Positions 1 to 44,796 of a stretch of 44,796 bases of DNA are shown piece after piece; position 1 is the first letter of the stretch, and every line of letters starts with the position of its first letter. Below the pieces are notes generated by a model. It saw only the letters and a program-made list of their open reading frames with translations. It was not told where the DNA came from and did no database searches. Source of the stretch: Woeseiaceae bacterium (GTDB lineage: Bacteria > Pseudomonadota > Gammaproteobacteria > Steroidobacterales > Woeseiaceae); the NCBI GenBank assembly GCA_030066735.1, contig JASJBB010000017.1:1-44796 (forward strand), read 5' to 3'. The position numbers and the translations under genes were made by a program.

Positions 1-249
1 GGAAGCGGTGTTGATGCGATCTCCGGAAGCGGTGTTGATGCGATCTCTGGCAGTGGCGTGGACGCGATCTCCGGAAGCGGCGTAGACGCAATCTCCGGAA
101 GCGGTGTCGATGCGATCTCTGGCAGTGGCGTAGACGCAATATCTGGCAGTGGCGTAGACGCAATATCTGGCAGTGGCGTTGACGCAATCTCCGGAAGCGG
201 TGTTGATGCGATTTCTGGCAGTGGCGTTGACGCTATCTCTGGCAGTGGC
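1..249 (+). repeat. Coding 24-bp tandem repeat, ten full copies plus a partial copy
   Basis: Ten 24-bp units encode GSGVDAIS, followed by a final GSG at 241-249. All differences are synonymous. Two linked codon types are seen: TCC-GGA-AGC and TCT-GGC-AGT at every unit junction, usually with GGT-GTN-GAT and GGC-GTN-GAC downstream. The unit at 73-96 is a hybrid of the two. The array runs off the left edge, so the total copy number is not known. Confidence 0.97.
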
Positions 250-675
250 GCACCAATGCTCGCCGGGCCGATCGATTCCGTGAACCTGACCGAAGGCACG
301 TTTATGGCGGTTGGGCAGACGATCTCGTTTGCTGTTGACGGAATCGCTGCCATGCAAGTGGGCGACTACGTAACAGTGTATGGCGAACTGGCCGGTGCAG
401 GGCAAGTTGATGCCACGGCCGTGGATGTTTCGTCTTCAATGTATGTGCCTGGTGTGTCGGAAGTCTTCGTGACAGGTATACCGTCATCGATTGACTACAC
501 TCTCGGAACGGTGCAGATCGGCCAGCTTGAGGTCGACTACACACCGTCTCTGGGCGGGAACACATTTGGTGGCGTGGGAGCCGCCGTAACAGTCATTGGT
601 ACACAGCCGGCGCTCGGCGGTACCATGCTCGGTGACCAGGTCATCGACAGGACTGCATTATTCCTGCGGGACTAG
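1..675 (+). CDS. C-terminal part of an octapeptide-repeat protein with a DUF5666-like end
   Basis: The reading frame is open from the first base of the window, so the true start lies upstream and this is a 3' fragment of 224 residues. The first ~83 residues are tandem copies of Gly-Ser-Gly-Val-Asp-Ala-Ile-Ser with no amino acid change. After them comes a beta-rich, acidic region of about 140 residues with two related halves (for example VGDYVTVYGEL and IGQLEVDYTPSLGG), which resembles DUF5666-type beta-barrel repeats. No cysteine and no membrane segment are visible in the part seen. The composition suggests an exported or surface protein, but the signal peptide would lie outside the window. 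The function is unknown. A strong terminator follows 62 bp after the stop. Confidence 0.85.
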   Translation, partial: GSGVDAISGSGVDAISGSGVDAISGSGVDAISGSGVDAISGSGVDAISGSGVDAISGSGVDAISGSGVDAISGSGVDAISGSGAPMLAGPIDSVNLTEGTFMAVGQTISFAVDGIAAMQVGDYVTVYGELAGAGQVDATAVDVSSSMYVPGVSEVFVTGIPSSIDYTLGTVQIGQLEVDYTPSLGGNTFGGVGAAVTVIGTQPALGGTMLGDQVIDRTALFLRD

Positions 676-737
676 CTGCCTCGGCAAAACGCTCAACGAG
701 GTGGGACCAGTAATTGGTCTCCCAGGGAACCCAAAAA

Positions 738-768
738 GAAAGGCCGCTATATGCGGCCTTTCTCTTTT
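738..768 (+). terminator. Rho-independent terminator, probably bidirectional
   Basis: A perfect 10-bp stem (738-747 with 753-762) encloses a TATAT loop and is followed by TCTTTT. It ends the octapeptide-repeat gene. On the opposite strand the same stem is followed by TTTTTGG, so it could also stop leftward transcription. Confidence 0.9.
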
Positions 769-773
769 GGAAT

Positions 774-799
774 AAAAAAGTCGGCGTCCCTGCCGACTT
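774..799 (-). terminator. Terminator of the predicted sRNA
   Basis: On the minus strand AAGTCGGC (799-792), loop AGGGAC, GCCGACTT (785-778) is followed directly by a T-run. On the plus strand the hairpin has no T-run after it, so the terminator faces left. It cannot serve the parvulin gene alone, because that gene already has its own terminator at 939-961. Confidence 0.8.
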
Positions 800-870
800 A
801 GTTCTCGTATCCACCAAAAGGGAGATGCGAGGGTTGGAGAGACCACCCCCGAGCGATTAGGGGCGACCTC
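774..870 (-). ncRNA. Predicted CRP-activated small RNA (~97 nt)
   Basis: No protein gene lies between 676 and 993, yet the minus strand carries a complete small transcription unit. The predicted RNA runs from about 870 to the U-tract at 779-774. It can fold into three hairpins. Hairpin 1 pairs 870-860 with 849-839 (11 bp including three G-U pairs, 10-nt loop). Hairpin 2 pairs 831-824 with 811-804 (8 positions, one C-A mismatch), with a C-rich, U-rich loop. Hairpin 3 is the terminator 799-778. The single-stranded linker UCCAACC and the loop UCCCUUUU could pair with Shine-Dalgarno sequences, as in many trans-acting sRNAs. I do not recognise a known family. The promoter and fold are read from the sequence; the sRNA function is inference. 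Confidence 0.6.
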
Positions 871-877
871 GAGAGGA

Positions 878-920
878 ATACTAGGATCGTCGCTCAGTGA
901 GCGGTGTGATTCGATTCACA
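878..920 (-). promoter_or_regulatory. CRP-type site and class II promoter for the sRNA
   Basis: The palindrome TGTGATTCGATTCACA at 905-920 matches the CRP consensus TGTGA-N6-TCACA exactly. On the minus strand a -10-like TAGTAT lies at 883-878, which sets +1 near 871-870. The centre of the palindrome (912.5) then falls at about -41.5, the classical class II activator position. No good -35 box is seen, as is usual for class II promoters. On the plus strand no -10 hexamer occurs at the matching distance. Confidence 0.65.
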
Positions 921-938
921 AATCTTTGCGTTCCGTAC

Positions 939-961
939 AAAAAGGGCGCCCGAAGGCGCCC
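939..961 (-). terminator. Terminator of the ppiC-bolA-yciB transcript
   Basis: On the minus strand GGGCGCC-TTCG-GGCGCCC is followed by TTTTTGT, 33 bp after the parvulin stop codon. The UUCG tetraloop and T-run make it a strong intrinsic terminator. Confidence 0.92.
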
Positions 962-993
962 ATATTTGGCTAAAAAGCCGTTATTAAGTTAAG

Positions 994-1800
994 TCAGTTA
1001 TTACTGTTGTATTCGGTGCGCAAAGTTTCGAGATAGGCCGTGAACTTGGTTTGCTCAACGCGCTGCTTCAGCGCGTCACGGACACTTTCCAAAGTCGGCG
1101 GCTGGTTATCGCGCGATTCTTCGCGCAGGATGACGTGCCAACCAAACTGGGTTTGAACCGGTGCGGTCGTGAAAGCGCCATCGTCGAGCACTTTTACGGC
1201 CTCCGAAAAAGGCCCTACCATCTGATCCGGTGAGAACCACCCGAGGTCACCGCCATTGGGTCCTGTCGGACCCGTTGAGTGCTCTTTGGCCAACTCGGCA
1301 AAGTCTGCGCCTTCCTCCAATTGTTTGATCAGGTCGGTAGCAGCCGCCTGCGTCGTCACCAGGATATGGCGGGCCTTGTACTGCTGCGCCGGCGCACTGG
1401 ACATCTGCTCCTCGTAGGCTGCGAGAATCTCCTCTTCGGACGCCGGGTTGGTTGCAAAATAGTCCGCAGCAACTGCCTGTGCCAGCACGGCACGGCCCTG
1501 CAATTCGATCTGCGCCTTGATGCGCACATCTTCGGCCAGTTTTTCGGCTGCCGGCTGGGTTGTGAGCAAGTAGATGTCGGTCAGTTCCTGCACCACAACG
1601 GCACGCTCTTCGTCCGTTGCCTGGTCTGCCGGCCGCTGGATACGGCTTTCCAGGTACATGTCCACGACGCTGCTATCCACATCGACGCCGTTCACCGTAA
1701 AAGCGGTCTCGGCGGTTGCAGCCGAGGCGCCGCCGAAGATTGCTGCCGCTGCAAGTGCCACGCTGGCGCCTGCTCGAGCGGAGCGGATATCAATATTCAT
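994..1800 (-). CDS. Periplasmic parvulin-type peptidyl-prolyl isomerase
   Basis: The protein (268 aa) is a PpiC/parvulin foldase expected to act on proteins in the periplasm. Residues ~1-31 form an Ala-rich signal peptide ending near SAATAETA. The middle (~35-125) is a helical SurA/PrsA-like chaperone region. The rotamase domain starts at QYKARHILV and includes GGDLGWFSPDQMVGPF and TQFGWHVI, the conserved parvulin core. I start at the ATG at 1800 because AGAGGA lies 8 nt upstream; a TTG six bases earlier would sit too close to it. It is the last gene of a leftward bolA-containing operon, 29 bp after bolA, with a terminator just downstream. Confidence 0.9.
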   Translation of the reverse strand: MNIDIRSARAGASVALAAAAIFGGASAATAETAFTVNGVDVDSSVVDMYLESRIQRPADQATDEERAVVVQELTDIYLLTTQPAAEKLAEDVRIKAQIELQGRAVLAQAVAADYFATNPASEEEILAAYEEQMSSAPAQQYKARHILVTTQAAATDLIKQLEEGADFAELAKEHSTGPTGPNGGDLGWFSPDQMVGPFSEAVKVLDDGAFTTAPVQTQFGWHVILREESRDNQPPTLESVRDALKQRVEQTKFTAYLETLRTEYNSNN

Positions 1801-1829
1801 TTGCAAGGTCCTCTTGACGAAAGGTCGGT

Positions 1830-2111
1830 TTAGCCGCGCGCCTGGCGCTCGGCAGGTGATAAAGCGGTAATACGCAATGCGTGAATGTCGGACTCCATGA
1901 AACCGCCAAGCGCATCATAAACCAATCGATGCCGCGCGATGCGGTTCAGGCCATCGAAGTGCTCTGACACGATGGTGACGTCAAAGTGCCCTTTGCCTTC
2001 CCGGGCGCCGGCGTGGCCCTCGTGTAGGTGGCTCTGGTCTTTGACCAGGAGTTCGGTCGGTTCGAAAGCTGTCCGAAGCATGGTGTCGATCGTCTCGGTG
2101 CGCGAAGTCAC
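1830..2111 (-). CDS. bolA: BolA family protein
   Basis: This 93-residue protein has the BolA fold signature: LLVKDQSHLHEGHAG, then GHFDVTIVSEHFDGLNRIARHRLVYDAL and HALRITALSP. BolA proteins bind monothiol glutaredoxins and Fe-S clusters, and some act as regulators of morphology and stress. The start is the GTG at 2111, because GGAGG lies 9 nt before it and the upstream yciB gene ends 4 bp away. An upstream in-frame ATG at 2144 would overlap yciB by 29 bp and has less support. It probably shares a transcript with yciB and ppiC. Confidence 0.9.
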   Translation of the reverse strand: MTSRTETIDTMLRTAFEPTELLVKDQSHLHEGHAGAREGKGHFDVTIVSEHFDGLNRIARHRLVYDALGGFMESDIHALRITALSPAERQARG

Positions 2112-2115
2112 GATC

Positions 2116-2691
2116 TCAAGCCTCCGAATCCGGTCCGGCTTCATGTTCCATGACCGATGCCATCCAGATCGCCTGCACGACCAGGAAAACCAGCGTCAGC
2201 CCGAGCAGGCCAAAAAGTTTGAAATTGACCCAGGTGGACTCGCTGTACGAGTACGCGACATGGATGTTGAGAGCGCCGGCAATTAACGCAAACACGACCC
2301 ACATCAGGTTCAGGGTGCGCCAATTCTGTGGAGGCAGTTCCAGCGTCACTTCACTGGTTTTCGAAGCAGCCTGCAGCATGCGCTGCACAATCGTCTTATC
2401 GCCCACGAAATGACTGATGAGGCAGGCGAGGGCGAACGTCCAATAGAAGACGGTCGGTTTCCAGTAGATAAACACGGGATTATCGAGCAATAACGTAATG
2501 CCACCAAATGCGACGACAAGACCGGTCGACCATGCCGTGAGCTTGTTCAGCTTGCGAGTCATGAACCACTGCACGGTGAGCACGATCGGCGCTACCACCA
2601 TGATTACGACCACGGCAAGGAAGATATCCTTGGTTGCCACATAGGCGCCAAAAAACGCGATGACCGGCAGGTAGTCGAGCAGCAGCTGCAT
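2116..2691 (-). CDS. yciB: Septation protein A / YciB inner membrane protein
   Basis: The 191-residue protein is a multi-spanning membrane protein of the YciB/IspZ family (about five hydrophobic segments from LLLDYLPVIAFFGAYVA to LTLVFLVVQAIWMASV). Family hallmarks are LLDYLPVIAFF near the N-terminus and FYWTFALACLISHFVGDKTIVQRML in the middle. In E. coli YciB links cell envelope synthesis and division and is needed for normal septation. I chose the ATG at 2691, with GGAG 11 nt upstream, because the family usually starts right at the first membrane segment; longer starts reach back to 2847. It is the first gene of the yciB-bolA-ppiC unit. Confidence 0.9.
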   Translation of the reverse strand: MQLLLDYLPVIAFFGAYVATKDIFLAVVVIMVVAPIVLTVQWFMTRKLNKLTAWSTGLVVAFGGITLLLDNPVFIYWKPTVFYWTFALACLISHFVGDKTIVQRMLQAASKTSEVTLELPPQNWRTLNLMWVVFALIAGALNIHVAYSYSESTWVNFKLFGLLGLTLVFLVVQAIWMASVMEHEAGPDSEA

Positions 2692-2777
2692 GTCGGGTGG
2701 AGCTCCGGATTTGGGGAGCGGCATCATACCGGGTTTTTTGGCCTTGCGTCTTGTCGCGCAATCCCTAAAATCCGCGC

Positions 2778-3398
2778 GTGGCAAAACTGATCGAAGTGCA
2801 CCCCAGGGACCCGCAACCGCGGCACGTTGGGAAGATAGTGGCGGCAATCCACGGCGGCGGGCTCATCGCTTATCCGACGGATTCCAGCTACGCGCTCGGC
2901 TGTCACATCGGGGACAAACGCGCCATCGACAGAATCCGGCGCATCCGGCAAACCGGCAGGAAACACAATTTCACGCTGGTATGCCGCGACCTGTCGGAAA
3001 TCAGCACCTACGCCCGGGTGGATAACTGGGCGTATCGGCTCATCCGGTCAAGGACCCCGGGGCCCTATACCTTCGTCCTCCCGGCAACCCGCGAGGTGCC
3101 AAAGCGGCTACAGCACCCGAAGCGGCGAACCATCGGTCTGCGCGTGCCCGATCACCCGTTCGTCCGGGCGGTGCTCGACGAGCTCGGGGAGCCAATCATG
3201 AGCTCGACGCTGACGCTGCCCGACGAGGACCTGCCGTTGACCGATCCGATGGATATTGAGGATCGCATTGGCCACCAGGTAGATGTCATCGTCGATGCCG
3301 GGCCAACGGGTATCGAACCAACGACGGTGCTCGATCTGACCGGGGGCGACGTTCAGGTGCTCAGAGCCGGACGAGGGGACGTCAGTGGCCTTGTATGA
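2778..3398 (+). CDS. yciO: Sua5/YciO/YrdC family protein, YciO type
   Basis: The 206-residue protein has the YrdC fold: GGLIAYPTDSSYALGCHIGDKRAIDRI, KHNFTLVCRDL, then PGPYTFVLPAT and RTIGLRVPDHP. Its size matches YciO rather than the longer TsaC2/Sua5 proteins. TsaC family members make threonylcarbamoyl-AMP for tRNA t6A; the YciO branch has a less certain role in RNA or nucleotide binding. The start is GTG at 2778; no strong ribosome site is visible. It diverges from yciB across an 86-bp gap and precedes scpA by 81 bp. Confidence 0.85.
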   Translation: MAKLIEVHPRDPQPRHVGKIVAAIHGGGLIAYPTDSSYALGCHIGDKRAIDRIRRIRQTGRKHNFTLVCRDLSEISTYARVDNWAYRLIRSRTPGPYTFVLPATREVPKRLQHPKRRTIGLRVPDHPFVRAVLDELGEPIMSSTLTLPDEDLPLTDPMDIEDRIGHQVDVIVDAGPTGIEPTTVLDLTGGDVQVLRAGRGDVSGLV

Positions 3399-3479
3399 CA
3401 CGATCGCGCAGCAGCCAATGCGAGTGCGGTCTGGCGGGCAAATTGCGCTAGAATGCGCCTGTATTCTGCCGGAACCACG

Positions 3480-4382
3480 ATGAAACCCGACCTCAAAGTC
3501 CTGAACCGCGAAGACGCGCCCAAGCCTCCCCAGGACGAGAAACAGAGTCCCGCCCAGTCCGAGATGCCGTTTGCGGTCGTCGATGGCGAGCCGGTCACCA
3601 CGCTGCCGCAGGACCTGTACATTCCGCCCTACGCGCTGCAGGTCTTCCTGGAGGCTTTCGAGGGGCCTCTCGACCTGCTGCTGTACCTGATTCGTCGTCA
3701 GAATATCGACATCCTGGATATCCCGATTGCTGAAATCACCCAGCAATACGTGCAATACATCGAGCTCATGAAGGAACTGCAGCTCGAGCTTGCGGGCGAA
3801 TACCTGCTGATGGCCGCGATGCTGGCCGAGATCAAATCGCGGATGTTGCTGCCGCGCCCGAAAACCGAGGAAGAAGAAGAGGAAGATCCCCGCGCCGAGC
3901 TCGTGCGCCGCTTGCAGGAGTACGAACGTTACAAGAAGGCGGCCCAGGATATCGCCGACTTGCCGCGGCTCGAGCGCGATACGTTCGTGGTCAGTGCCGA
4001 TGCACCGGAGCGTAAGGTCGTCACCCAGCTGCCCGACGTGACGTTGAAGGAGTTGCTGCTGGCATTCCACGACGTGCTCAAGCGGGCGGAGATGTTCTCC
4101 AACCTGCACCTGCAGCGCGAGCCTCTGTCGGTGCGGCAGCGCATGTCGGAAGTGCTGTCGCGCATCGACGCGAACGAATTCACGGGCTTTGCCGACCTGT
4201 TTGATGCGGAAGAGGGGCGCATGGGTGTGGCCGTTACGTTTATCGCAATTCTCGAGTTGCTGAAGGAATCCGTCATCGAGGTAGTACAGGCCGACGAATA
4301 CTCGCCCTTGCACGTACGCGCCGCCTCGTCGGTGCGCCTGGTTACCGACAACGAAGCGCCCGAGCAGGAAGGTCAGGGCTAA
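3480..4382 (+). CDS. scpA: Segregation and condensation protein A
   Basis: ScpA is the kleisin that bridges Smc (or MksB) heads in bacterial condensin. The protein (300 aa) has a variable acidic N-terminus, then the kleisin N-terminal motif LEAFEGPLDLLLYLIRRQNIDILDIPIAEIT, a basic/acidic central linker with EEEEEEDPRAELVRRLQEYERYKKAA, and a C-terminal winged-helix region ending near VAVTFIAILELLKES. I start at the ATG at 3480; an ATG at 3453 overlaps a possible -10 box TAGAAT (3449-3454). The stop overlaps the scpB start in TAATG, so the two are translationally coupled. Confidence 0.95.
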   Translation: MKPDLKVLNREDAPKPPQDEKQSPAQSEMPFAVVDGEPVTTLPQDLYIPPYALQVFLEAFEGPLDLLLYLIRRQNIDILDIPIAEITQQYVQYIELMKELQLELAGEYLLMAAMLAEIKSRMLLPRPKTEEEEEEDPRAELVRRLQEYERYKKAAQDIADLPRLERDTFVVSADAPERKVVTQLPDVTLKELLLAFHDVLKRAEMFSNLHLQREPLSVRQRMSEVLSRIDANEFTGFADLFDAEEGRMGVAVTFIAILELLKESVIEVVQADEYSPLHVRAASSVRLVTDNEAPEQEGQG

Positions 4383-5152
4383 TGGACGCGAACGAGATCA
4401 AGCACTTCATCGAAGCGGCCTTGCTCGCAGCCGGGCGGCCGCTGAGTGTCGATCAGCTGCAGAAGCTGTTCGACGGCCGCATGGCGCCGGAAAAACCGGA
4501 AATTCGCGAGGCCATCGCGACGCTTATCGACGAGTACGAGCCGCGCGGCATCACGATCTCGGAGGTCGCATCGGGATTCCGGGTACAGGTAACGGCCGCC
4601 ATGGCGGACCAGCTGCAAAAGCTTTGGGAAGAACGCCCACCGCGCTATTCACGAGCGTTATTCGAGACGCTCGCGCTTGTAGCGTACCGGCAACCCATCA
4701 CGCGCGGAGAAATCGAGGAAGTGCGCGGCGTGTCTGTCAGCCCGAATATCGTGCGGACCCTGGTCGAACGCGATTGGGTCAGGGTCGTCGGGCATCGAGA
4801 CGTCCCCGGCCGTCCGGAGATGTTCGGCACGACCAAGCTGTTTCTCGATTACTTCGGACTCAAGAAGCTGGACGACCTGCCACCGCTCGCAGACCTGTCA
4901 GACTGGGAAAGCCTGCGCGTGCAGCTCGACCTGCCGGAGGTCGAAGACGATCGGCCGCAAGAATCGGCCGCGGTTGCAGACGTGCCCGTGCTGTACCCCG
5001 AGATACCGGTCGAGGAGACACCAAACCAGGAGCCTGAGGTCCCGGACGAGCCGGTTCCGGACGAGATCGCCGACCTCGTGCGCGATGAAGCTGAAGACGA
5101 AGAGGAACTCGTGGTATCCAAGTGGCCGGACCCGGCCGAAAGCGGGGGATGA
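4382..5152 (+). CDS. scpB: Segregation and condensation protein B
   Basis: ScpB forms a dimer of winged helices that binds ScpA and the Smc complex. The 256-residue protein starts with EIKHFIEAALLAAGRPLSV and carries the conserved ALFETLALVAYRQPITRGEIEEVRGVSV and NIVRTLVERDWVRVVGHRDVPGRPEMFGTT blocks (~95-155). The last ~75 residues are very rich in Asp, Glu and Pro and look disordered, a common feature of ScpB tails. It is coupled to scpA and is followed 10 bp later by rluB, the usual scpA-scpB-rluB order. Confidence 0.95.
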   Translation: MDANEIKHFIEAALLAAGRPLSVDQLQKLFDGRMAPEKPEIREAIATLIDEYEPRGITISEVASGFRVQVTAAMADQLQKLWEERPPRYSRALFETLALVAYRQPITRGEIEEVRGVSVSPNIVRTLVERDWVRVVGHRDVPGRPEMFGTTKLFLDYFGLKKLDDLPPLADLSDWESLRVQLDLPEVEDDRPQESAAVADVPVLYPEIPVEETPNQEPEVPDEPVPDEIADLVRDEAEDEEELVVSKWPDPAESGG

Positions 5153-5162
5153 GGCGTAGCAA

Positions 5163-5954
5163 GTGCCCGATCGCGCCCAGAAGGTGCTTGCAGCCGCTGG
5201 CTACGGTTCTCGCCGCAAGGTCGAGCAGTGGATCGTCGAAGGCCGGCTCACCATTGACGGCAGGGCCGCTCGGCTCGGCGATACCCTCGAAGGTACTGAA
5301 ACGGTCAAACTGGACGGTCGGCCGCTCAATATTCGCGGCACCGGGCAGCCGCACCGCTACGTCATTTACAACAAGCCCGGCGACGAGATCACGTCTCGCA
5401 GTGATCCGGAGGGCCGCAAGACCGTATTTGATGCGCTGCCCCGGCTGAAAGGAGCTCGTTGGGTTGCCATCGGGCGTCTCGACCTGACCACGACGGGGCT
5501 GCTCATCTTCACTACCGACGGCGCGCTGGCGCATGCGTTGATGCACCCGTCAGCCGAGATTACGCGCCGCTATGCGGTCCGTGTGCATGGCGAACCTTCC
5601 GCCCGGGACCTTGCGCGGCTCAAGGCGGGTCTACAGCTTGATGACGGGATGGCGCACTTCGACAGCATAGAGACGGCCGGCGGCGACGGCGCCAATCGCT
5701 GGTACCAGGTCACGCTGAAGGAAGGGCGCAATCGGGAAGTGCGCCGGCTGTGGACCGCTGCCGGCTTCGAGGTCAGCCGGCTCATTCGCACCGGCTACGG
5801 CCCCATCGAGTTACCCCGCAAGCTGCGTCGCGGCAAGTACGAGGCGCTGACGCCGGGACAGGTTCGAATTCTGTACGGTGCGGCCGGCGTGCCACTGCCG
5901 GAAACCATGAAGCGCGCGCCGAAGCGAAGGAAAAAACGTAGGAAAAAGAATTAG
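5163..5954 (+). CDS. rluB: 23S rRNA pseudouridine synthase B
   Basis: RluB makes a pseudouridine in helix 89 of 23S rRNA (U2605 in E. coli). The 263-residue protein has an N-terminal S4 RNA-binding domain ([18 protein letters not shown]...GRLTIDG) and the RsuA/RluB catalytic core with [18 protein letters not shown], in which Asp107 of RLD is the catalytic residue. [28 protein letters not shown] is the typical C-terminal core motif. The tail is strongly basic ([14 protein letters not shown]). The start is GTG at 5163, 10 bp after scpB. RluE or RsuA are less likely because of the scpAB neighbours. Confidence 0.9.
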
Positions 5955-5980
5955 CTATCGGTTTTTTTTCCAGTAAATTC

Positions 5981-6733
5981 TTACTGGGCGTCGAAACTCT
6001 CGCCTGTCACACCCTTGCTGTCGGGCCCTAACAGGTACACATAGGCCGGCAAGATGTCCTCCGGGCGCTTCAATTCATCACGATCCTCTGCCGGGTACGC
6101 AGCGAGGCGCATATCCGTGCGTGTTGCGCCAGGATTGACGCAATTGACCCGCAGCGAGCTGTGACGATGCTCGTCGGCGAGCACCTGGGACAGCCCCTCG
6201 GTCGCAAACTTGGACACCGCGTAGGCGCCCCAGAACGCACGACCCTGGCGGCCAACGCCGCTGGACGTGAAAATCACCGACGCGTCCTCGGATTGCTGCA
6301 GCAAGGGCAGGCACAGCTGCGTCAGGACAAATGCGGAGGTGACGTTGACGTGCATCACCTGCTGCCATTGGGACGGGTCGTATTGCTCGATGGAAAACCG
6401 ATCGCCCAGGATGCCCGCATTGAGCACGAGTCCGTCCAGCCGGCCGAACTCGGCCGCGAGGCTGTCGGCGAGCGACTGGTAGGCGCCACTGTCGGCCGTC
6501 GCCAGGTCCATGACCACAATCGACGGACGCGGAGCGCTCCCCAGGGCCTCAATGGCGTCGTAGACCTTCTCGAGTTTCGCGACGTTGCGCCCGTGCAGAA
6601 TGACCTGTGCGCCCAGCCTGGCGGCCTCGAGCGCCAGCGCGCGCCCGATACCGTCGCTTGCGCCGGTAATGAGAATGATGCGGTTACGCAGGATGTCGTT
6701 CGGGCAGTCGTAGTCCCGGGGTTCGATGTCCAA
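5981..6733 (-). CDS. yciK: Short-chain dehydrogenase, YciK type
   Basis: This is a classical SDR oxidoreductase with a Rossmann fold. It has the TGASDGIG cofactor loop, LNAGILGD, the catalytic Ser in FTSSGVGRQGRAFWGAYAVSKFA with the YxxxK pair, and VNCVNPGATRTDMR. Substrate is unknown for YciK. I start at the TTG at 6733: AGGA lies 8 nt upstream and the preceding rmuC stop is 11 bp away, giving 250 residues. A GTG or ATG upstream (6775) would overlap rmuC. It ends the leftward ubiG-mupP-rmuC-yciK cluster. Confidence 0.88.
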   Translation of the reverse strand: MDIEPRDYDCPNDILRNRIILITGASDGIGRALALEAARLGAQVILHGRNVAKLEKVYDAIEALGSAPRPSIVVMDLATADSGAYQSLADSLAAEFGRLDGLVLNAGILGDRFSIEQYDPSQWQQVMHVNVTSAFVLTQLCLPLLQQSEDASVIFTSSGVGRQGRAFWGAYAVSKFATEGLSQVLADEHRHSSLRVNCVNPGATRTDMRLAAYPAEDRDELKRPEDILPAYVYLLGPDSKGVTGESFDAQ

Positions 6734-6743
6734 TGATCGGTTC

Positions 6744-8033
6744 CTAGTGCTTTTTGACGGTGTCCTCGTCGTCACTGGGACCGCTTTCGATCATCGTTCG
6801 CGGGACGGGATCCAGTGTCTCGAGTTTCTCGATCGGTTTCTTTTCGTGCACGCCCAGTTCGACGAACTTGCGTGCACCGGGCAATACGCTGCGCTCCAGT
6901 GAACCGACGGCCCTGTTGTAGTTGTCCACGCTGCGGGAAAGCTGCCGGCCCATCATGTTCATGTGGCCCACGAAGACGCCGAGTCGGGAATACAGGTCTT
7001 CGGCAAGGCCGCGAATTTCGCGGGCATTGTCCGCCAGCGCCAGTTGCCGCCAACTGTAGGCTATGCCCTTGAGCAGGGCGACCAGGCTGGTCGGTGTGGC
7101 GAGGATGATCTGTTTCGAAAGCGCAAACTCGAGCAGGTCCGGTTTCTCATTGAGCGCGGCGCTCAGGAACTGGTCCCCGGGAATGAACAGGATCACGTAG
7201 TCCGGGCTGTCTTCGAACTGCTCCCAGTACGACTTCGAGGCGAGCATCCGGATATGCGCATGCACGTTGCGCGCGTGCCGGGCGAGCGCGGCATCGCGTT
7301 GCTCGTCACTGGTGGCTTCGGCGGCCTCGAGATAGGCGTCCAGCGGCGTCTTCACGTCGACGACCAGCTGGCGGTCCTCCGGCAGGTTGATAACCATGTC
7401 GGGACGCACGGCCTGGCCCTCACTGGCTGCATGCACCTGCTCCTGGAAATCGCAGTGCTCCACCATGCCGGCAAGTTCGACCAGCCGCCGCAGCGTAATC
7501 TCACCCCAGCGACCCCGTACCTCCGGGCGGCGCAGGGCGTTGACCAGGTTGTGCGTCTCCTGCTGCAGGGACTTCTGGCCCGAGCGCATTTCCTCGAGCT
7601 GGGCCCTGATGCCGCCATAGGCCTCGCGGCGGGAATTCTCGAGCGCATCGATCTGTTTTTTCGACGCTTCCAGTGCCTCGCGAATCGGTTTGACGAGGGC
7701 CTCGACCGCTTGCTCGCGCTCGCTGAGATCGCGCTTGGCCTTTTCCTGCTGCGTGCCGAGGTTTTGTTCGGCGAGCTTGAGAAAGGTCTCGCTGTTGGCC
7801 TGCAAAGACTGGTTGGCGAGTTCCGAGAAGGCTCGGGTAATCTGCGTGTTTGCCGCCTCGAAAGCGACATCGCGCTCGCGGGCCAGCTCCTCCTGGCTCT
7901 GGATTCGCTCCTCGAGGTCCCGGCGACGTCCGCGGCTGACCAGCCAGGTCACGAGCACGCCCAGGAGCAGGCCGATTCCCAGGGCCGGCAGGCCGTACTG
8001 GATCAGCAGGGGGTCGATGGTTATGGAATTCAT
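6744..8033 (-). CDS. rmuC: DNA recombination protein RmuC
   Basis: RmuC limits inversion at short inverted repeats and has a predicted nuclease-like domain. The 429-residue protein begins with one membrane segment (LLIQYGLPALGIGLLLGVLVTWLVS), then a long coiled coil rich in Glu, Arg and Gln (~35-190). The conserved domain follows: RRPEVRGRWGEITLRRLVELAGMVEHCDF, RPDMVINLPEDRQLVVDVKTPLDAY and DYVILFIPGDQFLSAAL. The start overlaps the mupP stop in TGATG, so translation is probably coupled. RmuC sits inside the ubiG-mupP-yciK neighbourhood here. Confidence 0.95.
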   Translation of the reverse strand: MNSITIDPLLIQYGLPALGIGLLLGVLVTWLVSRGRRRDLEERIQSQEELARERDVAFEAANTQITRAFSELANQSLQANSETFLKLAEQNLGTQQEKAKRDLSEREQAVEALVKPIREALEASKKQIDALENSRREAYGGIRAQLEEMRSGQKSLQQETHNLVNALRRPEVRGRWGEITLRRLVELAGMVEHCDFQEQVHAASEGQAVRPDMVINLPEDRQLVVDVKTPLDAYLEAAEATSDEQRDAALARHARNVHAHIRMLASKSYWEQFEDSPDYVILFIPGDQFLSAALNEKPDLLEFALSKQIILATPTSLVALLKGIAYSWRQLALADNAREIRGLAEDLYSRLGVFVGHMNMMGRQLSRSVDNYNRAVGSLERSVLPGARKFVELGVHEKKPIEKLETLDPVPRTMIESGPSDDEDTVKKH

Positions 8034-8722
8034 CAGGATCCCAGATTAACCGCTTTGAGCACCAATTGGGCAAGTTCCTCGGTATCCCGGGCAACCAGGT
8101 CGGCGCCCCAGGTCTCGGCATCGTCATCCGGCGTGACGTAGCCATACGCGGCTGCGATCGTGATCATTCCCGCCGCCCGGCCTGCCTGGATGTCCCTCGA
8201 GGAGTCGCCGACGTAGATGGCTGTTGCGGCATCGAGGCCGGCAACGGCGCACGCATGGTGCAAAGGTGCGGGGTCCGGTTTGCGCTGTGGCAAGGTGTCG
8301 CCGCTCACGCAGCAGGCCGCCCTGTCGAGCAGGTCCAGCGCCAGCATCAGGGGCTCGGTCAGGTGGTGCGGCTTGTTGGTAACCACACCCCAGGGCCGCG
8401 CATGCGCATCCAGTGTGTCGACGAGCCGGTCCACGCCCGGGAACAGGGCGGATGCCTGGCTGATCCGGTTCAGGTAGCGTGACAGGAAATCCGGCCGCAG
8501 GGTCTCGATCCGGTCTTCGTCCGCCTCGGGGAAGCCCAGCCGCAACAGGCCGACGGCCCCGTTGGAGACGTACGAGCGGCCGAGCTCGTAATCCACCGGT
8601 GCCTGGCCATGATCGCTCTGCATCGCTTGCAACACGGCGACCATGTCCGGCGCCGTGTCGATGAGCGTGCCGTCGAGGTCGAAAAGTACGGCCGAACAGC
8701 CGCCGACATCCAGTAACTTCAA
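8033..8722 (-). CDS. mupP: HAD phosphatase, probable MurNAc-6-phosphate phosphatase MupP (Gph-like)
   Basis: The 229-residue HAD hydrolase has motif I FDLDGTLIDTAPD, motif II in WGVVTNKP, and motifs III/IV in KPDPAPL and IYVGDSSRDIQAGRAAG. Such proteins are often called phosphoglycolate phosphatase (Gph). The position between ubiG and the yciK end, and the AYGYVTPDDD-WGAD tail, match Pseudomonas MupP, which dephosphorylates N-acetylmuramate 6-phosphate in the AmgK-MurU peptidoglycan recycling route. It overlaps rmuC by one base and starts 4 bp after ubiG. Gph activity cannot be excluded from the sequence alone. Confidence 0.75.
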   Translation of the reverse strand: MKLLDVGGCSAVLFDLDGTLIDTAPDMVAVLQAMQSDHGQAPVDYELGRSYVSNGAVGLLRLGFPEADEDRIETLRPDFLSRYLNRISQASALFPGVDRLVDTLDAHARPWGVVTNKPHHLTEPLMLALDLLDRAACCVSGDTLPQRKPDPAPLHHACAVAGLDAATAIYVGDSSRDIQAGRAAGMITIAAAYGYVTPDDDAETWGADLVARDTEELAQLVLKAVNLGS

Positions 8723-8726
8723 GGTG

Positions 8727-9443
8727 CTAGCCAGCCTCCGGGCGCTGGAAATACATCAGGTAATTGACGTCGACATTCGGGCCCAGCGAATACTCTCGCG
8801 TGAACGGGTTGTAGTGCAGGCCCATGCTCGCCTGGTGCTTGAGGCCCGCTGCCCGTGCCCATTCCTCGAGTTCCGAGGGCCGAATGAAGTTCTGGTATTC
8901 GTGCGTGCCGGCCGGCAGCAGTTTGAGCACGTACTCGGCGCCGACAATGGCGAACAGGAACGACTTGGGATTGCGATTGATGGTCGAGAAGAAGACATGG
9001 CCGCCCGGGCGCACCAGCTCGGCCGTAGCGGCAATGACCTGCGATGGCGACGGCACGTGCTCCAGCATTTCCAGGCAGGTGACGACGTCGAACCGGCCGG
9101 CATGCTGCGCGGCCATGTGCTCGGCCGTGGTCTGCAGGTACTCCACCTTCGCGCCGGACTCGACCTGGTGCAGCCGGGCGACGCCAAGCGGCTTTTCCGC
9201 CATGTCGATGCCGGTAACGGCGGCGCCTGCCGCGGCCATCGCTTCGGTCAGGATGCCGCCACCACAGCCGATGTCGAGAGCCCGCACACCATCGAGTTCG
9301 ACGAATTGCCGGATCCAGTCCAGGCGTAACGGGTTGATCTCGTGCAACGGGCGGAATTCGCCGTCCGGGTCCCACCAGCGAGCCGCGAGTGCATCGAATT
9401 TCGCGACCTCGGTCGCGTCGACATTGTGAGGCGTTTCAGTCAT
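8727..9443 (-). CDS. ubiG: Ubiquinone biosynthesis O-methyltransferase
   Basis: UbiG carries out both O-methylations in ubiquinone synthesis using S-adenosylmethionine. The 238-residue protein has the family start EVAKFDALAARWWDPDGEFRPLHEINPLRLDWI, the SAM loop ALDIGCGGGILTEAMA, acidic residue in VTGIDMAEKPL, and the C-terminal INRNPKSFLFAIVGAEYVLKLLPAGTHEY block. It is the first gene of the leftward operon and diverges from gyrA over a 221-bp gap. Confidence 0.96.
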   Translation of the reverse strand: MTETPHNVDATEVAKFDALAARWWDPDGEFRPLHEINPLRLDWIRQFVELDGVRALDIGCGGGILTEAMAAAGAAVTGIDMAEKPLGVARLHQVESGAKVEYLQTTAEHMAAQHAGRFDVVTCLEMLEHVPSPSQVIAATAELVRPGGHVFFSTINRNPKSFLFAIVGAEYVLKLLPAGTHEYQNFIRPSELEEWARAAGLKHQASMGLHYNPFTREYSLGPNVDVNYLMYFQRPEAG

Positions 9444-9518
9444 CGGGAGCCGCTCCGGGAAGAAGCGCAGTATACCGCCAGAAAGGCCCGAAATCAGTGC
9501 TGTTGAGGGGGGCGGCTG

Positions 9519-9527
9519 TGGTACAAT
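9519..9527 (+). promoter_or_regulatory. Probable extended -10 promoter of gyrA
   Basis: TGG-TACAAT at 9519-9527 is a TGn extended -10 element with a near-consensus hexamer, in the 221-bp ubiG-gyrA gap. A good -35 at the right distance is not seen. Transcription from here would give a leader of about 130 nt. Confidence 0.5.
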
Positions 9528-9616
9528 TTCGGTCTTGTTTCGCGCCGAAAATTCGCCCGAACCAAGCCAGGAAAAACCGACGAATTATTCCACTCGATAA
9601 CCAGAAATATTGCCCG

Positions 9617-9650
9617 CGAGGATTCCGCATTTTGGCCGGAATCGCGCTCG
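9617..9650 (+). promoter_or_regulatory. Hairpin in the gyrA mRNA leader
   Basis: GATTCCG (9621-9627) pairs with CGGAATC (9637-9643). The stem is extended by CGAG (9617-9620) with CTCG (9647-9650) across a GCG bulge. It ends 14 nt before the gyrA ATG, in a leader that has no visible Shine-Dalgarno sequence. Confidence 0.5.
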
Positions 9651-9664
9651 ACTTGTGAATTTTT

Positions 9665-12202
<2,538 letters not shown>

Positions 12203-12233
12203 CTTCATAACCAACCGCAAGGACACCAGCGAC

Positions 12234-13313
12234 ATGTCGCGCGTTTACAATTTCTCGGCAGGACCCGCCGCCTTACCGCTTGAAGTTCTCGAGACCATCC
12301 AAAACGACATCCCGGACTGGAACGGTACCGGCATGTCCGTGATGGAGGTCAGCCACCGTAGCAAGGAGTTTGTCGAACTGGCGGCGCGCTGTGAGACCAA
12401 TCTGCGCGAGCTGCTGGCCATTCCCGACGACTACAGCGTGTTGTGGACGCAGGGCGGGGCAACGCTGCAGATGGCGATGGTCCCCCTGAACCTGGCGGGC
12501 CCGGACGACACGGTCGACTACGTGCAGACGGGAAGCTGGGGCAAGAAGGCCCTCGGGGAGGCGCAGAAGTTCGCCAATGCCAGGCTCATCGCCGACGCGT
12601 CAGACCGCAATTTCACCTACATTCCCGACGAATCGACCTGGGATCGCAGTGATGACGCCAGGTACCTGCACATCACCTCCAACGAGACCATTGCCGGCGT
12701 TGAATATCACCAGCTGCCTGGCGGCGACGTGCCGATCGTATCGGATATGTCGAGCACGATTCTGTCACGGCCGATCGACGTTAGCGGGTACGGCGCGATC
12801 TACGCGGGCGCGCAGAAAAATATTGGCCCCGCGGGCATCACGCTCGCAATCGTGCGCAACGACCTGCTCGAGCCACAGCGCGATAACCTGCCACACCTGA
12901 TGATGTGGAAGTCGTATGCAGAGTCCGACTCCATGACGAATACACCGCCAACGTTCGCCTGGTATGTCGCGGACCTCGTGTTCCAGTACCTGCAGGACAT
13001 GGGCGGTCTCGACGCCATGGCAGAGATCAACCAGCGCAAGTCGGAGAAACTCTACGCTGCAATCGACGGGTCGGACTTGTATTCGAACCCCGTGGATAAG
13101 CACTGCCGGTCGTGGATGAACGTGCCGTTTATCCTGGCCGATGCGAGCCTCGATGCAGCGTTTCTCGAAGAATCGAAGGCCGCGGGCCTCGCCAACCTGA
13201 AGGGACACCGTTCGGTCGGCGGCATGCGGGCATCAATCTACAATGCCGTGCCTGAAGCGGCTGTGGACGCACTGATCGAATTCATGGCGGAGTTTGAACG
13301 CAAAAACGGGTAA
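12234..13313 (+). CDS. serC: Phosphoserine aminotransferase
   Basis: SerC makes 3-phosphoserine from 3-phosphohydroxypyruvate and glutamate, and also acts in pyridoxal phosphate synthesis. The 359-residue protein begins VYNFSAGPAALPLEVLE and has the PLP lysine at Lys195 in YAGAQKNIGPAG. TQGGATLQM and HITSNETIAGVEY are further conserved blocks. It follows gyrA, as in Pseudomonas, and precedes the serA-like gene by 4 bp, so two successive serine steps are encoded together. Confidence 0.97.
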   Translation: MSRVYNFSAGPAALPLEVLETIQNDIPDWNGTGMSVMEVSHRSKEFVELAARCETNLRELLAIPDDYSVLWTQGGATLQMAMVPLNLAGPDDTVDYVQTGSWGKKALGEAQKFANARLIADASDRNFTYIPDESTWDRSDDARYLHITSNETIAGVEYHQLPGGDVPIVSDMSSTILSRPIDVSGYGAIYAGAQKNIGPAGITLAIVRNDLLEPQRDNLPHLMMWKSYAESDSMTNTPPTFAWYVADLVFQYLQDMGGLDAMAEINQRKSEKLYAAIDGSDLYSNPVDKHCRSWMNVPFILADASLDAAFLEESKAAGLANLKGHRSVGGMRASIYNAVPEAAVDALIEFMAEFERKNG

Positions 13314-13317
13314 CGAG

Positions 13318-14496
13318 ATGTACAAGATTCTGACGCTCAACAATATTGCCGTGGAAGGCCTGCGGCACTTGCCGCGGGAACGTTACGAGGTGGCCTCGGA
13401 GATCGCGCACCCCGATGCGATCCTGCTGCGCTCGTTCAACATGCATAACTGGGAGATACCCGACACGGTGGCCGCGATCGGCCGCGCCGGCGCGGGCGTC
13501 AACAACATTCCGATCGACGCAATGAGCGCCAGGGGCGTGCCCGTCTTCAACGCGCCGGGCGCCAATGCCAACGCCGTCAAGGAACTGGTCATTGCCGGCC
13601 TCCTGATAGCGGCCCGCAATCTTTGCGACGCGCGCGAGCACGTCACGGCGCTCGAGGAAACGGGCGATGCGTTGAACAAGGCCGTCGAGGCCGGCAAGAA
13701 ACAATTTGTCGGATTCGAATTGCCGGGCAAGACGCTCGGCGTCATCGGTCTCGGCGCTATCGGGGTCGAGGTCGCGAATGTCGCCCTGGCCCTGGGAATG
13801 AAGGTGATCGGCTACGACCCCCAGATCACGGTGCGGCGGGCCTGGCAACTCTCGGCCGGCGTGGAACATGCCGAGAACATCGATCAGCTATTCCAGCATG
13901 CCGATGCGGTCACTGTTCACGTGCCGCTCGTGGACGGAACCAAGAACCTCATCAATCGGGATCGGCTGGCGTTGATGCCGGATCGCGGTGTCATCATCAA
14001 CTTTGCCCGTGGCGGAGTAGCGGACGACGAGGCGGTACTGGCCGCACTCGACAGCGGCAAGTTGCACGCTTACGTCACGGACTTTCCCACCGATGAAACC
14101 AAGGCCCACCCGAAGGTAGTTGCACTTCCGCATCTCGGGGCATCGACGACGGAGGCCGAGGCAAATTGCGCGATCATGGTGGCGGAAAACGTCAAGGACT
14201 ACCTCGAGAACGGTAACGTCCGCTATTCGGTCAACTTCCCGGAATCGCGGTTGCCCCGACTCGACGCACACCGCGTCACGATTTCCAACGCGAACGTCCC
14301 GAATATGGTCGGCCAGATCTCGACCTGTCTCGCTGATGCGGGTCTCAACATCGAAGACCTGCTCAACAAGTCAGTCGGGGATCTTGCCTATACCATCGTC
14401 GATGTGAACGGTCCGGTTACCGACGAAACCATGGCTGAACTGCGCGCCATTGAGGGCGTGCTGACGTTGCGAAATCTGGGCAAGCCTGTAACCTGA
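13318..14496 (+). CDS. serA: D-3-phosphoglycerate dehydrogenase with ACT domain
   Basis: The 392-residue enzyme oxidises 3-phosphoglycerate with NAD, the first step of serine synthesis. It has the 2-hydroxyacid dehydrogenase NAD loop TLGVIGLGAIGVEVANVAL, the AGAGVNNIPIDAM region, a catalytic Arg in NFARGGVADD and His in LPHLGAST. A C-terminal ACT domain (~318-390, NVPNMVGQISTCLADAGLNI) probably senses an amino acid such as serine. I use the ATG at 13318, 4 bp after the serC stop; an upstream ATG (13294) lies within serC. The insertion of serA between serC and pheA is a local peculiarity compared with Pseudomonas. Confidence 0.92.
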   Translation: MYKILTLNNIAVEGLRHLPRERYEVASEIAHPDAILLRSFNMHNWEIPDTVAAIGRAGAGVNNIPIDAMSARGVPVFNAPGANANAVKELVIAGLLIAARNLCDAREHVTALEETGDALNKAVEAGKKQFVGFELPGKTLGVIGLGAIGVEVANVALALGMKVIGYDPQITVRRAWQLSAGVEHAENIDQLFQHADAVTVHVPLVDGTKNLINRDRLALMPDRGVIINFARGGVADDEAVLAALDSGKLHAYVTDFPTDETKAHPKVVALPHLGASTTEAEANCAIMVAENVKDYLENGNVRYSVNFPESRLPRLDAHRVTISNANVPNMVGQISTCLADAGLNIEDLLNKSVGDLAYTIVDVNGPVTDETMAELRAIEGVLTLRNLGKPVT

Positions 14497-14504
14497 TTGC
14501 CATT

Positions 14505-15620
14505 ATGGCGTCTGGCAAGGACAAGCAGGCCGACCCGTTGGATCTCGGCGCGATACGCGAGCGCATCAACCAGGTCGACACAGAGATCCAGTCTCTGATC
14601 AACGAGCGTGCCCGCTACGCGCAGAAAGTCGGCGTCGCCAAGGGCGAGCTGGGATCAGCCGTCGACTATTACCGCCCAGAACGTGAAGCCGAGGTGTTGC
14701 GCGCGGTACTCGAACGCAACGAGGGCCCGCTGCGCGACGAAGAGATGCTACGGCTTTTTCGCGAGATCATGTCGGCATGCCTCGCGCAACAGGAGCCGCT
14801 GAAGATCGGCTTCCTGGGTCCGGAAGGAACGTTTACGCAAACCGCTGTCTTCAAGCACTTCGGCCATTCGGTTCGTGCATTGCCGTACCACACGATCGAC
14901 GAGATCTTCCAGGAGGTCGAGAGCGGCGCCGCCGATTTCGGGGTAGTGCCGATCGAGAACTCGACCGAGGGATCCGTCAACAACACCCTGGACATGTTCC
15001 TGACGTCGCCGCTCAAGATCGCCGGCGAGATCGAACTGCGCATCGAACAACACCTGCTCGGCGCGATGCAGGGCCTCGAGAACATCGAACGTATCTGTGC
15101 CCACGAACAGTCCCTCGCGCAGTGCCGTGGGTGGTTGCGGGAATACCTGCCTCATGTCGAGTTGATCGGCATGTCGAGTAACGCTGCGGGCGCACGCAGG
15201 GCGCGCGACGAAGCCGGGACGGCGGCCATCGGACCCGAAGTTGCCGCTGACGTCTATGATCTCGAAATCCTGGTCAGTGGCATTGAAGACCGGTCCGACA
15301 ACTCAACGCGATTCCTGGTCGTAGGACGGGAGTTGCTGACGCCGAGCGGTAACGACAAGACGACGCTGCTGGTATCGACCGGCGACACGGCCGAAGGCGC
15401 GGGTGTCCTGCACAGCCTGTTGCAGCCGCTGGCGACACACAATGTCGTGATGACGTTCATCGAGTCACGACCATCGCGGCGCAAGAACTGGGACTACGTG
15501 TTCTTTATTGACATCGACGGCCACGCGGAGGAAGCCCCGGTAGTCGATGCGCTGGCTGAGCTGGAAAAGGAAAGCTCCCTGTTTCGCGTGCTCGGCGCGT
15601 ATCCCAAAGCGATCGGCTGA
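14505..15620 (+). CDS. pheA: Bifunctional chorismate mutase / prephenate dehydratase
   Basis: PheA turns chorismate into prephenate and then phenylpyruvate for phenylalanine synthesis. The 371-residue protein has an AroQ-type mutase domain (~14-93, IRERINQVDTEIQSLINERARYA), the dehydratase domain from KIGFLGPEGTFTQTA to NSTRFLVVGRE, and a C-terminal ACT domain with FIESRPSRRKNWDYVFFID, the phenylalanine-binding ESRP motif. The stop overlaps the aroA start in TGATG. It starts 9 bp after serA. No leader-peptide attenuator is visible. Confidence 0.97.
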   Translation: MASGKDKQADPLDLGAIRERINQVDTEIQSLINERARYAQKVGVAKGELGSAVDYYRPEREAEVLRAVLERNEGPLRDEEMLRLFREIMSACLAQQEPLKIGFLGPEGTFTQTAVFKHFGHSVRALPYHTIDEIFQEVESGAADFGVVPIENSTEGSVNNTLDMFLTSPLKIAGEIELRIEQHLLGAMQGLENIERICAHEQSLAQCRGWLREYLPHVELIGMSSNAAGARRARDEAGTAAIGPEVAADVYDLEILVSGIEDRSDNSTRFLVVGRELLTPSGNDKTTLLVSTGDTAEGAGVLHSLLQPLATHNVVMTFIESRPSRRKNWDYVFFIDIDGHAEEAPVVDALAELEKESSLFRVLGAYPKAIG

Positions 15621-16921
15621 TGCAGTTTCTCGTGCAACCCGGCAGCGTTCAGGACGCCGCCGTCGCGGTGCCCGGCGACAAGTCGATTTCGCATCGCGCC
15701 GTGATGCTCGGGAGCATCGCCACCGGCACGACTCACATCAGCGGTTTCCTGAATGGCGAGGACTGCCTCGCAACGCTTGCGGCGATGTCCGCAATGGGCG
15801 TGGACACCGAGCAATCGGACGCGACCACGGTGACCGTCCACGGCGTCGGGCTGCACGGCCTGAAGCCGCCGTCTTCCGCGCTCGACATGGGCAATTCGGG
15901 TACGGCCATGCGACTCATGGCCGGCCTGCTCTCAGGGCAGGCGTTCGACAGCACGCTGGTCGGCGATGAATCGCTCACGGGCCGCCCGATGCAACGCATC
16001 ATTACGCCGCTGGAGGCGATGGGGGCGTCCATTGGCAGCCGCGGCGGGCGCCCGCCGCTCGAGGTAAAAGGCGGCCTGTCTTTGCGCGCCATCCATTACG
16101 ACCTGCCCGTAGCCAGCGCCCAGGTCAAATCGGCTGTCCTGCTGGCCGGGCTGTATGCCGGCGGCATTACCAGTGTGAGTGAGCCCGCAGTGACCCGCGA
16201 CCATACGGAACGCATGCTCGCGGCAATGGGAGTGGATGTCAGCACCGGCAATGGCCGCATCGCCGTCCCGGGCGGCCAGGAGCTGCAGGGCGGGACGGTG
16301 GAGGTTCCGGGCGACCTGTCATCGGCGGCTTTTGTGTTGCTGGCTGCTTGCATCAGCGACTCGGCGGACGTCGTGATCAATAAGGTCGGGGTCAATCCCA
16401 CCCGCACCGGCGTCATCGATATCCTGCGGTCCATGGGCGCCCGCATCGAACTGGATAATGCCGGCATGCGTTCGGGCGAACCCGTGGCGGATATCCGGGT
16501 TCGCGCGTCGCAGCTTCGGGGAATCGACGTGGACCCGTCGCTGGTATCGCTGGCCATCGACGAGTTTCCGGTGCTCTTCGTGGCAGCGGCCTGTGCCGAT
16601 GGCGTCACCCGTTTTAGCGGTATTGGGGAACTCAGGGTCAAGGAGAGCGACCGCATCGGCGCGATGGCCGCGGGCCTGCGCGAGCTCGGCATCCATGTCG
16701 AGGAGACGCAGGATGGCGCGGTGGTGCATGGCGGGCGTTTCGGCGGCGGAACCGTCCGCAGCTTCGGCGACCACCGAATTGCGATGTCGCTGGCAATCGC
16801 GGGCACGGTTGCCGAATCGGCCGTGACGGTCCTCGACACCGACGCGGTCGCAACCTCGTTCCCGGGGTTCACGGCCCTGTTCCGATCCCTCGGGGCAACT
16901 ATCGAGGAGGCCGGCTCATGA
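15620..16921 (+). CDS. aroA: 3-phosphoshikimate 1-carboxyvinyltransferase (EPSP synthase)
   Basis: AroA joins shikimate 3-phosphate and phosphoenolpyruvate in the shikimate pathway. The 433-residue protein has [46 protein letters not shown] and [10 protein letters not shown], all active-site blocks. The glyphosate-contact segment is GNSGTAMR, keeping the Gly of sensitive enzymes. In Pseudomonas aroA is fused to tyrA; here it stands alone and no tyrA is seen in the window. It overlaps pheA by one base and cmk by four (ATGA), so the three genes are closely coupled. Confidence 0.97.
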
Positions 16922-17598
16922 GCAGGGCTGCCGAAGTACCCGTGATCGCGATCGACGGGCCGGTCGGGTCGGGCAAGGGCACCATTGCGAGGCGGGTGGC
17001 AACCGAGCTCGGCTGGCACCTGCTGGACAGCGGTGCGCTCTACCGGCTGGTGGCCCTTGCGGCGGCAAAGAGGGGGGTGGCGCTGGACGACGTGGCGCAG
17101 GTCACGGAATTGGCGGCCAACCTGGATGCGCGATTCGGCAGCGACGCCGACGGCAACGAACAGATCTGGCTGGAGGGCGCAGACGCCACCGCCGCGATAC
17201 GCACCGAGGAATGCGGCGCCGGCGCCTCAACGGTTGCGGTAATGCAGCCGGTCCGGGATGCCTTGTTCCAGCGGCAACGGGACTTCCGGCGGCCGCCCGG
17301 GCTGGTCGCGGACGGCCGCGACATGGGGACCCACGTATTCACGGACGCATCCCTCAAAATCTTCCTGACGGCGAGTGCGGAAGAGAGGGCGAAAAGGCGC
17401 CATAAGCAGTTGAAGGGCAAGGGTATTGATGTTAGTCTCGCGGCCCTTTCGAGGGACATCGAAGCGCGTGACAGGCGGGATTCCGAGCGATCGGTAGCGC
17501 CGCTGAGGCCTGCAGAGGACGCCAGGGTACTGGATTCCTCGGGCATCTCGATCGAGTCGGTCGTAGCGACCGTTCTCGATTGGGCCAAACAGCCCTGA
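16918..17598 (+). CDS. cmk: Cytidylate kinase
   Basis: Cmk phosphorylates CMP and dCMP. The 226-residue protein has the P-loop [15 protein letters not shown] near the N-terminus, [39 protein letters not shown] and the lid segment around [19 protein letters not shown]. It overlaps aroA in ATGA and is followed by an intrinsic terminator 28 bp later, before rpsA. The aroA-cmk-rpsA-ihfB order is widely conserved in gammaproteobacteria. Confidence 0.96.
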
Positions 17599-17626
17599 GA
17601 CTTTCCACGAAAAGGACAACCCACGG

Positions 17627-17655
17627 ATCGGACATGGAGTCCGATTCTTTTTTTT
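17627..17655 (+). terminator. Intrinsic terminator between cmk and rpsA
   Basis: ATCGGAC (17627-17633), loop ATGGA, GTCCGAT (17639-17645) is followed by TC and a run of T to 17655. It would separate the serC-cmk operon from rpsA, so rpsA should have its own promoter or rely on readthrough. Confidence 0.85.
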
Positions 17656-17726
17656 AACAGCCGTCGGTTCCAGGAAGGAACAGGACGAATTGGGCGAGGG
17701 CCACAGTGCTCTCTTGGTTTAACACA

Positions 17727-19409
17727 ATGTCTGAAAGTTTTGCTGAATTATTTGAACAGAGTTTTGCCAGTCAACAAATAAAGCCGGGATCCATCATCAC
17801 CGGAACCGTTGTCGCGGTAAACGACGATGTCGTCATCGTCAGTGCCGGTCTCAAGTCAGAGGCCGTTATTCCCATCGAACAGTTTAAAAACGACAAGTCC
17901 GAAGCCGGCGTAGCCGTCGGGGACGAGGTCGAGGTAGCGCTGGATGCCGTCGAAGACGGTTTTGGCGAGACCAAGCTGTCGCGTGAAAAAGCGATTCGCG
18001 CGCGTACCTGGATTGAGCTCGAGAAAGCCTTCGAAGAATCGAAAGTCGTCGAAGGCGTCATCAATGGCCGCGTCAAGGGTGGCTTCACGGTCGAGATCGA
18101 CAACGTCAGGGCCTTCCTGCCCGGTTCGCTCGTCGACGTTCGCCCGGTTCGCGATCCGGCCTACCTCGAAGGCAAGAGCCTCGAGTTCAAGGTCATCAAG
18201 CTCGACAAGCGCCGCAACAACGTCGTTGTCTCGCGCCGCGCTGTCGTGGAACAGGAATACTCGGCCGAGCGCGAGGCGCTGCTGGCCGATCTGCAGGAAG
18301 GCAACACGGTCAAAGGTATCGTCAAGAACCTTACCGACTATGGCGCCTTCGTGGACCTGGGCGGCATCGATGGACTGCTGCACATCACCGACATGGCCTG
18401 GAAGCGCGTCAAGCATCCTTCCGAGGTCGTCGATGTTGGCCAGGAGATCGACGTCAAGATTCTCAAGTTCGACCGGGAACGGCAGCGCGTGTCGCTGGGC
18501 ATGAAGCAGCTCGGCGACGATCCGTGGAAGGATCTCGCACGCCGTTATCCGCCGCAGACGCGGCTGTTCGGCAAGGTCACCAACATTGCCGACTACGGTT
18601 GCTTCGTCGAGATCGAAGATGGCGTCGAAGGTCTCGTGCACGTTTCCGAGATGGACTGGACCAACAAGAACGTCAACCCGTCGCGGGTCGTGTCGGTCGG
18701 CGAGGAAGTCGAGGTCATGGTCATCGAGATCGACGAGGAGCGCCGCCGCATCTCGCTCGGCATCAAGCAGTGCAAGTCCAACCCGTGGGCCGAGTTCGCC
18801 GCAACCTTCAACCGCAATGACAAGGTATCGGGACAGATCAAGTCGATCACGGACTTCGGTATCTTCATTGGACTGGACGGTGGTATCGACGGCCTCGTGC
18901 ATCTCTCGGACATCTCCTGGGAGGTGCCGGGTGAAGAAGCCGTGCGCAACTACAAGAAGGGCCAGGAAATCGAGGCCGCCGTGCTGGCTATCGACGCCGA
19001 GCGCGAGCGGATCTCCCTGGGCATCAAGCAGCTCGAGAAGGATCCGTTCTCGGCCTGGCTCGCGGAGCACCCGAAGAACTCGATTGTCAAAGGCACGGTC
19101 ACCGAGGTGGACGCTCGTGGCGCCACGATCGACCTGGGCGAGGGCGTGCTGGGCTCGCTGCGGGCCTCGGAAATGGCGCGTGGCCGGGTAGAGGATGCCC
19201 GGACGATGATCAAGGTGGGCGAGGAGATCGAAGCCAAGTTCACCAACGTAGATCGCAAGAATCGTTCCGTTGCGCTATCGATCAAGGCCAAAGAGATGCA
19301 CGACGAGCAGGAAGCCATCAGCAGCTACAAGTCCGATCAGGGCGCAGCGCCGGTGGGAACCACGCTCGGCGAGCTTCTCAAGGAAAAAATGTCCGGCGGC
19401 GGCAAATAA
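17727..19409 (+). CDS. rpsA: 30S ribosomal protein S1
   Basis: S1 helps the 30S subunit bind and unfold mRNA. The 560-residue protein has six S1 repeats, recognisable by motifs such as [56 protein letters not shown] and [26 protein letters not shown] start at ATG 17727, giving the family's usual [12 protein letters not shown]. An in-frame GTG at 17706 with GAGG 6 nt upstream could add seven residues. The ATG itself has no clear ribosome site; in E. coli rpsA also lacks a strong one and S1 represses its own mRNA. Confidence 0.97.
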
Positions 19410-19422
19410 TACGTAAAAACAG

Positions 19423-19455
19423 TAGCCCAGACCGTATGGTCTGGGCTATATTGTT
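19423..19455 (+). terminator. Hairpin terminator or attenuator after rpsA
   Basis: An 11-bp perfect stem TAGCCCAGACC (19423-19433) and GGTCTGGGCTA (19438-19448) with a GTAT loop is followed by the weak tract TATTGTT. The short T-run suggests partial termination, letting some transcripts reach ihfB. Confidence 0.75.
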
Positions 19456-19503
19456 AGTATTATCCGTGGGTTACGGGCAACATAAGAAGAAGCGAAGCGC
19501 AAG

Positions 19504-19806
19504 ATGACCAAATCAGAACTCATAGAAGTTATCGCCCGCAAGCAGAAACACCTGCCGGCCAAGGACGTCGAACTGGCCGTCAAGCACCTTCTGGATCTGA
19601 TGAGTGATTCGCTGGCCAAGGGGCAGCGAATCGAGATTCGCGGCTTTGGCAGCTTCTCGCTGCACTTTCGGCCGCCCCGCATTGGCCGCAATCCCAAGAC
19701 CGGGGAGGCCGTCGCCCTGTCTGGCAAGTACGTGCCGCATTTCAAGCCTGGCAAGGACCTGCGCGAACGCGTCAACGCGAGTCGCCATTTCCCGATTAAG
19801 AGTTAA
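19504..19806 (+). CDS. ihfB: Integration host factor subunit beta
   Basis: The 100-residue protein is a HU/IHF family DNA-bending subunit. It has the typical N-terminal helices ([32 protein letters not shown]), [26 protein letters not shown] with the Pro that intercalates DNA on the arm, and a C-terminal [15 protein letters not shown]. The position right after rpsA identifies it as IhfB. Its partner IhfA is encoded at 38432-38731. The ribosome site is weak. Confidence 0.95.
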
Positions 19807-19813
19807 AATCAGG

Positions 19814-19840
19814 CCTGTCGCGGCTGAAGCCGCTCCTACC
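19814..19840. repeat. REP-like palindromic element
   Basis: The stretch contains GCGGC-TGAA-GCCGC (19820-19833) followed by TCCTAC; read on the other strand it is GTAGGAGCGGC then GCCGCGACAGG. This is the form of the REP sequences scattered in Pseudomonas and Xanthomonas relatives. It fills most of the ihfB-lapA gap. A degenerate relative may lie at 34426-34446. Confidence 0.6.
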
Positions 19841-19863
19841 GTTGCTCGTGAGGGAGTGAGCCA

Positions 19864-20160
19864 TTGTTGAAACGTGCCGGTCTGATCCTGCTGATCATCG
19901 TCCTGTTCGTGCTGATGTTCACGTTCACCGCGCTGAACACCGGGCAAGTCGAACTGGATCTCGGATTTTTCAAACGAAGCTACCCGATCTCGATGGCGCT
20001 GGCGGGCACGTTTGTGCTCGGCATGATATTCGGCATGCTGTGCATGACCGCATTTGTGTTTCGCCTGATCAACGAGCGCCGCAACCTGAGACGGTCGCTG
20101 CGCATCTCGGAATCCGAAGTCAGCAGTCTGCGTAACCTGCCTCTGTCAGATGCCGACTGA
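19864..20160 (+). CDS. lapA: Lipopolysaccharide assembly protein A domain protein
   Basis: The 98-residue inner membrane protein (DUF1049/LapA) has two membrane segments, GLILLIIVLFVLMFTFTAL and MALAGTFVLGMIFGMLCMTAFVF, joined by the short periplasmic loop TGQVELDLGFFKRSYPI, then a cytoplasmic coiled tail. LapA works with LapB in controlling LPS synthesis and LpxC turnover. The start is TTG at 19864 with GGGAG 7 nt upstream. It overlaps lapB by 11 bp. Confidence 0.9.
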   Translation: MLKRAGLILLIIVLFVLMFTFTALNTGQVELDLGFFKRSYPISMALAGTFVLGMIFGMLCMTAFVFRLINERRNLRRSLRISESEVSSLRNLPLSDAD

Positions 20161-21352
20161 GTCGACATTCCTGCTGGCCGGACTGTTCCTGCTGCTCGCG
20201 GCAGCGGGATGGGCGCTCGGCCGTTTCGGTGAGCGCGACGAAGAGGAGGCGGCGCCGCCGCTGAATATCGACTATCTGAAGGGTCTCAATTTCCTGCTCA
20301 ACGAACAAACGGACCAGGCGCTGGAACATTTCCTGGCGATGGTTCGGGTCGACGACAAGACGATCGAAACTCACTTCGCGCTCGGCAGCCTGTTCCGGCG
20401 CCGCGGCGAGGTCGATCGCGCGATACGTATTCACCAGAACATCATTGCGCGCCCGGATCTCGCGTCCGAGCAGCGCGACCAGGCGCTGTATTCCCTGGCC
20501 AAGGATTACCTGCACGCAGGACTGCTGGATCGCGCCGAGAAATTATTCTCCCGCCTCGGCCAGGGGTCCCGTTACCAGGTACAGGCCCTTGAAGCCCTCT
20601 GTGGCATCTATGAGCAGGAAAAAGAGTGGGAAAAGGCCATCGATGCCGGGCAGCGCCTCGAGGCCCTGGGCGGCCGCTCATTGGCGCTGCAGATTGCCCA
20701 CTATTACTGCGAACTTGCCGAAGCGGCTGCCGCCCAGAATGACTACGCATCGGCGCGCCAGTACGTCAAGAAGGCGCAGGCAGGCAGGCCGCGGACCATG
20801 CGTGGCGCGCTCGTGCGCGCACACATTGCGCGTGAAACCGACGACACCAAGACGGCGCTGCGGCTGTATCACCGCATCATCGATGAGCACACCTACCTGA
20901 TCGCGGAAGCATTACCCGAGATCGTCGCCACTCACGAGCAGGCCGGCTCGCTGGAGGGTCTCGACAAGGCCCTGCAGGTGATGTTGAAAGACGACCCCGG
21001 GATGAGCGCGCTGGTAGCTTATACGGCAATCGTCAACGACATCGGCGGAATTCCGATCATCGACCAGTGCGTTGAGCAGTACATCCTTGAAGAGCCGACG
21101 CTGGCAGAGTTTGTCGACGTGCACCAGCTTGCCGACTCCAGTGGCGAGGCGCACGACGAGGCGCTGGCCAAGGTTCGCAGTGCGCTGTCCAGGCTGGCCG
21201 GAGCAACTCCCCGTTACCAGTGCCAGGAGTGCGGATTCTCGAGCCAGCGATTGCTCTGGCAATGCCCGAGCTGCCGCAACTGGGAGACGCAGCGGCCTGC
21301 CTCGCGCGTGCAGTTCGACACCGTCCTGCAGCACTCGATTACCGGTCGCTGA
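20150..21352 (+). CDS. lapB: Lipopolysaccharide assembly protein B (YciM)
   Basis: LapB is a membrane-anchored TPR protein that guides FtsH to degrade LpxC, keeping LPS and phospholipid synthesis in balance. The 400-residue protein has an N-terminal membrane anchor (TFLLAGLFLLLAAAGWALGRF), a series of TPR helices (~35-355), and a rubredoxin-like zinc tail with two CxxC pairs in YQCQECGFSSQRLLWQCPSCRNW. The start lies within the end of lapA and has no ribosome site of its own, so coupling is likely. ihfB-lapA-lapB is the conserved order. Confidence 0.95.
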   Translation: MPTESTFLLAGLFLLLAAAGWALGRFGERDEEEAAPPLNIDYLKGLNFLLNEQTDQALEHFLAMVRVDDKTIETHFALGSLFRRRGEVDRAIRIHQNIIARPDLASEQRDQALYSLAKDYLHAGLLDRAEKLFSRLGQGSRYQVQALEALCGIYEQEKEWEKAIDAGQRLEALGGRSLALQIAHYYCELAEAAAAQNDYASARQYVKKAQAGRPRTMRGALVRAHIARETDDTKTALRLYHRIIDEHTYLIAEALPEIVATHEQAGSLEGLDKALQVMLKDDPGMSALVAYTAIVNDIGGIPIIDQCVEQYILEEPTLAEFVDVHQLADSSGEAHDEALAKVRSALSRLAGATPRYQCQECGFSSQRLLWQCPSCRNWETQRPASRVQFDTVLQHSITGR

Positions 21353-21467
21353 CCCCGCAACATCCGGCTGCCGCAAAAACCGGTCGCATTGGCCAGATTC
21401 GCGCGGCCCGCGCAGGAACGCATGCCTTTATGCTCCTTGATCGTTTTCACGACAGATGGAGCTTGCA

Positions 21468-21743
21468 ATGAAGACACCAAGGAAACTGTTGCTTACTATC
21501 CTGGCCTGCCTGCCTCTCGGCGCCCTGGCGGGACCCGTCGACATCAATTCGGCGGATGCTGAAACGCTGTCCGCGGAACTCGACGGCGTCGGGCTTGCCA
21601 AGGCCAAAGCGATCGTCGAGTACCGCAACAAGTACGGCCCGTTCAAGAACGCCGAGGACCTCTCGCTCGTCAAGGGGATCGGCGAGCGAACGGTGGAGAT
21701 CAACCGCGACAACATCCGCCTTGGGGCCCCGAAAAAGAAATAG
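21468..21743 (+). CDS. ComEA-like helix-hairpin-helix protein, exported
   Basis: This 91-residue protein has a signal peptide (MKTPRKLLLTILACLPLGALA) and then a double helix-hairpin-helix DNA-binding unit: VDINSADAETLSAELDGVGLAKAKAIVEYRNKYGPF and NAEDLSLVKGIGERTVEINRDNI. ComEA proteins bind DNA in the periplasm during natural transformation, but many short ones like this stand alone without competence genes. The ATG at 21468 has GGAG 6 nt upstream; an earlier ATG at 21456 does not. A hairpin terminator follows. Confidence 0.88.
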   Translation: MKTPRKLLLTILACLPLGALAGPVDINSADAETLSAELDGVGLAKAKAIVEYRNKYGPFKNAEDLSLVKGIGERTVEINRDNIRLGAPKKK

Positions 21744-21765
21744 TGCGCCAGCGTGATGGGAGTAT

Positions 21766-21807
21766 CGCCGGCGTTCGTGACCTTGATCATGACGCCGGCG
21801 TTTCTTA
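21766..21807 (+). terminator. Probable terminator after the ComEA-like gene
   Basis: CGCCGGCGT (21766-21774) pairs with ACGCCGGCG (21792-21800) around a 17-nt loop, followed by TTTCTTA. The large loop and broken T-run make it moderate. Confidence 0.6.
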
Positions 21808-21850
21808 TTGGCTATGATGCGCCCTCCAGGCAGCTTGCAGGAGCACGACA

Positions 21851-22723
21851 GTGGTGAGAGCGGTCAAAGCAGCGGTATTCCCGGTCGCGGGCCGAGGCAC
21901 GCGATTCTTGCCGGCAACCAAGGCGAGCCCCAAGGAAATGCTGCCGATCGTCGACAAACCGCTCATTCAGTACGCGGTCGAGGAGGCCATCGACGCCGGT
22001 GCCACCAAGCTCATCTTCATCACGGGCAGCTCCAAGCGGGCCATCGAAGATCACTTCGACAGCGACCCGGAGCTCGAATCGGCGCTCGAGGCGGATGGCA
22101 AGACCGAACTCCTGGAATCGATTCGCGGCATCGTGCCGAAAGGCGTGTCCTGCATCTACATTCGGCAGGGCGAGCCGCTTGGCCTCGGACACGCCGTGCT
22201 TTGCGCTCGCGCCGCCGTGGGCGACGAGCCGTTCTTCGTGCACCTCGCTGATGACCTCATAGCAGGCGATCCGCCTTGCCTGACCCAAATGGCGACAGAA
22301 TATGCGCGCCACGGCGGCAGCGTCATTGCGGTGGAGACCGTGCCTCAAGAAGACACGTCGAGCTACGGCATCGTCGCGGTTGACGGATCCGACAGGATCA
22401 CGCAGATCGTGGAGAAACCCGCCCCTCAGGAAGCGCCGTCAAACTCGGCCGTCGTCGGCCGTTACCTGCTGGCGCCCGCAATTTTCGACAAGCTCGAAAC
22501 GACCGGCCGAGGCGCCGGTGGCGAGATCCAGCTCACCGACGCCATCGCCGACCTGCTGGCGGACGCCCCCGTTTATGCCTACTCGTTTGACGGGCGGCGT
22601 TACGACTGCGGCAGCAAGCTGGGCTACCTGAAAGCAACCGTCGCCTACGGACTGGCACACGCCGGCACCGGCGAAGCATTTCGCGACCACCTGCGGCAAG
22701 TGCTCGACGACCGGGAAGACTAG
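21851..22723 (+). CDS. galU: UTP-glucose-1-phosphate uridylyltransferase
   Basis: GalU makes UDP-glucose for LPS, exopolysaccharide and osmolyte synthesis. The 290-residue protein has the nucleotidyltransferase start [57 protein letters not shown] and the C-terminal [18 protein letters not shown]. The start is GTG at 21851 with GGAG 7 nt upstream; a second GTG follows directly. The gene stands between two gaps and appears to be transcribed alone or with the downstream peptidase. Confidence 0.96.
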
Positions 22724-22788
22724 AAACTTCTTGTTCATTTTTACCGCCTCCGAGTAAGCTCCCGGGTGTTCTGCCACAGGAGTTTCCG

Positions 22789-24192
22789 ATGAGATATCTC
22801 GGCGCGCTATTGCTGCTGCTCTTCACCGCTTCGGTCCAAGCCCAGGACCGGTACCTGGTCGATTGGGATGTGGTTGGGGAGGAAACGCTGACGCATCTGT
22901 CCGACCTGGTGCGCATCAACACGACGAATCCGCCGGGGCGGGAGACCCTCGTCGCCAACTATTTACGGGACATTCTCGAGGCCGAGGGCATACCCACCGA
23001 GCTCTACGCATTGGACCCGGACCGGGCCAACCTGGTCGCGAGGATCAAGGGCAACGGCTCGAAAGACCCCATCCTGATCATGGGACATACCGACGTCGTC
23101 GGTGTCCAGGCTGAGAAGTGGACCGAGGAGCCGTTCAGCGGCCTGCGCAAGGACGGCTGGGTGTACGGGCGCGGGACGCTCGACGACAAGGACACCGTCG
23201 CGGCCGGGATGATGGTGATGATCATGCTCAAGCGCTATGGCGTGCCGCTCGATCGTGATGTCATTTTCCTCGCCGAGGCCGGCGAAGAGGGTACGCCTGA
23301 CGTCGGCATCAACTTCATGGTCGAGAAACACTGGGATGCGATCGCGGCCGAGTATTGCCTGGCCGAAGGGGGCGGTGGCATCCTCGAGAACCGGGGCGTC
23401 AAAGTGGTCGAGGTGCAAACGACCGAAAAAATGCCGCGCCGCGCGACACTCGTTGCCCGCGGAACGGCCGGCCACGGCTCCAGGCCCAGTATCGATAACG
23501 CTGTAGCGGCGATCGCACGCGCCGTGGCCAGGGCCGACGCGTGGCAGACCGAGATGCGCCTGAACGAAACGACCCGCACGTATTTCGAGCGGCTGGCGAC
23601 GATCTCGGAGCCTGAGAGTGCTTTCCGCTACCGGAATATCGAGAATCCGGAAGAGACCGAGGCGATCCAGCAGTACTTCCTCGAGAACCTGCCCAACTAC
23701 TACTCCGCGATAAGAACGTCAGTCGTACCGACGATTATCAACGGCGGTTTTCGCAGGAACGTCATTCCTTCGGAGGCGACCGCGATGCTGGACATCCGGA
23801 TGTTGCCCGACGAGGATGTCGACGGCTTCTACCGCCAGTTGGCCGAAGTGATCGACGATCCGAACGTGGAGATTGTCCCCGAGGCTATCTATCGGCCGGC
23901 GGCGCCGCCTTCCGGACTGGACAACGAGATGTTCGAGACGCTCGAGCGGGTAGCCGGTGAGATGTATCCCAACGCAACTGTGTTGCCCACGATGTCGAAC
24001 GGCGCGACGGACATGGCGCAGGTCCGCGCGATGGGGGTGCCAGCGTATGGAATCGGACCAATGCGCAGCCTGTCGGAACTGAACAGCGGCAATGGTGCAC
24101 ACAGTGACAACGAACGAGTCTCCGAGGAGGCCATGATCGACTTCCTGCGCTTCATGTGGGCCGTCGTTATCGACGTTGCCGCCAGCGATTGA
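22789..24192 (+). CDS. Exported M20 family metallopeptidase (carboxypeptidase PM20D1-like)
   Basis: The 467-residue protein has a signal peptide (MRYLGALLLLLFTASVQA) and M20 zinc peptidase motifs: His100 and Asp102 in IMGHTDVVG, bridging Asp132 in YGRGTLDDKD, catalytic Glu166 and metal Glu167 in AGEEGTPD, a dimerisation-domain GTAGHGSRPS segment and a C-terminal His in NGAHSDNER. It is likely a periplasmic peptidase or N-acyl amino acid hydrolase. AGGAG precedes the ATG by 6 nt. Its stop overlaps the next gene in TGATG. Confidence 0.9.
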   Translation: MRYLGALLLLLFTASVQAQDRYLVDWDVVGEETLTHLSDLVRINTTNPPGRETLVANYLRDILEAEGIPTELYALDPDRANLVARIKGNGSKDPILIMGHTDVVGVQAEKWTEEPFSGLRKDGWVYGRGTLDDKDTVAAGMMVMIMLKRYGVPLDRDVIFLAEAGEEGTPDVGINFMVEKHWDAIAAEYCLAEGGGGILENRGVKVVEVQTTEKMPRRATLVARGTAGHGSRPSIDNAVAAIARAVARADAWQTEMRLNETTRTYFERLATISEPESAFRYRNIENPEETEAIQQYFLENLPNYYSAIRTSVVPTIINGGFRRNVIPSEATAMLDIRMLPDEDVDGFYRQLAEVIDDPNVEIVPEAIYRPAAPPSGLDNEMFETLERVAGEMYPNATVLPTMSNGATDMAQVRAMGVPAYGIGPMRSLSELNSGNGAHSDNERVSEEAMIDFLRFMWAVVIDVAASD

Positions 24193-24869
24193 TGCGTCCG
24201 ATCGACCTGGTCGTGTTCGACATGGTCGGTACAACGGTTGCGGCCAGCGACAGGATCCCGGAAGCCTTCACGAAGGCATTTGAAAACCAGGGCATTCGCC
24301 TTTCACAGAACGACATTCGATCAGTCCGAGGCCGATCCAAGACCGACGCCATTCGCGAGCTGCTCACGACACATCGCGACGAATTCTTCGCAGATGCGAC
24401 TACCGACAACGTCTACGAGTCGTTCAAGCGTTTCCTGCTGGACGGCTATCGAGCAGGCCGGGTGGAGCCGATCGACGGGGCCGCGGCGACCTTTGACTGG
24501 TGTAGGGCCAACGGGATTGGCGTTGCGCTGACCACGGGTTTCGACCGGGAACTCGCCACGCGCCTGGTCGAAAGACTGGGCTGGCGCAATCGCATTGAGA
24601 CGCTGGTCTGCAATGACGATGTCGCCAGGGGCCGCCCGGCGCCGGATCTCATTCTCAAAGCCATGCAACGTCTGAACCTCGTCGACGTTGCGCGCGTCGC
24701 GAGCGTTGGCGATACGGTGTCGGACCTGCAGGCCGGGGCCAATGCCGGAACAGGGTTCAATATCGGCGTGCTATCCGGCGCGCACTCGCGGGAGCAACTG
24801 CGGCAGGCACCGCATACCGCGCTGATCGCGAGCGTCGCCGAACTGCCGGAGTTCCTGCAGAACTCTTAG
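24192..24869 (+). CDS. Phosphonatase-like HAD hydrolase
   Basis: The 225-residue protein belongs to the HAD superfamily: motif I FDMVGTTV with nucleophile Asp10, motif II Thr in ALTTGFDRE, and motif IV GDTVSDLQAGANAGT. As in phosphonoacetaldehyde hydrolase, the residue two after the nucleophile is not Asp, and Lys50 in RGRSK sits where the Schiff-base lysine of PhnX lies. It best fits the phosphonatase-like hydrolase family of unknown substrate. I start at the ATG at 24192, overlapping the peptidase stop in TGATG; the upstream GTG at 24156 lies inside that gene. Confidence 0.85.
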   Translation: MRPIDLVVFDMVGTTVAASDRIPEAFTKAFENQGIRLSQNDIRSVRGRSKTDAIRELLTTHRDEFFADATTDNVYESFKRFLLDGYRAGRVEPIDGAAATFDWCRANGIGVALTTGFDRELATRLVERLGWRNRIETLVCNDDVARGRPAPDLILKAMQRLNLVDVARVASVGDTVSDLQAGANAGTGFNIGVLSGAHSREQLRQAPHTALIASVAELPEFLQNS

Positions 24870-24879
24870 ATGCCACGGC

Positions 24880-25452
24880 TTATGACATCACGGTGAAATA
24901 CCAGGCGTAGAACGCGGTCCACGCAGTGAGGTGCAGCACCTGCAATGTCCGCATCGACGCGCGGCCACGCAAAGCCCTGGCGATTGCGCTGGTTAGCAAG
25001 ACGACGAGGACGAATCGCAACAGGCGGGCCGGGACGCTGATCAGGAGGAACGGCAGCAGGCCGAATCCGGCACCCGCGGCTTCGAGCGCATAGACCTTGT
25101 AGGGCGTGCCGGTAAGCGGCCCAACGAACACCGCCCAGGGGCCGAGGTCGAGGATTTGCTCATGAACGCGGTCGATCATCGCCGGGCTGATTGCCGGAAT
25201 TTTCGCAAACACGGCGCGGGTTGGCTCAGGATCGATTGAACCCATCACCCAGATCAACGACCCGCCCAGTAGCGCGCCAAGAAGTGCCCAGAGACAAGCC
25301 AGCAAGGCTCGGCGCAGATCGCACAAGGCGATCCGGCTGAGCAGGACATCGGGCACGATAAAAAACAGCGTCGCTTCGGCGGCGCCCCAGAGACCGGCTA
25401 TTACATTAAGCCGTCTGGCCGTGACGGTGTCAGGAGAGTTCCCTGAGCGCAC
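24880..25452 (-). CDS. VTT/DedA-like inner membrane protein
   Basis: The 190-residue protein has several hydrophobic segments (RRALLACLWALLGALLGGSLIWV, FGLLPFLLISVPARLLRFVLVVLL, LTAWTAFYAWYFTVM) and the block VGPLTGTPYKVYALEAAG, which resembles the re-entrant loop of YqaA/DedA (VTT domain) proteins that move lipids across membranes. The start is a GTG overlapping the end of the CDP-alcohol transferase gene by 23 bp and with no ribosome site, so coupling is likely. As last gene of a lipid cluster, a role in lipid handling is a reasonable inference. Confidence 0.75.
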   Translation of the reverse strand: MRSGNSPDTVTARRLNVIAGLWGAAEATLFFIVPDVLLSRIALCDLRRALLACLWALLGALLGGSLIWVMGSIDPEPTRAVFAKIPAISPAMIDRVHEQILDLGPWAVFVGPLTGTPYKVYALEAAGAGFGLLPFLLISVPARLLRFVLVVLLTSAIARALRGRASMRTLQVLHLTAWTAFYAWYFTVMS

Positions 25453-26032
25453 TGCGAATCCGGTTGACGATCGTCCATACGGCGAGGGCGCCCACAGCTC
25501 CCAGCACCGGATTGACCCACGGCGCGAGAGGTACGCCCAGCCCGACCAGGAGGCCGAGTAGCCCGAATACGAATGCCCGGTCGCTCTTGCCCAAAGGACC
25601 GTCGTAGCGCCGGCTCGCGCCCACCTGGACCGCGACGACGCCGGTCATCTCGACCAGCAGGGAAGCGAATACGACGAAGACGATGAGTTCGGCCGAAATC
25701 GCAGTCACCAGCGCGAACGGCAGGTACAGCGCCGCGTCCGAGATGACATCGGTTAGTTCGTTGAGGAAGCCGCCCAACGGACTCTGCATGCCGTGCTCGC
25801 GCGCCATCATCCCGTCAATGGCGTTGAGCGCCATCCGCAGGAACAGCCATACGGGTATCAGCAGGCCGGCCCACCCCTGCGTCGTATTCAGAGCGAATAT
25901 GACGCCGATGACGATGGACATCAGCATCGCCGCAATCGTGACCTGGTTCGCCGTTATGCCGGCCCGGACCAGCATCCGGCAACTGGGTCGCAGCAGTGCC
26001 TGGAAGGCAGGCTTGAGGTCGTAAATGGTCAT
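25430..26032 (-). CDS. CDP-alcohol phosphatidyltransferase, YnbA-like
   Basis: The 200-residue membrane enzyme resembles E. coli YnbA along its length (MTIYDLKPAFQALLRP at the start). It should transfer a phosphatidyl group from CDP-diacylglycerol to an alcohol acceptor. The signature reads N70-A-I-D73-G74-x2-A77-R78-x8-G87-x3-N91-x3-D95: two of the four usual metal or catalytic Asp positions are Asn. The start at 26032 overlaps the plsC-like gene in ATGA; the frame extends upstream to 26188 only inside that gene. The acceptor is unknown. Confidence 0.88.
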   Translation of the reverse strand: MTIYDLKPAFQALLRPSCRMLVRAGITANQVTIAAMLMSIVIGVIFALNTTQGWAGLLIPVWLFLRMALNAIDGMMAREHGMQSPLGGFLNELTDVISDAALYLPFALVTAISAELIVFVVFASLLVEMTGVVAVQVGASRRYDGPLGKSDRAFVFGLLGLLVGLGVPLAPWVNPVLGAVGALAVWTIVNRIRSALRELS

Positions 26033-26751
26033 TTCGTTGGGCCTCCGAGTTCGGCTACCGCCTCGTGCAGGTCCTCGCAGATTTTCCTGACCGACTCTGA
26101 ATTCTTTTCGAGATCGCCATAGCGGCGCGTCTCGCCGACGCGCAGGTGCAACCTGAAGGGTCGCGGCAGCAGCTTGCCCTTGGGCCACGCACGCAGGCCA
26201 CCCTCGAGGTGGCAGGGAATGACGGGCAGGTCGGTCCCGACGACGAGGCGGCCGATGCCGGAGCGGAAACGGCCCATTTCGCCCGTCGTCGTGCGGGTGC
26301 CCTCCGGAAAGATGATGAGTACGTTGCCATCATTACTGAGGAGCTCCGCGCAGGCCGAGAGGCTTTCCGCGCCTTTCACCTTGCGGTCGAATGGCAGTGC
26401 GTTAATCAGGATCGCGGACACCGCGCTGCGCGGCAGGCTCGAGAAAAAGTAGTCCGCAGCCGCAGCCGGAAATACCCGGTGAATCTGCTTCAGCGGCACC
26501 GAGCACAGCATGCACAGCGTGTCGAGATGGCTGGTGTGATTGCAGACCAGGATAAACGAGCCGTCGGTCGGCAGGTGCTCGCGCCCGTCGATACTCAACC
26601 GGTGATAGACCCGCATCCATGCCCGAAGCAACAGCGCCGCCATCGAACGGATAGCGTAGAGCAGCATGAAGGGCTGCCGCGGAAAATTCCGCAGGTGGTC
26701 GGCGAGCGTCTCGTCGAGGTCCGGCGCCGGATGGTATTCCCACTTGGTCAT
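26029..26751 (-). CDS. 1-acylglycerol-3-phosphate acyltransferase family protein (PlsC-like)
   Basis: The 240-residue protein has the PlsC fold with the catalytic NHTSHLDTL (His72, Asp77) and FPEGTRTTTG (150-) motifs, and a membrane-near N-terminal helix (FMLLYAIRSMAALLLRAWM). It should acylate lysophosphatidic acid or a similar acceptor. It overlaps both neighbours by four bases (ATGA), between a CdsA-like and a CDP-alcohol transferase gene, so phosphatidic acid, CDP-diacylglycerol and a phospholipid could be made by one operon. Confidence 0.9.
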   Translation of the reverse strand: MTKWEYHPAPDLDETLADHLRNFPRQPFMLLYAIRSMAALLLRAWMRVYHRLSIDGREHLPTDGSFILVCNHTSHLDTLCMLCSVPLKQIHRVFPAAAADYFFSSLPRSAVSAILINALPFDRKVKGAESLSACAELLSNDGNVLIIFPEGTRTTTGEMGRFRSGIGRLVVGTDLPVIPCHLEGGLRAWPKGKLLPRPFRLHLRVGETRRYGDLEKNSESVRKICEDLHEAVAELGGPTK

Positions 26752-27707
26752 GACACGGGCACCTCACGCAGGCCGTGCAGCCAGCGCACGACATGGAAGA
26801 AAATCGGGGCCACGAAAATCATGCTGTCGACGCGGTCGAGGATGCCACCATGGCCCTTGATGACCGCGCCCATGTCCTTGATCCCGATGTCGCGCTTTAT
26901 GTAGCTGATCACGAGGTCGCCCAGCTGGCCGCCCACGCCGACGATGAAACCGGCCAGCAGAATTTCCCAGGGCGCAAAGTGGGGAAACGAGAAAGACAGC
27001 GCCCAGGCGAGGCCTACGGATATGACCAGAGCGCCAATGGCTCCCTCGAGGGTCTTCTTGGGGCTGATGTTTTCACGCAGCTTGTGCTTGCCGAAGATCT
27101 TGCCGCACATAAACGCAGCGACGTCGTTGATCTCCACGGCAAACAGCAGGTAGAGAATATAGCCATAGGCGTAATGGGCGTTGGCCAGGAATCCCAGGTG
27201 GCTGAACATCCAGCCGAAATACATGAAGCCGACGATCGCAAGGGCGATGCGCTGCAACTGTCCCTGCGACTGGTTACGAAAAATTGGCACAAGCAGGATC
27301 GCACCGATCACGTAGGCGGGCAGCGCCATGAACAGTCCGTACCAGCCGTCATGGCCGAGCCGCGGGTCCTGAACGTGCGACGCGACGGCCAGCAGTACGA
27401 TGCCGAGGTACACGAGCCCGGTCATCCACCAGTCTTCGTAAAGCCCGGTGGCACGGGCATACTCCTTGAAGCCGAAGATGGCGAGAAGCGCGACCCCGGC
27501 GATGAAGGCCGTCCTGCCCAGCAGCACCGCGGCGAGGACGATCGGGACCATTACCAGCCAGCCGCGGTAGGTTCTCCATACCGGGCCGACGTTCTTTCCC
27601 AGCGCGGTCAGAACAGCCAGCACCAGGCCGGCAACGCCGAGGGCGGCTGCCGCGATCAGCAGGTAGCGCAGGACTATGTCGTTTTGCAGCGCAGCATCGA
27701 GGGTCAT
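26748..27707 (-). CDS. Phosphatidate cytidylyltransferase-like protein (CdsA/YnbB family)
   Basis: The 319-residue polytopic membrane protein has eight or so hydrophobic segments and the C-terminal CDS signature SYIKRDIGIKDMG...KGHGGILDRVD (~280-306). CdsA makes CDP-diacylglycerol from phosphatidate and CTP. Its place beside a YnbA-like transferase, and EINDVAAFMCGKIFGKHK / SPKKTLEGAIGALV blocks, match E. coli YnbB rather than the main cdsA (which normally sits beside uppS and dxr). It is the first gene of this leftward lipid cluster. Confidence 0.9.
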   Translation of the reverse strand: MTLDAALQNDIVLRYLLIAAAALGVAGLVLAVLTALGKNVGPVWRTYRGWLVMVPIVLAAVLLGRTAFIAGVALLAIFGFKEYARATGLYEDWWMTGLVYLGIVLLAVASHVQDPRLGHDGWYGLFMALPAYVIGAILLVPIFRNQSQGQLQRIALAIVGFMYFGWMFSHLGFLANAHYAYGYILYLLFAVEINDVAAFMCGKIFGKHKLRENISPKKTLEGAIGALVISVGLAWALSFSFPHFAPWEILLAGFIVGVGGQLGDLVISYIKRDIGIKDMGAVIKGHGGILDRVDSMIFVAPIFFHVVRWLHGLREVPVS

Positions 27708-27763
27708 GTCTCGGATTCCTTGCTCGCAGGGCTCAGGATATAGCCTGCGGGAACTGCTGGCGA

Positions 27764-27815
27764 GAGTCCTGACGGAGTCCTGAGGGATTGCTGATGCTAC
27801 TTTCCACGATAGTAA
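27764..27815 (+). promoter_or_regulatory. Direct repeat and possible promoter upstream of asnA
   Basis: GAGTCCTGA occurs at 27764-27772 and again at 27775-27783, 11 bp apart, about one helical turn. Directly after it a weak promoter may lie: TTGCTG at 27788-27793, 16-bp spacer, TAGTAA at 27810-27815. A partial inverted copy TCAGGA lies at 27733-27738. The gap also must hold the promoter of the divergent lipid cluster. Confidence 0.35.
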
Positions 27816-27887
27816 TTTCGTCCTTCGAAGCCTCTAATTGAGCCATCCGTTACGGGACCACATCCCGCCTGAATTGGAGGCACAATC

Positions 27888-29015
27888 ATGTTGGACAAAG
27901 TATCGGACCTCGCAGGTCCGGGGATCAGCACCTACGCCGAAGTCGCCAGAATATTGCCCGAAAACTACGACTCTCTGCTCGGGCGTATGGAGACGCAAAA
28001 GGCCATCTACGACGTCAAGGAATACATCGAGAAAGGACTCGCCAAGGAACTCAACCTGCAACTGGTGCAGGTGCCGCTGATCGTCGAGGCGGATTCGGGC
28101 ATGAACGACATGCTGGACCGCGACGGGTCGCGGACGCCGGTCGAGTTCAACTGCGGGCTGGGCCTCGATGAACCCATTCGCGCCTCGATCGTACAGGCGG
28201 CAACCAAGTGGAAACGCTGGGCGCTGAAACAGTTCGAATGTGATCTGCATGAAGGCATCAACACCGACATGCGGGCGGTACGTAAGGACTACTTCCTGGA
28301 CCATGACCATAGCAGTTATGTCGATCAATGGGACTGGGAGCAGGTCATCAACGCGGAAGATCGCAACCTCGAGTACCTGACCGAGGTCGTGAAGAAGATC
28401 TGGAAGGTCATCACGGGCGCCGAGAAGATGGTGATGGACAAGTACCCGGCGCTGCAGGATCCGCGCTTCCCGCCGCTGCCCGAGGAACTGCATTTCATCC
28501 ATGCCGAGGAGATTCTCGCCAGGTATCCGGATTTGCCGCGCAAGGAGCGCGAGACGAAGATCATCGAAGAGTATGGCGCCGTGTTCATCTATGGCATCGG
28601 TTGGGTCCTCGAGGACGGCTATCCGCACGAGATGCGTGCGGCCGACTACGACGACTGGGTAACCCCGACGATCGAGAAGGACGGCAAGCTGATGCACGGC
28701 CTGAACGGCGACATCCTGGTCTACAACCACGTCACCGGGCGCCGGCATGAACTCACGTCGATGGGTGTTCGGGTTACTCCTGAAACGCTGGTCGAACAGA
28801 TGCAGCTGGCCGAGCGCGAAGACGAGCTCTCGCAGCCCTATCACCAGATGATTCTCAATAACGAGATTCCGCTGTCCATCGGCGGCGGTATCGGCCAGTC
28901 CCGCGTGCAAATGCTGTTACTGCGCAAGGCCCACCTCGGCGAAGTCAGCACAACCGTCTGGCCGCAGCAGCTGCACGAGATATGCGAGAAACGCAACATT
29001 CACGTCCTCAAATAG
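27888..29015 (+). CDS. asnA: Aspartate-ammonia ligase
   Basis: AsnA makes asparagine from aspartate, ammonia and ATP. The 375-residue protein matches the class II synthetase-like AsnA family: KWKRWALKQF, SSYVDQWDWEQVI, ARYPDLPRKERETKI, RAADYDDWVTP, LNGDILVYN and IGGGIGQSRVQMLLL. It is longer than the E. coli enzyme (330 residues), mostly through the N-terminus. GGAGG lies 7 nt before the ATG. It is a single-gene unit with a strong terminator. Confidence 0.95.
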   Translation: MLDKVSDLAGPGISTYAEVARILPENYDSLLGRMETQKAIYDVKEYIEKGLAKELNLQLVQVPLIVEADSGMNDMLDRDGSRTPVEFNCGLGLDEPIRASIVQAATKWKRWALKQFECDLHEGINTDMRAVRKDYFLDHDHSSYVDQWDWEQVINAEDRNLEYLTEVVKKIWKVITGAEKMVMDKYPALQDPRFPPLPEELHFIHAEEILARYPDLPRKERETKIIEEYGAVFIYGIGWVLEDGYPHEMRAADYDDWVTPTIEKDGKLMHGLNGDILVYNHVTGRRHELTSMGVRVTPETLVEQMQLAEREDELSQPYHQMILNNEIPLSIGGGIGQSRVQMLLLRKAHLGEVSTTVWPQQLHEICEKRNIHVLK

Positions 29016-29030
29016 TCCGTTCCGGACCGG

Positions 29031-29060
29031 AAAGAGCCCTCTCTCGAGGGCTCTTTTTTT
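29031..29060 (+). terminator. Terminator of asnA
   Basis: AAAGAGCCCTC (29031-29041), loop TCTC, GAGGGCTCTTT (29046-29056) continues into T to 29060, 16 bp after the asnA stop. Confidence 0.95.
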
Positions 29061-29201
29061 GCCAGAATCGGGCCTTTGTTGTGGACCAGGGAACATTCTG
29101 TCAAGTGGCGTGGTCAATATGCTCATTGCGACTAACCGCATCAGCGGATGTTCGTGTAACCTAGGGCGCTTTCCGAGGCTCGCTACCACTTGGGGGACAG
29201 A

Positions 29202-29579
29202 ATGACTGGACGATTTTTTGTAGCTGCGATTGCAGTATTCATCGGCGCTTGCGCATCTTCAGGCCCGGAGGCGCCGGCGGCAGCTGCAACGCCGCCGCCT
29301 GCTGAGGCCGAGGCCGTCGCATCAGACGCAGGGAGTGCTGTGCCTGAGGGTGAGATCTATGACCTGGATGCGCCTAACGTAGCGACGACCGCGAGCGTCG
29401 CGCCAGACGACAAGGAGGATGAGATCGTCTGCCGCCGGGAGATCATCACCGGCACTCGCATGTCCGAGAGAGTCTGCCGCAAGCGCTCCGATATCGAGGC
29501 AACGGAAGCCAGCAGCCGGGACGCACTGCGCAAGATGCGCCAGAGCGGGTCTCAGATGGAAAAAGGGATTTCGAATTAG
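29202..29579 (+). CDS. Small predicted lipoprotein, tandem paralogue 1
   Basis: The 125-residue protein has a lipoprotein signal with lipobox IGAC (Cys about residue 17), an Ala/Pro/Glu-rich linker with the Asp-Leu-Asp-Ala-Pro motif, and a conserved C-terminal part: CRREIITGTRMSERVCRKRSDIE, then DALRKMRQSGSQME. The two Cys in C-x14-C could form a disulfide. Its neighbour at 29716 has the same layout. I do not know the function; small proteins with a C-R-x-TG-x-R-x-C-R motif are seen in related bacteria. The ATG follows GGGGA; a TTG at 29190 is less likely. It has its own terminator. Confidence 0.8.
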   Translation: MTGRFFVAAIAVFIGACASSGPEAPAAAATPPPAEAEAVASDAGSAVPEGEIYDLDAPNVATTASVAPDDKEDEIVCRREIITGTRMSERVCRKRSDIEATEASSRDALRKMRQSGSQMEKGISN

Positions 29580-29605
29580 CAAGCCTGGAACGGCACCGCC
29601 CAAGA

Positions 29606-29634
29606 GAAAAAGCCCCCTGTTCGGGGGCTTTTTC
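29606..29634 (+). terminator. Terminator of lipoprotein paralogue 1
   Basis: A perfect 12-bp stem GAAAAAGCCCCC (29606-29617) and GGGGGCTTTTTC (29623-29634) encloses TGTTC. Its sequence is close to the terminator after the second paralogue. Confidence 0.95.
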
Positions 29635-29715
29635 ACAATCCGGCTATTGGGGGTTGTCGCCGTTCGTGTACTCTAACGCCCTATGACATAGATCCTGCCA
29701 ACCGTGGGGAGCAAG

Positions 29716-30096
29716 ATGATTGGACGAATTCTAGTAGCCGCAATAGCAATTGGCATCGGTGCGTGTGCATCGTCAGGGCCGGAGGCGCCGGCGCACGTTG
29801 CAACGGCGGAGCCGGCAACTCCTGACGCTGCTGCAACAGACACGGCGGCGCCCGCCGGTGAAATGCACGATCTGGATGCGCCCGATGTGGAGCAGACTGC
29901 GAGCGTAGTGCCCGAGGACCAGGCGAGTGAGATGGTTTGCCGTCGCGAGGTCATCACGGGCACCAAGATGTCCCGGAGAGTCTGTCGCCACCGCGCGGAC
30001 ATCGAAGCGCGGGAAGCGCGTGGGCAGGACGCGTTGCGCGGCATGCGCAAGAGCGGTTCCCAGATGGAGAGAGAGAGAACAGTAATATCGAACTAG
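29716..30096 (+). CDS. Small predicted lipoprotein, tandem paralogue 2
   Basis: The 126-residue protein has the same layout as the preceding gene: lipobox IGAC after MIGRILVAAIAIG, the ASSGPEAPA start, Asp-Leu-Asp-Ala-Pro, and the C-terminal block CRREVITGTKMSRRVCRHRADIE, then DALRGMRKSGSQME. The first ~22 residues and the last ~50 are most alike; the Ala/Pro linker has diverged. GGGAG lies 4 nt before the ATG. Upstream sequences of both genes share TTCGTGTA 35-60 bp before the starts, perhaps part of a common promoter. Confidence 0.8.
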   Translation: MIGRILVAAIAIGIGACASSGPEAPAHVATAEPATPDAAATDTAAPAGEMHDLDAPDVEQTASVVPEDQASEMVCRREVITGTKMSRRVCRHRADIEAREARGQDALRGMRKSGSQMERERTVISN

Positions 30097-30122
30097 CCAG
30101 TCGCAGACTGGTTTCTGAAATA

Positions 30123-30150
30123 AAAAAGCCCCCTAGAAAGGGGGCTTTTT
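30123..30150. terminator. Bidirectional terminator between lipoprotein 2 and tRNA-Asn
   Basis: AAAAAGCCCCC (30123-30133), loop TAGAAA, GGGGGCTTTTT (30140-30150) has T-runs on both strands. It ends the lipoprotein gene rightwards and tRNA-Asn leftwards, 7 bp after the tRNA CCA end. Confidence 0.92.
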
Positions 30151-30156
30151 CGTGTC

Positions 30157-30232
30157 TGGCTCCCCGACCCGGACTCGAACCAGGGACCAATTGATTAACA
30201 GTCAACCGCTCTACCAACTGAGCTATCGGGGA
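30157..30232 (-). tRNA. tRNA-Asn (anticodon GTT)
   Basis: The 76-nt minus-strand sequence folds as a cloverleaf: acceptor TCCCCGA with TCGGGGA, D arm AGCTCAGTTGGTAGAGC, anticodon GTT at 30199-30197 in CTGTTAA, T arm with GGTTCGAGTCC, discriminator G and an encoded CCA at 30159-30157. Confidence 0.98.
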
Positions 30233-30259
30233 ATGTTGGTCACCTTCAGGTGCGGCGCG

Positions 30260-30288
30260 ATTTTGGTCCAGCGCCCAGACGAAGTCAA
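30260..30288 (-). promoter_or_regulatory. Promoter of tRNA-Asn
   Basis: On the minus strand TTGACT (30288-30283), a 17-bp spacer and CAAAAT (30265-30260) are followed by a GC-rich CGCGCC discriminator. The -35 box overlaps the stop codon of the upstream aminotransferase gene. The GC-rich discriminator suggests stringent control. Confidence 0.6.
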
Positions 30289-31469
30289 GCGCTTACGGCC
30301 CGTTCGATGCGGGCGATGGCGTCCTCGAGCTCACCCATTGAGCAGGCAAAGGACAGCCGGATGTAGCCCGGCGCGCCGAACGCCGTTCCGGGAACCACGG
30401 CAACGCCAGCGGCATCGAGCAGGTGCTCGGTCAGGGCCACGTCGTCTGCCAGCCCAAGACTGTCAATAGCCCCGGTCACCCGGGGCAGGGCATAGAAGGT
30501 CCCTTCGCCGGGGCGGCATTCGAAACCGGGAATGTCGTTCAGGGCCGCCACGACGTAGTCATGGCGCACCCGGTACTCGCCGACCATGGCCGCAACGACC
30601 GACTGGTCGCCGTCGAGGGCCGCGCAGGCCGCCGCCTGGGAGATGCTGCAGGCGTTGGAGGTGCTCTGGCTCTGAACCGTGCCCATGGATTTGATCAGCG
30701 CCTCGGGACCGGCCGCATAGCCGATGCGCCAGCCCGTCATGGCATAGGCCTTTGAGACTCCGTTGACCGTTACCGTGCGGTCGTAAAGCTCCGGGCAGGC
30801 CTCGGCAAAGCTCGTGAAGGGCTCGTCGGCCCAATGAATGCACTCGTAAATCTCATCGGCCACGACAACCACTTCAGGATGTGCGGCCAGTACCTCCGCG
30901 AAGCCGCGCAGTTCCTGCGCCGAGTAGCATGCGCCGGTCGGGTTGCACGGGCTGTTCAGCATCAGCAGCCGGGTCCGGGGGGTTATCGCCTCCGCCAGGC
31001 GCTCCGGCGATACCTTGAAATCGTCGTCGATGCTCGAATCGACGACGACCGGGTCGGCATCCGCCAGCTGCACCATATCCGGGTAGGACACCCAGTACGG
31101 CGCGGGAATGATGGCCTCGTCGCCGGGTCCAAGCAGAGCGACGCACAGGTCATAGAGCGCCTGTTTGGCGCCGGATGTCACGAGGATCTGCCCGGGGCCG
31201 TAGTCGAGGCTGTTGTCGCGCCGGAGCTTGCGCGCGATAGCCGCCTTGAGATCAGCGGTGCCGTCGATCGGCGTGTACTTGGTGGCGCCCGACTCGATGG
31301 CGGCGATGCCGGCATCCTTGATGGCCTGTGGCGTGTCGAAGTCCGGCTCGCCGGTGCCAAGGCTGATGATGTCGCGGCCTTCGGCACGCAACCGGGTTGC
31401 CAGTGCCAGGACCGCACCGGTCGGCGAGGGCTTCACCCGCGCCATTCGTTTCGAAACTGATAGACTCAA
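30285..31469 (-). CDS. Aspartate aminotransferase (fold type I, AspB class)
   Basis: The 394-residue PLP enzyme begins [23 protein letters not shown], typical of the AspB/AAT-Ib branch. It has [58 protein letters not shown] and the PLP lysine Lys240 in [19 protein letters not shown]. It probably exchanges aspartate and oxaloacetate; some relatives accept prephenate. The start is the TTG at 31469, since GGAGG lies 7 nt before it and the family's N-terminus begins there. It diverges from uvrB, whose start is only 36 bp away. Confidence 0.92.
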
Positions 31470-31504
31470 CTGTTTGCCTCCGCGCAGCCATGGTACGCGA
31501 ATCA

Positions 31505-33550
31505 ATGCCCAGCCCAAAGATCATCAGTCGCCAGGACAAGGACCGGCTCGTACTGACCGCCGCGTTCCAGCCGGCCGGTGACCAGGACCAGGCTATTGCG
31601 GGCCTCGTCGAGGGGCTGCAGGACGGTCTCGCGCGCCAGATCCTGCTGGGTGTGACGGGGTCGGGCAAGACGTTCACGATGGCCAGCGTCATCGAGCGGG
31701 TGCAGCGGCCGACGATAATCCTGGCGCCGAACAAGACCCTTGCCGCGCAGTTGTACGGCGAGATGCGCGAGTTTTTCCCGAAGAACGCGGTCGAGTACTT
31801 CGTTTCCTACTACGACTATTACCAGCCGGAGGCGTACGTCCCGAGCTCGGACACCTACATCGAGAAAGACGCCTCGATCAACCAGCACATCGAGCAGATG
31901 CGCCTCTCGGCAACGAAGGCGCTTCTGGAACGGCAGGACGCCATCATCGTGGCGACCGTGTCGTCGATTTACGGCCTCGGCGACCCCGAGGCCTATTTCA
32001 GCATGGTGCTGCACCTGTTTCGCGGCGACCGGATCGACCAGCGCTCGATCCTGCGCCGCCTCGCCGAACTCCAGTACCAGCGCAATGAACTGGACCTGTC
32101 GCAGGGCACCTACCGGGTGCGAGGCGATGTCATCGACGTGTTCCCGGCCGAATCCGAGCGCGATGCGGTCCGGATCGAACTGTTCGACGACGAAATCGAA
32201 TCACTGTCCTACTTCGACCCCCTGACCGGCGAGGTGTCCGCCCGCGTGCCGCGCCTGACGATCTTTCCCAAGACCCATTACGTGACCCCGCGCGATGTCC
32301 TGCTGGCCGCCTGCGATGAGATCAAGGTGGAACTCAAGGACCGGCTGGATTACCTGCGAAAGCACGAGAAACTACTGGAAGCTCAGAGACTTGAGCAACG
32401 AACTTTATTTGATTTAGAGATGATCAAGGAGCTCGGGTACTGCGCCGGAATCGAAAACTACTCGCGCTACCTGTCGGGCCGGCAGGAAGGCGAGCCGCCG
32501 CCGTGCCTGTTCGACTATGTGCCGCAGGACGCGTTGCTCATTATCGACGAGAGCCATGTCACCGTCCCGCAGCTGGGAGCGATGTACAAAGGCGACCGCT
32601 CCCGCAAGGAAACGCTGGTCGAGTTTGGCTTCCGGCTGCCATCCGCACTCGACAACCGGCCTTTGCGTTTCGAGGAATTCGAACGGCTGGCTCCGCAGAC
32701 GATCTACGTCTCGGCGACGCCCGGTGACTATGAGTTCAAGCACGCCGACAATACCGTCGAACAACTGGTCAGACCGACCGGGCTCATCGACCCGGCCGTC
32801 GAAGTGCGCCCGGCCTCGACGCAGGTGGACGACGTGTTGTCGGAGATCAACCGGCGAGTAGCCCGGGACGAACGGGTGCTCATTACGACGCTCACGAAGC
32901 GCATGGCCGAGGATCTGACAGATTATCTCGGCGATCACGGCATCCGGGTGCGCTACCTGCACTCGGACATCGGGACCGTCGAGCGAACCGAGATCATCCG
33001 CGACCTGCGGCTGGGCGCATTCGATGTGCTGGTCGGCATCAACCTGCTGCGCGAAGGACTCGACATGCCCGAGGTCTCGCTGGTCGCCATACTGGATGCG
33101 GACAAGGAGGGCTTCCTGCGCTCCGAGCGTTCGCTGATCCAGACGATTGGCAGGGCGGCCCGCAACGTACACGGGACGGCCATCCTGTATGCGGACCACG
33201 TAACCGGGTCCATGCAGCGCGCCATGGACGAGACGGGCCGGCGCCGCGAACGGCAGCTTGCCCACAATGAGAAACACGGCATCGAGCCCGCCACGATCGT
33301 CAAGCAGGTGGCCGACATCATGCAGGCCGCATACCCGGCCCCCGGCAAGCGCAAGCGCCGCGTCGCCGAGGACGGCGCCCGGTACGACCGTATGAGCCCG
33401 GAGCAGCTGATGCGGCGGGCGGCCAAGCTCGAAAAGCAGATGTTGCGCCACGCAAGAGACCTGGAATTCGAGGAGGCCGCGCGGCTGCGCGACGAGATTC
33501 GGCGCATCCGCGAAGAAGGCATGGGCCTGTCGGATCTGAAAGCGGGTTAA
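31505..33550 (+). CDS. uvrB: Excinuclease ABC subunit B
   Basis: UvrB is the damage-verifying helicase-like core of nucleotide excision repair. The 681-residue protein has [11 protein letters not shown], Walker [10 protein letters not shown], the beta-hairpin region [23 protein letters not shown], helicase motifs [46 protein letters not shown] and IGRAARN, and a C-terminal UVR motif binding UvrC ([16 protein letters not shown]). I use the ATG at 31505; ATG 31490 would add five residues. No LexA box is visible in the short gap. Codons around 32362-32420 are AT-ending, unlike the rest. Confidence 0.95.
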
Positions 33551-33555
33551 GGGTC

Positions 33556-33584
33556 TTGCGCGGGGTCCGGTGCTTGAGTATCGT
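33556..33584 (+). promoter_or_regulatory. Promoter of tRNA-Val
   Basis: TTGCGC (33556-33561), 17-bp spacer and TATCGT (33579-33584) lie just after uvrB. The following GC-rich sequence includes a CCGCCC/GGGCGG hairpin (33588-33604) in the tRNA 5' leader. A GC-rich discriminator fits a growth-rate controlled promoter. Confidence 0.5.
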
Positions 33585-33618
33585 ATGCCGCCCCGCGAGG
33601 GCGGACAGGGCATTAGTA

Positions 33619-33693
33619 GGGCGATTAGCTCAGGGGTAGAGCGCCACGTTGACATCGTGGAGGTCGGTGGTTCGAAACCACCATCGCCCACCA
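33619..33693 (+). tRNA. tRNA-Val (anticodon GAC)
   Basis: A 75-nt cloverleaf: acceptor GGGCGAT with ATCGCCC, D arm TAGCTCAGGGGTAGAGC, anticodon stem CCACG/CGTGG with GAC at 33651-33653, T arm GGTGGTTCGAAACCACC, discriminator A and encoded CCA. Confidence 0.98.
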
Positions 33694-33714
33694 GCCCTCG
33701 AATCCGGCAACATC

Positions 33715-33764
33715 GTTGCAGATCTGCAACAATAGGCTTGATTTTTTCGGAAAAACAGCTGTTT
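33715..33764. repeat. Two perfect palindromes between tRNA-Val and infC
   Basis: GTTGCAGATCTGCAAC (33715-33730) is a 16-bp perfect palindrome and AAACAGCTGTTT (33753-33764) a 12-bp one, just upstream of the infC promoter. The first could be a hairpin at the 3' end of the tRNA transcript, with a T-run 12 bp beyond it; either could be an operator. Confidence 0.55.
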
Positions 33765-33770
33765 CCACGG

Positions 33771-33799
33771 TTGTTTCTTGCTTTTCGGCTCTATAAAAT
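33771..33799 (+). promoter_or_regulatory. Promoter of the infC operon
   Basis: TTGTTT (33771-33776), 17-bp spacer and TAAAAT (33794-33799) give a near-consensus sigma-70 promoter, about 55-60 nt before the infC start. It would drive infC-rpmI-rplT and perhaps pheST-ihfA-merR. Confidence 0.6.
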
Positions 33800-33859
33800 C
33801 GCGTTCCCGCTTATGCTGAGGCGTGGGCGGCTACCTGTTTCGGACTGGAGGATTTCAGG

Positions 33860-34378
33860 ATCGCAGTTAACAAGCGCGTACGGCGTAATGAAGAGATCGA
33901 TGCTCGCGAGGTTCGTGTCATTAATTCTGGCGGCGAGCAGGTTGGAGTGATGCCGCTGAGCGACGCCATCGGGCTGGCAAAGGACGAAAGCCTGGACCTG
34001 GTCGAAGTCTCGCCGAACGCCGAGCCTCCGGTCTGCCGGATCATGGACTTCGGCAAGTACCAGTTCGAGCAGAGCAAGAAGGCCCAGCAGTCGAAGCGCA
34101 AACAGAAGCAGGTACACGTTAAAGAAATTAAATTCCGCCCGGGAACGGACGAAGGCGACTACCAGGTCAAGCTGCGCAAGCTGGTGCAGTTCCTCGAAAA
34201 CGGGGACAAGACCAAGGTCACGCTGCGATTCCGGGGCAGGGAAATGGCGCACCAGGAACTGGGCGCCAATCTCCTCAAGAGGGTCAGGGGTGACCTGGAG
34301 GAGTACGGCACCGTCGAACAGATGCCGCAGATGGAAGGACGGCAGATGGTCATGGTGATGGCGCCGAAGAAACATTAG
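33860..34378 (+). CDS. infC: Translation initiation factor IF-3 with an ATC start codon
   Basis: IF-3 keeps ribosomal subunits apart and checks start codons. The 172-residue protein has the N-domain ([65 protein letters not shown]), the linker, and the C-domain [30 protein letters not shown]...[13 protein letters not shown]. The only start that includes the full N-domain is ATC at 33860, with GGAGG 8 nt upstream. The first in-frame GTG/ATG (33947, 33950) would cut 29-30 conserved residues. Rare starts in infC (ATT in E. coli) allow IF-3 to repress itself, so the same control is likely. Confidence 0.95.
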
Positions 34379-34384
34379 TAATCG

Positions 34385-34446
34385 CTTCCTGCGGGACACG
34401 ACAACCGCAGGAAGTTAAATCCCGCCTGCAGCGGCCGCTCCTGCGG
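34385..34446 (+). promoter_or_regulatory. Leader structures before rpmI, possible L20 operator
   Basis: In the 99-bp infC-rpmI gap, CTTCCTGCGG (34385-34394) pairs with CCGCAGGAAG (34405-34414). The first eight bases of the second strand can instead pair with TCCTGCGG (34439-34446). The two folds exclude each other. In E. coli ribosomal protein L20 represses rpmI-rplT by binding a leader structure in this place, so these hairpins may have that role. Confidence 0.45.
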
Positions 34447-34477
34447 TACGTAGCACGGCCATAAAGTGGAGAAGACA

Positions 34478-34675
34478 ATGTCGAAGATGAAAACCAACCG
34501 GGGCGCGGCCAAGCGCTTCCGGCGCACGGGCAAGGGTGGCTTCAAGCGCGCCTCGTCCCATCTCAATCACATCCTCACCAAGAAGAAGTCGAAGCGGAAG
34601 CGTCAGCTGGGTCTGACCAAGCAGATTGCCGATGCCGACCAGAAGGGCGTGCGCCGCATGCTCCCTTACAGCTAG
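34478..34675 (+). CDS. rpmI: 50S ribosomal protein L35 (bL35)
   Basis: The 65-residue basic protein matches bL35: [42 protein letters not shown] and a C-terminal [12 protein letters not shown] lies 6 nt before the ATG at 34478; an earlier GTG at 34466 overlaps that ribosome site. It is followed 14 bp later by rplT, as everywhere in bacteria. Confidence 0.97.
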
Positions 34676-34689
34676 GAGGAGATTGAGAC

Positions 34690-35055
34690 ATGGCACGAGT
34701 AAAACGCGGCGTTACCGCCAAAGCACGTCACAAGAAGGTCCTCAGCAAGGCCAAGGGTTACTACGGTGCTCGCAGCAAGCTGTACAAGACCGCCAAGCAG
34801 GCCGTCATCAAGGCAGGCCAGTACGCCTATCGCGACCGCCGCCAGCGCAAGCGCCAGTTCCGCGCACTGTGGATCACGCGCATCAACGCTGCCGCACGCC
34901 TGCACGGGCTGTCCTACAGCCGCCTGATCAACGGTCTGCATAAGGCGAATATCGAGGTCGACCGCAAGGTCCTCGCCGACATCGCCGTCCACGACCCTGA
35001 AGGTTTCGGCGCTATCGCCGAGCAGGCAAAGGCCGGTCTGGCGCAAAACGGGTAG
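34690..35055 (+). CDS. rplT: 50S ribosomal protein L20 (bL20)
   Basis: The 121-residue protein begins [28 protein letters not shown] and has [39 protein letters not shown], the full bL20 signature. L20 is an early 23S rRNA assembly protein and, in E. coli, represses its own operon by binding the leader. AGGAGGAG lies before the ATG. pheS follows after four bases. Confidence 0.98.
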
Positions 35056-35059
35056 CGCA

Positions 35060-36043
35060 TTGCGCCCGCTCAACGAGTTAATCGAGACGGCGGCCGCCGA
35101 GATCGGCGCCGCCGCCGACCTTGCGGCGCTCGACGCCGTCAGGGTTACCTACCTCGGCAAGAAAGGCGAGCTGACCGCTCGCCTCAAGTCACTGAGCGAG
35201 CTGCCGGCTGACGAACGTCCCAAAGCGGGACAGGAAATCAACAAGGCCAAGCAGGAACTGCAGGCGCGCCTCAATGCACGTAAAGAGGCGCTGGACACGG
35301 CCGCGCTCGAAGCGCAACTTGCGGGGGACGCGGTTGACGTGACACTGCCGGGTCGCGGTAAAGGCATCGGTGGGCGCCATCCCGTGGCGCGCGCCATGGC
35401 GCGTATCGACCGCATTTTTCGCAATGCCGGTTTCGGTATTCGCTCCGGGCCCGAAATCGAGGACGATTTCCACAACTTCACGGCACTCAACTTCCCGGAA
35501 AATCACCCGGCACGGGCGCTGCACGACACGTTCTTTTTCCCAGGCGGCAGCCTGCTGCGCACGCACACTTCCCCGGTCCAGATTCGGTCGATGGTCGAGG
35601 AGGGCGTGCCGATCAGGATCATTGCGCCCGGGCGAGTCTATCGGTGTGACTCCGATCAGACTCACACGCCCATGTTTCACCAGGTGGAAGGCCTCGTCAT
35701 CGATCGCGGTGTCAGCATGGCTAACCTCAAGGCGGTACTGCATCAGTTCGTGGAGAGTTACTTCGAACGGGACGCCAGGCTGCGATTCCGCGCATCCTAC
35801 TTTCCGTTCACTGAGCCCTCTGCCGAAGTCGACATACTCTGGGGCGAGGACAAGTGGCTGGAGATTCTCGGCTGCGGCATGGTGCATCCCAATGTCCTCG
35901 AAGCCGCAGGCGTCGACTCGGAAGAATTTACGGGATACGCGTTTGGCATGGGCGTGGAACGGCTCGCCATGTTGCGTTACGGCGTGACCGACTTGCGTAC
36001 CTTTTTCGAAAACGACCTCCGCTTCCTGCGGCAATTCCGGTAG
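35060..36043 (+). CDS. pheS: Phenylalanyl-tRNA synthetase alpha subunit
   Basis: PheS carries the catalytic core of the (alpha-beta)2 enzyme that charges tRNA-Phe. The 327-residue protein has an N-terminal coiled coil ([24 protein letters not shown]), class II motif 1 near [19 protein letters not shown], motif 2 [24 protein letters not shown] and motif 3 [18 protein letters not shown]. The start is TTG at 35060, 4 bp after rplT, without a clear ribosome site, so coupling to rplT translation is likely. Confidence 0.96.
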
Positions 36044-36047
36044 CGCC

Positions 36048-38426
36048 ATGAAGATCGCAGAATCATGGTTGCGTGAGTGGGCCGACCCGGACATCGGGAC
36101 CGAGGCGCTGGCCGAACGGCTGACGATGGCGGGCCACGAGGTGGACGCTATCGAGCGCCAGGGCCAGGGGCTCGACGATGTGCTTATCGGCGAAGTGCTC
36201 GAGGTCGGCAAGCACCCGGACGCCGATCGTCTGAGCGTCTGCCAGGTCACCGACGGCAATGGTGCACCGGTGACTGTTGTGTGCGGCGCGCCGAATGTCA
36301 GGCCCGGGATGAAGACGCCATTCGCCAGGCCGGGGGTAACGCTGCCCAACGGCATGAAATTGCGCAAGGCGAAAATTCGCGGCGTCGAGTCCAGCGGCAT
36401 GCTGTGCTCGGCCACGGAACTGGGCCTCGGAGACGAGGCTGACGGCATCATGGACCTGGCGCAGGACGCACCGACAGGTGACCCTCTGCCGGCCTACCTC
36501 AACCTGCCTGATGCAATTATCGAACTGGACCTGACGCCGAACCGTGGCGACTGTTTCAGTATCCTCGGCATTGCGCGCGACGTGTCCGCTCTGACCGGCG
36601 CCAACCTGGAAGACCCGGACTTCGAGCTGCTGCCCGCGACAATCGACGATACCCACCTGGTGGAGCTGGGCGCTCCGGAAGGGTGCCCCCGGTTCGCAGG
36701 ACGCGTCATCCGCGGTATCGACCTGAGTGCGAAATCCCCGGTCTGGATGACCGAGAAACTGCGCCGGGCGGGCCTGCGGCCCATTCACCCGGCTGTCGAC
36801 GTAACCAATTTCGTCATGCTCGAGCTTGGTCAACCGTTACACGCCTACGATCTGACCCTGGTGCAGGGACCGATTCGGCCCCGAATGGGCGAGCAGGGCG
36901 AGAAACTCACCTTGCTGGACGGCAAGGAAATCGAGGTCAACAGCGACACGCTGGTGATCAGCGACGATTCGGGCGCCATCGGTATCGGCGGCATCATGGG
37001 CGGCCTGGGCACCGCCGTTACCGAGCAGACGACGGATATCTTCCTCGAAGCCGCCTTCTTCACCCAGGACGTCATTGCCGGACGTGCGCGGTCCTATGGA
37101 ATGCACACGGACGCATCGTTGCGGTTCGAGCGAGGCGTGGACCCGGAAGGGCAGGCACGCGCCATCGAAAGAGCCAGCCAACTCCTCATCGACATCGCCG
37201 GTGGCGATGCCGGACCCACAGTCGTCGAATCGTCGGCACAGCACTTGCCGCCGCGCGACACGATTCGGGTGCGCCGTGAGCGCATCACGCGCCTGCTCGG
37301 CGTTGAGATTGAAGACGGGCGCATCAGCGACATTTTTGAGCGCCTCGGTCTCGCCGTCACGGCAGTCGCCGATGGTTGGGACGTCGTTGCACCGAGCCAC
37401 CGTTTCGACATCGAGATCGAGGTCGACCTCATCGAAGAGGTCGCACGCGTGTATGGCTATGACGAGATTCCCGAGGCAACCGCAATCGCGGAAACGCCAC
37501 TCGAAGTCGTCACGGAATCGAGCGTCGATACCGAATTGGCCTGTGCAACACTGGTCGCTCGCGACTACCAGGAAGTGATCACTTACAGCTTTGTCGAACC
37601 GGCGGCTGACGAGCGCATTTCGGGCGTCAGGTCGGAACTCGTTTTGAGTAACCCGATCTCGTCGGAAATGTCGGTGATGCGCACTTCCCTGTGGCCGGGA
37701 ATGCTGATTGCGGCAGCGACAAATGCGTCACGCCAGCAGGATCGCGTGCGACTTTTCGAACTTGGAAAATCGTTTCACGGCGCGCTCGACAACCATACCG
37801 AGGTGGTTCGAATCGCGGGTTTGTGCATGGGATCCGTGCAGCCGGAACAGTGGGGATCCAAGTCTCAATCTGTTGATTTCTTTGACATAAAGTCTGATCT
37901 TGTCGGGCTGCTGGAACTGACCGGGGACCTCTCCGCAGTGCGCTTCGAGCCGGCACAGCATCCGGCATTGCAGCCCGGCCAGGCCGCCGTCATCAAGCGT
38001 GGTGACGTAGAGCTGGGCGTGATGGGTAAGCTGCATCCCAGGCACTCGAAGGCGTTCGAGCTCAAGCGGGATGTATTCCTGTTTGAACTCGACGCAGCGG
38101 CCGCTCTCGCCTCGCAGGCTCCGAAGGCCGAGACGGTCTCCAAGTACCCGTCAATTCGCCGCGACATTGCCGTAGTCGTCGACGACAAGGTGTCGGCCGA
38201 CGCGCTGACCGAGGCGGTCGCATCGAGCTCCCCCGAACTGATATCGAGCGTCAGGATTTTTGACATTTACAAGGGTCCCGGCATAGAAGCTGGGCTAAAA
38301 AGCGTAGCTTTAGGCTTGATTTTGCAGGAAACATCGCGCACCCTTACTGACGAAGATGCGGACCAGGCAATGGCCGCTGCGATCAAAGAATTACAAGACA
38401 AATTCGCCGCCGAGTTGAGAGACTAA
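36048..38426 (+). CDS. pheT: Phenylalanyl-tRNA synthetase beta subunit
   Basis: The 792-residue protein has the N-terminal tRNA-binding (EMAP-like) domain with [21 protein letters not shown], then the B3/B4 editing region ([42 protein letters not shown]), B5, and the C-terminal anticodon-binding FDX-ACB domain ([16 protein letters not shown]...[16 protein letters not shown]). It is 4 bp after pheS. Short stretches near 37863-37905 and 38284-38332 use A/T-ending codons unlike the rest of the gene. Confidence 0.97.
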
Positions 38427-38431
38427 AAGAC

Positions 38432-38731
38432 ATGTCATTGACCAAAGCAGATATGGCGGAATCGCTTTTTAATGAGCTCGGTCTCAACAAGCGAGAAGCT
38501 CGCGAACTCGTCGATATGTATTTTGAAGAACTGCGTGCATCGCTCGCAGTTGGGGAGCAGGTCAAACTTTCCGGCTTCGGGAATTTTGATCTTCGGGATA
38601 AAAAAGAAAGGCCGGGGCGAAACCCGAAAACGGGTGAAGAGATCCCGATAACGGCACGCCGTGTCGTCACGTTCCGGCCGGGACAAAAACTAAAGGCCCG
38701 AGTAGAAGCATATGCTGGAACCGGGGAATAA
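38432..38731 (+). CDS. ihfA: Integration host factor subunit alpha
   Basis: The 99-residue IHF/HU protein starts [34 protein letters not shown] and has [48 protein letters not shown], with the intercalating Pro. Its place after pheT identifies IhfA. It pairs with IhfB (19504-19806) to bend DNA in recombination, replication and promoter control. The end overlaps the merR-like gene by 20 bp. Confidence 0.97.
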
Positions 38732-39068
38732 CGACGAACTACCTCCAATTCCTGGTAAGCGCTACTTCACGATAGGTGAAGTCAGTGACCTGTGTGCGGT
38801 GAAGCCGCACGTGCTTCGTTACTGGGAGCAGGAATTTCCGCAGCTGAAGCCCGTCAAACGGCGCGGCAACCGGCGCTATTACCAGCGCCAGGACGTCCTG
38901 ATCATCCGCCAGATTCGTAGCCTGCTGTACGACGAAGGCTTCACGATCGGCGGCGCACGGCAGCGCCTGCAAGGCGATTCCGCCAAATCTGATGTCACCC
39001 AAAGTCAACAGATTATCAAGCAATTACGCATAGAACTTGAACAAGTTCTTAAGATCCTGCGCCGCTAG
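38712..39068 (+). CDS. MerR family transcriptional regulator
   Basis: The 118-residue protein has an N-terminal winged helix: [53 protein letters not shown], followed by a helical tail ([21 protein letters not shown]) for dimerisation. There is no effector domain or metal-binding Cys cluster. A short MerR protein after ihfA is common in gammaproteobacteria; its targets are unknown. It overlaps ihfA by 20 bp. Confidence 0.92.
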
Positions 39069-39079
39069 TAAATTGCTTC

Positions 39080-39108
39080 TTTTCAGGTTGTGCCGGGGGG
39101 CGTATGAT
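39080..39108 (+). promoter_or_regulatory. Promoter of tRNA-Pro
   Basis: TTTTCA (39080-39085), 17-bp spacer and TATGAT (39103-39108) stand just before tRNA-Pro, followed by the discriminator GGCGTCCC. The GC-rich discriminator is typical of stringently controlled stable RNA promoters. Confidence 0.6.
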
Positions 39109-39122
39109 GGCGTCCCTTCGGT

Positions 39123-39199
39123 CGGGGCGTAGCGCAGCCTGGTAGCGCACCACAATGGGGTTGTGGGGGTCGGGAGTTCGAATCTCCCCGCCCCGACCA
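39123..39199 (+). tRNA. tRNA-Pro (anticodon GGG)
   Basis: A 77-nt cloverleaf: acceptor CGGGGCG with CGCCCCG, D arm TAGCGCAGCCTGGTAGCGCA, anticodon GGG at 39157-39159 in the loop ATGGGGT between CCACA and TGTGG, T arm CGGGAGTTCGAATCTCCCG, discriminator A and encoded CCA. Confidence 0.98.
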
Positions 39200-39208
39200 A
39201 GCATGTAG

Positions 39209-39240
39209 AAACGCCAATCGAACCGGTTGGCGTTTTTTTT
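39209..39240 (+). terminator. Terminator of tRNA-Pro
   Basis: AAACGCCAA (39209-39217) pairs with TTGGCGTTT (39227-39235), followed by T to 39240. Confidence 0.93.
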
Positions 39241-39330
39241 GAACCCTGTAGGGGTTGGTGCGACGTTCCCAATCGAGAGATTGGATGTTTGGGCTCGACT
39301 AACCGATAGTCAGGTTCGACGCGAGGTCGC

Positions 39331-40569
39331 CTACGCCATCTGCAAAGCCGCCGCGAGCTTCTTGTCTTCGATACCGAGCAGGATCGGCCGAGCCGCATCC
39401 CGGTAGATGTTCACCTTCGCGTTGTAAGCCACTCGCGACAAACCGTGCTTGTCCTTGATGTGCAGCCGCCGAATGTTGAACTGGCCGCTACCCATGTGCT
39501 CACCGGTCAGGTAGCACTTGATGGCCGTGACGCGTTCGCCTGAAAACTCGAGGCCACTGAGCTTCGCCAGGTTCCCTTGCGCGCGCTGCAGAAATGTCAC
39601 GGCGTCGAGGTTGGCCTGGGTCTGGACCGGATCGATGTATTCCTCACCGAGGTCCGCCATGAAATCGCCGACGAGAATCTGGCCCGGCATGGCTGCCTCG
39701 ATCATGCGCGCGAGTTCGATCGTCACGTCCCCGACAATGAAATCGTGAGTAGTCGGGTTGAGACCCTCGGCCTGGTGGAACTCGTAACACGAGCCGACGT
39801 GGAAGCAGGCCCGCAGTCGCGGAACGGCTTTCGAGGCCGACTTGCTGCGGGCGATGGCATTGTCCGCAAGGACAATGTGCATGAAGTGATACAGGTTGAC
39901 GTTGGCCTCCAGGCCGTTGTCGCGATTCCAGACGTAAAAGCCGTCGCCGCTCGACGAGCGGGCGAAATTAATCCCCACGTCCTGATCGAGCATCTTCGCG
40001 TGCGCCGAATTCAGCGAGTACGACAGGCTGTTGAGCTGGGTCATCTGCTCGAATGGAGTCAACAGGCTGAAGCCGACGATGTCGAACAGCGTGACGGCGC
40101 GACTCGCCACGTAGTTGATGCTGTAACGGCGAATCATCTTCTCGATGATCTGGGCCTCGATGCCGTGCCCCGACAGGGGCTGCCGCAGACCTACACGAAC
40201 CGGTTCCACTTCGAGCAGCCGCGCGACCTTCTGCATCTGCGGCAATGACAACTGGCGCTCGCCGGAAATGAGCTCCGTGATAAACCGCGCCGATACCCGC
40301 GAGCGGTTGGATTCGTTCCGCGGAGAGGTGTACTCGGCGATGGCATAATGTGGCACCACCAGAATCAGGATGGAATCGTCGAGCGGCGTCCAGCTCAGTA
40401 TGTTGTTCTGGCCGAGCGACCACTGACGGTGCAGTTCGGTCTCGAGCTGCACGAGGTTGCTGCGCTGCCGGAGACCCATCTCCCGGGCCACGCCCGCGAT
40501 CTGGTCGAGATAGGGCGAAAAATCAGCTAATCGCTGAATGCCTGATTGCGAAAGTTCGTCAAATTCCAT
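39331..40569 (-). CDS. Class III nucleotidyl cyclase-like protein
   Basis: The 412-residue protein ends in a class III cyclase homology domain (~155-310). Both metal-binding Asp are in place: Asp163 in AVTLFDIVGFS and Asp209 in SSSGDGFYVW. Asp276 in HDFIVG and Arg288 in ELARMIEAAMPGQILVGDF also fit, but the transition-state Asn position seems to be Ile284, so activity is uncertain. Residues ~92-126 resemble the second half of a Cro/CI-type helix-turn-helix. No membrane segment is seen. I start at the ATG at 40569; a TTG at 40581 is possible. It stands alone, convergent with tRNA-Pro. The 206-bp upstream gap shows no convincing promoter. Confidence 0.75.
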   Translation of the reverse strand: MEFDELSQSGIQRLADFSPYLDQIAGVAREMGLRQRSNLVQLETELHRQWSLGQNNILSWTPLDDSILILVVPHYAIAEYTSPRNESNRSRVSARFITELISGERQLSLPQMQKVARLLEVEPVRVGLRQPLSGHGIEAQIIEKMIRRYSINYVASRAVTLFDIVGFSLLTPFEQMTQLNSLSYSLNSAHAKMLDQDVGINFARSSSGDGFYVWNRDNGLEANVNLYHFMHIVLADNAIARSKSASKAVPRLRACFHVGSCYEFHQAEGLNPTTHDFIVGDVTIELARMIEAAMPGQILVGDFMADLGEEYIDPVQTQANLDAVTFLQRAQGNLAKLSGLEFSGERVTAIKCYLTGEHMGSGQFNIRRLHIKDKHGLSRVAYNAKVNIYRDAARPILLGIEDKKLAAALQMA

Positions 40570-40775
40570 GAATAAGCCCAAAGCGAAATGCCGATGACCC
40601 GATTCTCAGCGGGAGTTCACCCGGCATGCGCCTGTATCGAAATTAATCAACTCTTATGTTCAGCGCAAGTATGATTAACAAATGCCTGTAGCTGATTCAT
40701 ATTGCGGCAATTACGGAGCGCGCCTGCCGCAGTCATTTTACATAAGCAACGAGTATTCACGAGAGAATTCCTGCC

Positions 40776-41759
40776 TTGGCTGACGGTCCTGCCATAGACG
40801 ACATTCGCGAACTGCGCGACCGGCTCGGCGCGCGGGTCTTGCGAACCCCGATACTGCGTTGCGCACGTATCGAGGATCGCATCGGTGGCAACACCAGGGT
40901 CCTCGGCAAGCTCGAGTTCCTGCAGCACACGGGCACCTTCAAGGCGCGCGGTGCGCTCGCCGTGGTCAATGCGCTGGATACGCCTCAGCTCGACGCCGGC
41001 GTGACCGCCGTCAGCGCTGGCAATCACGCAATTGCGACCGCGTTTGCCGCACAGGCCGCAGGCACGACGGCGAAGATCGTCATGATCAGCACCGCTAACC
41101 CGGCCCGTGTGGACGCGTGCCGGCGCTACGGCGCCGAACTGGTTTTTACGGACGACATTCATGGCGCGTTCGCCATTGCAGATCGCATCCAGCGGGAAGA
41201 AGGACGCTTCCTGGTGCATCCGTTCGAAGGCCCCGAGATCGCCGCGGGAACCGGCACGGTCGGCCTCGAGATCTGTGAACAGGCCGGCAACTTCGACGCG
41301 TTGGTCGTGCCGGTTGGCGGCGGCGGACTGCTGGGCGGTATCGCCAACGCGGTGCGGCAGTTGCGGCCGGACTGCGAGATCATCGGGGTCGAACCCGAGG
41401 GCGCCGATACCATGCACCGCAGCTTCGAGGCGGGTGAACCACAACCGATAGATCGTGTAACGACCATCGCAGACAGCCTGGGCGCGCCATTCGCGCTGCC
41501 GTATTCATACACGCTGTGTCAGTCGAACGTAGATCGGTTGGTGAAGGTCGATGACCAGCAATTGCGGGTCACAATGGGCCTGCTGTTCCGGGATATGAAG
41601 ATTGCCGTGGAACCGGCGTGCGCAGCGACGACCGCCGCGCTGCTCGGGCCGCTACAGGATTCGTTACGAGGCAAGAAGGTTGTAGTGCTGTTTTGCGGCA
41701 GCAATATCGACTGGCAGACGTTTGCGCAACAGGCCATCTTCGAGGAACCGGCATGCTGA
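40776..41759 (+). CDS. Threonine/serine dehydratase-like PLP enzyme
   Basis: The 327-residue protein is a fold type II PLP enzyme: the PLP lysine is Lys56 in HTGTFKARGA, the Asn loop is VSAGNHAIATAFAAQA, and VPVGGGGLLGGIANA binds the phosphate. It lacks a C-terminal ACT domain, so it is like catabolic threonine dehydratase or serine racemase rather than IlvA. The TTG start at 40776 has only a weak upstream GAGAG. It overlaps the next gene by 7 bp, so the two probably act together. Confidence 0.85.
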   Translation: MADGPAIDDIRELRDRLGARVLRTPILRCARIEDRIGGNTRVLGKLEFLQHTGTFKARGALAVVNALDTPQLDAGVTAVSAGNHAIATAFAAQAAGTTAKIVMISTANPARVDACRRYGAELVFTDDIHGAFAIADRIQREEGRFLVHPFEGPEIAAGTGTVGLEICEQAGNFDALVVPVGGGGLLGGIANAVRQLRPDCEIIGVEPEGADTMHRSFEAGEPQPIDRVTTIADSLGAPFALPYSYTLCQSNVDRLVKVDDQQLRVTMGLLFRDMKIAVEPACAATTAALLGPLQDSLRGKKVVVLFCGSNIDWQTFAQQAIFEEPAC

Positions 41760-43135
41760 TCGACACACTTAAGGACATCGTCGGGCCGCAGGGCTGGAAG
41801 CAGGACGCTGCCGACATGGAACCGTTCCTGTCGGAGTGGCGAGGCCGGGCCCGCGGTGAGGCCCTGCTCGTTGTCGCACCGCAGTCCACCGAGGAAGTGG
41901 CGGCCGTCGTCAAGGCTTGTGCCGAAGCGGGGGTTGGCATCGTGCCGCAGGGCGGCAACACGGGGCTGTGCGGCGGCGCGTTGCCGTCGGCCGGGCAGGT
42001 GCTCCTCTCGATGAGCAGAATGAACCGTGTGCGCCAGGTCGATCCAAACGACTATTCGATCACGGTGGAAGCCGGCTGCATCCTCGCTGACGTTCAGAAT
42101 GCGGCGGCAGCCCACGCACGCTTCTTTCCGCTGAGCCTGGGTGCAGAGGGCACGTGCCAGATCGGCGGCAATCTGTCCACCAACGCCGGCGGCATCAATG
42201 TGCTGCGCTACGGTACGGCAAGACAGCAGGTGCTGGGGCTCGAGGTCGTGTTGGCCGACGGCACCGTCTGGGACGGACTGCGCACCGTGCGCAAGGACAC
42301 GGCGGGGTACGACCTCAAGCAGTTGTTCATGGGCAGCGAGGGCACGCTCGGTGTCATAACCGCGGCAGCGTTGCGGCTGTGGCCGCAGCCGGCGGAACTC
42401 ACGACCATGCTGGCCGCCGTGGAGTCACCGCAACATGCCGTCGAATTGCTGGCGCAACTGCGCGGAAAATTCGGCGACACGGTGCAGGCCTTCGAATTGA
42501 TATCGGGGCTGTGTTTGCAGCTCGTGGACCGGCACGTTCCGGATGCCTCGATCAGGGTCGATTCGGCCCACCCCTGGTACGTGCTGACTGATGTGGAAAC
42601 GCCGGGCGGTGCACAGCGCATCGAAGAAGCGATGATGGCCGAGATCGAGTCGGGACGGCTGCTCGACGTCGTCGTCGCGAAGAACGCAGCGGAGGCGGGT
42701 TCGTTCTGGCGGATGCGCCACGCATTGTCCGAGGCGCAGAACCCGGAGGGATCTGCGCTGAAGCACGACATTTCCGTACCGACAGGGCGAATCGCCGAGT
42801 TTGTCGACAAAAGCGCGGAGCTCGTGGAGACTATGGCCCCTGGAGCCCGTGTGGTCGCGTTCGGACATGTCGGCGATGGCAATTTGCACTATGACGTGCT
42901 GCAACCGCGCGACGCCGACGGCACGGCGTTCCTGCAGGACGGCGAGGCGCTGACGACGGCGCTCTACGACCTGGCAGTCGCGCTGGGCGGGAGCTTCAGC
43001 GCCGAACACGGTGTCGGACTGTACAAGCGGCGGCACCTGGAGCGATACCGGGCCGGCATCGAGATCGAGCTGATGAAGGCCCTCAAACAAACCCTGGACC
43101 CCCACGGCGTCCTGAATCCCGGCAAGGTAATCTGA
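41753..43135 (+). CDS. FAD-linked oxidase, D-2-hydroxy acid dehydrogenase type
   Basis: The 460-residue flavoprotein has the PCMH FAD-binding domain (VVAPQSTEEVAAVVKACAEAGVGIVPQGGNTGLCGG, then GCILADVQNAAAAH and GNLSTNAGGINVLRYG) and the FAD-oxidase C domain with FGHVGDGNLHYDV and SAEHGVGLYKR. It is of the GlcD/D-lactate/D-2-hydroxyglutarate dehydrogenase group. The ATG at 41753, preceded by AGGA, overlaps the dehydratase stop; the frame extends upstream only inside that gene. The substrate cannot be told from sequence. Confidence 0.88.
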   Translation: MLIDTLKDIVGPQGWKQDAADMEPFLSEWRGRARGEALLVVAPQSTEEVAAVVKACAEAGVGIVPQGGNTGLCGGALPSAGQVLLSMSRMNRVRQVDPNDYSITVEAGCILADVQNAAAAHARFFPLSLGAEGTCQIGGNLSTNAGGINVLRYGTARQQVLGLEVVLADGTVWDGLRTVRKDTAGYDLKQLFMGSEGTLGVITAAALRLWPQPAELTTMLAAVESPQHAVELLAQLRGKFGDTVQAFELISGLCLQLVDRHVPDASIRVDSAHPWYVLTDVETPGGAQRIEEAMMAEIESGRLLDVVVAKNAAEAGSFWRMRHALSEAQNPEGSALKHDISVPTGRIAEFVDKSAELVETMAPGARVVAFGHVGDGNLHYDVLQPRDADGTAFLQDGEALTTALYDLAVALGGSFSAEHGVGLYKRRHLERYRAGIEIELMKALKQTLDPHGVLNPGKVI

Positions 43136-43186
43136 CGACCAGTTCCGCGCCCGGACTTGACGCCGGCGGTAGAATCCCAAGCAATT

Positions 43187-44796
43187 ATGAGCGCAAAACC
43201 CGAAAATCTCCGCGACTCGCTGGTCGACCAGCTGTCCAGCTTCGACGCGCAGCTGGACGACAAGATTGACGAGGTCGCTATGCTGAGCCGGATCCAGGAG
43301 GGGATCGGGCGGCTGCTGGCAGACAACGGCAATACCGAAGCGGAGATTCGCCAGGTGTTGCAGGATCGCTACGAGAAAGGGGAGCTGCGCAAGGAGACGT
43401 TCCAGCTCGTCAAGTCGATGCTGGATCGTTACGTCACCGAGCAGGTTCCGACGAGTCCCGGCGCGCCCGGCAACACGGGACGCATCGAGCCAAGAATCGG
43501 GGTCGATGCTCCGGCAGCAAGGGCGCCGCAACCCGCTGCACCACAAGCGGCGGACGACGCGATGAGTTCGACGGTCGTGCTGCCGGAGGATAATCCGTTA
43601 CCGGCGGGGCCCGGTGATGACCGGGTCCAGATCGGCTCGGTACTGCGTGACCGGTACATGCTCAAGGAGCAGGTGTCGGGCGGCAGCATGGGCGTTGTCT
43701 TCAAGGCGCTCGACCGGCGACTCGCCGAAGCGGATTCGGATGCGCCCTACGTGGCCATCAAAGTGCTGTCTCCCAAGCTTTCACAGAGCGGGCTGGCCTT
43801 GCGGGCGCTGCAGCAGGAAGCCGCCAAGGGCCGTTGCCTGGTGCATCCGAATATCGTGCGCTTCCTGGACCTGGACCGCGATGATGACCTGTACTTTATC
43901 GTCATGGAGTGGCTCGAGGGCCGAACGCTGGCGGACATTCTCGACTCGCCGGACTCGCGCAGCATAGACACGGACCGGGCCTTCGAAATCGTTACCCAGG
44001 TTGGCAAGGCGCTCGACTATGCGCATCGCTGCGGCATCGTCCATGCCGACGTGAAGCCCGGCAATATCATGATCATGCCGAACGGCGACGCCAAGCTGTT
44101 CGACTTCGGTGTAGCGCGTGTGCGGCAGAAGCAGCTCGACAAGGACCCCGACTTTGATCCCGGTGTCCTCGGATTGCTCACGCCGGCTTATTCGAGCATG
44201 CAGGTATTGACCGGCGAGAAACCCGCGCCGGCCGACGACGTCTTCTCGCTCGGCTGCCTGCTGTATCGGCTGATCGCCGGTTACCGCGTATTCGGTCCGC
44301 GAAACGCGGCCGAAGCGGCCCAGGAGGGCATGAAACCGCAACGGCTCGACCAGCTCAGCGACACGAACTGGCGCGCCTTGAAGAAGGCGCTGGCCTACTC
44401 GAGAGTCGCGCGATTCGAGTCGATGACCGACTTCATCGACGCCCTGGACGTCGATGCCGCCGAATCGATCACCGTCGACGTGCCGGCGCCGGAGCGCTTT
44501 GCCGACGCCGACGAACAACGTCGCGGCCCGGGGCGCGCCATCCTCGGGTTATTCGTTCTGGCGGCGCTGGCGGGCGTCGTGGCCAACCAGATGGGACTGC
44601 TGGACGAACTCAAGGGGCGATACCTGGGCGCCGGGTCCGGGGCGATCGAGACACTGCCGCCCGTCCCGGAGCCAGTCGAGCCCGAGCCTGTTGTTGAAGA
44701 ACCGGAACCTGAGGCGGTCGCCGACGAACCTCTGGAATCGGCCGGCGAAGGCGATGCACCGGCGGCCGTTGATGATGAACTGCAGGCCCTGGAGGC
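43187..44796 (+). CDS. Ser/Thr protein kinase with a C-terminal membrane segment (3' truncated)
   Basis: The frame is open from ATG 43187 to the window end (536 codons). Residues 1-85 are helical and unlike known domains; 86-148 is a Pro/Ala-rich linker. The kinase domain spans ~157-425: glycine loop VSGGSMGVVF (163-172), Lys192 in AIK, Glu211, catalytic Asp288 and Asn293 in HADVKPGN, DFG 306-308, and SLGCLLYRL. Ala replaces the usual Arg of HRD. One membrane helix follows (~450-468, AILGLFVLAALAGVV), then an acidic, Pro-rich part that should be periplasmic. It is a Hanks-type receptor-like kinase; targets are unknown. The start lies 51 bp after the oxidase gene, without a strong ribosome site. 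Confidence 0.92.
   Translation, partial: MSAKPENLRDSLVDQLSSFDAQLDDKIDEVAMLSRIQEGIGRLLADNGNTEAEIRQVLQDRYEKGELRKETFQLVKSMLDRYVTEQVPTSPGAPGNTGRIEPRIGVDAPAARAPQPAAPQAADDAMSSTVVLPEDNPLPAGPGDDRVQIGSVLRDRYMLKEQVSGGSMGVVFKALDRRLAEADSDAPYVAIKVLSPKLSQSGLALRALQQEAAKGRCLVHPNIVRFLDLDRDDDLYFIVMEWLEGRTLADILDSPDSRSIDTDRAFEIVTQVGKALDYAHRCGIVHADVKPGNIMIMPNGDAKLFDFGVARVRQKQLDKDPDFDPGVLGLLTPAYSSMQVLTGEKPAPADDVFSLGCLLYRLIAGYRVFGPRNAAEAAQEGMKPQRLDQLSDTNWRALKKALAYSRVARFESMTDFIDALDVDAAESITVDVPAPERFADADEQRRGPGRAILGLFVLAALAGVVANQMGLLDELKGRYLGAGSGAIETLPPVPEPVEPEPVVEEPEPEAVADEPLESAGEGDAPAAVDDELQALE

Follow-up and report, generated by a model that had tools for sequence, protein, structure and literature searches.

The enterobacterial small RNA CyaR has C/U-rich unpaired parts, and McaS is controlled by CRP. 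As described in PMC4098024, CyaR is activated by cAMP-CRP, binds Hfq and has targets that include ompX, luxS and nadE; Spot 42 is listed there as CRP-controlled as well. In E. coli, McaS and Spot 42 are base-pairing small RNAs that also contact CsrA, which, according to the account in PMC10729762, can alter their effects on targets. A related principle is described for GsrN, in which a conserved C-rich unpaired motif pairs with G-rich sites in mRNAs; this RNA belongs with sigma-EcfG regulation, and its BLAST homologs are given as limited to Caulobacteraceae (PMC5869019).

The locus described here lies in a stretch of 44,796 nucleotides from a MAG of a Woeseiaceae bacterium, an organism of sediments; the whole stretch was analysed and is called the window. 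A sequence-only reading had proposed a CRP-activated small RNA in a gap between convergent genes near its start and had not recognised the RNA family. At the locus, no family of Rfam 15 scores as high as its gathering threshold, in line with that reading. Low-scoring Rfam matches (23 at E<=10 for the locus, 9 at E<=1 in the loci of 12 relatives) were taken as chance. CyaR has no gathering-score match in the window and is absent from the E<=10 list for positions 740-970; its gene neighbourhood and the order of its hairpins differ too. Neither McaS nor Spot 42 has an Rfam match at the locus, and the 4 GGA copies reported for McaS (PMC10729762) contrast with a single ANGGAN on an intrinsic terminator here. 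The likeness to GsrN and other C-rich-loop small RNAs, compared by description only, lies in the C-rich unpaired motif (PMC5869019). The suhB/mmgR family (RF00519) shows a weak, sub-threshold likeness to three copies from family f9 of the same order, with at most 29.5 bits against a gathering score of 41; near the window locus, its single match has 11.5 bits, lies on the plus strand and falls outside the RNA. No report of the RNA was found in the literature searched for small RNAs of Woeseia/Woeseiales. We rate it as a probable CRP-activated small RNA family with a conserved CsrA-type terminator loop, which would work like CyaR or McaS and has no match at gathering score among the Rfam 15 families.

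Promoter, fold and gene neighbourhood

The following features, all on the minus strand, make up the locus.

994-1806, minus strand: gene of a ppiC-type peptidyl-prolyl isomerase, the syntenic neighbour
944-961, minus strand: ppiC terminator, from a terminator scan, separating the ppiC operon from the small RNA unit
905-920, minus strand: CRP (cAMP receptor protein) site TGTGA-N6-TCACA, read in the sequence, centre at about -41.5; half-sites in 78/78 readable loci
878-883, minus strand: -10 element TAGTAT, spaced 21 nt from the CRP site; a -10 starting with TA exactly 21 nt past the site in 75/78 loci
774-870, minus strand: predicted small RNA of about 97 nt, its start placed from the -10 element and possibly at 871
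839-870, minus strand: hairpin 1, arms 870-859 and 850-839, loop 858-851; double-sided change in 10/11 model pairs
821-839, minus strand: CUCCAACCCUCGCAUCUCC, linker and 5' arm of hairpin 2, conserved; candidate target-pairing region
804-831, minus strand: hairpin 2, imperfect; double-sided change in 5/9 pairs across families
778-799, minus strand: intrinsic terminator hairpin with U tail 777-774, from the terminator scan; double-sided change in 8/8 pairs
786-791, minus strand: terminator loop AGGGAC, an ANGGAN hexaloop and candidate CsrA/RsmA site; 75/75 loops read

CRP class II promoters have their site at -41.5, and activation needs a fixed spacing to the -10 element. Positions 905-920, read directly, form the perfect palindrome TGTGA-TTCGAT-TCACA; with its centre at 912.5 and a start at 871, the CRP site comes to lie at -41.5. 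The palindrome, the TAGTAT element and the placement near -41.5 thus read as the sequence-only reading had given them. The exact palindrome has one copy in the window, and with at most one mismatch 2 matches are found against 0.79 expected, so that the site by itself is mildly unusual at most.

A G(T/A)GA-N6-TCAC pair stands 5' of the RNA in 78 of the 79 loci tried, which span five families; the single unreadable promoter is that of locus L094, where the contig ends. The half-site reads GTGA in 77 loci and GAGA in one (L104). Under a stricter reading, half-sites are counted in 77 loci and the TA of the -10 element at 21 nt in 74. The spacer between the two elements drifts, with less than 60% identity at 18 of its 21 positions (77 loci). 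As the promoter pattern requires the half-sites, its percentages are conditional; the independent fact is that a promoter match stood upstream of the RNA in every readable locus. This architecture, a CRP site and a -10 element at a fixed distance, is established by comparative sequence. We infer that the unit is transcribed and that CRP acts as its activator.

The 21-nt spacing kept in 75/78 loci fits the need of class II activation, no sigma-70 type hexamer pair was found by a promoter scan of 600-1100, and the RNA and CRP are absent together. These points argue against CRP as a repressor that would, for example, block the -35 region as with Spot 42. Such a role is distinctly unlikely, even though the site overlaps the -35 region and the reported link between CRP and Spot 42 is one of repression (PMC4098024).

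Folding of 870-774 gives a 12-bp 5' hairpin, an imperfect second hairpin and an 8-bp terminator stem followed by a U tail; the 5' hairpin, the second hairpin with its mismatch and the T-run terminator noted earlier were all recovered in this way. The fold energy of the 97 nt is -42.3 kcal/mol (z -3.5), a stability reached by 1 of 200 shuffles. Standard pairs fill 99.5% of the pair cells of the genus alignment, and double-sided change is seen at 7 pairs, all of them in hairpin 1 (46 double-sided cells against 13.4 in shuffles). Across five families, double-sided change extends to 23 of the 28 pairs and all three helices covary (alignment A6, 42 rows, A4 and A5 being excluded for spurious rows). 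The cells with such change number 137, where shuffles give 27.7 and sliding the partner gives 10 to 19; these counts lean towards the model because A6 is a fitted alignment. The compensatory changes that the sequence-only reading had suggested looking for in relatives are therefore found both within the genus and in five families, and the RNA and its structure are demonstrated by comparative sequence.

The loops of the RNA vary in length by single bases, and no common small ORF is present: an ORF of at least 8 aa occurs in 6 of the 30 RNAs examined (30 of the 47 genus RNAs). CRP-like motifs do arise by chance at an appreciable rate. Nevertheless, a chance set of motifs or a short conserved protein-coding gene is contradicted by the covariation in all three helices and by the lack of a common ORF, and we give either explanation hardly any credence.

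Only 2 of the 19 positions of the CUCCAACCCUCGCAUCUCC core vary, in a few of the 47 genus copies. Two C/U-rich single-stranded parts had originally been proposed to pair with ribosome binding sites. The first of them, UCCAACC, is kept in the 47 aligned genus copies, whereas the UUUU end of UCCCUUUU falls in a loop stretch that is variable in length and sequence. The loop of hairpin 1, AUCGCUC (851-858, minus strand), is kept in the aligned genus copies and in four of five f9 copies, while its stem covaries; in the f9 locus L102, it reads UUCGCUC. This loop may be a second pairing site.

The order on the minus strand is ppiC (1806-994), its terminator (961-944), the palindrome (920-905), TAGTAT (883-878) and the 97-nt stretch, and the convergent plus-strand gene ends at 675. 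In 71 of the 78 readable loci, the gene immediately upstream is ppiC, on the same strand and 49-218 nt from the palindrome. The other 7 loci, all from families f8 or f9, have bolA upstream, and no PpiC match was found in their fetched flank. Given its own promoter and terminator, and its persistence beside bolA in these 7 loci, the small RNA unit is independent; the earlier claim of a separate unit past the ppiC terminator at 961-944 holds. Its position behind ppiC on the same strand in 71/78 loci would be expected if the element belonged to the ppiC operon, as part of a 3' UTR or as an attenuator, and were no independent small RNA. This is very improbable, as ppiC has a terminator of its own, the RNA follows bolA in seven loci and its own promoter is conserved.

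The product of the neighbouring gene at 1-675 (plus strand) is a protein of tandem GSGVDAIS-type repeats, for which Pfam gave no match. Similar repeat proteins are found after a DUF6502 gene near the small RNA in the f5/f16 loci examined (L180, 1300-1887, minus strand; L182, 4645-5319, plus strand). Several relatives' contigs stop shortly past the small RNA, and the repeats are perhaps the cause.

Distribution and co-occurrence with CRP

By BLAST with 155 nt, the unit was found in 52 of 73 genomes of the genus at E <= 1e-10. In the RNA searches, which over more than 40 whole genomes ran with stricter filters that weak copies may escape, covariance model R1, built from 47 genus copies, matched 69 of 107 Woeseiaceae genomes, once each, in 9 of 12 genera. 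One further genome (G073), found by model R3, brings the family (f1) to 70/107, with one copy per genome. Carriers include many Woeseiaceae MAGs, for example Woeseia sp. SZUA-117 and UBA1847. On a draw from the order, R1 matched 79/396 genomes in 13/72 genera and added families f5, f9 and f16. R3 was built solely from five f5/f16 copies; it matched 76/396 genomes of the order draw and, among the 69 f1 copies, recovered 62 in identical positions. Beyond those 62, it found G073 (genus g2 of f1), two f8 copies, ten in f5/f9/f16 and one match in G217 (L216), dropped as it has neither a CRP site nor the core. Besides Woeseiaceae, four other families of the order thus have the RNA (f5, f8, f9 and f16).

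A class-wide search with model R2 matched 5/369 genomes, two of which are family members. The other three (L176-L178) match mainly through a terminator and were dropped, as the 80 nt inspected upstream of them hold no CRP site; no credible member outside the order was found in this class draw. The RNA model matched 67 of 68 stretches found by DNA pattern; L146, from a Bathyarchaeota record, was not matched.

The genome of the window encodes a CRP ortholog (NF008732, 319.6 bits, cut-off 266), which was found again by whole-genome search and whose residues 19-219 align with catabolite gene activator chains of solved structure. The CRP/Vfr homologue on which the sequence-only reading depended is therefore at hand, and with the palindrome conserved and the hairpins conserved through compensatory changes, its candidate has gained in strength. 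CRP is found in 93 of the 107 Woeseiaceae genomes, in 86 of these above the curated cut-off. The RNA is present in 70 of the 93 CRP-positive genomes and in none of the 14 without detected CRP (Fisher p 5e-8, genomes treated as independent). Nine of the 14 belong to genus g10, three are small genomes from the genus of the window and two are incomplete, which leaves fewer independent co-loss events. Comparative sequence thus bears out the co-occurrence of the RNA with CRP.

The small Woeseiaceae genomes of 1.1-2.0 Mb (G014, G041 and G062, and G084-G092 of g10) have no detected CRP, and in g10 no Hfq was detected either (9/9). Hfq is found in 88 of the 107 Woeseiaceae genomes and in 42/45 good ones; it was not found in the window's own 3.3-Mb, 85%-complete assembly.

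Among the 37 RNA-less genomes, 25 were examined for PpiC. Six of these lack CRP, and five of the six keep ppiC (G014, G041, G062, G088 and G092) but show neither an RNA core nor a CRP site within 450 nt past the gene. Since G014, G041 and G062 retain Hfq, loss of the RNA tracks CRP, not Hfq. No PpiC match at E <= 1e-30 was obtained in 19 of the 25, of which 18 are CRP-positive, so some genomes with CRP are without the locus; in G021, also CRP-positive, ppiC is cut by the contig end. Altogether, the RNA was not detected in 23 of the 93 genomes with CRP, which means that it is dispensable or was missed. Four genomes that are 98-100% complete (G012, G031, G040 and G043) have CRP, as a fragment in G031, and neither the small RNA nor PpiC at E <= 1e-30; a joint loss of the block is possible.

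The terminator loop and proposed target pairing

A high-affinity CsrA/RsmE site is described as an ANGGAX hexaloop placed directly on a stem (PMC4005645; PMC7652899), and the terminator of the small RNA carries such a loop, a feature that the sequence-only reading had overlooked. Read with a pattern that leaves the six loop bases free and requires the stem, which succeeded in 75 of 78 loci tried, the loop is ANGGAN in 75/75: AGGGAC in 48, AAGGAC in 12, AAGGAT in 8, ACGGAA in 4 and with ATGGA in 3. On a quick locus tree, all 18 inferred changes fall at the two N positions (0, 13, 0, 0, 0 and 5 per position). The loops left unread are those of L094 (AAGGAC by eye), of L215 from genus g2, where GGA is missing from the loop, and of L095, whose 3' end is different; L096, cut by the contig, was left out. 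The terminator of the adjacent ppiC served as a control: in the 46 of these 75 loci where it was read, 33 distinct loop sequences occur, and GGA is absent from all of them. Within the window, there are 8 terminator-like six-base loops, and the sole ANGGAN among them is the small RNA's own at 791-786. The conservation of ANGGAN is documented by comparative sequence, and CsrA would be predicted to bind there. The stem of this terminator is long and GC-rich, unlike the CsrA SELEX ligands, which mostly have short stems (PMC7652899), and this counts against CsrA binding. No tblastn match to CsrA was found within the DNA stretches analysed.

Further GGA motifs number 0 in 35 RNAs, 1 in 37 and 2 in 3 (n=75), and those inspected by eye lie in helix arms. 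There is usually one exposed GGA per RNA, not the many exposed GGA hairpins of a CsrB/RsmZ-type sponge. The RNA could still be mainly a CRP-switched antagonist of CsrA (Csr-type), its terminator loop titrating CsrA and its C/U-rich parts serving for folding only. The conserved ANGGAN loop, with changes at N positions only, is what such a role would leave. It is nonetheless unlikely: the usual single exposed GGA compares with 22 in CsrB and 4 in McaS, as counted in PMC10729762, and the C/U-rich region (with CUCCAACC), which has no GGA, is strongly conserved too.

Targets were sought by screening 8 genomes for the complement of the 19-nt core (wobble-aware, <=3 mismatches). The 60 places found, against 71 for the reversed control, show no enrichment; 8 of them fall on the small RNA gene itself, and a single near-identical sequence accounts for 7. 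In the window, this sequence lies in tRNA-Pro(GGG), at 39157-39175 (plus strand), with 3 mismatches to the core complement; near-identical matches recur in 7/8 genomes, including the window's, and the match is taken as tRNA conservation. When 44 ORFs of the window, together with the crp genes of four genomes, were screened for duplexes, nothing convincing came up; this screen had no accessibility term, and the start codons were uncertain. We infer that the RNA would use Hfq and pair with mRNAs.

Proposed mode of action

The best explanation, to which we give a probability of roughly three in four, is a CRP-activated (class II), trans-acting small RNA of about 97 nt that probably acts by Hfq-dependent base-pairing and whose terminator would also be bound by CsrA. 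At high cAMP, cAMP-CRP at -41.5 would recruit RNA polymerase, and transcription would yield an RNA of three stem-loops. The C/U-rich stretch between and within hairpins 1 and 2 (CUCCAACCCUCGCAUCUCC) would pair with G-rich ribosome-binding regions of several mRNAs, perhaps joined by the conserved loop of hairpin 1. This pairing, probably with Hfq, would lower translation of the targets. The terminator hairpin would offer one ANGGAN hexaloop to CsrA and so couple the RNA to the carbon-storage network; CsrA bound there may tune the stability or the pairing of the RNA, as for McaS and Spot 42 in E. coli.

A wider proposal, for and against which we see even odds, is that in at least five families the RNA joins two global carbon regulators, being made by CRP and read by CsrA via the terminator hexaloop, with a pairing activity or stability that depends on free CsrA. 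In the same proposal, the terminator would also serve as a high-affinity CsrA hexaloop, and a single hairpin would be shared by transcription termination and CsrA docking.

Gene regulation in Woeseiaceae is, to our knowledge, little studied. Through the RNA, CRP would have a conserved post-transcriptional arm in this family, which is represented here by many environmental MAGs; in small genomes, absence of the RNA goes with absence of CRP. The terminator hairpin seems to be under selection for protein binding in addition to termination, which would be a simple way to plug a small RNA into the Csr network.
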